IMG/VR virus record: IMGVR_UViG_3300037258_000560
Location: 1 to 43,617 of that record
Reading direction: 5' to 3' (one strand)
Length of the DNA: 43,617 nt
From: a virus
Part shown: piece by piece, positions 1 to 43,617 of the stretch
Layout of the letters: each line of letters begins with the position of its first letter
Numbering within the stretch: the stretch's first letter is position 1
Notes under the pieces: generated by a model
Seen by the model: only the letters and a program-made list of their open reading frames with translations
What the model was told of the DNA's origin: nothing
Database searches by the model: none
Program-made: the position numbers and the translations under genes

Positions 1-134
1 GCTTCACGATCCACGACTTCAAGCCGCTTGATGAGACTCCATTGAAACAAGTTGTGGAAAAGCTAAGGCAAATTGAAAGTCCATTTCGTTCGATGAAGGA
101 CCCCCTGGGAGAAATCAAAAAATTGCGGGACTGA
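1..134 (+). CDS. 3' end of an unidentified gene (partial)
   Basis: An open frame runs from the window edge to a TGA at 132-134, giving the last 43 or so residues of a protein that ends in DPLGEIKKLRD. It is charged and probably helical. The stop lies 14 bases before the next start, so it probably shares a transcript with the RNA ligase gene. The start is outside the window and I do not recognise the family. If the genome is circular, its beginning would lie at the right end of the window. Confidence 0.55.
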   Translation, partial: FTIHDFKPLDETPLKQVVEKLRQIESPFRSMKDPLGEIKKLRD

Positions 135-148
135 GAGGAAGAACAATA

Positions 149-781
149 TTGAGCGAGTACCACAAAATAGAAACGCTCTACGAACGTGACCCGTCGACGT
201 TCAAGGTCGACCCGGCAAAGCTAAAGAATCGTACCTACTCGCTGCTGAAAACGTGGCACTGGACCGAAAAGGTCGACGGAACAAACATTCGGTGCATCTG
301 GCGCGACGGAAAACTCACGTTCGGGGGAAAGAGCGACAACGCGATGATCCACGCGGACCTAATCAAATGGCTCTCCGAAAACATCACTGCCGAGAAGCTC
401 AGCGAAGCCTTTCCCGATGCCACCGATGTCGTGATCTATGGGGAAGGATTTGGCGCTGGGATTCAAAAGGGCGGAGGCGATTATTGCCAGCAGAAGAAGC
501 TCATCGTTTTCGACGTGCTCGTCGGGAGCACTTGGTGGCTCAGCTACGAAAATGTCTGCGACGTCGCCGCGAAGCTTGGGGTTGATGTGGTGCCGTCGTT
601 TGGGGAGATGACCTTGGAGGAAGCCACCGATCTAGTCCGCAATGGACTCAAATCAAAGTGCGCGGTTAACGTGTCCAAAATGGCAGAAGGCCTCGTGGGA
701 AGGCCCGCAGAGACGCTTTTCGACAAAAAAGGAGCTAGGCTGATCGTGAAATTGAAGACTAAGGACTTCGCGGGGTCTTAA
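149..781 (+). CDS. Rnl2-like RNA ligase (nucleotidyltransferase domain only)
   Basis: Predicted ATP-dependent RNA ligase that would join RNA ends through a covalent lysyl-AMP intermediate. The nucleotidyltransferase motifs are in order: motif I EKVDGTNIR with candidate nucleophile K41, motif III-like YGEG near residue 97 and FDVLVG near 121, motif IV EGLVGRP near 180, and motif V VKLKTKDF with K201 and K203. At 210 residues it is about the size of the catalytic domain alone, without the C-terminal domain of T4 Rnl2. The start is a TTG preceded by a GAGGAA ribosome site. In phages such enzymes often repair host-cleaved tRNA, but no tRNA or kinase gene is next to it, so the substrate is unknown. 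Confidence 0.8.
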   Translation: MSEYHKIETLYERDPSTFKVDPAKLKNRTYSLLKTWHWTEKVDGTNIRCIWRDGKLTFGGKSDNAMIHADLIKWLSENITAEKLSEAFPDATDVVIYGEGFGAGIQKGGGDYCQQKKLIVFDVLVGSTWWLSYENVCDVAAKLGVDVVPSFGEMTLEEATDLVRNGLKSKCAVNVSKMAEGLVGRPAETLFDKKGARLIVKLKTKDFAGS

Positions 782-1272
782 CTCTTTGGCGCCGTGTACC
801 ATTGCGCCACATTCCAACCGCGTTTAAGCTCGATGCCATCTTCCAATATCCGGTCCTCCAGCGGACTTTTCTCGGAGGCGCCTCGATTTCGTTGAGGTGT
901 GTTCGAACCTTCCCAAAAACAAGTGGCGCTTAAGAATCTTTGTCTGATCCCTGGGGATTGGACGCTGGATGATTTGCTGCGCCATCCCTGCCACGACGGA
1001 AGCCATTCGCATCGATCCTTCGCTCAGGCGCACGACGCCGAAAAGCGCGGGCAAGTGCAGTGGCTTCGACAACCTACCCGGCGCCTTAACGGCGTCATCA
1101 AACTGCTATTTATGCGGCCTGAAGGGCGTCCAGCGACGCCTGGATCGTCACTGAACCATGGGCTTTCCTATCGCGTTGGCGCGGAGCTGGCTCTCGCGGT
1201 GTATGCCGGCGAGGATTGGGCGCGGCTGATGCTAAGGGAGATCAATATGCGGCCGGCGCAGGGAGTGAGCGC
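782..1272 (+). other. Stretch with no gene I can support
   Basis: A weak open frame (899-1276) ends in a GTGA overlap with the next small gene, but its composition does not look like protein and it has no recognisable motif. A 23-codon frame at 1158-1229 and a very short one starting at 1229 are linked by a TGATG overlap. The last part may therefore hold tiny genes, or be the decayed remains of one. I see no clear promoter, terminator or RNA gene. Confidence 0.4.
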
Positions 1273-1422
1273 GTGAACGGCGATCTGCGATCTTTCCTTG
1301 AGATTTGCGGCGCCGTCGCCGCCGTCGCATTTCTGGTGATGTGGTTTGCGCTGCTGTGGTTCGTGCTCTCCTGCCGGCGTATCGAAAAGGAAATGGGCCG
1401 TTCCTTCAAAGAATTGCGGTAA
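1273..1422 (+). CDS. Small single-pass membrane protein
   Basis: A 49-residue protein starting at GTG 1273 (MNGDLRSFLEICG). One hydrophobic segment spans about residues 10-33 (AVAAVAFLVMWFALLWFVL), followed by a basic and charged tail (RRIEKEMGRSFKELR) that would be cytoplasmic. The GTG overlaps the stop of an uncertain upstream frame. Small membrane proteins of this kind recur in this genome and may serve lysis or exclusion, but nothing in the sequence fixes the role. Confidence 0.55.
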   Translation: MNGDLRSFLEICGAVAAVAFLVMWFALLWFVLSCRRIEKEMGRSFKELR

Positions 1423-1443
1423 ACCGCGAGACGAGTGGGGCAA

Positions 1444-1944
1444 ATGTTGAGCCAGCGAGCGAAATACGAGGTTTCAGTGCCGCTGGAAGTGTTCGGCTTC
1501 GCCTTTGTGATTTTGGGCGCTGTGTTGGGCTGCGCAAGCGCACCGTGGGCCATTCCAGGAATCCTCGGAGCCGTGGCGATCTGGTTTGCGCGTTATCTGC
1601 GCGATCCGCACTACTGGACGGTCAGGCTGCCGGGGGAGTATCCGGACAAGTGGCTGCCCCGCTACCATGAACCAGAATCCTCAGAGTTTCCGCGGATGAC
1701 CGTCGACGAAGCCTTGGCAAAGCACGGGCCGCCAGAAGCCGTCCTGCAGGTTCCAGGGAAGCTATCGAATGAGCAGCTCCGCACTCTCGCTACGAAATTG
1801 TGCGGCGATGTCTACCAAGCCACCGGGATACGGCACGTCGCAGTTAAAGACGAGACAGCGGTTCAAACCGAACCTAGCCGTTATGATCGCGCGCCGTGGA
1901 TGCAGTCATCGAAGCCCGACGCCAGCAAAGGCACGCTGAAGTGA
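1444..1944 (+). CDS. Membrane protein of unknown function
   Basis: A 166-residue protein with two hydrophobic segments near the N-terminus (about residues 13-33 and 36-50), then a soluble tail of about 110 residues rich in Pro and Glu. ATG 1444 is chosen; an in-frame GTG at 1435 would add three residues. I do not recognise a family. It lies between two other small membrane protein genes and upstream of the HNH gene, which suggests one transcript. Confidence 0.55.
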   Translation: MLSQRAKYEVSVPLEVFGFAFVILGAVLGCASAPWAIPGILGAVAIWFARYLRDPHYWTVRLPGEYPDKWLPRYHEPESSEFPRMTVDEALAKHGPPEAVLQVPGKLSNEQLRTLATKLCGDVYQATGIRHVAVKDETAVQTEPSRYDRAPWMQSSKPDASKGTLK

Positions 1945-1945
1945 C

Positions 1946-2170
1946 ATGCGTCCGGTCTTCGACTTTTTCTGTGGCCGTCACACCTTCTTCGCTTTCTGGC
2001 TGCTGGTCAGCAGCTTCGTGCTGTGTTGGTTCCACCGAATCAGCGGCGCCGATTTCGCGATCGTGATGGGCATCGTGCAAACGATCGAGGCGGCAAAGAG
2101 CGCTCACGAAGCCGTGCTGAAAGCCAAAGCGTGTGAGAACGGCACGACTGCGTGCGAGGCGCAGAAGTAA
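1946..2170 (+). CDS. Small membrane protein
   Basis: A 74-residue protein starting two bases after the preceding stop. A hydrophobic stretch of about 20 residues lies near positions 13-30 (TFFAFWLLVSSFVLCWF), followed by an amphipathic helix and a polar tail containing two cysteines. The tight spacing to both neighbours supports translation. No family recognised. Confidence 0.55.
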   Translation: MRPVFDFFCGRHTFFAFWLLVSSFVLCWFHRISGADFAIVMGIVQTIEAAKSAHEAVLKAKACENGTTACEAQK

Positions 2171-2199
2171 ATGCGCGTCGTTAAAAGAGGCTTGGACTG

Positions 2200-2589
2200 A
2201 TGCCTGTTCGCCCGATGCAGATTTGCAGCCGACCAGGGTGCTTCAAACGTTCGAGCGGCACGTTGTGCGCTGAGCATTCAGTTCGGCCAGGACCTGAATA
2301 TCGCGGCACGGCACACGAGCGCGGCTACGGCCGGCGCTGGGAAAAGCTGCGAAAGGTGATTCTGGCGCGCGATCCATTGTGTATGATCGGAAAGACGGAC
2401 GACCCACACAGCTGTCGCGGTTTCGGAATCAGTACCGATGTCGATCACATCCTTCCGAAGAGTCGCGGCGGCGAAGACACGCCCGAGAACTTGCAGGGCG
2501 CATGTCACTCGTGCCACTCGCGAAAGACTGCGAGAGAGCGCACACAGCCGGTCTCAAACCAATCGAGGAGTTCGCTTGCCCATGCCTAA
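2200..2589 (+). CDS. HNH endonuclease
   Basis: A 129-residue HNH nuclease of the type often encoded near phage terminase genes. An N-terminal cysteine cluster (ICSRPGCFKRSSGTLCAEH) probably binds zinc. The core has the RGYGRRWEKLRKVILARDPLC lead-in, the VDHILPKSRGG motif with D82 and H83, an Asn at N97 (DTPENLQG), and the closing HSCHSRKT. In HK97-type phages such nucleases act with the terminase in DNA packaging. Here it sits about 3.7 kb upstream of terS instead of beside it. Its stop overlaps the next start by eight bases. Confidence 0.88.
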   Translation: MPVRPMQICSRPGCFKRSSGTLCAEHSVRPGPEYRGTAHERGYGRRWEKLRKVILARDPLCMIGKTDDPHSCRGFGISTDVDHILPKSRGGEDTPENLQGACHSCHSRKTARERTQPVSNQSRSSLAHA

Positions 2590-3088
2590 AGCTGCGGCAA
2601 AGGTCGATCCCATTTCCGATCCGCTGATCGGCGTCGTGTATCCGCTCGCTCCAGCGGACATCGACTGCTTGGCGCTTGAGTACACGCAGATCGACGAGCA
2701 GATCGAAAAGCTCAGCGAAAAGCAGAAAACGATTCGCGCCGCGCTTGTCAATCACACTCAGGCGCATGGTTCTGAATCGCCGCAAGGTTTGAAAACAAAG
2801 ATCGCGCGCGGCGAGCAGTACATCGTTCGCGTTACGCGCTGCGAGCGCGAAACGGTGGACAGCGCGCGAGCTGAAGACATCGAGAAGAAATGCCCTGCGC
2901 ACATATTCGAAGCGTTGTTCCAGCGCGTGACGAAGTTCTCCATCGCGAAGGACGCAACGCAGTTTCTCTCGAAGCCGCTGCCCAAAGAAGCGCCGCGCGA
3001 TCTGCGCAAGCTTTTTGTGGGCGCTGTGCGAACCGATGAGCAGACGCCAAGGATTTCAGTGACCAAAGATGTTGGGTTCAAGGGGTAG
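2582..3088 (+). CDS. Conserved-looking phage protein, function unknown
   Basis: A 168-residue soluble protein. Residues 30-60 (LEYTQIDEQIEKLSEKQKTI) form a predicted coiled coil, followed by a mixed domain rich in Arg and Lys. It overlaps the end of the HNH gene by eight bases. The general layout, an N-terminal coiled coil and then a compact domain, recalls Gam-like host-nuclease inhibitors, but no diagnostic motif is visible and I make no assignment. Confidence 0.6.
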   Translation: MPKAAAKVDPISDPLIGVVYPLAPADIDCLALEYTQIDEQIEKLSEKQKTIRAALVNHTQAHGSESPQGLKTKIARGEQYIVRVTRCERETVDSARAEDIEKKCPAHIFEALFQRVTKFSIAKDATQFLSKPLPKEAPRDLRKLFVGAVRTDEQTPRISVTKDVGFKG

Positions 3089-3208
3089 GGGCTTGTCGTT
3101 CTGCGAAACGAAGGCCCGCTGCGGACCGCTTGCAACCAACGCGCGTTTTCCCGCGAAATTAGAAAAATCAGGGTTTTTTGTGCAATGGAATAGCCCACGA
3201 GCCGGTAA

Positions 3209-3613
3209 TTGATCTCGCCTGGCCTCATCGATCGTTTTGCCGAAGCCATCGCGGAAGCCGAAGGTTTCAATAAGCCCGGCTCCGTCCCGCAGCGTGCAAA
3301 CAATCCTCTCGACATAACCGACGAAGGCGACATCGGCCACGGAGTCATCCGGACGGGCGGTCCGCATGGCGCTCCGATCACCATCTACGCCACGGCGGCT
3401 GATGGATGGGCTGCCGGAAAGAGAAAACTTCGCCGGATGCTCTCGGGCGCGAGCGAGGTTTATCCGCTCAGCCTGACGCTCGACCAAGTCGCTTACAAAT
3501 ACTGCGGCGATCCTACCTGGGCAGTGAACGTGGCCCAGAGGCTTGGGGTCGATCCTTCAACTACGCTGGCTTCACTCGTTGAGCAGGATCGCCAGCTGCA
3601 GGCGAACGCCTAA
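3209..3613 (+). CDS. Muramidase / lytic transglycosylase-like phage protein (putative endolysin)
   Basis: A 134-residue protein. FAEAIAEAEGFNKPGSVPQR is followed by ANNPLDI, then YATAADGWAAGKRKLRRML and LTLDQVAYKYCGD. This order matches a family of short phage cell-wall hydrolases and virion transglycosylases whose signature is EGF..PGS.(P/A)RNNNPG(N/D)L; E18 is the candidate catalytic acid. It would cut peptidoglycan during lysis or DNA entry. The start is TTG 3209 with only a weak ribosome site. No signal peptide is present, so export would need a holin. Confidence 0.65.
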   Translation: MISPGLIDRFAEAIAEAEGFNKPGSVPQRANNPLDITDEGDIGHGVIRTGGPHGAPITIYATAADGWAAGKRKLRRMLSGASEVYPLSLTLDQVAYKYCGDPTWAVNVAQRLGVDPSTTLASLVEQDRQLQANA

Positions 3614-3623
3614 AAAATAAAAA

Positions 3624-4916
3624 ATGCCGAACGGAACAATGATTCCCAGCCAGCGCGGCCTGGTCCTGGTATCGAACTGCGCAGGAACAGGCGTTGGCTC
3701 CTCGATAGAGTTCTATCTCGACACCAGCCGCGCGCAGTCGGTTGAGTCGATGCACGCGCAGGCTTTCCCTTCCGGCAGCGTCGCTGCTGCAAAGTTCCAA
3801 GTCGAAGTTCAGATCGACGGCGCTGACGCCTTCGCGGCCCAGGAGGATGAATGGGACGCGATCGCTGACCCAACTTTCTCGTTCGTCATCGCGCCGGCGG
3901 CCACTTACCGGCTGACCTGCACCGAGTTCTCAGGGTCCGGCACGATGTCGGTCGTTGGCGTCGGAGCTCCGTTCAGCCCGCCGGCTGACATTTCCGTATC
4001 CGGCGGCGGAGGATCGAGCGACAACGCCTCGGTCGGCACCATCGGCGACGACCTTCCAGACTCTGCGACGGTAATTGGCTCGAAGGACGCCGGTGGAAAG
4101 ACGCAGGCCGCCTCGGAAGACAATCCGCTGCCGGTCGCGATCGTTTCCGGGGGAGGCGGTGGTGGAGATAGCGCTGCCACTGGCGCGCTCGGTGACGACG
4201 CTCCGACTTCCGGGATTGTTATCGCGGTTATCGACCCCGATGGAAAGCTCCGCGCAGTCAGCTCAACCTATCCGCTGCGCACCGATCCAGCGAACGTCAC
4301 AACGCCGCTGTTGCCATCAAATGCCGCGCAGGAGACGGGCGGCGCACTCGCGACGCTGGCCGGAGCAGTCTCCGCAAACAAAGTTCAAACGAATCCCCCG
4401 AGCCACGCTTCTACGAATGTAGACCAGCTCAACGGCGCCACAGTTTCGACGAATAGCGGAACGAAAGACGGCGGCACTCAACGCGTCGTCCTGGCCACCG
4501 ATCAGCCTCAGAACACCAACGCACTCAAAGTCGACGGGTCGGCAGTAACGCAGCCGATCAGTGTCGCACCAGCGACGAGCGGCGGCCTGGGCCTTCCCTT
4601 CAGCGCGCTGGTCAGCAACACGGCCACGGCGGTGAAAACAAGCGCAGGGCAGGTGTATGGCTGGTCGATCGGTAGCGCGGCCAACTCCGCACCCGCCTAC
4701 GTGCAGGTTTTCAACAAAGCGACGGGCAGCGTCACACTGGGGAGCACCACTCCGGATTGGGTGATTGAAGTTCCGGCAGGCGCGGGCTCCAACATGCCCG
4801 TAGGACCCATCGCGTTAGCGGCGCACGGAACAGCAATCACCATCGCGGTCACTTCCACGCGCACGGGTAGTACCGCAGTCGGCAGCGGGGCACATGTGAA
4901 TTTTTTCGTCCAATGA
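3624..4916 (+). CDS. Virion-associated protein with glycine-rich linkers
   Basis: A 430-residue protein made of beta-rich, low-charge sequence. Two poly-Gly linkers near residues 130 and 178 separate three domains. After each linker there is a related segment (SVGTIGDDLPDSATVIGSKDAGG and ATGALGDDAPTSGIVIAVIDPDG), so a short module is duplicated. The C-terminal 130 residues look like an immunoglobulin-type beta domain. It is probably displayed on the particle, as a head fibre or tail-side protein. It lies ahead of the packaging genes. Confidence 0.6.
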   Translation: MPNGTMIPSQRGLVLVSNCAGTGVGSSIEFYLDTSRAQSVESMHAQAFPSGSVAAAKFQVEVQIDGADAFAAQEDEWDAIADPTFSFVIAPAATYRLTCTEFSGSGTMSVVGVGAPFSPPADISVSGGGGSSDNASVGTIGDDLPDSATVIGSKDAGGKTQAASEDNPLPVAIVSGGGGGGDSAATGALGDDAPTSGIVIAVIDPDGKLRAVSSTYPLRTDPANVTTPLLPSNAAQETGGALATLAGAVSANKVQTNPPSHASTNVDQLNGATVSTNSGTKDGGTQRVVLATDQPQNTNALKVDGSAVTQPISVAPATSGGLGLPFSALVSNTATAVKTSAGQVYGWSIGSAANSAPAYVQVFNKATGSVTLGSTTPDWVIEVPAGAGSNMPVGPIALAAHGTAITIAVTSTRTGSTAVGSGAHVNFFVQ

Positions 4917-5590
4917 TCGCCATACGAAATTTCGCGACTGGCGGGAGCGTGTCGTCGGCGTCGAGCTTCAGCTCAGGTGCGTGGTCTTCGGCACTCGGAA
5001 GTCTGATTGTGGCTGGGATTCGCTACGCGCCCGCGCAATCCATTAGCTCAGTAAAAAATGCGGCCGGCCAATCGCTGAGCCTAATTTCGGGAACCGTATT
5101 TACTCCCAATTCCGCTCAGACCGTGGCCCTTTATTATCTTGGGGTGAATTCGCCATCGGGTTCCGACGCCATCACAGTGACTCTTTCAGGAAGCCTTGCG
5201 GATACCGGCCTCGCCGTATGGGAGATCACTGGCTGCTTGCCTTCGCCCGTCGACGTAGCAACCGGATTCCAAACTAACTCGACTGTTTCTTCGCTGACGT
5301 CCGCGGCCTTCACCACCACGTGGGCCAACGAGATCGTCTTAGTTTTTGGCGGTGTGGCCCATCTCACCAACACGCACACCATTTCAGGAACTGCTGGGAC
5401 TTACACCACCGATAGCAGTGGGCTTCCCTCGGGGGGTTTGTACTCCGGCGCGGGACACATCATCGTGAATTCGATCCTGACAGGTTCCACGGCAAAGATC
5501 AGCGTGAGCCCGAACTCTGCCAGCGGGAGCATGAGCGTTGCGACCTTCAAAGGCATTCCGAGCCTGCTGGGCACCCTGGGAGTCGGATAG
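4913..5590 (+). CDS. Virion-associated beta-sandwich protein
   Basis: A 225-residue protein overlapping the preceding stop by four bases (ATGA), so probably translationally coupled to it. It is Ser/Thr/Gly-rich with alternating hydrophobic strands and no catalytic motif. This composition is usual for phage surface or decoration proteins. The specific function is unknown. Confidence 0.55.
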   Translation: MIAIRNFATGGSVSSASSFSSGAWSSALGSLIVAGIRYAPAQSISSVKNAAGQSLSLISGTVFTPNSAQTVALYYLGVNSPSGSDAITVTLSGSLADTGLAVWEITGCLPSPVDVATGFQTNSTVSSLTSAAFTTTWANEIVLVFGGVAHLTNTHTISGTAGTYTTDSSGLPSGGLYSGAGHIIVNSILTGSTAKISVSPNSASGSMSVATFKGIPSLLGTLGVG

Positions 5591-5901
5591 TGATTTATCT
5601 GATCGTCGTGCTGGCCGGAACCTCGCTTGCCGGCGCCGCGCTGGCGCTGTTCCTCTCGCGCAAGAACGCGACCCGGGTCGCAGCAGTTGAAACGCGCCTT
5701 GACCAGCTTATGAGCGCGCACAACGGCCACAGCCTCGAGATCGACGAGCTCGAGAGCCTGTTCAAGCAGGCGCCGAGGGCTCTCCTCCAGGAGGGCAAGA
5801 ACATCTGCACGAAGTGCGGCCTCGAGGTTGCCGGCTTTGGCCGGAACGTGAAGGGACTGATCGAGTGCTTTAACTGCAGCCCTTCGCTTCGATCTAAATA
5901 A
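5590..5901 (+). CDS. Membrane-anchored zinc-ribbon protein
   Basis: A 103-residue protein starting at GTG 5590, one base overlapping the previous stop. Residues 2-22 form a transmembrane helix, residues 30-65 a coiled coil, and the C-terminus has a two-CxxC zinc ribbon (CTKCGLEVAGFGRNVKGLIECFNC). It resembles other small phage membrane proteins. The role is unknown. Confidence 0.6.
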   Translation: MIYLIVVLAGTSLAGAALALFLSRKNATRVAAVETRLDQLMSAHNGHSLEIDELESLFKQAPRALLQEGKNICTKCGLEVAGFGRNVKGLIECFNCSPSLRSK

Positions 5902-5904
5902 TTC

Positions 5905-6063
5905 GTGCGCACGATTTCTCAAGAGCAAATAGCGGCCGTCACCACCAGGGCCGAGTGGATCTTCGCCGCGGCGGTCGGCCTGGTGGGCAGCATGATTCTC
6001 GGCGCCGACGTCGGCTGGACTCTCGCAACGTACCTGGTTTTTTACGCCTTCCATCATGCCTAA
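5905..6063 (+). CDS. Small membrane protein
   Basis: A 52-residue frame from GTG 5905 to TAA 6061-6063, starting MRTISQEQIAAVTTRAEW and followed by a long hydrophobic region (AAAVGLVGSMILGADVGW and TLATYLVFYAF) that could form two membrane helices. It fills the gap between two genes and overlaps the next ATG by eight bases, the coupling style used throughout this region. Confidence 0.55.
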   Translation: MRTISQEQIAAVTTRAEWIFAAAVGLVGSMILGADVGWTLATYLVFYAFHHA

Positions 6064-6271
6064 ACACCCGCCTCCGGCGCCGCTGTACATGGAGCCGCGG
6101 GTGCTCTGTTCCTGCGGCGCTTTGCTCACCGTCAGGCGAGTGGTGGATCCCGACCCCAAAGATCCATTTGGAATGGGCGTGGTGGTGTGTTCCTCGCGGG
6201 AGTGCGCGAACCTCAAGAAAGAGATTGTGGTGAAGATACCGCGGTACGAGGCCGAGGTGTTCGATGGGTAG
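6056..6271 (+). CDS. Small zinc-ribbon protein upstream of terminase
   Basis: A 71-residue protein with two cysteine pairs (CSCG near residue 18 and CSSREC near residue 45) that would bind one zinc ion. It overlaps the start of the small terminase gene by eight bases. No further function can be read. Confidence 0.6.
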   Translation: MPKHPPPAPLYMEPRVLCSCGALLTVRRVVDPDPKDPFGMGVVVCSSRECANLKKEIVVKIPRYEAEVFDG

Positions 6272-6800
6272 AGGACGCCGGCCGCTTCCCACTGCGGTCA
6301 AGAAGCTCCGCGGAAATCCTGGCAAGCGACCGCTCAATGAGCTCGAGCCCAAGCCCTCGCTGGGCCTTCCAGAGATGCCCGCTTGGATGCCCGAGGCTGC
6401 GGTCGAGAAATGGCACTCGATCTCGAGGGAGCTCGAGGCCATGGGCGTGCTCGCCAAGATCGACGGCGAAGCGCTGGCCTGCCTGTGCGTCTCCTGGGCG
6501 CGCTGGGTCGAAGCTCAGGCGGAAATCACGAAGCGCGGATTGCTCATCGTCGAACCGATTCATAAGTGGGATCGAAAAAAGAAAAAGAACGTGAAGGTGG
6601 GAACGCGGGTCACCGGGAAAAATCCAGCCATCGCCGTCGCTCAGGCTGAACTTAAAAATATTCTCAGGATTGAAGTGGAATTCGGACTCACCCCGGCCTC
6701 GCGATCGAAGCTGAGCATCGCCGCGCCGCGCATCGCCATCGAGCAGGACCAGTTCGATAAATATGCCGATCGGCTGGGTGAGATAAATCGGGTCAATTGA
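6264..6800 (+). CDS. terS: Terminase small subunit, P27 family
   Basis: A 178-residue DNA-recognition subunit of the packaging motor. The P27-family signature is clear: GRGRRPLPTAVKKLRGNPGKRP at the N-terminus, MPAWMPEAAVEKWHSISREL, then a helical oligomerisation region and LTPASRSKLSIA near the end. It would bind phage DNA and load the large subunit. The large subunit follows immediately, with a very short overlap. Confidence 0.9.
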   Translation: MGRGRRPLPTAVKKLRGNPGKRPLNELEPKPSLGLPEMPAWMPEAAVEKWHSISRELEAMGVLAKIDGEALACLCVSWARWVEAQAEITKRGLLIVEPIHKWDRKKKKNVKVGTRVTGKNPAIAVAQAELKNILRIEVEFGLTPASRSKLSIAAPRIAIEQDQFDKYADRLGEINRVN

Positions 6801-8493
6801 ACATCCAGCCGAAACCTACGCGCGCGAAGCAGCTGTCGGAAAGATCGTCTGCTCGAAGTGGGTACGCCTCGCGGCCAAGCGGCACATCGATGATCTGCGC
6901 AACGCGGAGAAGCGCGGCTTTCGCTTCAATCGGGACCTTGCCGAGCACGCCATTGATTTCTTCCGCTTCCTGCGGCTGCACAAAGCCGAATGGGAAGGCC
7001 AAATCTTTCGGCTCGCGCCCTGGCAGCAGTTCATCATCTGGAACATTTTCGGCTGGGTTCACTCCGACACTGGCTATCGCCGTTTTCGCCGCGCTTACAT
7101 TGAGATCGCGCGCAAGAACGGCAAGTCGACACTCTGCGCCGGCGTCGCTCTCAAGCTTCTGCTGGCCGACGACGAGAAGGGCGCCGAAGTCTACTGCGCA
7201 GCCAGCTCGAAGGAACAAGCTAAGGAAGTATTCGACGAGGCTGAGCGGATGGCGGCGAGCTCGCCGGCGATCGACCGGCGCCTGGCCCGGGTAAAAAACA
7301 GCCTAACCATACCGAATTCCGCCTCGAAACTTCAGCCAATCACGGCCGATGCCAACCGCAATCAGGGCAAAAATGTACACGGCGCGATCATCGATGAGCT
7401 GCATGTCCACGCCGATCGAACGGTCTGGGAAGTCCTCAACTATGGCCGCACCGCGCGCCGGCAGCCCCTGCTCGTGTCCATCACCACCGCCGGCTACGAC
7501 CGCACCAGCATTTGCTGGGAACAGCACGAGCACGGCGAGCGGGTTCTCGAAGGAAGCCTCGTCGATGACAAATTTTTCGCCTTCATCGCCGGCCTCGACA
7601 AAGACGACGACTGGGAAGATGAGCGCAACTGGATCAAAGCCAATCCGAACCTTGGAGTTTCCGCGAAACTCGAGGAGCTCCGGGACATGGCCAACGAGGC
7701 CAAGCAAATGCCCGGCTCGCTCAATGGCTTCCTCCGGTACTCGCTCAACGTCTGGACCGAGCAAGACAGCCGGGTCATCCCCATGGATCAGTGGCGCGCC
7801 GCGGTCGATAAAAACGCCGACCCCGCCAAGCTCGCCGAACAAATGGAACGCGAACTTCGCGGCGAGCGGTGCTTTGGCGGCCTCGACCTCGGTGCAAAGC
7901 AGGATCTCAACGCTGAAGCTCTTATTTTTCCCCCGGTACCTGAGAAGCGGGATTACTACATCGCGCTCCTGCGCTTCTGGCTCCCGGAAGACACCATCAA
8001 AGAGCGGGTCAAAGAAAAGCGCGTTCCCTACGACGTCTGGGTCCGCCAGGGATTCATTCGGGCCACCCCTGGGAATGTCATCGACCACGCCTTTATCAAA
8101 AAGCAGATCCTCGAGGACGCCACAAATTTCCAGATCGAGGAACTGGCCTACGACCCATTCAACGCGACCCAGCTTGCCGTCGAGCTCACCGGTGAAAACG
8201 TCCCGATGGTTGAGCTGCGCCAAACCACCGCAAATCTATCGGAAGCAACCAAGGCCCTGCTCGCCCTGGTCGCCAGCAGGAAATTCCATCACCTGGGGAA
8301 TCCGGTTTTGACCTGGAACGCCGCGAACCTGGTCGTCGACATCGACGCCGGCGGATACATGCGACCCAACAAGAAAAAAAGCGCGGAAAAAATAGACGGG
8401 ATTTCGGCGGTCATCGACGGCCTGGCCAGAGCGATCGTGGCTCCAGTGAGAAAGAAGTCGAAGTACGAAAACGAAGACATGGTGACGCTCTGA
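6796..8493 (+). CDS. terL: Terminase large subunit
   Basis: ATPase and nuclease of the packaging motor. The family's N-terminus (HPAETYAREAAVGKIVCSKW) lies in this frame well upstream of the first ATG at 7249. Walker A is ARKNGKST at about residues 105-112, Walker B with the catalytic acid is AIIDE at about 197-201, and the RNase-H-like nuclease domain begins at GGLDLGAKQD near residue 361. The frame opens after a stop at 6784-6786 and contains no ATG, GTG or TTG before 7249. The start is therefore probably ATT 6796, overlapping the terS stop, or ATC 6787. From 6796 the product is 565 residues, normal for the family. Confidence 0.9.
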   Translation: MEHPAETYAREAAVGKIVCSKWVRLAAKRHIDDLRNAEKRGFRFNRDLAEHAIDFFRFLRLHKAEWEGQIFRLAPWQQFIIWNIFGWVHSDTGYRRFRRAYIEIARKNGKSTLCAGVALKLLLADDEKGAEVYCAASSKEQAKEVFDEAERMAASSPAIDRRLARVKNSLTIPNSASKLQPITADANRNQGKNVHGAIIDELHVHADRTVWEVLNYGRTARRQPLLVSITTAGYDRTSICWEQHEHGERVLEGSLVDDKFFAFIAGLDKDDDWEDERNWIKANPNLGVSAKLEELRDMANEAKQMPGSLNGFLRYSLNVWTEQDSRVIPMDQWRAAVDKNADPAKLAEQMERELRGERCFGGLDLGAKQDLNAEALIFPPVPEKRDYYIALLRFWLPEDTIKERVKEKRVPYDVWVRQGFIRATPGNVIDHAFIKKQILEDATNFQIEELAYDPFNATQLAVELTGENVPMVELRQTTANLSEATKALLALVASRKFHHLGNPVLTWNAANLVVDIDAGGYMRPNKKKSAEKIDGISAVIDGLARAIVAPVRKKSKYENEDMVTL

Positions 8494-8678
8494 CGCCCAA
8501 CCAAAAGTTTGAGGTAGGCCAGGACGTGGCGTTTCTCGCAGGGCTAGTGCTGCTGCTCTGGGGCATCGAGAAAATATCTCCAGCCCACGCCATGATCGTC
8601 GCCGGCCTCGCTCTTCTGTGGTGGGCCTACCGGGCAAATCCCAAACCGCGGCCGCCGGCGAGCGGAGGCGCAGCGTAA
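8490..8678 (+). CDS. Small membrane protein between terminase and portal
   Basis: A frame ending at TAA 8676-8678, which overlaps the portal ATG (TAATG). The protein carries two hydrophobic stretches (VAFLAGLVLLLWGI and AMIVAGLALLWWAY) and a Pro-rich tail. From CTG 8490, which overlaps the terL stop, it would have 62 residues. GTG 8526 is the alternative start and would give 50 residues. The coupling to both neighbours makes it likely to be translated; the start is uncertain. Confidence 0.5.
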   Translation: MTPNQKFEVGQDVAFLAGLVLLLWGIEKISPAHAMIVAGLALLWWAYRANPKPRPPASGGAA

Positions 8679-10501
8679 TGCTGGTTCGTGAGCTGAGGGC
8701 TTCGATGGAAAACATCAACAACCCTCAGATCCCGCTGGGTCAGGCCCTAGCCACCTACTTCAGGGACACGCTGCTTACCGATTCCGGAATTCCGGTCAGT
8801 GAGGAAAGCGCCCTGCAGGTGGCCACCGTTTTTGCCTGCGTGCAGCTGGTCTCAAATGCGATGGCCGCTCTGCCGCTCCAGGTCTACGAACGCACTTACA
8901 CCCAGCGCGGCCGGCTTCCCGGGAAGCTGATTGCCGAAAGCCATCCGCTCTACTACCTGCTGGCCGAAGAGCCGAACGAGGAAATGTCCTCGTTCACTTT
9001 TCGGAAGACTCTCCAGGCGCACTACATGCTCTGGGGCAATGCCTATATCGAGATCCAGCGGGACAACAACAACCGGCCGGTTGCCTTCTGGCCGCGCAAT
9101 CCGAACCTCACTTCGCCCTACAGGCCAGTGGGCGATCAGCGCGTCACGGTGAACACGCCCATCGGGCTCAAGTACATCAACATTCCCAAAAACAAGCTGG
9201 TCTACAAAACCACCGAGGGAACTTCGGCATCCAGCGTAAATCCCGAGCAGCAGGTCTCTGGCGGCCCAGAGAGAGTGATTCTCGCCAAGGACATGGTTCA
9301 CATGCCGGGGCTCTCGATCGACGGTCGGCTCGGTTTGCGCACGGTCAAGCTCGCACGCCAGGTTGTGGGCCTGGCCCTCGCCGCCGAGCTGCACGAGTCG
9401 TCGTTCTTCCGGAACGGAGCCTTTCCGGGTGTGGCTATTTCGCATCCTGCCACCCTCAGCAAAGAGGCTCAGGACCGCCTCGAGAAAAAGTGGGAGTGGC
9501 TGGCCAGCGGCCGGCGCGCCTTCAAGGCCATCGTGCTCGAAGAAAATATGACCCTTAAGACGGTCACGTCCTCGGCTGTCGATTCCCAGCTCCTCGAAAG
9601 CCGGGAATTCCAGCGAATCGAAATCTGCTCGTTCTGGTCCGTTCCGCCGCACATGGTCGGAGATCCGGAAAAATCGAACCGGGCCAACACCGAGCAACTG
9701 GGCGGTGAGTTCGTCACCTACACCATGCAGCCGCCGGCGAAACTCTGGGAGCAGGAAATCAACCGTAAGGTTTTTCCAGCCACCGGGCCAACTGCAGGTA
9801 AGTTCTTCGCCGGCTTCGATCTTCGCAGTCTGATCTTTGCCGACGCGGCATCCCGCACACAGTTTTATTCGAGCGGTCACCAGTCCGGCTACTTCTCGAT
9901 CAACGACACTCGTGTCGCCGAAGGCCTTAACCCCATCGATGAGCCCTGGGCCGACATTTGCTGGGTGCAGATCAACATGCAGGACGCGGCGACGGCCGCT
10001 ATCGACCCTGGACAAGGACCAGGCCTGGCCACACGCGGCGATCCCACGGGAGCCGCGACGGGAGATTCACAGGACCAGCAGGATCCAGGGAAGCAGAAGC
10101 CGGCGGATGGCAAGCTTGGCACCCGCTTCGTGAAGGCCTATTCGCGTCTGTTCAACGACGCTTTCGGGCGGATTACTGCTCGATCGACCGCAGATCCCGA
10201 TGCCTTTAAGCGCGCTTTCCTGCCCATTTTCCAGACCATTGGCGACCAGCTCTACATCGTCGCCGCTCACGAAGGCCGCGGAACGGTGCCGAACGGCGTT
10301 GAGCCTGTCTCGCTCAAGTTCCTCGCCGACTATATCGAAGCCATGCGCACGCGCTTCGATGAGTGGAAATCGGCCAACGGAAATGCCGACGAGATTTCCG
10401 AGAAAGAGCTGTTCAGAGCGGTGCGCGCGATTTCCATCGAGGTTTTCAGGAACGCGGCGGTGAACCGCGCCAAAGAGCTGACCGGAGGCAACGCACAATG
10501 A
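8678..10501 (+). CDS. Portal protein, HK97 family
   Basis: A 607-residue portal subunit, which forms the dodecameric ring through which DNA enters the head. The typical N-terminal core is present: SGIPVSEESALQVATVFACV, then AALPLQVYER, HPLYYLLAEEPN and ALQAHYMLWGNAYIEIQRDN. ATG 8678 is chosen over an in-frame GTG at 8618 because it overlaps the upstream stop and matches the usual family length. The C-terminal 150 residues are more variable and helical. The stop overlaps the protease ATG by four bases. Confidence 0.92.
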   Translation: MLVRELRASMENINNPQIPLGQALATYFRDTLLTDSGIPVSEESALQVATVFACVQLVSNAMAALPLQVYERTYTQRGRLPGKLIAESHPLYYLLAEEPNEEMSSFTFRKTLQAHYMLWGNAYIEIQRDNNNRPVAFWPRNPNLTSPYRPVGDQRVTVNTPIGLKYINIPKNKLVYKTTEGTSASSVNPEQQVSGGPERVILAKDMVHMPGLSIDGRLGLRTVKLARQVVGLALAAELHESSFFRNGAFPGVAISHPATLSKEAQDRLEKKWEWLASGRRAFKAIVLEENMTLKTVTSSAVDSQLLESREFQRIEICSFWSVPPHMVGDPEKSNRANTEQLGGEFVTYTMQPPAKLWEQEINRKVFPATGPTAGKFFAGFDLRSLIFADAASRTQFYSSGHQSGYFSINDTRVAEGLNPIDEPWADICWVQINMQDAATAAIDPGQGPGLATRGDPTGAATGDSQDQQDPGKQKPADGKLGTRFVKAYSRLFNDAFGRITARSTADPDAFKRAFLPIFQTIGDQLYIVAAHEGRGTVPNGVEPVSLKFLADYIEAMRTRFDEWKSANGNADEISEKELFRAVRAISIEVFRNAAVNRAKELTGGNAQ

Positions 10502-11517
10502 ACCGAGAATTTCGCATCGTTCCAGGCGCCGAAGTTCGGCTGAGGAAAGACGGCAAAGGCATTGAGGGTTACGCCGCGGTGTTCGGGAAGCGCTCGCTCA
10601 ATCTCGGCGGATTCAAGGAAACGGTCCGCGCGGGCTGCTTCTCGAGAGCGGTCAAGGAGGATCAGGACGTCTTCGGGATGTTCAACCACGACGCGAATTT
10701 GGTGCTTGGCCGAACTAGTGCTCGAACCATGCGCATCGCTGAAGACAGCCAGGGGCTGCACTACGACATCGACGTGGCCGACACAACGGTTGGTCGCGAT
10801 GTTCACAAGCACATCGAGCGCGGCGACATCACAGGCTGCAGCTTCAGCTTCAGCATTCCTGACAAGGAGAAAGGCCAGCGCTTTGAGAAAGGCGCAGATG
10901 ATGACGGCTCGGCGATCTTGATGCGCGACCTGCTCGACGTCGATCTTTACGACGTCGGCCCGGTCACCATGCCGGCGTATCCCGACACACTGGTCAGCGC
11001 GAGATCATTTTTTCCGAACGTTCCCGTAGAGCTCCGCGGGTACCTCATTCGCTCGGGGTCAGTGAAGACCAAGAGCGTCGCCGGAGAGGATCTGCCGGCG
11101 AGCGCTTTCGCTTACGTGGGCGATCCCGAAGACACTTCCACCTGGAAGCTGCCCATCAAGTTCTCAACCGACGAGAAAACCGCCTCGCACATTCGAAATG
11201 CGATCGCCCGATTCGATCAGACCGACGGGATCCCTGCGTCCGAGAAATCGAAGGTGTGGGACAAGATCATGGCCGCAGCCAAAGCCCACAGCATCGACGT
11301 GAGCGCCGATGACTCCAAGCGAGCCCTTACTTCACGGCGAACTTTCGGTTGCGCGTGCGATTGCCCGGACTGTGAGGCTGGCAATTGCCTTGGCTGCTCA
11401 GCGAGCTGCGCGGATGCCAACTGCGATCACGACGGAACGCGCTCTGCAAAAGTGGCCTCGGACAAGCTTGAGTTCGAAGACCTGATGAGGCGAGTGGAGA
11501 TCGAGCGACTGAGCTAA
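10498..11517 (+). CDS. HK97-type prohead protease with C-terminal extension
   Basis: Serine protease that trims the scaffold part of the capsid protein during head maturation. The domain covers about residues 1-175: GIEGYAAVFG, FNHD with candidate catalytic H64, and ITGCSFSFSI with candidate S115. It is followed by a second domain (residues about 195-275) in which LPASAFAYVGDPEDTSTWKL and IPASEKSKVWDKIMAAAKAH resemble a module common in phage protease and adhesion proteins. Near residues 284-312 there is a dense cysteine cluster (CACDCPDC, CLGCSASC), unusual for this family and probably metal-binding. Total length is 339 residues, longer than a minimal protease. Confidence 0.9.
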   Translation: MNREFRIVPGAEVRLRKDGKGIEGYAAVFGKRSLNLGGFKETVRAGCFSRAVKEDQDVFGMFNHDANLVLGRTSARTMRIAEDSQGLHYDIDVADTTVGRDVHKHIERGDITGCSFSFSIPDKEKGQRFEKGADDDGSAILMRDLLDVDLYDVGPVTMPAYPDTLVSARSFFPNVPVELRGYLIRSGSVKTKSVAGEDLPASAFAYVGDPEDTSTWKLPIKFSTDEKTASHIRNAIARFDQTDGIPASEKSKVWDKIMAAAKAHSIDVSADDSKRALTSRRTFGCACDCPDCEAGNCLGCSASCADANCDHDGTRSAKVASDKLEFEDLMRRVEIERLS

Positions 11518-11544
11518 GACTCAATCACAAAACAAAATTTCTGA

Positions 11545-11578
11545 AGGCGGCTGCAGTCCCGAGCCGCCTTTTTCATTT
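11545..11578 (+). terminator. Rho-independent terminator after the protease gene
   Basis: Perfect 8-bp stem AGGCGGCT (11545-11552) / AGCCGCCT (11562-11569) with a 9-base loop, followed by a T-rich tract (TTTTCATTTT). It separates portal-protease from the capsid gene, so the capsid gene probably has its own promoter or depends on partial read-through. Confidence 0.8.
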
Positions 11579-11710
11579 TCACCCCGTTTCGATTCGCGCC
11601 GGATGCGGCTAGGGCGTGACAGCCCAAGCGAGTCGATGCGGAAGCGTGCAGCTAGGGGCCAGGGCCTTTGGTGGGCCGCACCACAAAAAACCACCAGAGG
11701 AGAAACTGCA

Positions 11711-12997
11711 ATGGATTTCACCAAAGCGCGTGAAACGCGAGAGGAACGGCAAAAGGTCCATGTCGAGATGGAAGAGGTTGCCAAGGCAGGGATCAGCGCC
11801 GAGAACCGCGAAAAGCTCGACAAGCTAATCGCTCGCTCGAAGGAACTGAAGTCGGACATCGAGCGCTACGAAGCAGTCGAGGCCGCGGAAAAGGAAGGCC
11901 GCACAACCACGTGTCCGCCCGAAGCCGCAGTGGGAGCAGGAGAGGACGGCGAAAAGCGCAAGGCCGACGAGAAGAAGAACCGCGAAGAGCGGGCGGCCAA
12001 GGCTTTCCGCTCGTTTATGCGGGTCACCGAGGACGTCGAGCAAGTTCCGATGGAAGACCGGAAGCTCGCCATGCTCAGCGACGTGCAGCGCCGAGACATG
12101 AACGTCGCCAGCGGTGCGGCCGGCGGATACCTGGTCCCTCCGATCATCCAGAACAAAATCGACATAGCCATCCAGACCATCGGTCCGATGATGCAGGTCG
12201 GTACGTTCATCGACACCGAATCCGGTGCGCCACTCAGCTACCCCACTTCAGACGACCGAAGCGTGATGGCTGAGATCGTCGGAGAAAACCAGCAGGTGAG
12301 CCAGCAAGACATCACGGTCGGCACGGTGCAACTCACTGTGTATAAGTACTCGACCCGGATGGTGAAGGCCTCGCTCGAATTGGTCCAGGATTCGGTCTTC
12401 AATCTGGACAACTTCATTTCCGACGCTTTCGCTCTGCGTCTCGCCCGGAAGCTCAATCTCGACTTCACCGTCGGGACCGGGACAGGCCAGCCGCGGGGAA
12501 TCGTTACCGCCGTGCTCGCAACTGGCGCAACGGTAACCGCCGCGGGATCTGCCGCAAATGACGGAGGCAGCGAAACCGGGGCAAATAGCGTGGGCTTCGG
12601 GGATTTGCTGGGCCTGGTCCACAAGATAGACCCGCTATACCGGCAGGGCGCGAAGTTCATGTTCGCGGATTCGACCCTGCTCTCACTCGGAAATGAGCTC
12701 GACAAGTACGGTCGCCCGCTGTGGCAAACCAGCCTGCAGGTGGGCGCTCCCGACACCGTGCTCGGCTACCCCTTCTACATCAACCCCGATATGGCCGCGA
12801 TCTCGACCGGCAATGCGACCGTGCTGTTCGGGCAGCTCAGCAAGTACATGATTCGCCGAGTGAAGCCGCTCGCGACCGTGCGCATCACCGAACGCTACAT
12901 CGATTTCGGGCAGGTGGCTTGGCTCGGGTTCGCTCGCTACGGCGGCAACATGATCGACGCCGGCTCGCACCCGGTAGCGGCGCTCGTCCAGGCCTAA
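11711..12997 (+). CDS. Major capsid protein, HK97 family
   Basis: A 428-residue capsid subunit. Residues 1-130 are a charged coiled coil (delta or scaffold domain) expected to be removed by the protease. The mature part begins near MNVASGAAGGYLVPPIIQNK and shows the HK97 fold pattern: SYPTSDDRSVMAEIVGENQQ, then TRMVKASLELVQDSVFNLDN and FTVGTGTGQPRGI, ending with RITERYIDFGQVAWLGFARYGG. ATG 11711 is preceded by a GAGGAGAAA ribosome site at optimal spacing; earlier in-frame starts lie in the terminator-leader region. Confidence 0.95.
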   Translation: MDFTKARETREERQKVHVEMEEVAKAGISAENREKLDKLIARSKELKSDIERYEAVEAAEKEGRTTTCPPEAAVGAGEDGEKRKADEKKNREERAAKAFRSFMRVTEDVEQVPMEDRKLAMLSDVQRRDMNVASGAAGGYLVPPIIQNKIDIAIQTIGPMMQVGTFIDTESGAPLSYPTSDDRSVMAEIVGENQQVSQQDITVGTVQLTVYKYSTRMVKASLELVQDSVFNLDNFISDAFALRLARKLNLDFTVGTGTGQPRGIVTAVLATGATVTAAGSAANDGGSETGANSVGFGDLLGLVHKIDPLYRQGAKFMFADSTLLSLGNELDKYGRPLWQTSLQVGAPDTVLGYPFYINPDMAAISTGNATVLFGQLSKYMIRRVKPLATVRITERYIDFGQVAWLGFARYGGNMIDAGSHPVAALVQA

Positions 12998-13100
12998 GCC
13001 AAAGTTTCGGCCGCTCTTTTTTGACGGGAAATCTTTCGTCTCTCAGTTTTCCGCCAAAGGGGAGGGAGCGAGCCGAGAGGGAAGCGGATTCTGGCAAATC

Positions 13101-13127
13101 GGGGGAGATGCTCCCAAGCTCTCCCCC
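13101..13127 (+). other. Hairpin with alternative pairing between capsid and next gene
   Basis: GGGGGAGA (13101-13108) pairs with TCTCCCCC (13120-13127). A shorter hairpin GGGAG-ATG-CTCCC inside it would exclude the larger one. There is no T-run, so it may protect or regulate the mRNA instead of ending it. Confidence 0.4.
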
Positions 13128-13156
13128 GCGCTTTCCGACCGGAGGGAATAAAAAAT

Positions 13157-13387
13157 ATGCGAACCGATCGAATGGTCACAGTGAGAGTGAAATCTTCAGG
13201 GCGCGTGCAGCAGATGTATCCGCACGCCGCGGCTGCTGCGTTGCGCGACGGCCGCGTTGAGCTCGTGCCCGAAAACAACGTCGAAACCGCTGCAGTCCAG
13301 CCGGCGGCCGAACGTGCGGTCTCGCCCGCACAAAATCCCGCGAAGCGCGTCATCTTCGGCAAGAAGAGCAAAGCGAAATCTTCGTGA
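13157..13387 (+). CDS. Small head-region protein, unknown
   Basis: A 76-residue protein with a GGAGGGAAT ribosome site before ATG 13157. It begins with a short conserved-looking segment (MVTVRVKSSGRVQQMYPHAA) and ends in a basic tail (RVIFGKKSKAKSS). Its place between the capsid and connector genes suggests a head assembly role. The stop overlaps the next GTG. Confidence 0.6.
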   Translation: MRTDRMVTVRVKSSGRVQQMYPHAAAAALRDGRVELVPENNVETAAVQPAAERAVSPAQNPAKRVIFGKKSKAKSS

Positions 13388-14253
13388 TCTCTCTCAAAGT
13401 CGTCAAAGCGCCGGCCGTTGAGCCGGTAGAACTGGCCGTAGTGAAGAACCACCTGAAGCAGGAATCGTCGGTCGACGACGATCTGATCCAGCTCTACCTC
13501 ACCGCCGCTCGCGAGGCGGTCGAGAACTTCACCAGGCGCGTGTTCATCAACACGCAGTACGTTCTCGCCCTCGATAGCTTTCCGCCCTGCTGCTGGCCTT
13601 GGGGAGAAGATCGCTACTGGTACCCGCGCTCCAGGTGGTACGGAGTCCCCGGCATCCGGCTGCGCAGAGCTCCTCTCGTCTCAGTAGACCGCATCGAGTA
13701 CATCGACGTGAACGGAACCACGCAAACCCTTGAGCCCACCCTAGACTCCTGGCAAGCCAACACGCAGGTTTCCGTCGGCTACCAAATTAAAGACCCCAAC
13801 GGAAATATTCAGCAGGTCGATTCAATCGCCGAAACTGACTCGGGCGATGAGCAGGTCGATTCGACTGGGGCAAGCGAACCAACTTTCTCGGGCTCACTGA
13901 ACGCGATCACCGCAGATGGTCCGATGAACTGGAAAAACAAAGGCACGGCGCCCACCGCCGGATTCACTGTCGACGAATCGGAAGAGCCGGCGGTCATCTA
14001 CCCGCTGCTCAATCAGACCTGGCCCGCTTACACGCCGGGCTTTGAGGCCGTGAAGATCTTTCACACCCTCGGCTACGGCACGGACGGCGCCCAGGTGCCG
14101 GCGCGCGCCAAAGTCGCCATCCTTCACGGCGCGGCCAACTTTTACGAAAACAGAAACACCGTCACGCAGCAGGACCTCAAAAAAATCCCTGAACACACGG
14201 AAAACTTGCTTTGGAGTTTGCGGGTGGTCAATGATTCGGGCGCCGGCTGCTGA
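13384..14253 (+). CDS. Head-tail connector (gp6-like) with an inserted decoration module
   Basis: A 289-residue connector that would dock on the portal. The gp6-like start is present (VELAVVKNHLKQESSVDDDL, then IQLYLTAAREAVENFTRRVF), and the family's end returns near VPARAKVAILHGAANFYENR. Between about residues 127 and 188 there is an extra module, ANTQVSVGYQIKDPNGNIQQV through ADGPMNWKNKGT. It matches a surface module seen in many phage structural proteins (YxxGxxIxDxNGNIQ .. DGxxxWxNxG). The usual connector is 100-200 residues, so the insertion explains the length. Start GTG 13384 overlaps the previous stop. Confidence 0.8.
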   Translation: MISLKVVKAPAVEPVELAVVKNHLKQESSVDDDLIQLYLTAAREAVENFTRRVFINTQYVLALDSFPPCCWPWGEDRYWYPRSRWYGVPGIRLRRAPLVSVDRIEYIDVNGTTQTLEPTLDSWQANTQVSVGYQIKDPNGNIQQVDSIAETDSGDEQVDSTGASEPTFSGSLNAITADGPMNWKNKGTAPTAGFTVDESEEPAVIYPLLNQTWPAYTPGFEAVKIFHTLGYGTDGAQVPARAKVAILHGAANFYENRNTVTQQDLKKIPEHTENLLWSLRVVNDSGAGC

Positions 14254-14281
14254 TGGAAAATCCAAAGGAGGATTTTTCTAA

Positions 14282-14644
14282 ATGGCACGAACAGCTCTGA
14301 CACCCGTTACACCCAAAGGGCCTTACGGCACGATCAACGCTGGCGATCTCGTCTACGTTCCGGCCGCGGCCGATACCAGCAACGGCAATAAATTCCCGCT
14401 CACCGGCCACGAAGTCCTGCTCGCCGAAAACACCGACACAGATGCGCACCACATCACCATCTCATCGGTCGCGGACGAGGAAGGGCGACTCGGCGACGTG
14501 ACCAGTTATGCGGTCGCGGCCGGCGCACAAGTCGCATTCAGCTTCCGCGGAGGAACCGCCGGCTGGAAACAGACCGACGGGAACGCCTACGTCAGCGCGG
14601 ACGACGCAACCGTCAAGTTCACCGTTTTGAGGTTCAGTAACTAG
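14282..14644 (+). CDS. Small head protein, possibly decoration
   Basis: A 120-residue beta-rich protein with a very strong AAGGAGG ribosome site (14264-14270), suggesting high expression. It starts MARTALTPVTPKGPYG, and the residues are those of a compact beta barrel. The position after the connector and the strong ribosome site suit a decoration or minor capsid protein, but no family motif is decisive. Confidence 0.6.
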   Translation: MARTALTPVTPKGPYGTINAGDLVYVPAAADTSNGNKFPLTGHEVLLAENTDTDAHHITISSVADEEGRLGDVTSYAVAAGAQVAFSFRGGTAGWKQTDGNAYVSADDATVKFTVLRFSN

Positions 14645-14737
14645 CTCCCAGGACTCCGAACCCAGGCGGCCTCTTCAAAGGGCCGATAGCATCACCGGGG
14701 AGGCGGCGTTCCTGGGAGACGAGACGCCTCCGCCTCC
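14645..14737 (+). other. Structured intergenic RNA element
   Basis: CTCCCAGGA (14645-14653) pairs perfectly with TCCTGGGAG (14710-14718). Inside lies GGCC-TCTTCAAAG-GGCC. GGAGGCG (14699-14705) can instead pair with CGCCTCC at 14725-14731 or 14731-14737. The outer stem and this last stem overlap in space, so two folds compete. It lies directly between two structural genes. Confidence 0.45.
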
Positions 14738-14743
14738 ATTCTC

Positions 14744-15130
14744 ATGCCCTCTGACACCTACTCGCCGATCGACATCGGCAAGATGCATTGCCGGATCCAG
14801 ATCTTTAATCGCTCAACCGAGCAGGATCCCGGAAACGCAGGGTGGGCCGATCAGGGCGAGGGCGATGCTTTTGCCAATTGCTGGGCCGCAATCGAGCCGC
14901 TCACTGGGAGAGAGCTTTTTGCGGCGCAGCAGCGAGTCGCCGAAGTCAGCCACAAGGTCACCATTCGCTGGCGCCCCGGAATCCTTGCCAACCAGGGCGT
15001 CTGGTACGGAAAACGGCAATTCGATATTCAGGTCGTGCTCGATCCCGACGAGCGGAAGTGTTTTCTCGTCCTGCTCTGCAAAGAGCGAAACGATTCGGTC
15101 GCGCAAGCCGGCAACTCTCCTGTCAGCTAA
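14744..15130 (+). CDS. Head closure / head-tail adaptor protein
   Basis: A 128-residue protein of the phage head-tail adaptor (SPP1 gp16-like) family: IDIGKMHCRIQIFNRSTEQD, then FANCWAAIEPLTGRELFAAQ, VAEVSHKVTIRWRPGI and GVWYGKRQFDIQVVLDPDER. It would close the portal channel and bind the tail. Order after the connector agrees. Confidence 0.85.
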   Translation: MPSDTYSPIDIGKMHCRIQIFNRSTEQDPGNAGWADQGEGDAFANCWAAIEPLTGRELFAAQQRVAEVSHKVTIRWRPGILANQGVWYGKRQFDIQVVLDPDERKCFLVLLCKERNDSVAQAGNSPVS

Positions 15131-15137
15131 AGAAAAA

Positions 15138-15605
15138 ATGGCCATCCGAACCACTCTCAAGATTGACGGCCTTGATGAGCTGTGTCGCGACCTCGAGCGC
15201 GCGCCACTGGCAGCCTCGAGAGAGATCATGCATAGCGGCCTCGGGAAAGCGGTCGAGCCCTGGCGCGATGAGATGGAAGCGCGTGTACCAAAGGGCCCGC
15301 ACCACTTCAAAAAAGGCAGCAAGATTCGCGGAAAGCGGTTCAGGACCGCCGCGGAAACGGTAGTCGGCTACATCTCGAAGCACATCGGCATCAGCGCCCG
15401 GGCCAACAGTGACCTTGATGGGGAAGCGCAGGTGGGCGTGAAGCGCCAGGGATTCTGGGCGCTCTTTCTCGAGCGCGGCACGAGGCGCATGCGCGCGCGA
15501 TCGTTCGCGCTGCCGGCGGCGCAGTCGAAAGAACGCGAGGTCGTAAATAATTTCATCAATTTCGTGCGCGATGCGCTCAGGCGCGCAGGGCTCAAGGGAA
15601 GCTAG
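15138..15605 (+). CDS. HK97 gp10-like head-tail protein
   Basis: A 155-residue protein with the HK97 gp10 family pattern: LKIDGLDELCRDLERAP, a Lys/Arg-rich middle, VGVKRQGFWALFLERGTRRM and FALPAAQSKEREVVNNF. It takes part in head-tail joining. ATG 15138 starts eight bases after the preceding stop. Confidence 0.85.
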   Translation: MAIRTTLKIDGLDELCRDLERAPLAASREIMHSGLGKAVEPWRDEMEARVPKGPHHFKKGSKIRGKRFRTAAETVVGYISKHIGISARANSDLDGEAQVGVKRQGFWALFLERGTRRMRARSFALPAAQSKEREVVNNFINFVRDALRRAGLKGS

Positions 15606-16037
15606 ATGCTCATCGATGGTCTCTGGACGCTGCTGACCGCTTCGAGCGACATCCAGGGCCTGCTCGGCACGCCCCAGATCCGCAGCGATAAGAGCACCGG
15701 GGTGTGGCCCAACACTCTGCCCAAGATGCCGCTCTATCCGGCTATGGTCTTTAACCAGCTGCCCGGCGGGGAAACGCTGTTCACCTTGGACGGCCCCATG
15801 ACCTTTCGAGAGGCCGATCGTCTGCTGTTCAGCTGCTACGCGCTCAATCCGGTCGATGCCAAGAGAATCTCCCGCAAAGTTCGCCAGGTGCTGGAGGGCT
15901 TCCAGGGCACGCTCTCAGATGGCTCAGTCGTCTACATGATCAAGGCGGCCAACGAAGAAGACGCCTTCGAGGATAGCCCCGGAATTTACAAAACGCCGAT
16001 CGAGTTCGTCTGCACCTACGACGACGTCGGAACCTAA
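15606..16037 (+). CDS. Tail terminator / completion protein (DUF3168-like)
   Basis: A 143-residue protein: MLIDGLWTLLTASSDIQGLL, then PLYPAMVFNQLPGGETLFTL and RISRKVRQVLEGFQGTLSDG. This pattern and the position between the gp10-like and major tail genes fit a tail terminator, which caps the tail tube. It starts one base after the preceding stop triplet. Confidence 0.75.
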   Translation: MLIDGLWTLLTASSDIQGLLGTPQIRSDKSTGVWPNTLPKMPLYPAMVFNQLPGGETLFTLDGPMTFREADRLLFSCYALNPVDAKRISRKVRQVLEGFQGTLSDGSVVYMIKAANEEDAFEDSPGIYKTPIEFVCTYDDVGT

Positions 16038-16049
16038 AAGTTTCCCTGC

Positions 16050-16086
16050 CCGCTGTGCCAGCGGCGGCCGGGATTTGCAGCGCCGC
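16050..16086 (+). other. Paired hairpins upstream of the major tail gene
   Basis: CCGCTG-TGC-CAGCGG (16050-16064) is followed by a second possible stem between GCGGC near 16061-16065 and GCCGC (16082-16086); the two share bases. They lie in the 82-base gap before the major tail gene and have no T-run. Confidence 0.35.
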
Positions 16087-16119
16087 TCCCCACCTAAACA
16101 AAAACAGGAGAAAACGAAA

Positions 16120-16548
16120 ATGCCTTCCGTAGCATTTGCAGGTATTAGTGTGCAGCTTCAACGGGGCGCTGGCGACCCGGTGGTCTACACGAAAATTGGC
16201 CAGGTTAAGAAAATCACGCGTTCCGGCTCGAAGTCCGACCGGGACGAAATCACCAACTTCGATTCGACCGGAAACTTCCGGGAGTACTTGCCCACCCTGC
16301 TCGATGGCGGCGATCTCTCGATCGACATGGTCTGGAATCCGGCCGACGCTACCCAGCAGGACTTTTTGGACGATTTCAACGGGCAGGTGATCAGCCCCTG
16401 GCGCATCGTGCTTCCCGGAACCTATGGGACGCTCGATTTCGATGCCTTCCCGTCGAGCGACGACTTCGATCTCTCGCCCGACAAAGCGGGCGTGAAATCG
16501 GCCAAGCTGACCATCACCGGCCCGATGACCTTCACTCCGGGATCGTAA
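16120..16548 (+). CDS. Major tail tube protein
   Basis: A 142-residue protein with a clear CAGGAG ribosome site. It begins MPSVAFAGISVQLQRGAGDP and shows IGQVKKITRSGSKSDRDEIT, then LLDGGDLSIDMVWNPADATQ and WRIVLPGTYGTLDFDAF, the pattern of siphophage tail tube subunits. A strong terminator follows directly, as is usual after a highly expressed tail gene. Confidence 0.85.
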   Translation: MPSVAFAGISVQLQRGAGDPVVYTKIGQVKKITRSGSKSDRDEITNFDSTGNFREYLPTLLDGGDLSIDMVWNPADATQQDFLDDFNGQVISPWRIVLPGTYGTLDFDAFPSSDDFDLSPDKAGVKSAKLTITGPMTFTPGS

Positions 16549-16583
16549 GTCTGTAGTAATATCCCGGGCAGTGTGGGTTTAGA

Positions 16584-16660
16584 CCGCGCGGCGAGAGTTC
16601 CAAGCAGACCGGCGGGATTTTTCTCGCCGTGCGGAATGTTTTTCTTTTTATCCTTTTGAA
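16584..16660 (+). terminator. Strong terminator after the major tail gene
   Basis: CCGCGCGGCGAG (16584-16595) pairs with CTCGCCGTGCGG (16623-16634), 12 base pairs with one G-U, followed by T-rich sequence (ATGTTTTTCTTTTTATCC). It would end the head/tail-tube transcript. Confidence 0.75.
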
Positions 16661-16680
16661 AAAACACGCGAGGTGAAAAT

Positions 16681-17106
16681 TTGAGTGCTACGACTTACCG
16701 AGGTTTGAGCAAGCTTTCGAGCAACAGCCCGGACATTGGAACCAACCTGAACCACAACATGGACTTCGACGCGATCGACGTCGCCATCGGCGGGGTTGAA
16801 AACAAAACTGCCAGTGGAGCGATCAACAATAAAGAGGGCACGGTCTTCCTGAACGGTTCGGGCGTGGTTGCGGCCACTCTCGCGCTGCCAACTGCGGGGC
16901 TGCCGTCTGCCGGCGGCGACGATGGAAGGCGGCTGACCATTCAGGCCAGCACCGCGCACGCTCACACCGTCACCACTCCGTCTAGCGGGCTAAATGGCGC
17001 AAGCCATGTGGCCACTTTCGGAGGAGCGGTGGGAGATACTGCCGAGCTCGTGGCTTTCAACGGCGGCTGGCTCGTCAAGTCGCTTCGTAACGTCACCCTG
17101 TCCTAA
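16681..17106 (+). CDS. Tail-region structural protein, unknown
   Basis: A 141-residue protein starting at TTG 16681 after a GAGGTGAAA ribosome site. The N-terminal 40 residues are helical (SSNSPDIGTNLNHNMDFDAI), the rest a beta domain with Thr- and Gly-rich strands. Its layout resembles the small protein at 27421-27795: a short leader that pairs with DUF2793-like sequences, then a beta domain. Probably a virion protein. Confidence 0.55.
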   Translation: MSATTYRGLSKLSSNSPDIGTNLNHNMDFDAIDVAIGGVENKTASGAINNKEGTVFLNGSGVVAATLALPTAGLPSAGGDDGRRLTIQASTAHAHTVTTPSSGLNGASHVATFGGAVGDTAELVAFNGGWLVKSLRNVTLS

Positions 17107-17117
17107 AACTTTTTCTC

Positions 17118-17477
17118 ATGGCTGACAATCCGAAGACTCCGCCCGCCGCTGCACCCGCGGCGAGCCCAGGCGTAGGGGTAAAACCAAGCGCGGCCGGCGT
17201 GCCGAGCCCAGTGCGTCCGCCGACCCGCGCCACCTTTGTGGTTCCTCAGCGCAAGCCCGGAGGCCCTGCGGGACCAGCTCCAAAGCCCGGAATAAGACGT
17301 CCCGCAGACCACCGTCCGCCTACTGGCATGATGTTCGGCCGGTTCGTCGAGCTGGTCGATCCGCCGGCGTCTTCCACCGCCGCTGGAAAGCCTGGGCGCC
17401 TCGCCTACGACGAGATGTATCTCTACATCTGCACCGCGCTCAACACCTGGAGAAGAATTTCACTCCTGAGTTTCTAA
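17118..17477 (+). CDS. Pro/Ala-rich small structural protein
   Basis: A 119-residue protein whose first 75 residues are Pro-, Ala- and Gly-rich and probably disordered. The C-terminus (GRLAYDEMYLYICTALNTWR) resembles the end of small phage structural proteins that carry the motif Y..YLYIC...NTW. The function is unknown. Confidence 0.55.
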   Translation: MADNPKTPPAAAPAASPGVGVKPSAAGVPSPVRPPTRATFVVPQRKPGGPAGPAPKPGIRRPADHRPPTGMMFGRFVELVDPPASSTAAGKPGRLAYDEMYLYICTALNTWRRISLLSF

Positions 17478-17501
17478 AGTCCTAACGGAGAAAAACCCAA
17501 A

Positions 17502-18047
17502 ATGCCGAATCAACTGAGGCGCAGAATTGCGCCTACCGTTCCCCTGGTTCTCGAGATGGAAGACGCCGGGGGCGAGAAGTTCACCGAAGAATTCAAGCTG
17601 GCCTTCGACATGAACGTGGCCGATGAAATTCTGGAGCTCACCGGCCTCGATCTTCTGAACAATCAGGTTTGGCCAGGACTCAACGGCAGAGTGCTCTCGG
17701 CGATGCTGCTCGCTGCGGCTCGCCAGAACACCCCAAAGTGGAACACGCGCGATGCCAAAGGCGAGCCCACCTACGACGGGCTCCCTGTGCTGAGGAGCTA
17801 CCTCAACCAGGAGAATTGCTTGAAAGCTCTCGAGGCTCTCTGGGATGCCTACCTGCTTTTCCTGGCGCCCAAGGAACGAGAGCGCCTGAATCGTCTGCGC
17901 GAAGATATGAAGGCAGGAAGGCCAACCGAGCAACCAGACCCTCAGACGCCTCCGGCAAAGAGCTCAGCGGACCCGACCGGTGGCGAGCAATCTGGGCCTA
18001 CGCCCGATACGACCTCGGACTCAGCGATCGCGAAATCGGCGAGCTGA
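17502..18047 (+). CDS. Tail assembly chaperone, short form (gpG-like)
   Basis: A 181-residue protein in the position of lambda gpG, upstream of the tape measure gene. The helical core covers about residues 20-130 (FKLAFDMNVADEILELTG, then LLAAARQNTPKWNTRDAKGE, LRSYLNQENCLKALEALWDA). The last 50 residues are low-complexity, as expected for the zero-frame end of a frameshifted pair. It would coat and fold the tape measure protein during tail assembly. Confidence 0.75.
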   Translation: MPNQLRRRIAPTVPLVLEMEDAGGEKFTEEFKLAFDMNVADEILELTGLDLLNNQVWPGLNGRVLSAMLLAAARQNTPKWNTRDAKGEPTYDGLPVLRSYLNQENCLKALEALWDAYLLFLAPKERERLNRLREDMKAGRPTEQPDPQTPPAKSSADPTGGEQSGPTPDTTSDSAIAKSAS

Positions 18048-18310
18048 ACCTGGCCCTTTTCGAGTCTCTCAAAGAACGGCGCGAAGCCGAACTCCATCAC
18101 CTGCGCTATTGCGCCGGCATCGTGGCTTCGACCAACGCGAACATTCACCGCGATCCCAAGAAATCGAAGACCTACGAACCGCTTGATTTCGCTCCGCTGC
18201 CAGAGCAAGAGCCCGAGCTGCTCAGCGAAGAAGAGCAAATGAAGCAGCTGATCGCCATGCTGATGCCCAAACAACCCAAACCCGGAAAGATCATCCTGGA
18301 GCCACGGTAA
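17900..18310 (+). CDS. Tail assembly chaperone extension, reached by -1 frameshift (gpGT-like)
   Basis: From about 17950 the -1 frame encodes protein-like sequence (GPDRWRAIWAYARYDLGLSD, then REIGELNLALFESLKERREA, ending QPKPGKIILEPR) resembling the second half of tail-chaperone pairs. It has no ATG, GTG or TTG start at the right place, so a programmed -1 shift before the zero-frame stop at 18045-18047 is the simplest explanation. I see no canonical slippery heptamer just upstream of 18047, so the slip site is unknown and the start coordinate here is approximate. Confidence 0.6.
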   Translation, partial: RRYEGRKANRATRPSDASGKELSGPDRWRAIWAYARYDLGLSDREIGELNLALFESLKERREAELHHLRYCAGIVASTNANIHRDPKKSKTYEPLDFAPLPEQEPELLSEEEQMKQLIAMLMPKQPKPGKIILEPR

Positions 18311-21300
18311 ATGGCCAGCTCGATCTATTCGGTTTTCGTCAACCTCGCCGCCAGCACCTCGGACTTCGTCAACAGCATGAATACCGCCTCGTCCGCGGCG
18401 CGTAAGGCCGGGCGCGACATCACCGATTCTTTCTCGGGTCTGAGTTCGGCCCTCGAAAAGGCTCTCACTCCGTTTGGACAGCTGGGCCCGCAGATCGCCC
18501 AGGCTCTCGGTGCTGTGGGGGAGTCTGTCGCGGGAGCCTCAAATGCCCTTGCAAAGATGGGCCAGGGCATGACAGGACTCACCGTTGTGGCTGGAACGGG
18601 AATCGGCGTTCTTGGAGCCATAGCCGCGAGTGCAGCGGCGCTGACAGCAAAAACGGCCGAATCCGCCGCAGGCCTTTACAACCTTTCTCAGTCGACCGGG
18701 GTAAGCGTCGAGGCTCTCTCGGCGCTCAACTTTGTCGCGAAACAGAGCGGAGTATCCGCAGACGCGATGGCTCTCGGCCTTGAGCGAATGAGCAAGTCAG
18801 CGTTCGCGGCCGCAACAGCTCCAGCCGGCGCGATAAATGCCTACACCAGGCTAAAGATCGCACTCACCGATAACGGTCAGCTGCGGTCAACAATCGACAT
18901 TTTCAAGGACGTGGCGGACGCTCTCGCGCGATTGGGGCCCGGTTACGCACAGAGCGCTTTAGCGCAGGAGATTTTTAGCCGCGCCGGCGCTGGGTTGCTT
19001 CCCGTTCTGAATCGCGGCAGTGCTGGAATCCAAGAGCTGATCGCGAAAGCGCAGCAGCTTGGGGTCGTGATGGACTCCCAGACGGCGCAGGCCGCTGCGC
19101 AGTTCGAAGAAAAATTGGGGGAAATTTCAGCCGCTGCGCAGGGACTGAGTAACCGTCTGACTAGAGACCTGCTGCCTTCTCTTCAGGTTGTCGCTAATCA
19201 ACTCGAAAACGGCTTCACCGGAAGCGGTGCCAGCACTCTGCTCCGTGACATCGAGGAGATCACTAAAGGCGCCATCGAGCTAGGCGAAACGATGGGTTTG
19301 CTATACCAGCAGATCAGTGTTTCGGTTGACCAGAGCCTGGCCGTTCTCACCGCCTTCGGCCAGGGGGTCTTCAAAGTCCTCGGCGACATCGTAGCTCACA
19401 ATTTCAATGGAATGGTCCAGGACTCGGAGGACGCGTACGGGAAGATGGGCGCCGCGGGGAAGAAATTCCTCGTGGACAGCGGCGCGGCCTGGACAAGTTG
19501 GCATAACGCGATCATCGCGCTCAATTACAAAGCGCCTCACGACGACACCTACGATCCAAACACAGGGAAGAAAAAAGGCGACGGAGGAACTGATGTTTCG
19601 CCAACTGACGGTCGTAACAACGCGATCGCTGAGACGATCACCAAGCTCCTCGCCCAGCAGCAGCAGGAGGCGGCGCTCGCCAACGCGATCGGAGACGTCG
19701 CGTCGAACACGATTCTGGCCACAGCTGCCGCTGAGGCTTCAAACGTAATCACGGAACTTCAGATTCGGGCAGCGCGCCAGCACAGGGACGTCACAGCTGA
19801 CGAGAAGAGCGCGATCACCGACATCATCACGCTCACCGCCGCCTATAAAGCCGGCTACGCGGACAACAAGGAGATCGAGAATTTCATCATCAAGACGCGC
19901 GATCAAAGCTCGGCACTCCAGGATCTCGCCCAGGCTTATGCGCATGGCGAAGCTGCTGTCGAGGCGGCCAAGGAAAACGAGAAGATCCAGCCCTTTGAAA
20001 CCGACGCGAGCACGCTTAGCGGAATCATTCAGGCGCTCGAGAGCAGCCCGACAGCCTCGGGCCTCGAAGCAAAAATCCAGTCGATTCACGACGCCCTGGC
20101 GAAGACCGGCAAGGACAAGGAGATCGTCGAGGATCTGCAGCAGGCGCTCGATGCCCTGCACACTGGCGGCGATCCATTTGCTTCGCTTAAAAACTCGCTT
20201 GACCAGCTGATCGCAAAAATCCGCACATTAAAGGTTGGCGAACTGGCCGAGTTTTCAGGTCAAGCGGCGAAAGCGACCGGAGAGTCTGTTTTGGGACTGA
20301 CCCACGAGATTGACGACCAGCTCCGGTACAACCAGGCCGTCATCGACGGAGCAGATGCACTGCGCCGGCTCGCTATTGAACAACAGCTTGGAATCCAACC
20401 GGAAAAGCGCCAACTGGGCGCCTTTCAGGACCGCGTTTCCACGCTTAGATCACAGGGTGTTCCGGACAGTGATCCCGATCTCCAGAAAGCCCAGGGGAAT
20501 GTTCAGCTTCAGCAGCAATATATCTCGCAGCTCGACGCGGGCGTCGGAACAGTCGACGCCGCTCAGCAGAAAGCGGCCGCCGACCAGGCTGTCTCATCGC
20601 TGCTGTCCTTCAAGAACACACAGGATCAGATCGCCGGGCTTCAGCTGCTCGCGAACGCTGAAAATGAAACTGCCGACAGAATTGTTGCGGCTCAACTGGC
20701 CATCAAACAGGCCTCAGAAAAATCTTCAGAAGAGCAGCAGCAGTACCTCTTCGACCTGGCCAACGCAAGCGCGGAAACTACCGACAAGATGTACCAATTC
20801 AATCAGAAGCTCGTCGAGCAGTGGGATTCGATGGCGGACGACATTGGGTCGCTGGGAGATCGGTTTAAGGAGCTCGGGAATAAGATCGCGCTCGAAGGCC
20901 AGAACATTTGGAAAAGTGTGTTCGACGCGCTGCACAAAACGGTCGACGGCATGGAGGATGACCTCGCGAAATTCGTGGTCACCGGCAAGGGAAACTTCAA
21001 AGAGCTATTCGAGAGCTTGGAAGAGGATCTCCTGAAGGCCGGTATTCAGAAGGGCTTGTCGAGCATCGTGACCGGTGTCTTCGGGAGCGGCGTCGCATCA
21101 GCAGCCCGGTCTGAAGCCGCGAGAACGCCAGGATTCGCTCCGGACTCCTCCCAAAAATCGGGTGGTCTCTTGAGTTGGATCGGGGGCATTTTCGGAGCCG
21201 GCAAGAGCGACAAGGATAAATCTCTATTCAGCCTGAAGGCCGATGGCACCCAGACCAGTCCGTTCTATGTGATTTTGGTCGACTCTTCCGGCCAGCTGCT

Positions 21301-22549
21301 CAATTTTGGCAAGGGTTTAGGCCCAGGCGCTGGCCAACAAGGCCCTGCTGGCACAGCCAACGCGATTGGCAGCCTGTTTGGAGCGACGGATAGATGGTCT
21401 GGGACAAATCTGAGCCATGTGACCGTAGGATCCACTTCCGCGATCGGCAGCCTCTTTAATCCGGTCCAAACGACGCTACCGCAGCCTCAGCAGCAGGGTG
21501 GTAGCTCGCAGGCCAGCACCACCAACCTCGTCACCGAGCTCAGCAAGGTCTTCAAGGACCTGACCAGCACGCTCTCCAGCCTTTTCAAAGACCTCGCCTC
21601 GGTGCTGAAGGATGTTTTCTCGGCCGGCGGCAGCGTCCTCAAATCGATTTTCTCTATTTTCGGCAAGGCATCAGGCGGCCAGGTGAGCTCGGGCAGAACT
21701 TACATTGTCGGTGAGCAGCGCCCGGAGATTTTCATTCCCGACGCGCCATCGGTTTCCGCTGGATCCTCGAAAGCATCCTTCTCGAACAGCAGCACCAGCG
21801 TTTTTGGGAGAGCCTTTGCGGGGATCCGCGAGGGCAGCCGGATCTCGACCACGCTCCCTTACGTCATTGGAGAAAAGGGAGCCGAGCTCTTCTCTCCGGA
21901 GCAACCTGGAACGATCCTTCCGAGCATCTCGTCGGTTTCTTCCAGCACGAAGATTCTTGGGCAGTCATTCGGAGGGTACCGGGCGCTGGGCGGCGAAGTA
22001 GCGCCGGGGCGGACTTACGTTGTCGGCGAGCGCCAGGCTGAAGTCTTTATGCCGGCCGGAGGCTCGTCGGTCTCGAAGCAAATCTCTTCGATCTCGAGCA
22101 GCGCCGCCACGAGTTTCCTCGGACGTTCATTCTCGAGCGTCTCAACAACCACGCGCTCCGCCAGTGGTCAATCGTTCCTGGTGGGCGAGCGCGGCTCTGA
22201 GCTTTTCTCGCCCAAAGAGCGCGGCACGATCATCCCGAATATCTCCTCGCTTTCTGCCAGCGTGAACGTTCTCGGGAAACCGTTCGGCGGATTCCGGGAG
22301 ATGGGCGGGGCGGTCGATCCGATGAGCTCATACATCGTGGGTGAGCGTGGGCCCGAAAGATTCGTGCCGCAAGGACCTGGCTCAATCGTCCCGAGCGCCG
22401 GCGGCACGCATTCCAGTGAGTCAGCCCAGAATATTAACGTTCAAATGCACGTGCACGGTGTTCAGAACGTCGATCAGTTCAAAAAGTCCCAGTCCCAGAT
22501 TGCTGCTGAGCTTCATCGCACCATCAGCTTCCACTCTCGCCGCGGATAA
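18311..22549 (+). CDS. Tape measure protein
   Basis: A 1412-residue protein that sets tail length. It is mostly helical with coiled coils. A hydrophobic Gly/Ala segment at about residues 93-117 probably forms a membrane-inserting helix. Residues up to about 330 contain the tail tape measure core (FVAKQSGVSADAMALGLERM, then LARLGPGYAQSALAQEIFSR). The C-terminal 285 residues carry five copies of a Y/F-(I/V/L)-VGE-x-x-x-E-x-F-x-P motif, where many tape measures have only one. It begins one base after the chaperone stop, supporting coupling. Confidence 0.92.
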   Translation: MASSIYSVFVNLAASTSDFVNSMNTASSAARKAGRDITDSFSGLSSALEKALTPFGQLGPQIAQALGAVGESVAGASNALAKMGQGMTGLTVVAGTGIGVLGAIAASAAALTAKTAESAAGLYNLSQSTGVSVEALSALNFVAKQSGVSADAMALGLERMSKSAFAAATAPAGAINAYTRLKIALTDNGQLRSTIDIFKDVADALARLGPGYAQSALAQEIFSRAGAGLLPVLNRGSAGIQELIAKAQQLGVVMDSQTAQAAAQFEEKLGEISAAAQGLSNRLTRDLLPSLQVVANQLENGFTGSGASTLLRDIEEITKGAIELGETMGLLYQQISVSVDQSLAVLTAFGQGVFKVLGDIVAHNFNGMVQDSEDAYGKMGAAGKKFLVDSGAAWTSWHNAIIALNYKAPHDDTYDPNTGKKKGDGGTDVSPTDGRNNAIAETITKLLAQQQQEAALANAIGDVASNTILATAAAEASNVITELQIRAARQHRDVTADEKSAITDIITLTAAYKAGYADNKEIENFIIKTRDQSSALQDLAQAYAHGEAAVEAAKENEKIQPFETDASTLSGIIQALESSPTASGLEAKIQSIHDALAKTGKDKEIVEDLQQALDALHTGGDPFASLKNSLDQLIAKIRTLKVGELAEFSGQAAKATGESVLGLTHEIDDQLRYNQAVIDGADALRRLAIEQQLGIQPEKRQLGAFQDRVSTLRSQGVPDSDPDLQKAQGNVQLQQQYISQLDAGVGTVDAAQQKAAADQAVSSLLSFKNTQDQIAGLQLLANAENETADRIVAAQLAIKQASEKSSEEQQQYLFDLANASAETTDKMYQFNQKLVEQWDSMADDIGSLGDRFKELGNKIALEGQNIWKSVFDALHKTVDGMEDDLAKFVVTGKGNFKELFESLEEDLLKAGIQKGLSSIVTGVFGSGVASAARSEAARTPGFAPDSSQKSGGLLSWIGGIFGAGKSDKDKSLFSLKADGTQTSPFYVILVDSSGQLLNFGKGLGPGAGQQGPAGTANAIGSLFGATDRWSGTNLSHVTVGSTSAIGSLFNPVQTTLPQPQQQGGSSQASTTNLVTELSKVFKDLTSTLSSLFKDLASVLKDVFSAGGSVLKSIFSIFGKASGGQVSSGRTYIVGEQRPEIFIPDAPSVSAGSSKASFSNSSTSVFGRAFAGIREGSRISTTLPYVIGEKGAELFSPEQPGTILPSISSVSSSTKILGQSFGGYRALGGEVAPGRTYVVGERQAEVFMPAGGSSVSKQISSISSSAATSFLGRSFSSVSTTTRSASGQSFLVGERGSELFSPKERGTIIPNISSLSASVNVLGKPFGGFREMGGAVDPMSSYIVGERGPERFVPQGPGSIVPSAGGTHSSESAQNINVQMHVHGVQNVDQFKKSQSQIAAELHRTISFHSRRG
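21695..22395 (+). repeat. Five protein-level repeats at the tape measure C-terminus
   Basis: The motif occurs as TYIVGEQRPEIFIP, PYVIGEKGAELFSP, TYVVGERQAEVFMP, SFLVGERGSELFSP and SYIVGERGPERFVP, at roughly 155-base spacing. Between the copies lie Ser-rich segments that also resemble each other (LGQSFGGYR, LGRSFSS, LGKPFGGFR). The DNA copies have diverged, so this is an old duplication and not a recent slippage event. Confidence 0.8.
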
Positions 22550-22552
22550 AAC

Positions 22553-23209
22553 TTGGCGTTTTTAGAGGTCCAGTTTCCCACCGGTCTCAGCTGGGGCGCG
22601 CAAGGTGGGCCCAGATTCTCAACCAACGTGCTGTCGGGCTTCTCTGGGATGGAGCAGCGCAACCGGAATTGGGGATTCTCCCGCGGGCGCTGGAAAGTCT
22701 CGCTTAAGCCCACCAGCGATTTCGCCGGCGATCGTCTGGCCTGGATTGACTTCATTTACGCGCTGTTCCTGAATGTGGGCGGAAAAGCCGACCCCTTCCG
22801 ATTCAACGACCGAAAACAGAACCTGGGGACCCTGCAGAGCATCCTGCCTCGCGGCGGCGGAGGCCTGGTCTACCAGCTGGCCAAGAACTACTCGATCGGC
22901 GGCCGCACCTTCACGCAGACCATCTCCAAGCCGATCATGTCCGGCGTGCTCGATTACCAGGGAAATTCTCTTCCCGATACCGTGCACATTTTTGTTGGCG
23001 GCACCGAAGTCACCACCGGCTTTGCGATCGACCACACCAGCGGTGGAATCACCTTCGACTCCGATCCGGGCGGAGACGTCACCGCGACTTTCGGGTTCGA
23101 TTATCCAGCGCGGCTCGATACCGACGACCTCGATATGCAGCTCGATCCCGGCGACATTGGCGCCTGGGGATCGGTTGACATCGTCGAAGTGATCCCTCCG
23201 AACTTCTAG
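22553..23209 (+). CDS. DUF2460 (GTA gp12-like) distal tail protein
   Basis: A 218-residue protein starting at TTG 22553. The family's start is unmistakable: MAFLEVQFPTGLSWGAQGGP, then FSTNVLSGFSGMEQRNRNW, with WGSVDIVEVI at the end. In gene transfer agents and related phages this protein forms the distal-tail ring that connects the tail tube to the hub. It leads the block of four tail-tip genes. Confidence 0.88.
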   Translation: MAFLEVQFPTGLSWGAQGGPRFSTNVLSGFSGMEQRNRNWGFSRGRWKVSLKPTSDFAGDRLAWIDFIYALFLNVGGKADPFRFNDRKQNLGTLQSILPRGGGGLVYQLAKNYSIGGRTFTQTISKPIMSGVLDYQGNSLPDTVHIFVGGTEVTTGFAIDHTSGGITFDSDPGGDVTATFGFDYPARLDTDDLDMQLDPGDIGAWGSVDIVEVIPPNF

Positions 23210-23212
23210 CGA

Positions 23213-24118
23213 ATGAAGACCTGCTCGACGGCTCTCGCTGCGCACCTGCAGCAGGGCCAGACCACCCTTGCGTATCTCTGGAAGATCACTCGCCAGGACT
23301 CGACCGTGCTGGCCTTTACCAGCTTCGACCGAAATCTCACCTACAACGACGTCATCTACGAAGCCCTGGGCGGCTTCACGCTCTCCGCGCGCGCCGGCAA
23401 ATCCGATCTCACCCCGGATAACCATGAGGCCGATCTCTTCCTTGAATCCGATTTCGTCACCGAGGCCGATATTCGTGCCGGCAAGTACGACGAAGCAGCG
23501 CTCGAAATCCGCATCGTGAATTGGGCCGATCTGACCATGGGCGACGTCCTGCTCACCGTGGGCACGCTCGGCACGCTCAAGATGAAGAACGGAAACTTCC
23601 ACTCGGAAGTCCGCGGGCTCGCCTATAAATACACCAAAACTCTCGGGAGAACTTACGGCCCAGGCTGCCGGGCAACTTTCGGATCGGGCCTCAACGGCAT
23701 CGACATGACCTCGCAGTGGAAGTGCATGGTCGACGTCACCCTCTGGCAGCAGGACGGATCTGTAGCCGCGATCACCACAGATCCTTCGATCATCGATCCC
23801 GACACGGGCCTTCTGAGAGTCGGAGCTTCGACCGACGCAGGAGATCCCGCGCCGGCGGGATGGTTCGATGACGGAGTGCTTCTTTTTACCTCGGGGGTTC
23901 TGGCCGGCGGCTATTTTCAGATCAATCACTGGGACGGGACGCTGCTCACCATGCAGCTCCCTCTGCCAGCTCCGCCCGCTCCCGGCGACACTTTCACGAT
24001 CACCCCGGGCTGCGACCACACCCAAAACGACTGCTTCAATAAGTACAACAACATCGTGAACATGCGCGCCGAGCTCACCATTCCGGGAACGGACGAACAA
24101 TTTGATTGGACGGCCTGA
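23213..24118 (+). CDS. DUF2163 / BR0599-like tail hub protein (GTA gp13-like)
   Basis: A 301-residue protein: LAYLWKITRQDSTVLAFTSF, then DVIYEALGGFTLSARAGKSD and IRIVNWADLTMGDVLLTVG, with GRTYGPGCRATFGSG introducing the C-terminal part, where cysteines are conserved in the family (YGPGCR, TPGCDHT). It binds the distal tail ring and the peptidase. It is followed by an overlapping NlpC/P60 gene, the standard gene order. Confidence 0.88.
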   Translation: MKTCSTALAAHLQQGQTTLAYLWKITRQDSTVLAFTSFDRNLTYNDVIYEALGGFTLSARAGKSDLTPDNHEADLFLESDFVTEADIRAGKYDEAALEIRIVNWADLTMGDVLLTVGTLGTLKMKNGNFHSEVRGLAYKYTKTLGRTYGPGCRATFGSGLNGIDMTSQWKCMVDVTLWQQDGSVAAITTDPSIIDPDTGLLRVGASTDAGDPAPAGWFDDGVLLFTSGVLAGGYFQINHWDGTLLTMQLPLPAPPAPGDTFTITPGCDHTQNDCFNKYNNIVNMRAELTIPGTDEQFDWTA

Positions 24119-24584
24119 GCTCATCGCCAAGGCTCGCGAGTACCTGGGCACGCCTTTTCGCAATCAAGGTCGCGAAAAGCACACGGGAGTCGATTGCGTG
24201 GGCGTGGTGCTTTGCGTCGCCGAAGAATTCAGCTTGCTCGATGTGCACGGCGTTCCGCTGCTTCGCACCGATCACCCCTTCTATCCCGCCCAACCTCTCG
24301 ATGACCGGATGCTCCACATCGCGCAGGAACGCCTCATTCAGAAACCGGATGGCGCAGAGCCCGAGCCTGGAGACGTGTTCGTGATGCGCATGACTAAATT
24401 GGCGACTCACATCGGCTTCATCACCGAAACGCCGCTCGGCCTCGGGATCCTGCACGGCTACAACGGCGGCCAGACCGATACCTGGCGACACCGCAAACCG
24501 ACCAGGGTGCACGAGACGCTGCTGAACGGCGCATGGCGCCGGCGCATCACCGCTCTCTTCACGATTCCTGGAGTAGAGCCCTAA
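24102..24584 (+). CDS. NlpC/P60 cell-wall peptidase of the tail tip (GTA gp14-like)
   Basis: A 160-residue cysteine peptidase expected to cut peptide bridges of peptidoglycan while DNA enters. GVDCVGVV carries the candidate nucleophile C32; THIGFI gives H103, and H118 (ILHGYN) may be the third residue. Start TTG 24102 overlaps the preceding gene by 17 bases. As a tail-tip enzyme it probably works from the particle and is not the main lysin. Confidence 0.88.
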   Translation: MIGRPELIAKAREYLGTPFRNQGREKHTGVDCVGVVLCVAEEFSLLDVHGVPLLRTDHPFYPAQPLDDRMLHIAQERLIQKPDGAEPEPGDVFVMRMTKLATHIGFITETPLGLGILHGYNGGQTDTWRHRKPTRVHETLLNGAWRRRITALFTIPGVEP

Positions 24585-25526
24585 ATGGCGCGCATTGCGC
24601 TTGCCATCGGTGGCGCCGTCGCCGGCGCTCTCATTCCCGGCGCAATCGAGGGATATACGCTCGCAGGCGTCATTTCCGGGGCGAGCGCAGGCCTTGCGAT
24701 CGGAACGTCTGTTGGCACGCTCTTTTCGCGGCACATGCCCGACATGCCGCCGCTGCAGGACCTGCAGGTATCAGGATCCGCTCCCGGCTCTCCGATTCCT
24801 TTCGGCTGGGGAAAAGGACGCATCGCCGGCCAGCTGATCTGGACGAGCGGCAAGGTAGCCACGCCGATCGACAGCGGCTCAGGTGGAGGCGGCAACAGCG
24901 TCACAGGTTACAAATACACAGCAAGTTTTGCTTTCGCCTTTGGTGAAGGCCCCGCGGGGTTCACCCGCATCTGGGGCGACACCAAGCTCATTTACTCGGC
25001 GATCAGCTCGCTTGGCAGCGACCTGCCGCCTGCGGCTTTCCCGCCCTGGAGCAACACGCGCACCTACAATCCCGGCAACCAGGTCTCTTACGACGGCCAG
25101 GTCTATATCGCCATCGCCATCAGCACGGGCACGCCGCCAACCAGCGACACCACCGGAACGATCTGGCAGATCTCGACGAGCTATCCGCTCTACATTCCCG
25201 ACGGCGGGGTCACCTACAACCCTGGCGACACCGTGCAGTACAACGGCCAGGTTTGGGTGAACGTCAAGTCGGACACTCACACACCTGGCAGTGACGACCG
25301 CTGGCTCACTCTCGAGCAGTACTACCCGCTGCCCGTTATCTACCCGGGCGATGAAGCGCAGAACCCCGATCCGACCATCGTCGCGGCTGAAGGCCTTGAG
25401 TACACGCCAGCCAATCGTGGCCTCTGCTACGTCGTTTACGAGGACATGCCACTCGACACTTTTGGAAATCGCATCCCCAACCTTCGCGCAGAAATTAACT
25501 TCACCCGCACGAGCGGAATCCTGTGA
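24585..25526 (+). CDS. Tail hub protein, N-terminal part, with two carbohydrate-binding-like modules
   Basis: A 313-residue protein. It begins with a Gly/Ala-rich hydrophobic region (residues 3-45) and then QDLQVSGSAPGSPIPFGWGK, the normal beginning of the large GTA gp15-like hub. At about residues 155-205 and 207-247 it has two related modules, YNPGNQVSYDGQVYIAI and YNPGDTVQYNGQVWVNV, each closed by a Trp. These resemble CBM5/12 chitin-binding type folds. It ends about where the hub would normally continue, and the next gene takes over. Confidence 0.8.
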   Translation: MARIALAIGGAVAGALIPGAIEGYTLAGVISGASAGLAIGTSVGTLFSRHMPDMPPLQDLQVSGSAPGSPIPFGWGKGRIAGQLIWTSGKVATPIDSGSGGGGNSVTGYKYTASFAFAFGEGPAGFTRIWGDTKLIYSAISSLGSDLPPAAFPPWSNTRTYNPGNQVSYDGQVYIAIAISTGTPPTSDTTGTIWQISTSYPLYIPDGGVTYNPGDTVQYNGQVWVNVKSDTHTPGSDDRWLTLEQYYPLPVIYPGDEAQNPDPTIVAAEGLEYTPANRGLCYVVYEDMPLDTFGNRIPNLRAEINFTRTSGIL

Positions 25527-26431
25527 GCGCCCCACACGTTCAACCAAATCCCGGAGGTGGTGGCGGCGGAGGTGGTGGTGGCGGCGGAGGGGGAGGCACT
25601 GGCGGCGGCTCGGTCACTCAGGTCGCCATTGAAGCCTTAACCGTCGCCCCGCTTTCGATCCTGCAGGATCTCTCTACGCGCGTGGGGCTCGCTCCGGGGC
25701 AGGTCGACACCTCTCTGCTCACCTCAGGCAATTTGCCGATGGGGAATAACATTACAGGATTCATCATCGAGCGGCCGACTCCCGCAGCCAGCATCGTCAA
25801 AACTTTGATGAGCGCGTTTTTCTTTGACGCCTGCGAATCGAGCGGCGTGATTCGCTTCGTGCCTCGCGGCCTTCCGGCCATCGTGGAAATTCCGGAGATC
25901 GATCTCGGCCTCTCTGAGGACGGAGCGAAGCTCCTTTACGAGCAGATTGAGCAGGCCTGGGATCTTCCGCGCCACTTTGAGGTGATGTACAACGAGGAGG
26001 CTCTCGACTACCAGCAGGCGAAGCAGGGTCAGATCATCGATTCGCGGGTAGTGGCCTCGGACAACGTCGTCCAGCTCTCGCTTCCGCTCACTCTCGATGC
26101 CGACCAGGCCAAGCAGATCGCCACCATCGGACTGTACCTGTTGTGGCTCGGGCGTTATTCCTACCAGTACAATTTGGGTTCGGCCTGGTATCTGCTGCTC
26201 GACCCGACCGATGTGATCACTTTCATCTATAACGGTGTCACCTTCACCATGCGCATCACCGAGAACAGCATCGGCCAGGGGTTTGCCGTGCAACTCACCG
26301 GAGTGAAGGAACACTCGACGAACTATCGCATCGGAATTTTTGTGGGCGCGCCAAGCCTCGGCGGAGGTGGAGGTGTGGTTGCCGGCGGCGGATCGGGCTC
26401 TGGAGGAGTAGGAGGCGCAGGTGGTCCGTAA
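25523..26431 (+). CDS. Tail hub protein, middle part, with Gly15 linker
   Basis: A 302-residue protein starting at GTG 25523, four bases overlapping the stop of the previous gene. After MSAPHVQPNP come 15 consecutive Gly residues encoded by mixed codons, then a domain found within GTA gp15-type hubs (IEALTVAPLSILQDLSTRVG, IIERPTPAASIVKTLMSAFF). It ends with another Gly-rich linker. It appears to be the second of three pieces of one ancestral hub. Confidence 0.75.
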   Translation: MSAPHVQPNPGGGGGGGGGGGGGGGTGGGSVTQVAIEALTVAPLSILQDLSTRVGLAPGQVDTSLLTSGNLPMGNNITGFIIERPTPAASIVKTLMSAFFFDACESSGVIRFVPRGLPAIVEIPEIDLGLSEDGAKLLYEQIEQAWDLPRHFEVMYNEEALDYQQAKQGQIIDSRVVASDNVVQLSLPLTLDADQAKQIATIGLYLLWLGRYSYQYNLGSAWYLLLDPTDVITFIYNGVTFTMRITENSIGQGFAVQLTGVKEHSTNYRIGIFVGAPSLGGGGGVVAGGGSGSGGVGGAGGP

Positions 26432-27410
26432 CCTCGTTCCCGTTCGCGGCCCGTCGATACTCTTCCTGCTGGACGTTCCGCTCCTGAACGACGCAGACGC
26501 AAACCCGAGTGGTGTGAGCGGCTACTACGGGGGAGCCTCTACGGGACTTTTGAACTGGCCTGGCGCGGCACTCTTCACTTCGCCAGATGACGCCGACAGC
26601 GACTACACCCCGGTCTCGAACGTTCCGGGTTCCACCACGCAGATGACCTTCGGCTACGCGACCGCCGCGCTGGGAGCTCCGCGATCGCCCTGGGGCTGGG
26701 ATCGCGAGAACACCCTGAACGTCAAGATGACCTGGGGATCGTTCTCTTCGGCGAGCGCTCTTGCGGTGCTCAATGGCTCAAACACTCTCGCCGTGCAGAT
26801 TGGCGGCGGGAATTATTTCGAGATCATTCGCTTTCAGACCGCCACGCTTGAGGACGATGGCACCTACACGCTCTCCGGGCTTCTGCGCGGCCGCCGCGGC
26901 ACCGAGTGGGCCTGCGGTTCACACGCCACGTATGACCTTTGCTTGCTCCTGAACGGCCAATTCCATCAGCCCTATCCTGCAGGCCTGGTGGGCGTTGAGC
27001 GATTCTTTCGTGCGGTCACTCTGGGAACAGCGATCACTTCGGCGCCGACCACCAGCTTCACAAGCAACGGCAACGAGCTGCGGCCTTACGCGCCAGTGAA
27101 CATCACCGGCAACCGCGATCTTTCGAGCAACCTAACGATCAACTGGACGCGCAGGACGCGAATCGGCGGGGCGTGGGTCGATGGCTCAGGCACCGTGCCG
27201 CTCTCAGAAGAGTCCGAGAAGTACAACGTGAACATCTTGTCGGGGCTGAGCGTGGTTCGCACGATCACCGCGACCTCGCCCACAGCCACTTATAGCGCCG
27301 CCGATCAAACCACCGACTTCGGCTCGCCGCAATCTTCGATCAGCGTGCGCGTCTATCAGGTTTCAGCTGCGGTTGGGCAGGGATTCGGCGGCCCGGCAGT
27401 CGCACTTTAG
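26421..27410 (+). CDS. Tail hub protein, C-terminal part
   Basis: A 329-residue protein starting at GTG 26421, overlapping the previous gene by 11 bases. FLLDVPLLNDADANPSG and YTLSGLLRGRRGTEWACGS are family signatures of the C-terminal third of GTA gp15-like hubs; LLRGRRGTE is especially characteristic. The last 90 residues form a fibronectin-like beta domain. Confidence 0.8.
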   Translation: MVRNLVPVRGPSILFLLDVPLLNDADANPSGVSGYYGGASTGLLNWPGAALFTSPDDADSDYTPVSNVPGSTTQMTFGYATAALGAPRSPWGWDRENTLNVKMTWGSFSSASALAVLNGSNTLAVQIGGGNYFEIIRFQTATLEDDGTYTLSGLLRGRRGTEWACGSHATYDLCLLLNGQFHQPYPAGLVGVERFFRAVTLGTAITSAPTTSFTSNGNELRPYAPVNITGNRDLSSNLTINWTRRTRIGGAWVDGSGTVPLSEESEKYNVNILSGLSVVRTITATSPTATYSAADQTTDFGSPQSSISVRVYQVSAAVGQGFGGPAVAL

Positions 27411-27420
27411 GAGAAAAAGA

Positions 27421-27795
27421 ATGGCCACTCCGTACCTGGGCATCACCCACATCGCCGAGAGCCAGAACGAAAAGGAAGTCACCGCCAACGACGCTTTCGA
27501 TTCGCTCGATAGCGCCATAAACGGCAACTCGGCCATCGCCATGACCGACGCCGACTACACGGCCACGAACCTCATCCTGGCCGGCGCGGTTTTCTTCGGC
27601 GTGACTGGGACGCTCACCGCCGATCGCAATTTCATCTTGCCTACCGGCCAGGCGCGCTTGTTCGTGATCGAGAACGGCACCACTGGCAGCCACAGCCTGG
27701 TCGTGAAAACAGCCAGCGGATCAACTGCCGCGGTAACCAACGGCAGCGTGAAGATTCTCTACAGCGACGGCACCAACGTCATCGCCCTCACCTAG
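27421..27795 (+). CDS. DUF2793-like tail fibre-associated protein
   Basis: A 124-residue protein with a GGAGAAAAAG ribosome site. LGITHIAESQNEKEVTANDA followed by FDSLDSAI is the typical DUF2793-like leader; the remainder is a small beta domain. Such proteins lie next to tail hubs and fibres. It is similar in layout to the protein at 16681-17106. Confidence 0.7.
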   Translation: MATPYLGITHIAESQNEKEVTANDAFDSLDSAINGNSAIAMTDADYTATNLILAGAVFFGVTGTLTADRNFILPTGQARLFVIENGTTGSHSLVVKTASGSTAAVTNGSVKILYSDGTNVIALT

Positions 27796-27798
27796 AAA

Positions 27799-28977
27799 AT
27801 GCCCGATTTTATCGACGGATTCGATCACTACACCGACCCCACCATGAAGGGCTGGAACCTCGTGGGCGGAGCGGGGGATTCACCGCCCTTGCCGACAATC
27901 TCTCTCGCCGCGGGCCGCACCGGCGGCGGTGCGATGGTCTGGCCGGATAGCGAGGATTCGACCGCCGCGCTCCTCGGGCTCACCGAAGCGAAGACCATGG
28001 TCGTCGGGTTCGCCTTTTATTTTCCCGATCCACCTCCTTCCTCCGAAGGCGATTACCAGCTCAATGACCAGTTTCTGTGTGACCTGCTCCTCACTCCCGA
28101 TAGCGGCGCAAACTTCTGCAACATCGCCCTGGTCATCTTGGCCAACGATACAGGTCCAGCCTTGGGCCAGGGCGCGCTGCAGTTCTGGCAGGCCGATTAC
28201 GACCTGCCGGGGTGGGTCCAAACCGGGCCGGTTTCAACCGAGGTATTCACACCCGGCTGGCATTACGTCGAGGTGGGCGTCACCGCGAGCAATTCCGGCG
28301 CCGGCGTGCTCACCGTTCGCGTCGACGGCACGGTGTGGCTCAACATGACCAGTGTCACCAACTACCCAAAAGCCGCCGCGGACTTCGGGTCTGGTGCAGT
28401 GCAAAGCATTGCTTTCGACGCTTTTCTCACTTGGGAAGACTCCGATACCGGGGACACGGAGAGTTTCGGCGGCCGAATCGACGATCTCTATGTGAACAGC
28501 AACGACACGCTGACCAATCCCGATTCGATCATTCTGGGGGTGGCCCCACTCGGCGCCGCGGTGCTTACCGTGATGCCTACCGCCGACGGCAGCACGGTGG
28601 CCTTCACCAGAGCGGGCACGGACAAAGGCGCCAATTTCCTGCAGGTGAATGAAATCCCGCCCGACGATGACACTACCTACGTTTCAAGCTCCAATCCCGG
28701 CGATGTGGACGTTTACGCCGTGCCGCCCGTTTCCGCGCCAAAAATCTATTCCGTGGCCGTGAACTTCTGCGCGGAAGGCCCCGGGCAAATGGGCGCGGTC
28801 GCCAAATATTTCCAGAACAGCGAAAACACCAACGAAATCGATTCACCCGGTGCGCAGCTCATCGCCGACAGCTGGAACATTTTCCAGTCCATCTTCAGCG
28901 TGGATCCACGCACCCTCGAAGACTGGACCGCCGCGGGTTTCGCGCAAGATACCTTCGGAGTGAAGATCACCGCGTAA
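27799..28977 (+). CDS. Tail fibre or minor tail protein with lectin-like domain
   Basis: A 392-residue protein. FIDGFDHYTDPTMKGWN is the usual start of phage proteins with a concanavalin-A-like jelly roll, and GWHYVEVGVTASNSGAGVLT with VRVDGTVW fits the same fold. Residues 245-392 form a second domain. The fold suggests binding to a cell-surface sugar; this is inferred from type only. Confidence 0.65.
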   Translation: MPDFIDGFDHYTDPTMKGWNLVGGAGDSPPLPTISLAAGRTGGGAMVWPDSEDSTAALLGLTEAKTMVVGFAFYFPDPPPSSEGDYQLNDQFLCDLLLTPDSGANFCNIALVILANDTGPALGQGALQFWQADYDLPGWVQTGPVSTEVFTPGWHYVEVGVTASNSGAGVLTVRVDGTVWLNMTSVTNYPKAAADFGSGAVQSIAFDAFLTWEDSDTGDTESFGGRIDDLYVNSNDTLTNPDSIILGVAPLGAAVLTVMPTADGSTVAFTRAGTDKGANFLQVNEIPPDDDTTYVSSSNPGDVDVYAVPPVSAPKIYSVAVNFCAEGPGQMGAVAKYFQNSENTNEIDSPGAQLIADSWNIFQSIFSVDPRTLEDWTAAGFAQDTFGVKITA

Positions 28978-28992
28978 AAAAAGGAGCACCAA

Positions 28993-29955
28993 ATGGCAGA
29001 CGATCCAGGTTATACAGACGGAAATCTAGGACTCGAGCTCTCGAACACGAGCTCTCCAGATCACCACAAAAGCTCTGGATGGCCCAGCGTACTCGACGAC
29101 AACCTCGAAACGATCGACAGCGCGATCACCGCTTTGCAAAACGGAGGTGATGGAGGAGGCGGCGGGAGCTCAGCGCCTCCACTTGGACTCGGTGCAAACT
29201 TCAGCATCGCGCGACAGACGCTCGCGAGTGCGCAGGTGCGTGCTGCCGGGACTTCGCCGCCGACCCTTGTGAATGGCGTCGACTCCAACATCCTCGTTCC
29301 CGTTCACGCCATTCTGCGACACAACATGGGCGATTACCAATTCGGCCCGCAGATGCACGCTCAGCGTAGCAGTGGGTGGATTTACACGAATGGGCCAGGA
29401 AGTCTCTGGTACCAATCCGAAGGCGTCTTTATTCCAGGCCTGCCGCAAAAGCTGAGAGTGAGCACGGCAGCCGGCCCGCGCAAGGTCACACCAGCGACCG
29501 TATTCCAATCGACGCTCGCCGCGATGATGGGCGACGACACGTCCCTTGACCTATTTGGCAATGGAAGCGACGCGGTCGGCGCATTTGAAGAAGGCTCGCC
29601 GCTGGTGCTGAGTGCCGAAAGCGATTTGGCTGGGAGCGGCGTCACGGCTGCATCGTTCCCTTCGCGCGGTGCAGGGTACGCGGTAGGCGACACTGGAACC
29701 TTATGGGGAATCGGCAACGGCGACGCAACGTACGTCGTGACCAGCGTCGGCGACGGAGGCACCGTCACCGGCATCACGATTACGGCCCCGGGCAGCGGGT
29801 ACAACACAACCGATACGGGCTGGCTTGTGCCCATCGGCAGCCAGCCAGGGGCGGCCACCACCTTCGCCCAAGTCCTGCCAACCGCGGCCGACGGAAACTT
29901 CGGCAACGGCACTCTCGATATTTGGGTCGTGTACTACCAGCTTCCGCTCTCCTAG
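28993..29955 (+). CDS. Putative receptor-binding / tail fibre protein
   Basis: A 320-residue protein with an AAGGAGCACC ribosome site. An N-terminal part that would attach to the tail is separated by a Gly-rich linker (GGDGGGGGSS, residues about 52-61) from a beta-rich C-terminal part. Two short related units (GAGYAVGDTGTLWGIGNG, GSGYNTTDTGWLVPIGSQ) are typical of phage surface proteins. It ends the tail module. Confidence 0.6.
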   Translation: MADDPGYTDGNLGLELSNTSSPDHHKSSGWPSVLDDNLETIDSAITALQNGGDGGGGGSSAPPLGLGANFSIARQTLASAQVRAAGTSPPTLVNGVDSNILVPVHAILRHNMGDYQFGPQMHAQRSSGWIYTNGPGSLWYQSEGVFIPGLPQKLRVSTAAGPRKVTPATVFQSTLAAMMGDDTSLDLFGNGSDAVGAFEEGSPLVLSAESDLAGSGVTAASFPSRGAGYAVGDTGTLWGIGNGDATYVVTSVGDGGTVTGITITAPGSGYNTTDTGWLVPIGSQPGAATTFAQVLPTAADGNFGNGTLDIWVVYYQLPLS

Positions 29956-29971
29956 ACCAAAGTCAGCACGC

Positions 29972-30289
29972 ATGGATCTGAAGGCGATTCGCGAGGAGTC
30001 GACTCCCGAAGGTCGCCTGGCCATGGTCGCGCGCGAAGTGGTCGAGGAAGTTCGGCGTATCGGAAATCACTTCCGCCACGATCGCTTCTATCCCGATCGC
30101 GCCGACTTCCGCGCGCGCTTTGCGCCGTTCCTGAAGATCGAGCTCCTCCAGGCACGTCTCGAGGAAGCCAAGATCCACGCCGGCGCGGCGGCCAGCGAGC
30201 GAGTCGAGCAGCTCACCAAGGAAATCAGCGATCGCTGGATCGAGCTCCTGGTCGACCAGTTCAAAAAGCCCCACAACCCCAAAAAGTGA
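29972..30289 (+). CDS. Small helical protein, unknown
   Basis: A 105-residue charged, helical protein starting at ATG 29972 (MDLKAIREESTPEGRLAMVA). It overlaps the next GTG by four bases, so the cluster from here to 31837 is probably one transcript. The function is unknown. Confidence 0.55.
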   Translation: MDLKAIREESTPEGRLAMVAREVVEEVRRIGNHFRHDRFYPDRADFRARFAPFLKIELLQARLEEAKIHAGAAASERVEQLTKEISDRWIELLVDQFKKPHNPKK

Positions 30290-30522
30290 ACGAGCTGAAG
30301 TGGGAGATCATCGTCTGGGCCTGCACCATCGCCTTCTACGCGGGGATCATGTGGTCGATCCAAAAACAGACCCAGAAGCAACTCAATGGCGTCGGCGGCC
30401 TGGCGCGAAAAATCCGCGATGAGCAGCAGGACGACTTCCAGGCCATCTCCCTCGCCCTGATGATCCTCGCCCCAGAAGACAAGAAGTCAGAGCTCGCCCA
30501 GATTCTTCTACCCAAAAAATAA
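30286..30522 (+). CDS. Small single-pass membrane protein
   Basis: A 78-residue protein starting at GTG 30286. One transmembrane helix covers about residues 7-24 (IIVWACTIAFYAGIMWSI), followed by a charged coiled tail. Location after the tail genes and before two other membrane proteins suggests a place in a lysis cassette; no family signature supports a firm call. Confidence 0.55.
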   Translation: MNELKWEIIVWACTIAFYAGIMWSIQKQTQKQLNGVGGLARKIRDEQQDDFQAISLALMILAPEDKKSELAQILLPKK

Positions 30523-30537
30523 AAGGAAAACCCGCAA

Positions 30538-30906
30538 ATGATAAATATCCTGCTGCTCATCCTGGCGGCGCTGGCTCTCGCGGGCCAGCTCGCCGACTGC
30601 ATCACCAGCTATAACGGCATCTTCGTGCACCACATCGCGGTCGAGGGCGACCGCTCCTCCTTCACTCAGTGGTGCGCCAGAGCGGGCTGGAGAACGCTGT
30701 TCGTCAAGCCGGCCATGGTCCTGTTTGTCGATTTCATCTTCGCCTGGGCCGTTCCGCGCTGGATGCCCGGGCTCACCGCCGACAAGGGACTAATCTACCT
30801 CGCGGAGTTCGTGGGTTTCGTGATTATGGGCGCGGCCGCGGCGACCGGCTTCAATGCCGGCTGGCACAACCACCAGATCAACGTGAAAGCCGAGCAATCG
30901 AAATGA
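30538..30906 (+). CDS. Multi-pass membrane protein, possible holin
   Basis: A 122-residue protein with about three hydrophobic helices (residues 2-20, 58-76, and 86-106). Size, helix number and position next to a membrane-anchored coiled-coil protein suit a holin, but this is inference from layout. The ribosome site is AAAGGAAAA. Confidence 0.5.
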   Translation: MINILLLILAALALAGQLADCITSYNGIFVHHIAVEGDRSSFTQWCARAGWRTLFVKPAMVLFVDFIFAWAVPRWMPGLTADKGLIYLAEFVGFVIMGAAAATGFNAGWHNHQINVKAEQSK

Positions 30907-31559
30907 CCACACGCACGAAGTTCGAAGTCTTCGCGGTGATCGCGGCGTGCCTGCTCTTTGGGCTGGTCGCGCACAGCTACATGCAAGAGCACGACCTGCG
31001 CCTCACCGCCGAGGCTACGGTCAGCAGCGCGCAGCAGATCATCAACCAGGACAGCGCCAAAATCGTCACCCTCCAAAAAGCCGACCAGGTGCGCGATGCC
31101 GCGACCGCGGAGCAAGTGACAGCGATCGCCGCCGGCGCGGCGAAACAGGTGACGCCAAAGCAAATCGCCGACTGGATCCCGAAGCAACTCCCTGGGCCAC
31201 TTCAAAACGTTAAGATCACTGTGCCAGCTCCCAGCCCTCAGAATCCTGCGCCCGATGCGACGGCCGAGATTCCGGTGGGGGATTTGCCCATGCTGCGCGA
31301 TCAGATTGCTGCGTGCCAGGAGTGCGCGGTGAAGCTGGACGCGTCCCAGAAGGACATCGTCTCGCGCGATGAGCAATTGAGGCTCGCCGGCGAGAAGCTC
31401 TCCGCGGCCGAGAAGCAGCGCGACGCTTACAAGGCCGCGGCGAAAGGCGGGAATTTCTTCACGCGGCTCAAGAACAATGCGGACATGCTCGCCACCGGCG
31501 GCGCGATTGGCGTGGGCGTCACTATGGTCCTCGTCTGCGGCTCAGGCCACTGCAAATGA
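30903..31559 (+). CDS. Membrane-anchored coiled-coil protein, possible spanin-like
   Basis: A 218-residue protein with an N-terminal membrane helix (about residues 8-25), a periplasmic coiled-coil and Pro-rich middle, a second coiled coil (residues 135-185), and a C-terminal hydrophobic segment (about 195-212) with nearby cysteine. The overall design resembles inner-membrane spanins, but the second membrane helix is unusual for them. It overlaps both neighbours by four bases. Confidence 0.5.
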   Translation: MTTRTKFEVFAVIAACLLFGLVAHSYMQEHDLRLTAEATVSSAQQIINQDSAKIVTLQKADQVRDAATAEQVTAIAAGAAKQVTPKQIADWIPKQLPGPLQNVKITVPAPSPQNPAPDATAEIPVGDLPMLRDQIAACQECAVKLDASQKDIVSRDEQLRLAGEKLSAAEKQRDAYKAAAKGGNFFTRLKNNADMLATGGAIGVGVTMVLVCGSGHCK

Positions 31560-31837
31560 CGAACCTGGAGACGGGCCTGGAGAAAATGAGCAGGGAAACC
31601 CTGCAACAAGCGAAGCTGGATCTAGCAGAATACGAGCAGCGATTCCTGGAACTGTGGAAAAAGGTCGCGAATTTCTGGACGGGATGCAACTCGCTGTCTT
31701 CCCTGCTCGGAGAGCCTTTCGAGGATCCTGCTGGCCAGGAAATTGCGGCGCTCTATTTCAAGCGCGAGCGGAAAGCTGCCCTCGCAGCTAAGTCTGTTCG
31801 GACCCGTACCAAGGTTTCACCGCCGGCGACGTCCTAG
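31556..31837 (+). CDS. Small coiled-coil protein, unknown
   Basis: A 93-residue charged protein: helix (residues 1-45) and then a basic tail. It overlaps the previous stop by four bases. No family recognised. Confidence 0.5.
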   Translation: MTNLETGLEKMSRETLQQAKLDLAEYEQRFLELWKKVANFWTGCNSLSSLLGEPFEDPAGQEIAALYFKRERKAALAAKSVRTRTKVSPPATS

Positions 31838-31841
31838 CTGC

Positions 31842-31952
31842 ATGGCCGTCTGCGGCGCCTGCCAAAAAGAATTCCACGCCTTCAGCGTGGCCCAAGCGAT
31901 TCGAGCTACTCGACGCTCACGAGGAGAGCTGCGTGGTAGAATCCGCGCGTGA
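31842..31952 (+). CDS. Very small CxxC peptide, uncertain
   Basis: A 36-residue frame starting four bases after the preceding stop (MAVCGACQKEFHAF) and overlapping the next GTG by four bases. The single CxxC could be half a zinc site. The spacing favours translation, but the sequence is too short to be sure. Confidence 0.35.
   Translation: MAVCGACQKEFHAFSVAQAIRATRRSRGELRGRIRA
31937..31942 (+). promoter_or_regulatory. Extended -10 promoter candidate of the accessory genes
   Basis: TGG-TAGAAT at 31934-31942 is an extended -10. The expected transcript start falls at about 31949, exactly on the GTG of the following gene, so the mRNA would be leaderless. The -35 region is poor. This would separate the accessory gene pair from the lysis transcript. 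Confidence 0.35.
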
Positions 31953-32317
31953 CGTTCGAGAGAAAACTGCTTTGCGGCCCTGAAGACATTCGTTCAATAA
32001 CCCTGGAATGCAAGGCCTGCGGTGTGCGGGTAACCGCGCCGCCGGCGACGCCGCTCGACTCCCTGCCTCGGTTCTGCCCCTCTTGCAAAATAACCTGGCT
32101 CGTATTCGACCAATACCAGCCGCGCGAATCGCGGGTCTACACCTCTCAGGAAAAACTCCTCGTGGCCCTCGAGGAGCTCCGACGTCCTCGGAAAAGGCTC
32201 TCTCCTGAAAAAGAAAAAGAGGCCGAGGCGATCGGCTTCCGCATCCTGCTCGAATTCGACGAGCCCGGCTCAGGCTCCTCAGGTGCCGTGACCTTTGTCC
32301 GTTCCCTCCAGACCTAG
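31949..32317 (+). CDS. Zinc-ribbon protein in the accessory region
   Basis: A 122-residue protein from GTG 31949 with two Cys pairs (CKACG near residue 22 and CPSC near residue 43) that form a zinc ribbon, followed by an acidic-basic helical region. No catalytic motif. It precedes the SLATT-like membrane protein gene. Confidence 0.6.
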   Translation: MTFERKLLCGPEDIRSITLECKACGVRVTAPPATPLDSLPRFCPSCKITWLVFDQYQPRESRVYTSQEKLLVALEELRRPRKRLSPEKEKEAEAIGFRILLEFDEPGSGSSGAVTFVRSLQT

Positions 32318-32336
32318 CCGCCATGAATGCACAACC

Positions 32337-32897
32337 GTGAAATTTGAGATCGGGCAGGAAGAATACGACCAGACCCTGATGAGCGAAACGGATTTAAAAC
32401 TCGAACTGCTCAAGTTCAGGGCCGATTGTGCGATACGCCAGGACGAGCGCGAAGACGATCTCTTTAACACGCTCGATGTGAAGACCAGCATTTTCCTTGC
32501 TATGGTTCCTCTGCTCGGCGGCTGGACAACCGAACTATTCAAGTGGGGACTTCCTCCAACGCTTTGGCGGCTCCAGGGCATTTCCCTCGTGGCTCTTTTC
32601 AGCGCTTCGGTCTGCGCATTTGCGGAATTGTGGCCGCGAACCTTCGGGGCCGCTCCCACGCCGAGTGAGTTTCAGGTCTGGGAAAAGGACCGCGAAAAAG
32701 TTCTTGAAGAGTACAAAGACCCCGACCGGCACATGCTGGAGGATTTAATCAGGGCCCGCACGCTGGGGGCAAATGAACGCGCAGAGAGCAATATCGGCGC
32801 CAACACGACTAAAGCCGCCTGCATGCGCTGGACCTTTTGGTCTCTCCTGGTGTCATTTCTGATGAATCTAGCCACGCTCCTCATAAGGATTTGGTGA
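32337..32897 (+). CDS. SLATT / Pycsar-TM-like membrane protein
   Basis: A 186-residue protein. A cytoplasmic helix leads to FNTLDVKTSIFLAMVPLLGG and two membrane helices (about residues 50-66 and 75-95), a charged loop of about 65 residues, and then ANTTKAACMRWTFWSLLVSF with a third membrane helix (about 165-184). A D-x-K just before the first helix and a K-containing helix before the last one are features of SLATT-type and Pycsar transmembrane effectors, which kill or arrest infected cells by acting on the membrane. Here no cyclase gene is nearby. GTG 32337 is preferred to TTG 32295. The match is by architecture only. Confidence 0.45.
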   Translation: MKFEIGQEEYDQTLMSETDLKLELLKFRADCAIRQDEREDDLFNTLDVKTSIFLAMVPLLGGWTTELFKWGLPPTLWRLQGISLVALFSASVCAFAELWPRTFGAAPTPSEFQVWEKDREKVLEEYKDPDRHMLEDLIRARTLGANERAESNIGANTTKAACMRWTFWSLLVSFLMNLATLLIRIW

Positions 32898-33024
32898 TTT
32901 CTCTTTTCGGAGGCGGGGTTGGGCTTGGCGGCTTGCCGCGATTTTCGTCCCGCCTGATTGGAGGAGTCGGAGCAGGCGGCGGTGGCCCTTCCTTTGGCTG
33001 TTGCGGTTTCTGATCGTCGCTCAC
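32881..33024 (-). CDS. Small Pro-rich protein
   Basis: A 47-residue protein whose GTG start overlaps the stop of the upstream gene on this strand (GTGA). It is Pro- and Lys/Arg-rich (EGPPPPAPTPPIRRDENRG) and probably disordered. Its last codons overlap the end of the convergent SLATT-like gene by 17 bases. Confidence 0.5.
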   Translation of the reverse strand: MSDDQKPQQPKEGPPPPAPTPPIRRDENRGKPPSPTPPPKREITKSL

Positions 33025-33797
33025 AGTCTCGAGTCCTTCAGTCGCTCGGCGATTTTGTCGGCAAAGGGCTGAGCGAGCTGCCCAGCGCTCGGCGCGTAGG
33101 CGTTGTACCAAACGGCCTGCCGAATTGTGTCCGTATGCTCGAAGACTCGCTTGCCCGAGGAGTCGGTGAGCCAGTAGTGGATCTTCGCCGTCTCTCTGCC
33201 GGTTCCCATGCCGACGATCATTCGTTTCGCACGGTTGCCCGGGCGCCACTCGAGAATCTCGCCCGAGAGCGTATAAACCGGACCAACGGCCGAAGGCGCA
33301 GCGTTCTCTACGTCGAATTTCTTTCCATCTTTGATGCGCAGCTCGACGATGGTTTGGGCCTGCATCTGCCCCGCGTCGTAAGGCCACTGCGCGCCCTCAG
33401 CCACCGCGAAAGTTCCAACCACGATGGTCGGCCTGCCTTGAGCGAATGCGCCCGCAGAAACGCTCAGGAACGCGATCAACGCCATCACTAGAGCCGCGAT
33501 CGCCGCCCCGCAGCTCCCGCAGAACTTCACGCCGGCCGCCGAGTACTTTCCGCATTGGGAGCAAAGCGCCGGCGGCGCCATGGGCGCTTGGCGTTCGACG
33601 ATTATTTGACTCGCGGAATCCTGAGTGCAGGCCCACACGAACGCACCGATCCAGCCAAGGACCGTCCAGCCGGCCAGAAGGTTCAGTGCGAAAATTGCTC
33701 CGGAGCTCGTCTTCTTTCGGCTGAAGGCGACCGTCGCGGGCAAGAAATAGAGAATCAGCCCGACAATGACAAGAATGAGCACTTTGGCGATCGTCAT
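33021..33797 (-). CDS. Superinfection-immunity domain + zinc ribbon + DUF4410-like protein
   Basis: A 258-residue protein. Residues 1-62 match the phage superinfection immunity family (T4 Imm type): LILVIVGLILYFLPATVAFS, then GAIFALNLLAGWTVLGWIGA and FVWAC. Imm blocks DNA entry of related phages. A zinc ribbon follows (CSQCGKYSAAGVKFCGSCG), then a hydrophobic signal-like segment (MALIAFLSVSAGAFAQG, residues about 105-121), and a DUF4410-like domain (YTLSGEILEWRPGNRAKRMI, VGMGTGRETAKIHYWLTD). A strong GGGGAGGA site precedes ATG 33797. An internal in-frame ATG at 33485 could also start a separate exported protein. It faces away from the attP and is a likely lysogenic accessory gene. Confidence 0.7.
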   Translation of the reverse strand: MTIAKVLILVIVGLILYFLPATVAFSRKKTSSGAIFALNLLAGWTVLGWIGAFVWACTQDSASQIIVERQAPMAPPALCSQCGKYSAAGVKFCGSCGAAIAALVMALIAFLSVSAGAFAQGRPTIVVGTFAVAEGAQWPYDAGQMQAQTIVELRIKDGKKFDVENAAPSAVGPVYTLSGEILEWRPGNRAKRMIVGMGTGRETAKIHYWLTDSSGKRVFEHTDTIRQAVWYNAYAPSAGQLAQPFADKIAERLKDSRL

Positions 33798-33817
33798 CGG
33801 AATCCTCCCCGGACACT

Positions 33818-33837
33818 GGTGTCAGTTCTGGTGCTAG
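33818..33837 (+). repeat. attP arm-type repeat, left copy
   Basis: GGTGTCAGTTCTGGTGCTAG, 18 of 20 positions identical to the copy at 34124-34143 and in the same orientation. The two copies bracket the tRNA-derived core, as integrase arm sites do. Confidence 0.65.
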
Positions 33838-33906
33838 TTCCTTTTGCGCTAAGGTGCTCTATCTTGCCTTAACCTGCATGCTTCGCCAGCCGGTAGCCCG
33901 TGGGGA

Positions 33907-33927
33907 TGCCTGTAAGTCTAACAGGCA
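33907..33927 (+). other. Short hairpin in the attP region
   Basis: TGCCTGT (33907-33913) pairs perfectly with ACAGGCA (33921-33927) around a 7-base loop. It lies between the left arm repeat and the core. It could be a protein binding dyad or mark the end of a leftward or rightward transcript. Confidence 0.35.
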
Positions 33928-33988
33928 CGTTAGAGCATAGTAAAGCAGGACCGCGCAGGATAGCGCAAAGCGTGACTTGGCTCTCGGA

Positions 33989-34038
33989 ACGGACTCATAA
34001 TCCGTTGGTCCAAGGTTCAAATCCTTGCGGGCCCACCA
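33989..34038 (+). other. attP core: 3' half of a tRNA with CAU anticodon
   Basis: The anticodon arm ACGGA-CTCATAA-TCCGT (33989-34005), variable loop, T arm CAAGG-TTCAAAT-CCTTG (34011-34027), acceptor 3' strand CGGGCCC (34028-34034), discriminator A and encoded CCA are all intact. The 5' half is missing: no GGGCCCG partner or D arm occurs upstream. Phages integrating into tRNA genes carry such a 3' part so that the host tRNA is restored. Anticodon CAU means either elongator Met or the Ile2 (AUA) tRNA; I cannot decide which. Confidence 0.85.
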
Positions 34039-34051
34039 ACGCTCATCGCTC

Positions 34052-34294
34052 TTACTTCTCATCGTTTTGCCCTGTGACTTTCTCTGTGGAAATGTTCCCG
34101 GGATCGCCCGCGTCTTTTCGCTCGGTGTCAGTTGTGGTGCCAGAGGGGCTCTCCTTCGGGTGGATCCAAATTTTCGTGCCGCAGCGGCAGGTGTGCTCGA
34201 CGACACCGTGGCTTGGCTCCCCTAGGAAATCCCTGAGGCAGTTCGGGCAGCGAAAGAACAAAGCAGTCTCGGACCAGCGACGGTTCCGGCTCAT
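34052..34294 (-). CDS. Small zinc-ribbon protein next to attP
   Basis: An 80-residue protein whose ATG overlaps the integrase stop by four bases (ATGA). CPNC (near residue 16) and CRCG (near residue 36) make a zinc ribbon; the remainder is polar. It is the last gene of the leftward operon, and its 3' half covers the right arm repeat of attP. It may be an accessory factor in recombination, but this is a guess from position. Confidence 0.6.
   Translation of the reverse strand: MSRNRRWSETALFFRCPNCLRDFLGEPSHGVVEHTCRCGTKIWIHPKESPSGTTTDTERKDAGDPGNISTEKVTGQNDEK
34124..34143 (+). repeat. attP arm-type repeat, right copy
   Basis: GGTGTCAGTTGTGGTGCCAG, differing from the left copy at two positions only. 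It lies inside the coding region of the small zinc-ribbon gene. Confidence 0.65.
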
Positions 34295-35343
34295 TCGGAT
34301 TTCTCCTCCAGCTCGACGGCCTCGGCCATGTGCGCCCCCGAGAGGTGAGCGTAGCGCTCAGTGGTCTTAACGTTCTTGTGGCCGAGCAGGACCTGGACCG
34401 TGCGGATCGGCCGGCCGGCCATGACCAGGCGCGACGCGAAGGTGTGGCGCAGGTCGTGGAAATGGAAATCTTCGATGCCGGCGCGCCTCACGGCTTGCTC
34501 GAACCAGTTCACGTGATCGCCTGCGCGGCGGCCCTGGCTGATCGCCAGCACTGGATCTATGGATCTCAGCGTGCGGCCGCGTTCGAGCTCGTCAATCGCC
34601 GCGAGGGCCGCTTTGTCGAGGGCGATGTGGCGCTTCCGTCCGCTCTTTGATTTCACCACGGTAAGAATTTTCCTCTCTCGATCGACGTCCCGCCACTTCA
34701 GATTGAACACTTCCCCTCTGCGCATCCCGGTGTGCATGGCGAGATCCACGATGGCCTGGTGCGTTGGCCGTCTGGCCAGCGCCTCGCGCAGCCGGAGCTC
34801 CTCGTCGGCTTCTAGGAAGCGCACCCGCTCGTTGTTTTCCTTGAGCTGTTTGACCTTGCGCGCGGGATTCACCGAAAGCTTGTCATTCTTGCCGGCCAGG
34901 TTGTAGACGCCCGAGAGCAGCGCGCGGTAGCGGTTGCGCGTTGCTGGCGAGCGATTGGGATCTGAGCCGAGGAAGCGGGTTACATCCTGCGGCGTGATGG
35001 CCTCGGCATCCTTCCCCCGGAAGGCCACGAGGAGCTGCTCCATACGCTGCAGGTTGGTCTGGTAGCTGCGCGGAGCGTGGCTGATCCGGCTCATCTCGAG
35101 GAAGTCCGCGGCGATCTCGGTGAAGGGCGTCGAGCGGCGCTTAAAGTCATCCGGGAACAGGCGCCGGCGCCGAACATCCGCGCGTCGAATCTCGACCAGG
35201 TCCTGGGCGTCCTTCAACCCTCCAACTTTTTCTCTGCGCATGCGACCCGTAGCGATGGCGTAACGTATCCAATAGATACCGCTCCCAGGCGGTCGCTCGA
35301 AGACGCCGCGCGGCAGGACGCGCTCATTTGTCCTACCGTGCAT
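34291..35343 (-). CDS. int: Tyrosine recombinase (phage integrase)
   Basis: A 350-residue site-specific recombinase. Residues 1-60 form an N-terminal arm-binding-like part, 70-160 the SAM-like core-binding domain, and 170-350 the catalytic domain. The catalytic set is complete: R208 (HTGMRRGEVFNLKW), a Lys in KSKSGRKRHI (233-239), H296 and R299 (FHDLRHTFASRL), H322 (LLGHKN) and nucleophile Y331 (TTERYAHL). It is followed by the attP region and preceded by a regulator gene that overlaps it by 11 bases. The last 37 bases also occur, inverted, at 43052-43088. Confidence 0.95.
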   Translation of the reverse strand: MHGRTNERVLPRGVFERPPGSGIYWIRYAIATGRMRREKVGGLKDAQDLVEIRRADVRRRRLFPDDFKRRSTPFTEIAADFLEMSRISHAPRSYQTNLQRMEQLLVAFRGKDAEAITPQDVTRFLGSDPNRSPATRNRYRALLSGVYNLAGKNDKLSVNPARKVKQLKENNERVRFLEADEELRLREALARRPTHQAIVDLAMHTGMRRGEVFNLKWRDVDRERKILTVVKSKSGRKRHIALDKAALAAIDELERGRTLRSIDPVLAISQGRRAGDHVNWFEQAVRRAGIEDFHFHDLRHTFASRLVMAGRPIRTVQVLLGHKNVKTTERYAHLSGAHMAEAVELEEKSE

Positions 35344-35722
35344 ATTTCCCGGCGTTCTGAGTTAGCAGCTCAACAACCTTTTCCACAACGGTCTTCGGAG
35401 CGTCGGCCAGAATAGTCGAAAGCGCAGTGTGCAGCTGCGAGCTGGTCTCCTCCCCGACCTTCTCGCGAGTCAGGCGCCGCTCGGCGCGAAGCGATTCGGT
35501 CTCCCGCCGGATCAGCCCGCCATAGTCCTTGGTCACCCAGGCGGGTCGATCCAACAGGTCGCTCAGGCCCGACGCCAGCAAGGCGTCGATAAAAATCAAC
35601 CCTCTGAAGTAGTCCGAAAGGTTCTTGGCCTGGTGGATTTCGCTCAGAGACTCTGCGGCCTGTTTGAACTCGGGCGAGAGCCGGAGAGAGACAGGCTTCG
35701 AGTCGTTTCTTTTTCTAGTCAT
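35333..35722 (-). CDS. Ribbon-helix-helix-like regulator upstream of integrase
   Basis: A 129-residue protein from ATG 35722. KPVSLRLSPEFKQAAESLSE followed by KNLSDYFRGLIFIDAL fits a strand-helix-helix DNA-binding unit, and the C-terminal 80 residues are a helical oligomerisation domain. It is the first gene of the leftward operon with integrase and could be the lysogenic repressor. An in-frame ATG at 35758 would add 12 residues but runs through the probable -10 region. Confidence 0.6.
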   Translation of the reverse strand: MTRKRNDSKPVSLRLSPEFKQAAESLSEIHQAKNLSDYFRGLIFIDALLASGLSDLLDRPAWVTKDYGGLIRRETESLRAERRLTREKVGEETSSQLHTALSTILADAPKTVVEKVVELLTQNAGKYAR

Positions 35723-35837
35723 GACCGGGACTGTATTACGTGTTGCAGGTGAATTCAATTTGAATCTCTCTGTGTATTACGCGAGTAACACAAGGAGCTT
35801 GACATGGGCAATATCTCTGCACTACACTCCGCCACCG
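35723..35837. promoter_or_regulatory. Divergent control region between lysogenic and early operons
   Basis: TGTATTACG occurs twice (35732-35740 and 35773-35781), and between them lies the 13-base palindrome ATTCAATTTGAAT (35753-35765). Rightward, TTGACA (35799-35804) and TACACT (35823-35828) with an 18-base spacer form a good promoter. Leftward, the complement of 35734-35739 reads TAATAC, a good -10, close to ATG 35722. The repeats are candidates for operators. Confidence 0.6.
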
Positions 35838-35999
35838 ATGAGAAACAAAACGTTCAAATCCCAAATGTTCACGATTCGCCTTACTCCAGCAGAAATGCGT
35901 GCCCTGAAAGCTGCAGCGAAACGTCGGGGAGAAAAGCCGCGCCAAATGGTCTACGGGCTTTTGCTCCGGGAGATCGGCCGAATGCGAGTGGCCGCGTGA
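35838..35999 (+). CDS. Small ribbon-helix-helix-like protein (Cro position)
   Basis: A 53-residue protein: FKSQMFTIRLTPAEMRALKA, then EKPRQMVYGLLLREIGRMR, a strand-helix-helix pattern of CopG/Arc type. It is the first gene of the rightward early operon, ten bases beyond the -10, so it would be translated from an almost leaderless mRNA. The position is that of a Cro-like regulator. Confidence 0.6.
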   Translation: MRNKTFKSQMFTIRLTPAEMRALKAAAKRRGEKPRQMVYGLLLREIGRMRVAA

Positions 36000-36259
36000 G
36001 TGAGAAGCGGGAGAAGCGGGAGAAGCGCACCAACCCCGTTCCTGTAGGCGAGCGACTGATGCTCACGCCGCAGTTCGCAGCCGACCTGCTTTCGATTTCC
36101 AGGCGCAAGTTAGGGGAACTGCTGGCCGCGGGCATCTTGCACGGCCAGAAGGTCGGCGGCTCTAGGATGTTCTCGAGATCCGAACTTGAGAAGTTTGCCG
36201 CCGGAGAAGTGGCCGCAGCGGTGTCAGTCTCAAACGATCGTCGCAAGAAAAAGCAGTAA
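35996..36259 (+). CDS. Helix-turn-helix protein, excisionase-like
   Basis: An 87-residue protein from GTG 35996, overlapping the previous stop by four bases. After a basic leader come LTPQFAADLLSISRRKLGEL, then LAAGILHGQKVGGSRMFSRS and ELEKF, a MerR/excisionase-type winged helix. It may direct excision or regulate early genes. Confidence 0.65.
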   Translation: MSEKREKREKRTNPVPVGERLMLTPQFAADLLSISRRKLGELLAAGILHGQKVGGSRMFSRSELEKFAAGEVAAAVSVSNDRRKKKQ

Positions 36260-36285
36260 TCGATCTCGGAATTCGAGGGGCCCCC

Positions 36286-36567
36286 ATGCTCGAAACCAAA
36301 GACGAGCGTATGCAGCTGCGTCTGACTGCGGAGATGGCGAAGAGGATCAGAGCCTTGGCTGAGATTCACAACCGGCCTTTCCAGGATCAGATTCGCCACC
36401 TGCTGATGATCGGGCTCGAGAGCCCCGGCAGCAAGGAAAGCCTCGTCAAGCCTCGTCGTGCCGCGTCACACCCCGTCACGGATGGTCAGCTCCCCCTCCC
36501 CGCCCCTCCGTCAAGTGCGGTCACTTTTGGTCACGCGCCGTCACGCGGGAAGCGAGGTGCGGCGTGA
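36286..36567 (+). CDS. Arc-like ribbon-helix-helix protein with repeat-bearing 3' end
   Basis: A 93-residue protein. Residues 8-46 (RMQLRLTAEMAKRIRALAEI, HNRPFQDQIRHLLMIGLES) form an Arc/MetJ-type DNA-binding fold. The last 43 residues are low-complexity, and the DNA encoding them holds nine GTC-centred decamers in helical phase. A protein that binds repeats next to or inside its own gene is known for RHH partition and copy-control factors; that it binds these repeats is inference. Confidence 0.6.
   Translation: MLETKDERMQLRLTAEMAKRIRALAEIHNRPFQDQIRHLLMIGLESPGSKESLVKPRRAASHPVTDGQLPLPAPPSSAVTFGHAPSRGKRGAA
36441..36549 (+). repeat. Nine phased GTCA-type decamers
   Basis: GTC occurs at 36445, 36455, 36465, 36475 and 36485, then at 36510, 36520, 36530 and 36540, exactly ten bases apart within each group. 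The consensus is about ccncGTCACg; five of the nine read GTCAC. The period of ten is not a multiple of three, so the repeats are not a by-product of a repeated peptide. Confidence 0.75.
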
Positions 36568-36857
36568 GAGAGCTGCTTTTGACGGGCAGAACCTGCTGCC
36601 CGAATCACGCTTTCCAGACGGGCGAGGGCTGGATCGATCGCGCGCAAGCGCTGCTCGATGAGTGCAAGTCGAAAAAGAAGAGCCTCTACGAAACGGTGAT
36701 GCTGGCCCACCAGACCCTCAATCTCACCGACACCGAGTGGACCGTGTTCATGCTCTACCTCGGAAACTTTTCGCTTCACCAGCGGCAAGCGAGCTTGATG
36801 CACGACCTAGTCGACGGGCTGCGAGCCCCGATCTCGGTGGACGGAAAAACGCACTGA
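36564..36857 (+). CDS. Small protein of early operon, unknown
   Basis: A 97-residue protein from GTG 36564, overlapping the previous stop by four bases. Two Cys near the N-terminus (TCCPNH) and helical sequences (WIDRAQALLDECKSKKKSLY, TVFMLYLGNFSLHQRQASLM). No family recognised. Confidence 0.5.
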   Translation: MRELLLTGRTCCPNHAFQTGEGWIDRAQALLDECKSKKKSLYETVMLAHQTLNLTDTEWTVFMLYLGNFSLHQRQASLMHDLVDGLRAPISVDGKTH

Positions 36858-36870
36858 TGGAAGGCAGCCG

Positions 36871-36981
36871 ATGAGCGACGTGAATTGCGCCATGGTGGCA
36901 GGAGCGTTGAATGTGCTCGCGTTTGTCACGCTCGTGGCTCTTGTTCTATGGATCGTGAGATGGGTATCGGGGTATTTGTGA
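36871..36981 (+). CDS. Very small membrane protein
   Basis: A 36-residue frame, ATG 36871 to TGA 36979-36981, with one membrane helix (VLAFVTLVALVLWIV at about residues 14-28). It overlaps the next GTG by four bases, which supports real translation. Confidence 0.5.
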   Translation: MSDVNCAMVAGALNVLAFVTLVALVLWIVRWVSGYL

Positions 36982-37487
36982 GCGGCGATCTGATCAGCCT
37001 GAGCCAGGCCGCGCGGGAGCTGGCAGTCAAACGGCAAACGCTGCGCCAGTGGCTCATCGACGCCGGCTACCGATTGCCGCAGGTGGAACGCGGCTCGAAG
37101 TTCCTGATCGACGAGGCAGTCGTTCGGCGCGTAATTGAAGCGAGGTTGGTTGCAAAAATTCCTGAGGAGGGAAACGCAATGAAGACGTGGAGACAAGGAG
37201 ATGTTCTGTTCAAAGAGGTATCGGGGTTTCCGCACAGTAAGCGAACCCGAAGGGCCACGGGTCACATTCTCGAAGGCGAGGCTACCGGGCACATTCACAG
37301 GCTCGAAGACCTCGCCGCGGCCGAGGTGCTCGAGATCGGGGACGGACTTTTCGTTAACGTCAGCGCCGAAGGCGGCGTGTCGATCATTCACGAGGAGCAT
37401 CATCCGATCGTTCTACCGGCCGGACGCTACGAAGTGGTCCGCCAGCGCGAATACGCTCCGGACGAAATCCGCAACGTAATCGACTGA
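36978..37487 (+). CDS. HTH protein fused to an HEEH/QREY-domain protein
   Basis: A 169-residue protein. Residues 5-60 (LISLSQAARELAVKRQTLRQ, WLIDAGY) are a helix-turn-helix. Residues 68-169 form a domain with GHILEGEATGHIHRLED, then IHEEHHPIVLPAGRYEVVRQ and REYAPDEIRNVID, a module often found beside DUF6745-type genes in phages and high-GC bacteria. ATG 37179 inside the gene has its own strong GAGGAGG site (37164-37170), so a 102-residue second product is likely. The gene directly precedes the duplicated DUF6745 pair, and its last bases belong to the duplicated unit. Confidence 0.6.
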   Translation: MSGDLISLSQAARELAVKRQTLRQWLIDAGYRLPQVERGSKFLIDEAVVRRVIEARLVAKIPEEGNAMKTWRQGDVLFKEVSGFPHSKRTRRATGHILEGEATGHIHRLEDLAAAEVLEIGDGLFVNVSAEGGVSIIHEEHHPIVLPAGRYEVVRQREYAPDEIRNVID

Positions 37488-37488
37488 C

Positions 37489-38790
37489 ATGGCCGAGATC
37501 TGCACACAAGCGCTCGAAATCATCGAGCGCCTCAAAAAACGCCCTGAGCGCCTCGATAAGGCCAAGGCCGAGCGAGCGCTCCGCGAGCATTTCGAAGCGC
37601 TCGGGTTAAAACCCCTCCGCGTCCGCTGGGTTGCGGACGCGGAGCAAGGCTACGCCGTGGCGAGGAGCGCGGCGAGGAGCGCGGCGTGGAGCGCGGCGGA
37701 GAGCGCGGCGGAGAGCGCGGCGTGGAGCGCGGCGGAGAGCTCGGCGGAGAGCTCGGCGTGGAGCGTGGCGAGGAGCGCGGCGAGGAGCGCGGCGTGGAGC
37801 GCGGCGGAGAGCGCGGCGTGGAGCGCGGCGGAGAGCGCGGCGTGGAGCGCGGCGGAGAGCGCGGCGGAGAGCTCGGCGTGGAGCGCGGCGAGGAGCGCGG
37901 CGTGGAGCGTGGCGTGGAGCGTGGCGAGGAGCGCGGCGAGGAGCGTGGCGGAGGGCGCGGCGGAGAGAGCGGCGGAGAGAGCGGCGTGGAGCGCGGCGGA
38001 GGGCGCGGCGAGGAGCGCGGCGAGGAGCGCGGCGGAGGGCGCGGCGAGGAGAGCGGCGAGGAGCGCGGCGGAGAGCGCGGCGGAGAGCTCGGCGAGGAGA
38101 GCGGCGAGGAGCGCGGCGGAGAGAGCGGCGTTGAGCGTGGCGAGCGTGGCGAGCGTGGCGTGGAGCGTGGCGGAGAACGCGGCGGAGAGCGTGGCGGAGA
38201 ACGCGGCGGAGAGCGTGGCGTGGATCGTGGCGAGGAGCGCGGCGATTGATAAGTACATTGGAATTTGGCTGCCGTTTGTAGACGCCCACGAGGCAGGGCT
38301 CTGGGCGTTCTGGGTTCTCAGGGATGAAGTGATTGCCGTCGCGCGGCCGGTTATACGCATCGAGAACGATCGGCTGCACTGCGACTATGCCCCGGCCGTC
38401 TCCTGGCCTGACGGGGCTCGCTATTGGTTCTGGAAGGGCGTTCAGGTGCCCCGGGAAGTGATCGAGCAGCCCGAGCTGATCACCGCCGAACGCGCACTCA
38501 CCGAGCGGAACGCGGAAATCAGGCGGGTGATGATCGAGCGCATGGGCGTGGAGCGCTTCATCGTCGAGGGCCATGCCAGGCTCGTCCACGCCCATGAAAT
38601 GGGGGAGTTGTTCTCGATCGGCGTGTTCGGCGATCCCGACGGCTGCGTGAACGCGGTCCGGGTTACCTGCTCCTCCACAGGCCGAAAGTATTTCCTGCGT
38701 GTTCCGCCTTCGATTAAACGAGCCGATGACGCCGTAGCGTGGACCTTCGGATTCGAGACGGCCAATTACCGGCCGGTGGTGGAGAGCTGA
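37489..38790 (+). CDS. DUF6745-like protein with A-x-S-A repeat tract, copy 1
   Basis: A 433-residue protein in three parts. Residues 1-58 are helical (CTQALEIIERLKKRPERLDK). Residues 59-252 hold about 49 tetrapeptides of the form A-[R/W/E]-S-A. The C-terminal 180 residues match DUF6745: AGLWAFWVLRDEVIAVARPV, NDRLHCDYAPAVSWPDGARY, WFWKGVQVP, NAEIRRVMIERMG and YFLRVPPSIKRADDAVAWTF. The tract should be a long Ala-rich helix. The function is unknown. Outside the tract it differs from copy 2 by only three bases. Confidence 0.75.
   Translation: MAEICTQALEIIERLKKRPERLDKAKAERALREHFEALGLKPLRVRWVADAEQGYAVARSAARSAAWSAAESAAESAAWSAAESSAESSAWSVARSAARSAAWSAAESAAWSAAESAAWSAAESAAESSAWSAARSAAWSVAWSVARSAARSVAEGAAERAAERAAWSAAEGAARSAARSAAEGAARRAARSAAESAAESSARRAARSAAERAALSVASVASVAWSVAENAAESVAENAAESVAWIVARSAAIDKYIGIWLPFVDAHEAGLWAFWVLRDEVIAVARPVIRIENDRLHCDYAPAVSWPDGARYWFWKGVQVPREVIEQPELITAERALTERNAEIRRVMIERMGVERFIVEGHARLVHAHEMGELFSIGVFGDPDGCVNAVRVTCSSTGRKYFLRVPPSIKRADDAVAWTFGFETANYRPVVES
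37663..38247 (+). repeat. 12-bp minisatellite, copy 1 (about 49 units)
   Basis: Units such as GCGAGGAGCGCG, GCGTGGAGCGCG and GCGGAGAGCGCG, all in frame except for two 9-base units (ASV ASV). The second codon switches between AGG, TGG and GAG. All six frames stay open across the tract, producing large false reading frames on both strands. Confidence 0.9.
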
Positions 38791-38810
38791 TGAGCGCGGC
38801 GGTCGACTGA
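38790..38810 (+). pseudogene. Duplication scar: stub of the downstream gene
   Basis: A six-codon frame (MSAAVD, stop) whose first four codons and the first base of the fifth are identical to the start of the gene at 40023. It is what remains of that gene's 5' end at the inner junction of the tandem duplication. Confidence 0.8.
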
Positions 38811-38811
38811 C

Positions 38812-40023
38812 ATGGCCGAGATCTGCACACAAGCGCTCGAAATCATCGAGCGCCTCAAAAAACGCCCTGAGCACCTCGATAAGGCCAAGGCCGAGCGAGC
38901 GCTCCGCGAGCATTTCGAAGCGCTCGGGTTAAAACCCCTCCGCGTCCGCTGGGTTGCGGACGCGGAGCAAGGCTACGCCGTGGCGAGGAGCGCGGCGGAG
39001 AGAGCGGCGAGGAGCGCGGCGGAGAGCGCGGCGTGGAGAGCGGCGTTGATCGTGGCGAGGAGCGCGGCGTTCAGCGCGGCGAGGAGCGCGGCGTGGAGCG
39101 TGGCGTGGAACCTGGCGAGGAGCGCGGCGAGGAGCGCGGCGTGGAGCGTGGCGGAGATAGCGGCGGAGAGAGCGGCGAGGAGCGCGGCGTGGAGCGCGGC
39201 GGAGAGAGCGGCGGAGAGAGCGGCGTGGAACGTGGCGACGGGCGCGGCGTGGAACGTGGCGTGGAGCGCGGCGGAGAGAGCGGCGAGGAGCGCGGTGTGG
39301 AGCGCGGCGTGGAACGTGGCGTGGAGCGCGGCGGGGAGCGCGGCGGAGAGCGCGGCGGAGAGCGCGGCGTGGATCGTGGCGAGGAGCGTGGCGTGGAACG
39401 TGGCGTGGAGCGCTGCGAGGAGCGCGGCGGAGAGCGCGGCGAGGAGCGCGGCGAGGAGCGTGGCGGAGAGCGCGGCGATTGATATATACATTGGAATTTG
39501 GCTGCCGTTTGTAGACGCCCACGAGGCAGGGCTCTGGGCGTTCTGGGTTCTCAGGGATGAAGTGATTGCCGTCGCGCGGCCGGTTATACGCATCGAGAAC
39601 GATCGGCTGCACTGCGACTATGCCCCGGCCGTCTCCTGGCCTGACGGGGCTCGCTATTGGTTCTGGAAGGGCGTTCAGGTGCCCCGGGAAGTGATCGAGC
39701 AGCCCGAGCTGATCACCGCCGAACGCGCACTCACCGAGCGGAACGCGGAAATCAGGCGGGTGATGATCGAGCGCATGGGCGTGGAGCGCTTCATCGTCGA
39801 GGGCCATGCCAGGCTCGTCCACGCCCATGAAATGGGGGAGTTGTTCTCGATCGGCGTGTTCGGCGATCCCGACGGCTGCGTGAACGCGGTCCGGGTTACC
39901 TGCTCCTCCACAGGCCGAAAGTATTTCCTGCGTGTTCCGCCTTCGATTAAACGAGCCGATGACGCCGTAGCGTGGACCTTCGGATTCGAGACGGCCAATT
40001 ACCGGCCGGTGGTGGAGAGCTGA
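38812..40023 (+). CDS. DUF6745-like protein with A-x-S-A repeat tract, copy 2
   Basis: A 403-residue paralogue of the preceding gene. The N-terminal part differs from copy 1 at one base (CGC to CAC, R to H, at 38873), and the DUF6745 part only by AAG to ATA (K to I) at 39484-39486, directly after the tract. The tract has about 41 units in a different order, with rarer residues (L, F, T, G, N, I) at the variable positions. The stop overlaps the next ATG by one base. Confidence 0.75.
   Translation: MAEICTQALEIIERLKKRPEHLDKAKAERALREHFEALGLKPLRVRWVADAEQGYAVARSAAERAARSAAESAAWRAALIVARSAAFSAARSAAWSVAWNLARSAARSAAWSVAEIAAERAARSAAWSAAERAAERAAWNVATGAAWNVAWSAAERAARSAVWSAAWNVAWSAAGSAAESAAESAAWIVARSVAWNVAWSAARSAAESAARSAARSVAESAAIDIYIGIWLPFVDAHEAGLWAFWVLRDEVIAVARPVIRIENDRLHCDYAPAVSWPDGARYWFWKGVQVPREVIEQPELITAERALTERNAEIRRVMIERMGVERFIVEGHARLVHAHEMGELFSIGVFGDPDGCVNAVRVTCSSTGRKYFLRVPPSIKRADDAVAWTFGFETANYRPVVES
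38986..39477 (+). repeat. 12-bp minisatellite, copy 2 (about 41 units)
   Basis: The same A-x-S-A coding units as copy 1, but with a different order and more variants such as AWNV, ALIV, AFSA and ATGA. The order of units cannot be aligned simply to copy 1 at either end. Confidence 0.9.
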
Positions 40024-40349
40024 TGAGCGCGGCGGTACAGGCGGGGCTTTTCGATCAGCCGGCGCCGGAGTTTGCGCGGGCGCGGCGAACCGATCCGAAG
40101 ACCAGCAAAGCGGCGGCGCGAACTGTTCCAGTGGTGGATCTCGAAGCGCGCGTGCTCGCGGCGCTGCGATCGAACGGGGGAATGACCACGCGCGAGCTCG
40201 CGGCCCTGCTGAATGTCGAGCTGGTTTCGGTGTCTCCGCGGATGCGTCCGCTGGTTGAGAAGGGTTTGGTGGTCGATTCCGGCGAGCGCCGATCGGGACC
40301 GGGCCGAAGGTCGAAAGCAATTGTGTGGCGGGCGCGAGGTGCCGCGTGA
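40023..40349 (+). CDS. Winged-helix DNA-binding protein
   Basis: A 108-residue protein. FARARRTDPKTSKAAAR leads to RVLAALRSNGGMTTRELAAL and VELVSVSPRMRPLVEKGLVV, a MarR-like winged helix common in phage early regions. ATG 40023 overlaps the stop of copy 2. Probably a regulator or replication accessory. Confidence 0.7.
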   Translation: MSAAVQAGLFDQPAPEFARARRTDPKTSKAAARTVPVVDLEARVLAALRSNGGMTTRELAALLNVELVSVSPRMRPLVEKGLVVDSGERRSGPGRRSKAIVWRARGAA

Positions 40350-40447
40350 ATTTGCCGCTGATCATCGCGAAGATTCTGGCGACCACGATCACGCTGGTGA
40401 TGGTTTCGGTCGCGGTTTACGAATTCCTGAAAGGGCTAAGCGAATGA
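40346..40447 (+). CDS. Very small membrane protein
   Basis: A 33-residue frame from GTG 40346 (overlapping the previous stop) to TGA 40445-40447, which itself overlaps the initiator ATG. One hydrophobic helix spans about residues 3-24 (LPLIIAKILATTITLVMVSV). The double coupling supports translation. Confidence 0.5.
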   Translation: MNLPLIIAKILATTITLVMVSVAVYEFLKGLSE

Positions 40448-41580
40448 GGAGCGGGAACACGGGGCTGTACTCGGGGCTTTTCACGGAAGAGCATCGCGCG
40501 CGGATGGGCGAGGCGGTCTGGCTTTTTGGGTGGCTGGTCGACCGGCAGACGCGCTCGAACGGGCTGGTGCTGGGCGGCGCGCCAGTGACCTACGAGGACA
40601 TCGAGCGCGACCGCGGATTTCCGGTGCGGCGGCTGCGGCGATGGATGGCGCGGCTGGTCACCGAAGGCTACGTCGAGCTCGCCTACCTCAACGGAAAAAA
40701 GCTGCGCATCCGGGTGTGCAATCCGAAGAAATTCGATGGCCTGCAGCGCTCGCTTCCAATGAAGGAATCTCGACCAAAAATGGACGGTCAGACCGTCCAA
40801 AAACGGTCGATCACCCCTAGTTCTAGTCCGTCCACTTTTGGTTCGGACGTGACCAAAAATGGACGGTCCAAGCAGAGTAGAAAAGAGAGTAAGAGTAAAC
40901 CATCCTCAAGCATTAGAGATTTTCTTCCGAGCGTTGCACCGAGCCAGCCCGCGACCGAGCACCTGAACCTCTGTGTAAGAACCTGGCAAAAGTTTCGGGA
41001 GATGCGCAATGCGATCGGGAAGCCGCTGACCGAGCAGGGAGCGGATTCGATCCTGGAGAGGCTCGCGCTGTTCCAGACCCAGGGGCATTCACCCGAAGAG
41101 ATATTGCAGGAATCGATTCGCAAAAATTATCCGGATGTGTACGCGCCGAGGAGCGAGAAGCATGAGCAATCACAGCAGAGTTTCAAAGAGCGAGAATTTA
41201 GCCGCAGCCGAGAAAACATCGCGCGAGCGCTTTTCAGTGGTTTTGGGAGTGTGGCTGACCCGCTTCGCGGAGCACTATCTGCAGCCGGTGACGAAGACCT
41301 CGGCCGACTGCTACCGGGAAATTCTGGGGCATCTTTCGCCCGGGCAGATCGATCGGGCGTGCCGCCGGGCGATGGAGACGCAAGATTTTATTCCGAAGGC
41401 AGCCACGATTTTGCGGATCCACGAGGAGTTCGAGGACGCGTGGTCGACGCCGTCGACGTTTGCGAAGTACGACGAGACGCCGATGAGCGAGAGCGATCGC
41501 GAGGCGATCAAGGCGGAGCTGGCGGGAGTGGCGAAGAAACTGAGCATTGTGCCCGGCGCGAAGCCGTCGCGGCCGGTTGA
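40444..41580 (+). CDS. Replication initiator, lambda O-like
   Basis: A 378-residue frame. Residues 1-100 (FTEEHRARMGEAVWLFGWLV, APVTYEDIERDRGFPVRRLR, RWMARLVTEGYVELAYL) form a winged-helix domain of the phage initiator type. Residues 105-160 are a low-complexity linker, and the DNA for it holds the iteron cluster. Residues 165-240 form a helical domain ending near KNYPDVYAPRSEKHEQSQQ. Beyond 41162 the frame overlaps the next gene for 419 bases, and the sequence there no longer looks like protein. The true end may be earlier or may reflect a lost stop. It would bind the origin and recruit the host helicase through a loader. Confidence 0.75.
   Translation: MRSGNTGLYSGLFTEEHRARMGEAVWLFGWLVDRQTRSNGLVLGGAPVTYEDIERDRGFPVRRLRRWMARLVTEGYVELAYLNGKKLRIRVCNPKKFDGLQRSLPMKESRPKMDGQTVQKRSITPSSSPSTFGSDVTKNGRSKQSRKESKSKPSSSIRDFLPSVAPSQPATEHLNLCVRTWQKFREMRNAIGKPLTEQGADSILERLALFQTQGHSPEEILQESIRKNYPDVYAPRSEKHEQSQQSFKEREFSRSRENIARALFSGFGSVADPLRGALSAAGDEDLGRLLPGNSGASFARADRSGVPPGDGDARFYSEGSHDFADPRGVRGRVVDAVDVCEVRRDADERERSRGDQGGAGGSGEETEHCARREAVAAG
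40772..40868 (+). repeat. Replication origin iterons inside the initiator gene
   Basis: GACCAAAAATGGACGGTC occurs at 40772-40789 and, identical over all 18 bases, at 40851-40868. An inverted copy with one mismatch lies at 40828-40842, and the dyad GACCGTCCAAAAACGGTC at 40791-40808 is a related fourth element. An A+G-rich stretch (40870-40922) follows at once, matching the lambda plan of four 18-bp iterons and an adjacent easily melted region within gene O. Confidence 0.8.
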
Positions 41581-41623
41581 AGAGCAAAAGCGCGAGCTGC
41601 GCAAGAAGGGATTGCTGGGATGA
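41162..41623 (+). CDS. Helicase-loader-like or replication partner protein
   Basis: A 153-residue protein from ATG 41162. The core is YLQPVTKTSADCYREILGHL, then SPGQIDRACRRAMETQDFIP and KAATILRIHEEFED, a helical domain that follows initiator genes in many phages. The position corresponds to lambda P. No ATPase motif is present, so like P it could load helicase without hydrolysis. It overlaps the initiator frame by 419 bases and the next ATG by four. Confidence 0.65.
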   Translation: MSNHSRVSKSENLAAAEKTSRERFSVVLGVWLTRFAEHYLQPVTKTSADCYREILGHLSPGQIDRACRRAMETQDFIPKAATILRIHEEFEDAWSTPSTFAKYDETPMSESDREAIKAELAGVAKKLSIVPGAKPSRPVEEQKRELRKKGLLG

Positions 41624-41898
41624 ACTTTTCAGCCGGCGAGGTAGTTCAATTGGCAAGCGGCGGCCCACTTCTGACGGTGGCCTCAGACGTTGAGTTAGGT
41701 CGATATCACGATCCCAAAAACGTATCCGTGCTTTTTGATTGGTTCGATGCGGAAGGCAATCGCCATCGCGACAGCCTTCCTGCCACTTCGCTTCGGAAGA
41801 TCGAAAAGGATTCGGACGGGGAGAATTCAAACGAAAAGGGGAGCGACACCACATCGAAGCAGATAGGCGAGATTCGCAGGATGCGTGGAATCCTGTGA
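41620..41898 (+). CDS. DUF2158 (YodC-like) small protein
   Basis: A 92-residue protein: FSAGEVVQLASGGPLLTVAS, then VSVLFDWFDAEGN, the DUF2158 pattern (VV.L.SGGP.MTV ... W.d..G). The remaining 40 residues are a charged tail. Widespread in phages and plasmids, no known biochemical function. Confidence 0.75.
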   Translation: MNFSAGEVVQLASGGPLLTVASDVELGRYHDPKNVSVLFDWFDAEGNRHRDSLPATSLRKIEKDSDGENSNEKGSDTTSKQIGEIRRMRGIL

Positions 41899-42128
41899 TG
41901 CACGCCGCCAATTGGCTCGACTGGTTTTTGACGATCTGGCTTTGGATCGGCGTGGTGGGCATGATCTGGGCGAGTCGGATCGCCAGGCGGGAAATTTCGA
42001 GAAACAGCAAGCGGCTCGAAAAGTGTAAGTCCCATCTAGCCGAAGCTCAGAAGCTCAAGTACGAGACACGAATTCTATACGACGAAGCAAAATCTCTCGT
42101 CGCATCGACATATGAAAAAGCCAACTGA
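41898..42128 (+). CDS. Single-pass membrane coiled-coil protein
   Basis: A 76-residue protein from ATG 41898 (TGATG overlap). A membrane helix lies at about residues 8-26 (FLTIWLWIGVVGMIWASR), then a coiled coil to the end. It overlaps the nuclease gene by 17 bases. Confidence 0.55.
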   Translation: MHAANWLDWFLTIWLWIGVVGMIWASRIARREISRNSKRLEKCKSHLAEAQKLKYETRILYDEAKSLVASTYEKAN

Positions 42129-42597
42129 GGCGGAGCTGCTGATGGAGATTCACTTGAACGAGCTGGGGCTCGTTCCGTGGGAGCCGGAGCTGCGATTCGA
42201 CACGCGCCGCAAATGGCGATTCGATTACGCGGTGCCGCGGCTGCGCGTGGCGATCGAGATCGAGGGAGGGATTTTTCCGTTTCGGAATGCGCGCGGCGAG
42301 ATGACTGTGGGCGGGCACGTTCGCGGAGCGCACTACCAGAGCGATCTCGACAAGTACAACACGGCCGCGGCGCTGGGCTGGAGAGTGTTCAGATTCTCAA
42401 CTGAAGACATCGTAATGGCCCGGGACATCATTTGCCTGCGGCTGTGGATTGCTCACAGGCTAGAATCGAATCGCAGGGCCCGCGTGTTGGGGAAGGCAGA
42501 GACTGCATCCCGCGACAAAAATGTTTCTGGCGCTGCGGTTAGCGGCGAATCGAGCCACGGAGGAACTCGCGCAGTTTCGAGGGCCCTGCACGTATGA
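42112..42597 (+). CDS. PD-(D/E)xK-type nuclease
   Basis: A 161-residue protein. RRKWRFDYAVPRLRVAIEIE gives the Asp and the ExE of a PD-(D/E)xK core, followed by HVRGAHYQSDLDKYNTAAAL and GWRVFRFSTEDI. This arrangement (FDYA.P ... IEIEGG ... D.DKYN ... GWRV.RF) is common for phage endonucleases in early operons, possibly for recombination or junction cleavage. The last 45 residues are low-complexity. Confidence 0.75.
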   Translation: MKKPTEAELLMEIHLNELGLVPWEPELRFDTRRKWRFDYAVPRLRVAIEIEGGIFPFRNARGEMTVGGHVRGAHYQSDLDKYNTAAALGWRVFRFSTEDIVMARDIICLRLWIAHRLESNRRARVLGKAETASRDKNVSGAAVSGESSHGGTRAVSRALHV

Positions 42598-42848
42598 AAA
42601 CCATTTGGAAATTTCCTCTGGACGGAGAAGAGCAAACTGTCAGCCTGCCAGCTGGCGCACAAATCCTTTGCGTGCACGAGCAGCTCGGACGGATTTGTTT
42701 ATGGGCTGAAGTTGATCCTGAAGAGCCCAGCCTCGAATATCGGCGGTTTTGGATCGTCGGAACCGGAGAGCCGCGGCCTCGATCCGGAAAGTATCTCGGA
42801 ACGTCTTTCATTGGCAACTACGTCTGGCACGTTTTTGTCGGCTCATGA
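42594..42848 (+). CDS. DUF7352-like small phage protein
   Basis: An 84-residue protein: MKTIWKFPLDGEEQTVSLPA, then GAQILCVHEQLGRICLWAEV, FWIVGTGEP and WHVFVGS. This pattern is a frequent small phage family with unknown role. It is coupled to both neighbours by 4-base overlaps. Confidence 0.75.
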   Translation: MKTIWKFPLDGEEQTVSLPAGAQILCVHEQLGRICLWAEVDPEEPSLEYRRFWIVGTGEPRPRSGKYLGTSFIGNYVWHVFVGS

Positions 42849-43042
42849 AAAAGCCGCGATTGGAAGTTGGTTCGCAGGTCAAAGTTAGAGCGTGGGGCGG
42901 GACCGTGCTGCTCCGGCGCATCGTGTCGGTCAGAGAAGATACCGTGGCGGTGTGCTGCGAGGAAGAATATCAGGCAGCCAAGAAAGAAGGCCGCAGGCCA
43001 AGCGCGATTGGTTTCAAGATTCGTTCGGTCGTGTCTGAGTAG
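42845..43042 (+). CDS. Small basic protein, unknown
   Basis: A 65-residue protein from ATG 42845 with a small beta-barrel look (VGSQVKVRAWGGTVLLRRIV). It resembles KOW/SH3-like folds. No assignment. Confidence 0.5.
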   Translation: MKKPRLEVGSQVKVRAWGGTVLLRRIVSVREDTVAVCCEEEYQAAKKEGRRPSAIGFKIRSVVSE

Positions 43043-43051
43043 GGCCGGCCG

Positions 43052-43088
43052 GGCCGAGGCCGTCGAGCTGGAGGAGAAATCCGAATGA
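43052..43088 (+). repeat. 37-bp inverted copy of the integrase 3' end
   Basis: Identical to the complement of 34291-34327. It holds the codons for the integrase C-terminus (EAVELEEKSE), the ribosome site GAGGAGA, and the ATGA start/stop. Here it serves as the leader and start of the gene at 43085; at the integrase it serves the small zinc-ribbon gene. Confidence 0.9.
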
Positions 43089-43351
43089 AAGAATCGAAAG
43101 AATCCGGCAAACCGATGAGAAGTAAGGGCGATGAGCCTGAGGCAAACTGGCCCAGCGATGTCGCTCCGGTAGCCCAACCAATGAAAGCAGGCATGCAAGA
43201 GGATGTGTTTTCTCTTTCAGAAGGCAGGGCTGTAATTCAATGGCCCACACCTCTGAGTGCCGAAAGCATTCAGGACCTAAAGGACTGGCTTAAGCTGGTC
43301 GAGCGAAAGATCACCCGCTCGAAAAAGTCCAAGGATGAGACGGAGAAATGA
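43085..43351 (+). CDS. Small phage protein with LSAES..DL.DWL motif
   Basis: An 88-residue protein. GRAVIQWPTPLSAESIQDLK and DWLKLVERKI match a short C-terminal module (WP..LS.eS..DL.DWL....RKi) frequent in phage and plasmid proteins. The N-terminal half is polar. Its start is inside the repeated integrase-derived segment. Confidence 0.65.
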   Translation: MKESKESGKPMRSKGDEPEANWPSDVAPVAQPMKAGMQEDVFSLSEGRAVIQWPTPLSAESIQDLKDWLKLVERKITRSKKSKDETEK

Positions 43352-43385
43352 GCACGTGGCGCCGGATTCGTGGTCGGGCGTCTTG

Positions 43386-43425
43386 GGCACTAGCCTGTGC
43401 TCTGAAAGTAGCACAGGGGTGTGCC
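43386..43425 (+). other. Two-stem hairpin in the last intergenic region
   Basis: CCTGTGCT (43394-43401) pairs with AGCACAGG (43410-43417), and the flanking GGCAC (43386-43390) with GTGCC (43421-43425), leaving a symmetric 3-by-3 internal loop. There is no T-run, so it is not a typical terminator. Confidence 0.5.
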
Positions 43426-43444
43426 TTGGGGAAAGTGATAGCGA

Positions 43445-43617
43445 ATGAAGAAAATTCCGACGATGCAAAAAATCGACGGCGCGTACTGCATTGAAAAATT
43501 TGACTCCATCTATCAACGCGGGGCGGTTGATGGCGTTCTCATCAGAGTCGGTGGGAGAGATGAAACGGTTCCTGTCTACCTCGAAGAAGGTAAGAAATTG
43601 CATATGTGCAACGCCAA
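43445..43617 (+). CDS. 5' part of a gene running off the window
   Basis: ATG 43445 with a GGGGAAAG ribosome site, open to the window edge, giving 57 residues (MKKIPTMQKIDGAYCIEKFD). Beta-rich, no family recognised. If the window is a full circle, this frame would end 10 codons after position 1. Confidence 0.55.
   Translation, partial: MKKIPTMQKIDGAYCIEKFDSIYQRGAVDGVLIRVGGRDETVPVYLEEGKKLHMCNA

Follow-up and report, generated by a model that had tools for sequence, protein, structure and literature searches.

A candidate tRNA-Ile2 attachment site in a phage assigned to Acidobacteriota, and tRNA orientation within its integrase subfamily

Half of a tRNA gene lying between two repeats and beside an integrase gene raises the question of whether a virus carries a complete phage attachment site (attP), which host gene such a site would use and where strands would be exchanged. 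We addressed this question in a 43,617-base IMG/VR virus record that is classed as linear and is without end overlap; the whole of it was analyzed and is called the window here. The left part of the record holds genes for terminase, portal, HK97-type capsid and tape-measure proteins, and the right part those for a tyrosine integrase (Int), excisionase-like HTH families and replication-initiation/helicase-loader-like proteins. The attachment site sits between the structural genes on the left and int with the early genes on the right.

Anatomy of the site and its neighboring genes

The core of the site (33990-34044, plus strand) corresponds to positions 28-76 of a tRNA-Ile2(CAU) with its CCA and 6 bp beyond, a stretch of 55 bp identical to a gene in L019, a MAG titled Candidatus Acidiferrales. 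As first proposed from the sequence, a tRNA 3' half running from a CAU anticodon arm to CCA is present at 33990-34038, consisting of the anticodon stem strand CGGA, the loop CTCATAA, TCCG, the T arm, the acceptor strand and CCA, and ARAGORN detected no whole tRNA gene in the full record. The Rfam tRNA model, whose cut-off is 29 bits, scored 27.5 bits on the core and fitted poorly in the 5' half. The anticodon loop itself (33994-34000, plus strand) is the predicted crossover, or overlap, region, a placement based on where the tRNA fragments end in related elements and on where the 3' fragments of L215-L217 start. None of the other viral contigs searched contains the 49-bp core.

The two 20-bp direct repeats of the original prediction were confirmed at their positions and are 90% identical. 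Each splits into the units GGTGTCAGT and GGTGCyAG, 12 bp apart, so that the arm-site candidates stand but are better described as tandem pairs of 9-bp sites. The P-side pair, GGTGTCAGT-TCT-GGTGCTAG, lies at 33818-33837 (plus strand) with a 12-bp period, and the P'-side pair, GGTGTCAGT-TGT-GGTGCCAG, at 34124-34143 in the same orientation, inside the end of a small open reading frame. When the 20-bp pattern was searched with at most three mismatches, exactly two matches were obtained in the window, against a chance expectation of 0.01, and none of 100 shuffled sequences gave two. The anticodon loop is separated from the P arm by 156 bp and from the P' arm by 123 bp. The right-hand distance from repeat to core agrees with the predicted 86 bases (34038 to 34124), whereas the left-hand distance had been given as 171 bases and is 152 bp (33837 to 33990). 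No IHF or Xis sites were identified at the window's attP. Between the P arm and the core, an imperfect 29-nt inverted repeat occupies positions 33843-33969, and its fold is not significant. A structured RNA between arm and core was considered and rejected, as no Rfam family reached its gathering score and the z-score of the fold was about -1.5 on either strand.

The prediction of an integrase gene beside the repeats also held: a tyrosine integrase of 350 aa is encoded at 34291-35343 on the minus strand (PF00589, E 6.7e-34; PF22022; phrog_1). Its frame is open and its catalytic residues R-K-H-R-H-Y (R208, K233, H296, R299, H322 and Y331) are conserved in the alignment. The protein has no C-terminal tail of the kind found in most relatives. 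Residues 1-73 gave no Pfam match even at E 10; an N-terminal motif is conserved in 20 aligned Ints. An 80-aa open reading frame with a CxxC...CxC pattern (34052-34294, minus strand) starts in overlap with the int stop (ATGA) and contains the P' arm pair at its 3' end; family searches with it gave no match. Further to the right, an HTH_17 protein (35804-36259, plus strand; PF12728, E 5.8e-9; phrog_66, E 2.8e-5) is a candidate excisionase or regulator and might take part in excision. On the other side, the start of a gene with Imm_superinfect and DUF4410 domains (33021-33797, minus strand) adjoins the P arm, and this gene would come to lie at one end of the prophage. Elsewhere in the window (37489-40023), two adjacent DUF6745 genes are about 91% identical over 1 kb, with internal repeats in each.

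Probable host gene and host group

Of 84,980 species genomes searched for an exact match to the 49-bp half, four contain it, all with titles naming Acidobacteriota, Acidobacteria or Acidiferrales, and all four matches lie inside a complete CAU tRNA gene. The expectation that host tRNA genes would share the half was thus borne out, with 49/49 bp in four genomes and, in L019, identity that continues 6 bp past the CCA (55/55 bp). Within the order of L019, 51 of 95 genomes match the core at E<=1e-12, the best over 55/55 bp. Relatives of the Int (E<=1e-60) were found in 15 of these 95 genomes, in 47 of 399 genomes of the class and in 8 of 396 genomes of the phylum sample; the three samples overlap, and up to five candidates per genome were scored in the class and phylum samples. 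The class search listed 57 Int matches, 17 of them outside the examined set. Int relatives were sampled in Acidobacteriota, and other phyla were covered solely by the collection-wide scan for the 49 bp. The window's portal protein gave no match in the 95 genomes of the presumed host order at E<=1e-40, a result that counts against the assignment of this phage to an Acidobacteriota host.

The original prediction left the target as a Met or an Ile2 tRNA. The choice can be narrowed: tRNA-Ile2 is most likely the target, and we have good confidence in this. An elongator tRNA-Met is the strongest of the alternative readings and still an unlikely one. ARAGORN labels every CAU tRNA 'Met' and the anticodon alone is indecisive; however, all eight tested genomes of the order match a second, different CAU tRNA, that of L192, with acceptor stem GCCGGCG (full length at 89-100% in five, partial in three), which is the better Met candidate. 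Moreover, the acceptor stem of the window's class, GGGCCCG/CGGGCCC, contains C4-G69 and C5-G68, which we take to be the identity pairs of TilS (lysidine synthetase). Ile2 is the better reading because of this separate L192-type tRNA in the tested genomes together with the two acceptor pairs.

Extra tRNA-Ile2 3' fragments occur in L215, L216 and L217, starting at the anticodon loop or at most 1 nt from it; in L215 and L216, 4 and 8 kb separate the fragment from the whole gene, without a recognisable Int of this family in the interval. These fragments appear to come from other or decayed elements sharing the tRNA-Ile2 target. In L016 and L018, the 3' side of tRNA-Ile2 holds different, distant integrases, convergent with the tRNA, and in L018 the integrase reading frame overlaps the end of the tRNA. 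In L017, an arm-like pair, GGTGCTAGTTTTGGTGTCAG (2887-2907), lies in the end of an apparent decayed integrase, and an identical tRNA-Ile2 gene follows downstream.

Relatives, attachment geometry and tRNA orientation

A first viral scan with the Int sequence gave only relatives of 24-35% identity, and closer ones came from the arm motif and from an alignment of Ints made later. A search of viral contigs with nothing but the arm motif returned 116 stretches, only three or four of which carry a recognisable Int relative, that of L107 being weak. L028, L060 and L130, with Int relatives of 258, 218 and 218 bits, outscored all viral relatives found by Int sequence until then, and in all three the arm motif is at the end of the integrase gene. 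In the relatives the motif falls within the last ~20 codons of int, whereas in the window it is in the coupled 80-aa reading frame after a shorter integrase. Two further viral contigs, L041 (4060-4259) and L073 (1886-2085), contain an arm-like 20-mer in five copies, some of them spaced 24 bp apart.

The closest viral relative, L257, is a sister phage whose Int is 53% identical. Its int is followed by small open reading frames, the P' arm, a tRNA-Leu(UAA) 3' half on the opposite strand (the tRNA identified by reading the sequence) and the P arm. As in the window, an arm pair falls within a small reading frame of its own after int, and the gap from loop to P arm is the same 156 bp; the P' gap is 138 bp against 123 bp, and the first half-site of the P arm is degenerate. 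The automated viral survey had scored L257 as lacking a tRNA fragment because the site is ~900 bp beyond int and 700 bp were covered, and its other rows without a fragment may hide further phages like this one.

Integrated relatives revealed both ends of the element. A tRNA adjoins the Int relative at 23 loci. In six of these, the fetched stretch includes a repeat of half the tRNA at the far end, and many of the others stop at contig ends. In L198, L203, L204, L211 and L250 the repeat comprises tRNA positions 1-40/41 at 100% identity, while in L246 it comprises positions 29-87 of a tRNA-Leu at 95%, with the tRNA oriented as in the window. In G484, a 5'-half copy (positions 1-46, 98%) lies 37 kb from the intact CAU tRNA, which is beside an Int. 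The 5'- and 3'-half repeats overlap only in the anticodon stem-loop, and the crossover therefore falls there. Searching the sequence left of int in L146 did not reveal a far end; a 20-bp match of the L247 tRNA was on the wrong strand and was left out of the count.

All six mapped relatives have a second arm pair inside the far end, in the same orientation. The gaps from loop to P arm are 130 bp in L198 and L211, 132 in L250, 131 in L246, 117 in L203 and 108 in L204, and the gaps to P', measured in four, are 108 (L198), 109 (L211), 108 (L250) and 110 bp (L246). Arm spacing is thus not strictly conserved, given the P-side values of 117 and 108 bp in L203 and L204. Nevertheless, L246 has the same arm gaps as L198, L211 and L250 with the tRNA in the opposite orientation. 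On the P side of these four, ~15-45 bp from the tRNA fragment, there is a further similar stretch around AACGCAGCACA, perhaps another protein site.

The window has the classical 3'-half orientation. Most of its close Int relatives in Acidobacteriota have the opposite one, with the tRNA 5' half (positions 1-40/41) and the same arm spacing. Where the Int scored 200 bits or more (38 genomic loci), a whole tRNA directly follows int on the same strand (5' side) in 20 cases, lies on the other strand (3' side, the window's arrangement) in five, and was not found in 13. These counts leave out the duplicates L140, L155, L156 and L198-L229 and, below 200 bits, L194 and L197 (interrupted frames) and L158 (a partial Int, 5' side); L231 was counted as 3' side from its mapped repeat (L246), its script label '5side' being due to another tRNA nearby. 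The 5'-half carriers in Acidobacteriota include L183, L184, L185 and L137, with int just upstream of the rebuilt tRNA. In viral records, 5' halves follow int in L268, L275, L283 and L291, and by reading in L060. A tree of 47 Ints, built without L257 and unsure in its long outgroup branches, placed the window Int outside the 40 other members of the subfamily (support 98/92) and required four changes of the polarity label, at least three of them forced by well-supported branches.

Since the arm gaps are the same in both tRNA orientations, the frame of the attP appears to be fixed, with a quasi-palindromic tRNA core that can be set either way. We consider it probable that an Int subfamily common in Acidobacteriota uses such a fixed frame, with arms at ~109 and ~131 bp, accepts the stem-loop in either orientation and has switched polarity several times with little change of geometry. 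Most members of the subfamily carry the 5' half and would then have to supply the tRNA promoter or read through into it. Among 21 5'-side relatives, 12 have a -10-like TAnnnT (at least four of six positions) within 30 bp ahead of the rebuilt tRNA, compared with 35% in shuffled sequences, a weak hint that the element may supply the promoter.

Proposed mechanism, alternatives and relation to known systems

Taken together, we read the locus as a complete attP, carried by a temperate, siphovirus-like phage whose hosts are Acidobacteriota, with an arm-pair-binding Int and strand exchange in the anticodon loop of tRNA-Ile2(CAU) in the host (probability about 0.93). The observed basis is the anatomy of the site, its identity to a host gene, the arm pairs that integrated relatives have at either end and the tRNA fragments ending on either side of the loop. 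The original reading of a complete attP is accordingly supported on three counts: host tRNA genes with the identical 49-55 bp, relatives in which both ends carry the same arm pairs with a matching tRNA fragment, and a sister phage of the same layout. In the proposed mechanism, the integrase, predicted to be active, would bind the 9-bp arm sites, arranged as a tandem pair on each side, and bridge them to the core formed by the anticodon stem-loop. Strand exchange would then take place within the loop, where the exact cuts are predicted to fall. With an identical 3' half coming from the phage, the host tRNA would be rebuilt whole at the int end and would still work; the 3' half that it displaces would mark the other end of the prophage.

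The same locus could be a relic, a former attP kept as passive sequence by a phage that has lost integration. An integrated copy of this phage was not found, the portal search of the host order included, and the Int is without the tail of most relatives; nevertheless, an open frame with all six catalytic residues, 49-55 bp of identity to living tRNA genes and both arm pairs intact make this very unlikely, and the arm pair of L257 is likewise in a separate small reading frame after int. We give equally little credence to the record being a tandem-prophage junction or an assembly join of prophage ends, with a recombined att site in place of attP. The claim that the molecule is not integrated here holds in so far as phage genes flank the site on both sides, but a tandem junction would look alike in a linear record without end overlap. 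The gene order, however, is that of a free phage, and the same core and arms would still be present at a junction. A tRNA-derived regulatory RNA, or a chance similarity with no link to integration, is scarcely credible: region 33838-33975 does fold with a long imperfect hairpin, but neither its z-score nor Rfam backs a functional RNA, the arms, int and relatives all indicate attachment, and an exact 49-bp tRNA half is not chance.

The attP of this phage is read as genuine and complete, and its parts resemble known sites. In the attP of phage lambda, arm sites flank a core that has a short overlap, and int is adjacent (PMC8371274). The window's site shares this plan, and differs in having its core in a tRNA gene and arm pairs that are direct with a 12-bp period. 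Pseudomonas phage phi3 (KT887559), a different phage with a different host, contains a 48-bp stretch 87.5% identical to the core under a feature annotated as site-specific recombinase. Lysogeny dependent on a tRNA, in which a phage with a short core that leaves the host tRNA broken brings a whole tRNA gene of its own, was considered and rejected: here the core rebuilds a host tRNA, and the record is without a phage tRNA gene. The closest documented parallels are actinobacteriophages such as Boilgate and Omega, which are described as having a tyrosine integrase, a common core of 30-45 bp that includes a tRNA 3' half, putative arm-site pairs flanking the core and a tRNA rebuilt at one junction (PMC10865867). 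The likeness in Int type, core and flanking arm pairs is one of description, and the presumed host phylum differs; in the window's subfamily, unlike the account given for those phages, integrated relatives with either tRNA orientation conserve the geometry of the arm pairs and thereby support them. In the published account of Islander, class A islands have their crossover in the anticodon loop and a 3' tRNA fragment displaced to the far end (PMC4383910), which corresponds to the exchange that we infer here. The 3' fragment is reported there for 3760 of 3919 islands and the 5' fragment for 159 of 3919, so the 5' habit is known but generally rare (PMC4383910), in contrast to the window Int's relatives, which mostly leave the 5' fragment. 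The anticodon loop and stem are further described as matching the overlap and core organisation of such att sites (PMC8371274).

The attP itself is ordinary and of a known kind, and what is unusual is the freedom of tRNA orientation within the integrase subfamily. Our literature search returned no paper on both polarities within one integrase subfamily, a weak result, as the search wording was limited. New for this attP is that a host group, a target gene and an arm structure are now assigned to it. The assignment links a soil-type virus with Acidobacteriota and with one defined site in the chromosome, and offers a phylum poor in genetic tools a predicted integration system. With both tRNA orientations and the same arm geometry in one Int subfamily, the symmetry argument for tRNA targeting becomes directly testable.

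Follow-up and report, generated by a model that had tools for sequence, protein, structure and literature searches.

The distal part of a small gene in the early operon of a temperate phage carries nine GTC-type cores at one-turn steps, a pattern that is well supported, judging from the DNA sequence, as a row of predicted protein-binding sites at the DNA level and not as codon repetition. The array lies in a 93-aa ribbon-helix-helix (RHH)-like gene (36286..36567, + strand) of the window, by which we mean the whole 43,617-base stretch of a virus record with portal, capsid, tape-measure and terminase genes. Our preferred but tentative reading (probability roughly 0.4) is a cooperative, gene-embedded protein-binding array that would be read by the RHH-like protein of the same gene and act in cis on the early operon. 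Gene-embedded iteron-like arrays are a kind already known; what is unusual here is the host gene.

All nine cores are on the + strand and form two groups. Group 1 (36445..36488) holds five cores at 10-bp steps (GTCA at 36445, GTCG at 36455, then GTCA at 36465, 36475 and 36485), and group 2 (36510..36543) holds four at the same step, all GTCA (36510, 36520, 36530 and 36540). A C-rich spacer (36489..36509, +) separates the groups and sets them 25 bp apart, core to core; its lag-5 identity is 0.73, with other lags in the same C-rich stretch at 0.54–0.71. The first-pass annotation had described nine GTCA decamers in exact 10-bp phase within the low-complexity end of the gene. The phasing of five plus four units and the location both hold, the array encoding the low-complexity tail of the 93-aa protein, but one core is GTCG, leaving eight GTCA, and GTCAC is present in only five of nine, so that the proposed unit ccncGTCACg fits a minority. 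A single helix face, also proposed, applies within each group but not between them, because the 25-bp step is about half a turn off. The cores are separated by unrelated sequences, with mean pairwise identities of 0.39 and 0.33, which rules out tandem duplication as the origin of the array. A fixed core with unrelated spacers is the mark of binding sites, and for this reason we predict them here. The suggested search for further arrays found none: neither strand of the window has another series of at least three GTCA spaced 10 or 11 bp apart. Function as an RNA hairpin was rejected (fold z 0.74).

Phasing of the cores exceeds both chance and synonymous codon choice. When 4-mers were counted at periods 8–12 within 115 bp, with two Ala-rich repeat genes masked, the window contained seven GTCA same-phase run members against a maximum of four in 200 Markov shuffles. 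For the 3-mer GTC, nine phased members were observed against at most seven in 200 shuffles. Synonymous recoding of the same protein (100,000 versions) left no phased members in 97,375 cases and reached at most seven, compared with nine observed; coordinates also place three cores in each of the three reading frames. The earlier judgment that codon repetition does not explain the units is thereby upheld. Bacterial DNA supplied a further background. Runs of at least three GTCA at 10 or 11 bp were absent from 78 bacterial loci with integrase relatives (1.12 Mb), a set for which one of three seeds, the first RHH-like ORF, was read out of frame (35837). The four-unit GTCA pattern occurred in 6 of 396 bacterial genomes, at 13 places, eight of which are one exact tandem repeat.

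The array-bearing gene is part of an early operon that runs rightward from a sigma-70-like promoter, TTGACA-18-TACACT (35799..35828, +; one found, 0.5 expected), the likely operon start by its sequence. The same scan found no promoter at the array. Following the promoter are a 53-aa second RHH-like gene (35838..35999, +; NikA-like E 0.011 and RHH_1 E 0.09, below the cut-off), an HTH_17 (excisionase-like) gene between the two RHH-like genes (35999..36259, +; Pfam HTH_17 E 1.6e-9), the 93-aa gene, and a 97-aa gene with no assigned family (36564..36857, +), whose start overlaps the stop of the RHH-like gene and for which no homologues were found. An O-like initiator gene lies further on. Two neighboring genes, 37489-38790 and 38812-40023, contain long 12-bp repeats encoding Ala/Ser/Arg/Glu-rich stretches and match the same PHROG families (phrog_8332 and phrog_31813).

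Assignment of the 93-aa protein to the RHH class is weak: it comes from residue pattern and from profile matches below the cut-off and not significant (ParD_like E 0.031, CopG_antitoxin E 0.076, Arc-like phrog_582 E 0.076). The DNA-binding part is likely to be residues 1–48. PDB sequence-search matches to the protein included no RHH protein, and its single-sequence fold was of poor quality. Homologues were absent from viral contigs, phages and genome contigs, and from 396 genomes in the phylum to which a bacterium with a related integrase belongs; a nucleotide search returned no relatives among phages.

An RHH reader is conceivable because there are RHH proteins that read rows of similar form. 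ParR, the RHH protein of type II partition loci, reads 10-bp repeats (PMC5016525), and omega, the RHH ParB of pSM19035, reads contiguous WATCACW heptads with a TCAC core (PMC9499535). The window array resembles ParR/parC in its 10-bp repeats and candidate RHH reader (PMC5016525); the likeness is one of spacing, and the window repeats occupy the 3' end of a gene instead of surrounding a promoter. An actin-like ATPase, the ParMRC partner, was not among the families listed for 43 ORFs (best 25 of 26 families) and for 10 plus 10 more, partly overlapping ORFs. With omega the array shares a TCAC-core row and a candidate RHH reader (PMC9499535). The omega sites, however, are contiguous 7-bp heptads of mixed orientation in promoter regions, whereas the window units advance by 10 bp, in one orientation, inside a gene.

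In the mechanism we infer, which covers reader, stacking and role alike, DNA encoding a presumably dispensable protein tail would double as a cooperative protein-binding array. Its reader would be the RHH-like protein from the first half of the same gene. Identical protomers would occupy the GTCA(C) cores at one-turn steps, stacked along one face in each group, and the two groups, half a turn apart, would give a two-part nucleoprotein complex. Such a complex would have the early operon as its target in cis, serving in omega- or ParR-like control or segregation, or as a roadblock.

Arrays of the same form were found in other viruses. IMG/VR viral contigs returned at least 120 matches to GTCA x4 at 10 bp, at least 120 to GTCAC x4 at 10 bp and 106 to GTCAC x4 at 11 bp; the reversed-core control CACTG x4 at 10 bp returned 22, the specificity controls being this one reversed core and the two periods. 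Distinct arrays, thinned by exact identity so that near relatives remain in the counts, had unrelated spacers in 54 of 93 cases at period 10 (among the matches listed), 47 of 100 at period 11 and 2 of 22 for the control, a set made up almost entirely of exact tandem copies. With a same-strand ORF of at least 180 aa over the array serving as a proxy for an initiator, such ORFs held 64 of 93 arrays at period 10 (among the matches listed) and 49 of 100 at period 11, and, for spacer-diverse arrays, 42 of 54 (again among the matches listed) and 28 of 47, respectively. PHROG scans of 78 and 72 array-bearing ORFs gave replication initiation protein, replisome organizer, DnaD-like helicase loader and primosomal protein as top families, together with some unnamed ones. 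Escherichia phage Evi and Pseudomonas phage P7869 each carry two GTCAC arrays in a gene annotated primosomal protein I. Literature searches among open papers returned no description of phased GTCAC arrays in phages, which is no proof of novelty. A different style is seen in four other loci (L054, L309, L115 and L313), where GTCNN recurs at a 5-bp period with variable last bases, unlike the 10-bp arrays.

The initiator-type genes have a recurrent layout. Regions ahead of the array fell into one homology group in 84 of 94 cases by phmmer and 86 of 94 with profiles, an upper view given that single linkage may chain. A model of one of these initiators (L027) has a confident N-terminal domain at about residues 15–105 (pLDDT mostly >90) and a poorly ordered linker at the array. 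VIA-align placed it with winged-helix rows (CRP 4n9i, Z 8.4, rmsd 2.1 over 70 residues; also MarR, LexA and Lrp types), and the winged-helix reading rests on these rows, VIA-align itself noting that Z <8 is common. Foldseek gave no match to the initiator model at E 0.001; the C-terminal part of the initiator matches DnaT (9zbt, E 4.4e-5). In spacer-diverse arrays of initiator-type ORFs, the base after GTCAC is mostly G or A, for a consensus of YGTCACR. First cores are spread over the three frames (10, 11 and 11 of 32 at period 10, among the matches listed; 11, 6 and 10 of 27 at period 11), indicating selection on DNA in those phage arrays too. Tandem repeats of 5–7 bp, AGAGA and CAGATA among them, are found in the 50 bp after the arrays. 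Mean lag-5 identity in 43 period-10 genes (among the matches listed) is 0.43 after the array, 0.27 before it and 0.25 farther away, and mean lag-6 identity in 43 period-11 genes is 0.39, 0.31 and 0.29, respectively; these genes were thinned by their first 30–40 residues, so that near relatives remain. The order of domain, iterons and short repeats looks like an origin with an unwinding element. Loci such as L027, L038, L111, L241 and L345 have one-turn GTCAC arrays in initiator genes, in many cases with 5- to 7-bp tandem repeats behind them, likely an origin layout shared by many phages. Seven other initiator genes examined (Rac ydaU and others) have no GTCAC array, which is thus not universal. 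Cyanophage Cy-LDV1 (L360) and Microcystis phage Mwe-JY25 (L362) encode relatives of a GTCAC-type initiator without GTCAC arrays; in Cy-LDV1 the motif repeated every 10 bp is AACG, so a different domain may go with a different core.

The window array shares core and spacing with these phage GTCAC arrays, a kinship of form, yet it is an outlier of the class. Like them it has unrelated spacers and at least four GTCAC-type cores at exact 10- or 11-bp steps, group 2 alone supplying four GTCA; the stricter GTCAC x4 pattern would miss it. Instead of a replication-initiator gene, its host is the 93-aa RHH-like ORF. Short tandem repeats do not follow it, lag identities in the 50 bp after the array being 0.35 or less. 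The N-terminal-domain profiles of array-bearing ORFs matched no window ORF at E 0.01, in a window that may be a fragment, and a GTCAC-type initiator encoded in the window was rejected on this result. The exact architecture of two units, a 25-bp step and three units was found at eight loci; the seven examined are mostly pentamer repeats, none in an RHH gene. Two-group arrays were found in 63 stretches, and none of the 31 spacer-diverse arrays examined lies in an RHH gene.

Lambda O offers an analogy for the phage class: the natural reader there would be the protein whose domain is encoded ahead of the array, and many phage initiator genes probably carry their own sites in this way. The same-gene protein is the most likely reader of the window array because a DNA-binding domain followed by an array-encoded linker is the layout of many phage initiator genes; in phages, most arrays with this core and spacing come immediately after the coding region of a DNA-binding domain. 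Against the same-gene reader stand the low significance of its RHH matches (E 0.03–0.08), the lack of a GTCA array at the operon promoter, the expected binding place of an autoregulator, and the lack of a second array-bearing RHH gene among the 31 spacer-diverse two-group arrays.

The window also encodes an O-like (DnaD-like) replication initiator (40444..41580, +), identified by PHROG profiles and tblastn. Its longer frame, 40213-41580, matches phrog_7498 (E 3.3e-12) and phrog_678 (E 3.8e-12), and tblastn with the initiator found matches in Rac YdaU and Geobacillus phage genes. In lambda-like phages, iterons lie inside the replication gene and the ori is within gene O. Iterons within the gene are also a feature of 40444-41580, which contains four copies of an 18-bp iteron (40772..40868; 40772 −, 40791 +, 40826 + and 40851 −) with the consensus GACCGTCCAYTTTTGGTC, followed by a purine-rich short-repeat tract (40869..40905, +; AGCAG AGTAG AAAAG AGAGT AAGAG). 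Iterons leading into a short-repeat tract are the same plan as in the GTCAC-array initiator genes of other phages, and the phage's replication origin more likely lies at 40772-40905. In contrast to a lambda-like ori in gene O, the window array lies outside the initiator gene, has 10-bp units with a 4–5-bp core, and lacks a short-repeat tract after it. The earlier suggestion of a second origin survives in part: the same core and spacing recur in phage initiator genes, but the phage's own initiator has different iterons and the array has no such tract.

A close rival to the same-gene reader is that the array forms a second, accessory cluster of sites for this O-like initiator, working with the iterons in its gene 4.3 kb away; we regard this as possible, though doubtful. 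It is supported by a matrix built from the four O-gene iterons only, whose best match outside the O-like gene, GTGCGGTCACTTTTGGTC (36515..36532, +), falls inside the array at 14.7 bits, against 10.3 bits for the next best outside that gene. Shuffles of the array spacers reached 14.7 bits in 1 of 2000, in a test run after the likeness had been noticed, and chance recurrences elsewhere are also seen for other 10- to 11-mers of the array. The O iterons contain GTC/GAC cores 11 bp apart, and one-turn GTCAC arrays occur mostly in phage initiator genes. However, the likeness involves one of the nine array units, the next best array site scoring 2.3 bits; the 18-bp iterons differ from the array units; the O gene already has a complete iteron set with its short-repeat tract, the feature missing after the array; and phmmer found no likeness of the O-like protein to 113 array-bearing ORFs, whose N-terminal profiles, as above, matched no window ORF.

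Unlikely, in our view, is a different reader, whether the HTH_17 excisionase-like protein, a MarR-like winged-helix protein of the window or a host protein, with a role in excision, transcription or packaging. An integrase gene (34291-35343, −; profile scan) lies 1.1 kb from the array, and a winged-helix match (HTH_24, MarR_2) is present in the window. Among the matches listed, 31 of the 101 GTCAC arrays with diverse spacers have no large same-strand ORF over them, and several of the 20 of these 31 that were inspected are beside terminase or integrase genes, named by eye only. The absence of a promoter at the array speaks against such a reader, as does the absence of any other such array in the window, the terminase region included. 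Packaging in particular was rejected for the window array, with no array near the structural half and terminase genes among the ORFs scanned. In other contigs, spacer-diverse arrays outside initiator genes (L163, L183, L202, L204, L216 and L052) include several beside terminase-subunit or portal genes by eye and are possibly packaging sites.

More speculative still is a unifying account, to which we give little weight, wherein one-turn GTCAC arrays in coding DNA would be a shared cis-code of one winged-helix initiator family, arranged as domain, iterons and short tandem repeats. The window would then represent that code moved to another small DNA-binding gene in a phage whose own initiator uses other iterons, either as a convergent, self-embedded RHH site or as a captured origin element serving as accessory site or decoy. 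A pure decoy, mimicking the iterons of other phages' GTCAC-type initiators so as to titrate them and protect the lysogen, is highly improbable: the units partly fit the YGTCACR consensus of other phages (GTCAC in five of nine) and the phage's own initiator has other iterons, but four of nine units depart from GTCAC. Chance, or a by-product of codon use in a GC-rich tail with abundant Pro, Ser, Ala and Arg, has a negligible probability and is refuted at the level tested, since none of the 200 shuffles or 100,000 recodings reached the observed phasing and the cores use all three frames.

Should the wider pattern hold, one could read the replication origin of a large set of uncultivated phages from sequence, its signature being an initiator gene with one-turn GTCAC iterons and a short-repeat tract inside. 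Origin firing, compatibility of co-infecting phages and origin-based interference would then become directly testable. As the exception, the window array may show if such arrays are tied to the initiator in every case or can pass to another DNA-binding protein.

Follow-up and report, generated by a model that had tools for sequence, protein, structure and literature searches.

Tandem DUF6745 genes of a temperate phage with near-identical flanks and different repeat tracts

Two adjacent genes in the virus record IMGVR_UViG_3300037258_000560 (the window analyzed here is the whole stretch of 43,617 nucleotides) are almost identical on both sides of an array of 12-bp units and differ within it. 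This raises the question of how the tract changes while its flanks do not, and whether the variation matters for the protein.

A tandem gene pair and its neighborhood

Capsid, portal and tape-measure genes together with an integrase are present in the record, in agreement with the phage assignment made from the letters alone, and the source virus is a temperate phage. Genes A and B (Table 1) match Pfam PF20530 (DUF6745) with E = 3e-33 and 3.8e-32 (115.3 and 111.7 bits, gathering score 27 bits), confirming the DUF6745-like identity first suggested for both; this is the sole Pfam match above cut-off in either protein. We place both genes in the early region because an O-like/DnaD-like replication ORF is located nearby. 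The gene directly 5' of A, which we call V, forms the C-terminal half of a longer ORF. Within this ORF an internal ATG (37179) is located behind a GAGGAGG ribosome-binding site, and from the sequence V alone could be started there.

Table 1. Coordinates of features at the DUF6745 locus
Feature	Position	Strand	Basis or remark
ORF with HTH_17-like N-terminal half and V as C-terminal half	36885..37487	+	ORF listing, profile search
V, conserved partner of about 102 aa, PHROG 27831	37179..37487	+	directly 5' of gene A
Gene A, DUF6745 protein, 433 aa	37489..38790	+	intact ORF
Tract A, about 49 units of 12 bp, A-[R/W/E]-S-A	37659..38245	+	TRF, unit reading
DUF6745 domain, gene A	38281..38781	+	
Duplication scar MSAAVD* (first five codons of the downstream gene joined to the V 3' end)	38790..38810	+	
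Gene B, DUF6745 protein, 403 aa	38812..40023	+	intact ORF
Tract B, about 41 units of 12 bp, A-[R/W/E]-S-A	38982..39477	+	TRF
DUF6745 domain, gene B	39517..40014	+	
Gene after B, winged HTH; start overlaps stop of B; source of the scar	40023..40349	+	
ORF, replication initiation O-like/DnaD-like helicase loader family	40213..41580	+	first listed start overlaps preceding gene

The two copies share a 5' flank of 183 bp (from 37480 and 38803 up to the tract) with one mismatch (37550 G, 38873 A) and a 3' flank of 565 bp (from 38239 and 39472) with two adjacent mismatches (38252-3 AG, 39485-6 TA). The total of three base differences noticed at first sight is therefore correct, in about 748 bases. 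The duplicated unit comprises 1323 bp (37480-38802), and the copy junction reads ATG-AGC-GCG-GCG-GTC-GAC-TGA, the opening codons of the gene 3' of B followed by the final bases of the gene 5' of A. With the start of the gene 3' of B thus joined to the V 3' end, the arrangement is an in situ tandem duplication, with microhomology of about 1 nt. Tracts A and B may either have diverged after this event or have been two prior alleles that it joined.

Alternatively, an assembler could have joined two strain alleles in tandem, given that this is an IMG/VR virus contig whose identical flanks are longer than typical short reads. However, merging alleles would not produce the unique junction of downstream gene start and V end, and tract variation is seen separately in other phages. 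A second tandem pair (L147) also speaks against such an error, although, as an exact repeat of 1574 bp, it may be an artifact too. We consider misassembly of the pair very unlikely.

Turnover of the tracts and codon-level variation

TRF reported 49.4 and 41.3 copies of the 12-bp unit in tracts A and B, and the toggling codon is AGG, TGG or GAG, i.e., Arg, Trp or Glu as originally read. The two arrays differ in unit order, with no order in common above chance. The longest exact run common to both is 39 bp, compared to a median of 36 bp with B units shuffled (P = 0.40); without visible common blocks, the tracts do not appear to be rearranged copies of each other. A tblastn search with the tract sequence against phages gave no match.

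An independent pair (L125/L126) is identical at 560 of 561 bases in the domain and at 988 of 1000 upstream, while its tracts of about 19 and 24 units differ in order, as read by eye. Among relatives at 65-100% DUF6745 identity, no pair retains unit order above chance, and the fixed codons are sometimes swapped across the whole array. The first-pass annotation had proposed that the tract changes much faster than its flank, which holds for A and B, for L125/L126 and for relatives at 65-88% domain identity. Phages sampled twice (L118/L119, L121/L122 and L174/L176) carry identical tracts, indicating that the tract is stable over short times, and turnover is not extreme. Viral scans with L118, L160, L125 and L141 returned no further near-identical pair with differing tracts.

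Within each array, one or two codons toggle in small sets (W/R/G/E, Y/R/G/D or D/A/G) and the others are fixed. Across 68 arrays with 2071 units, the fixed codons showed 39 synonymous and 120 nonsynonymous deviations in 4142, and toggling residues with redundant codons used a second synonymous codon in 55 of 3598 cases. We then counted variants, not units, taking as common those present in at least 8% of an array's units. The 75 arrays contained 241 nonsynonymous and 13 synonymous common variants, where 26.9% synonymous would be expected (binomial P about 1e-19, a value that is inexact because the arrays are phylogenetically related), and 230 of the 241 fall in the two toggling codons. Other coding arrays of the same loci had 20 synonymous variants out of 119 (Fisher P = 6e-4 versus the tract arrays). 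Like residue classes are reached via differing codons, W/R/G/E being encoded as xGG/GAG and Y/R/G/D as xxC, and the fixed Ser is AGC, TCG, TCT or TCC depending on the lineage, which points to protein-level selection. This excess of nonsynonymous variants, which is not a full codon-model test, supports selection for a variable amino acid at the toggling codon.

These patterns bear on two further explanations. If the 12-bp repeats acted on the DNA level as iterons, a recombination hotspot or a packaging/replication signal, with the protein as a by-product, direct repeats 5' of an O-like/DnaD-like replication gene and lineage-specific units would be in line with it, as iterons are lineage-specific as well. 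But amino acids converge where codons differ among lineages, the arrays read preserve the reading phase as multiples of three, the unit is either 9 or 12 bp long, and common variants are hardly ever silent; a DNA element is thus largely disfavored and most improbable. Heterogeneous units would also slow slippage, and selection could act solely against perfect repeats, averting array collapse by recombination, with heterogeneity of no use to the protein. Synonymous changes would do equally well for this, yet they account for just 13 of the 254 common variants, and no synonymous-rich arrays were seen among functional members, so that we give this explanation very little credence.

Block duplications are clear in 19 of 64 arrays (P < 0.05) and absent in others, and assembly selects against them. 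Long internal repeats are underrepresented in arrays from metagenomes, since short-read assemblies break within the tract, where many viral contigs end.

Relatives, the partner gene V and predicted structure

A coding array with a 9- or 12-bp unit occupies the equivalent position in most of the phage DUF6745 proteins found here, and is missing from most members on actinobacterial chromosomes. A and B fit the group that we define by a period-4 or period-3 array between an N-terminal motif and DUF6745 with one or two toggling codons. V is located 5' of the DUF6745 gene in 42 of the 53 phage loci whose upstream DNA is long enough, and was found in 78 of 80 actinobacterial loci. V and DUF6745 are therefore a conserved two-gene module of phages and bacteria. 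This adjacency is a pattern found in the present analysis rather than a published criterion, and the locus studied here displays it. The conserved pattern of V is RQGDVLF..GEATGHIH..HEEH..I.LPAG.YEVVRQREY.P.EIRNVID. V had no relatives in Pfam, NCBIfam or PDB, solved structures gave no convincing match for DUF6745 or V, and a search of viral contigs for the exact flank pattern revealed no close relatives of the window.

Literature searches on DUF6745, DUF7666, phage tetrapeptide repeats and Ma-LMM01 gp174 returned nothing. The combination of domain and tract had been put forward as one without a described role. This stands insofar as no role of DUF6745 was found in the literature searched, but the combination extends beyond this phage: most phage members have such a tract, with other unit types. 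Neither the lineage-specific variable tract nor the V partner is described in any paper of that literature. Cyanophages of the Ma-LMM01 type were considered as pairs with and without a tract and rejected, as their extra length is an inserted DUF1822 gene. Mycobacterial strain-level pairs with tracts were too few for comparison.

A long single helix had been predicted for the tract. AlphaFold places helix at residues 51-128 and 178-238 of B, but pLDDT is below 50 over 109-188. In an xxSV relative, pLDDT of the tract is about 33-53. Gly is common at the toggling position in other lineages, a poor fit to a long helix. The L126 model had no fold match in the PDB below E = 0.001, and its viral fold matches were DUF6745 members and uncharacterized fragments.

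Possible role and comparison with known systems

Our preferred but tentative explanation is that the tract serves as a variable intracellular binding surface, rewritten by minisatellite turnover under selection, in an early phage protein partnered with V. What the data show is the anatomy, the pairing with V, the rates of tract versus flank and a surplus of variants that alter the amino acid at fixed positions; that the variable positions bind something we infer, and the partner would be a fast-changing molecule of the host or of a rival phage inside the cell. A decoy or an immunity function, the other options of the first-pass annotation, stays conjectural. The A and B proteins would act together with the neighboring V protein, their conserved N-terminal motif and C-terminal DUF6745 domain being linked by a repetitive scaffold. 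Its fixed residues (here A..S.A; elsewhere S-V, Q-L, Q-V, A-T or A-V) would hold the backbone regular, and at one or two positions per unit the side chain would be drawn from a limited repertoire (aromatic, Arg, acidic, Gly/Ala). Slippage and unequal recombination of the coding minisatellite would keep expanding, deleting and homogenizing units, and selection would keep units different at exposed positions. The outcome would be a long binding surface rewritten wholesale among related phages, with the functional domains unchanged.

The main competitor, which we regard as the less probable of the two and rather doubtful, is a spacer or condensate linker (sticker-and-spacer or helical) that needs a certain residue mix, with order and identity free, so that rapid scrambling would be neutral. 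The site-1 toggling residue showed no autocorrelation or higher-order periodicity, of the sort expected from a solenoid or coiled coil, at lags 1-24 in pooled arrays; its order is indistinguishable from random and may not matter. The wide range of array lengths (about 10-74 units, some arrays being cut off by contig ends), an alphabet conserved in class and not in order, and the low AlphaFold confidence in the tract point the same way. However, free identity would also admit AAG, CAG, TCG and GTG in xGG arrays, where 94.5% of 1246 units are GGG, TGG, AGG, CGG or GAG. Neutral scrambling alone also does not explain why heterogeneity is confined to one or two fixed positions with hardly any synonymous variants.

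Diversity-generating retroelements give phage proteins hypervariable residues on a conserved scaffold. The binding surface proposed here would differ, as no reverse transcriptase (RVT_1) was found within the window, and the variation sits at fixed codon positions of tandem units, with no targeting to adenines. A search of the window for an ERF recombinase was negative as well. Other parallels are the WD, ANK and TPR repeats of high internal conservation in fungal NOD-like receptors such as het-d/het-e/het-r (PMC4986451). These are near-identical tandem coding repeats with length polymorphism and concerted evolution by reshuffling, varying at few amino-acid positions thought to be a binding surface (PMC4986451). 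A/B-type arrays resemble them in near-identical repeats and variation at fixed positions, with a nonsynonymous excess that is not a full codon-model test. In contrast, the fungal repeats are whole structural motifs combined with NOD and effector domains, whereas here units of 3-4 residues occur in a phage DUF6745 protein, and Pfam detected neither NOD (NACHT/NB-ARC) nor an effector domain in A and B. The zinc-finger coding minisatellite of PRDM9 likewise varies in copy number, with mostly nonsynonymous unit diversity at contact codons -1, 3 and 6 (PMC3890296). Unlike PRDM9, an animal DNA-binding protein with a known target, the phage tract has no zinc finger and a putative partner only. By analogy with both systems, we regard the tract as a coding minisatellite whose units turn over rapidly and in concert, while selection favors differing amino acids at set positions. 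The Pfam entry PF20530 describes the uncharacterized domain alone; A and B are clear members with a tract and V besides.

If the binding-surface explanation is true, phages would have a diversity generator that needs no dedicated enzyme, built from coding minisatellites whose unit is as small as it can be (3-4 residues). The selection acting on them would be so strong as to purge almost all synonymous variation among common variants. It would also offer a testable way into a DUF-labeled function in many phage lineages and in an uncharacterized two-gene module that bacteria also keep.

In two loci (L154 and L110), a variable array of Ala/Trp or of Gly/Tyr/Asp/Ser is also present in a DUF7666-like gene (PF24703; 24.4 and 26.5 bits, against a cut-off of 27). 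The array is like those of DUF6745 proteins while the domain is unrelated, which suggests that the variable array is a portable module. A bolder version, which we consider improbable, is a widespread phage barcode whose units of 3 or 4 residues draw on four classes of side chain and are kept aperiodic, and rewritten as a whole, by diversifying selection. It would form a code-like surface recognizing self versus rival phages or host factors, on the V-DUF6745 module and possibly portable to others such as DUF7666. For metagenomics, it is of relevance that several viral contigs in the collection terminate within such tracts.

Duplication of the DUF6745 genes in the window

The window, a 43,617-base IMG/VR virus record without attached host genome, encodes portal, capsid and tape-measure proteins as well as an integrase and a superinfection-immunity protein, which together identify it as a temperate phage. 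Its two DUF6745 genes, A and B, lie in tandem, with excisionase/HTH genes on one side and an O-like/DnaD-like replication gene on the other. Each comprises an N-terminal motif followed by a 12-bp coding array (the tract) and the DUF6745 domain.

Features discussed in the text (L numbers denote DUF6745 loci gathered from viral and genome collections)
Feature	Sequence	Position	Strand	Remark
Superinfection immunity protein (PF14373)	window	33021-33797	(-)	DUF4410 match too; beside integrase
V (partner gene)	window	37179-37487		immediately upstream of A; HTH segment may be fused to it
A (DUF6745 gene)	window	37489-38790		
B (DUF6745 gene)	window	38812-40023		
Tandem DUF6745 duplication	L147	5053-6626		1574 bp exact repeat, offset 1581 bp, includes tract
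Small ORF with [WRG]-S-S-L tract	L161	6584-6778		directly 3' of tract-less DUF6745 gene
DUF7666-like gene, variable array	L154	2254-2486		
DUF7666-like gene, variable array	L110	8355-8664		
Another gene near DUF6745, variable array	L118/L119	9224-9549		

The near-identical flanks with three differences described in the first-pass annotation were recovered (3 bases in about 748), and the repeated unit measures 1323 bp. The sequence between A and B, ATGAGCGCGGCGGTCGACTGA, encodes MSAAVD* and consists of the start of the gene after B (MSAAVQAG...) fused to the 3' end of the gene preceding A, with one base common to both partners at the fusion point. This junction is the scar of a tandem duplication in place, by an essentially non-homologous join. 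An assembler merging alleles was also considered as the source of the pair and judged unlikely, as it would not yield this fusion.

The tracts themselves differ, as annotated, and share no unit order: their longest common exact run is 39 bp (median for shuffled units, 36 bp). Within tract A, stretches of 58 and 54 bp are duplicated, both longer than in 95% of shuffles (48 bp). Two histories would fit: the tracts may have been rewritten once the duplication was in place, or the event may have joined two genomes whose tracts already differed. Elsewhere, the L147 duplication could be either recent or a product of assembly, and in Pseudonocardia humida (L024) DUF6745 genes lie side by side with diverged, tract-poor linkers.

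Tract and partner gene across the DUF6745 family

Viral and genome collections yielded 168 DUF6745 ORFs at 165 loci. Most phage members carry a period-4 or period-3/6 tract in the same place (period 4 in 86 ORFs, period 3 or 6 in 10; a few from actinobacterial contigs), and most of the actinobacterial chromosomal set lacks one. The tract is a property of the family beyond the window phage. Its unit is lineage-specific: A-[RWE]-S-A in the window phage, S-Q-L-x, [WRG]-[DA]-S-V, [RGW]-[DG]-Q-L, A-T-[YRD]-[DA], S-A-V-[YRGD] or the three-residue A-[RWQLM]-[DA] in others. The apparently decayed tetrapeptide tract of a mycobacterial genome (L215) would be expected if the repeat requires ongoing turnover. 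Many viral contigs stop in the tract, where assemblies break (L100, L103, L105, L107, L114, L121, L131-L135 and others).

The partner gene V encodes about 100 amino acids with the signature GEATGHIH...HEEH...YEVVRQREY and adjoins DUF6745. It lies upstream of DUF6745 in 42/53 phage loci with enough DNA, was found in 78/80 actinobacterial loci, and also occurs nearby in those cyanophages that have a tract-less DUF6745 protein. By this gene order, V and DUF6745 form a conserved two-gene module in phages and Actinobacteria. The adjacency was noted in the window and at L006-L176. No solved relative or described function for V or DUF6745 was found in the structures and literature searched.

In AlphaFold models of B and of the L126 protein, the N-terminal motif and the DUF6745 domain came out well, and the tract was a low-confidence helix (<50 over residues 109-188 of B). 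Fold comparison of the L126 model against the PDB gave nothing reaching E = 0.001. The single helix of the first-pass annotation is possible on these models. Many other lineages have Gly at the toggling (variable) position, which speaks against a single structure shared by every tract.

Turnover and selection in the arrays

L125 and L126 match at 560/561 bases of the domain and at 988/1000 of the sequence upstream, and their tracts (about 19 and 24 units) differ in order. Among pairs with 65-88% domain identity, none shared unit order above chance, and in some related pairs fixed codons were swapped array-wide: the constant Ser is AGC in L099 and TCG in L100 (84% domain identity), and L006 has GCG-ACC versus GCC-ACG in L105. 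Three phages, each sampled twice, had identical tracts, and two replicons of Nocardia farcinica NCTC11134 (L183, L184) carry the same DUF6745 array, one copy apparently frame-shifted. Set beside the reordered tracts of relatives, these indicate that the tract persists unchanged in the short term and is rewritten in the long term.

Each array has one or two toggling codons; the others are nearly invariant within the array, even synonymously (Ala is GCG in 154/155 codons of tracts A and B). Since a tally of units would overstate independence, we scored distinct variants that made up 8% or more of units. These common variants comprised 241 nonsynonymous and 13 synonymous; the codons used predict a synonymous share of 26.9%, and other coding arrays at the same loci gave 20/119 synonymous. 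Related arrays are not independent, so that the P-value of this excess is indicative only. The same residue classes are encoded by different codons in different lineages. Because variants are mostly nonsynonymous and residue classes agree despite different codons, we take this as protein-level selection for heterogeneity at fixed positions. A DNA-level role of the repeats is disfavoured, because amino acids converge and codons do not.

Our best reading is a variable intracellular binding surface carried on a fixed two-gene module, in which coding-minisatellite turnover under selection would diversify the surface and leave the module fixed. That the surface binds something is suggested by the restricted alphabet and by the precedents of fungal NLR repeats (PMC4986451) and PRDM9 (PMC3890296). 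The main rival, a linker for which only composition matters and unit order is free, fits the random order at site 1, one of the toggling positions; however, order statistics are biased, since short-read assembly drops long internal repeats.

Comparable arrays with variable Ala/Trp or Tyr/Gly/Asp/Ser also occur on neighbouring genes (L154, L110, L118/L119). Their presence on DUF7666-like genes of two further phages suggests that the variable array is a portable module.
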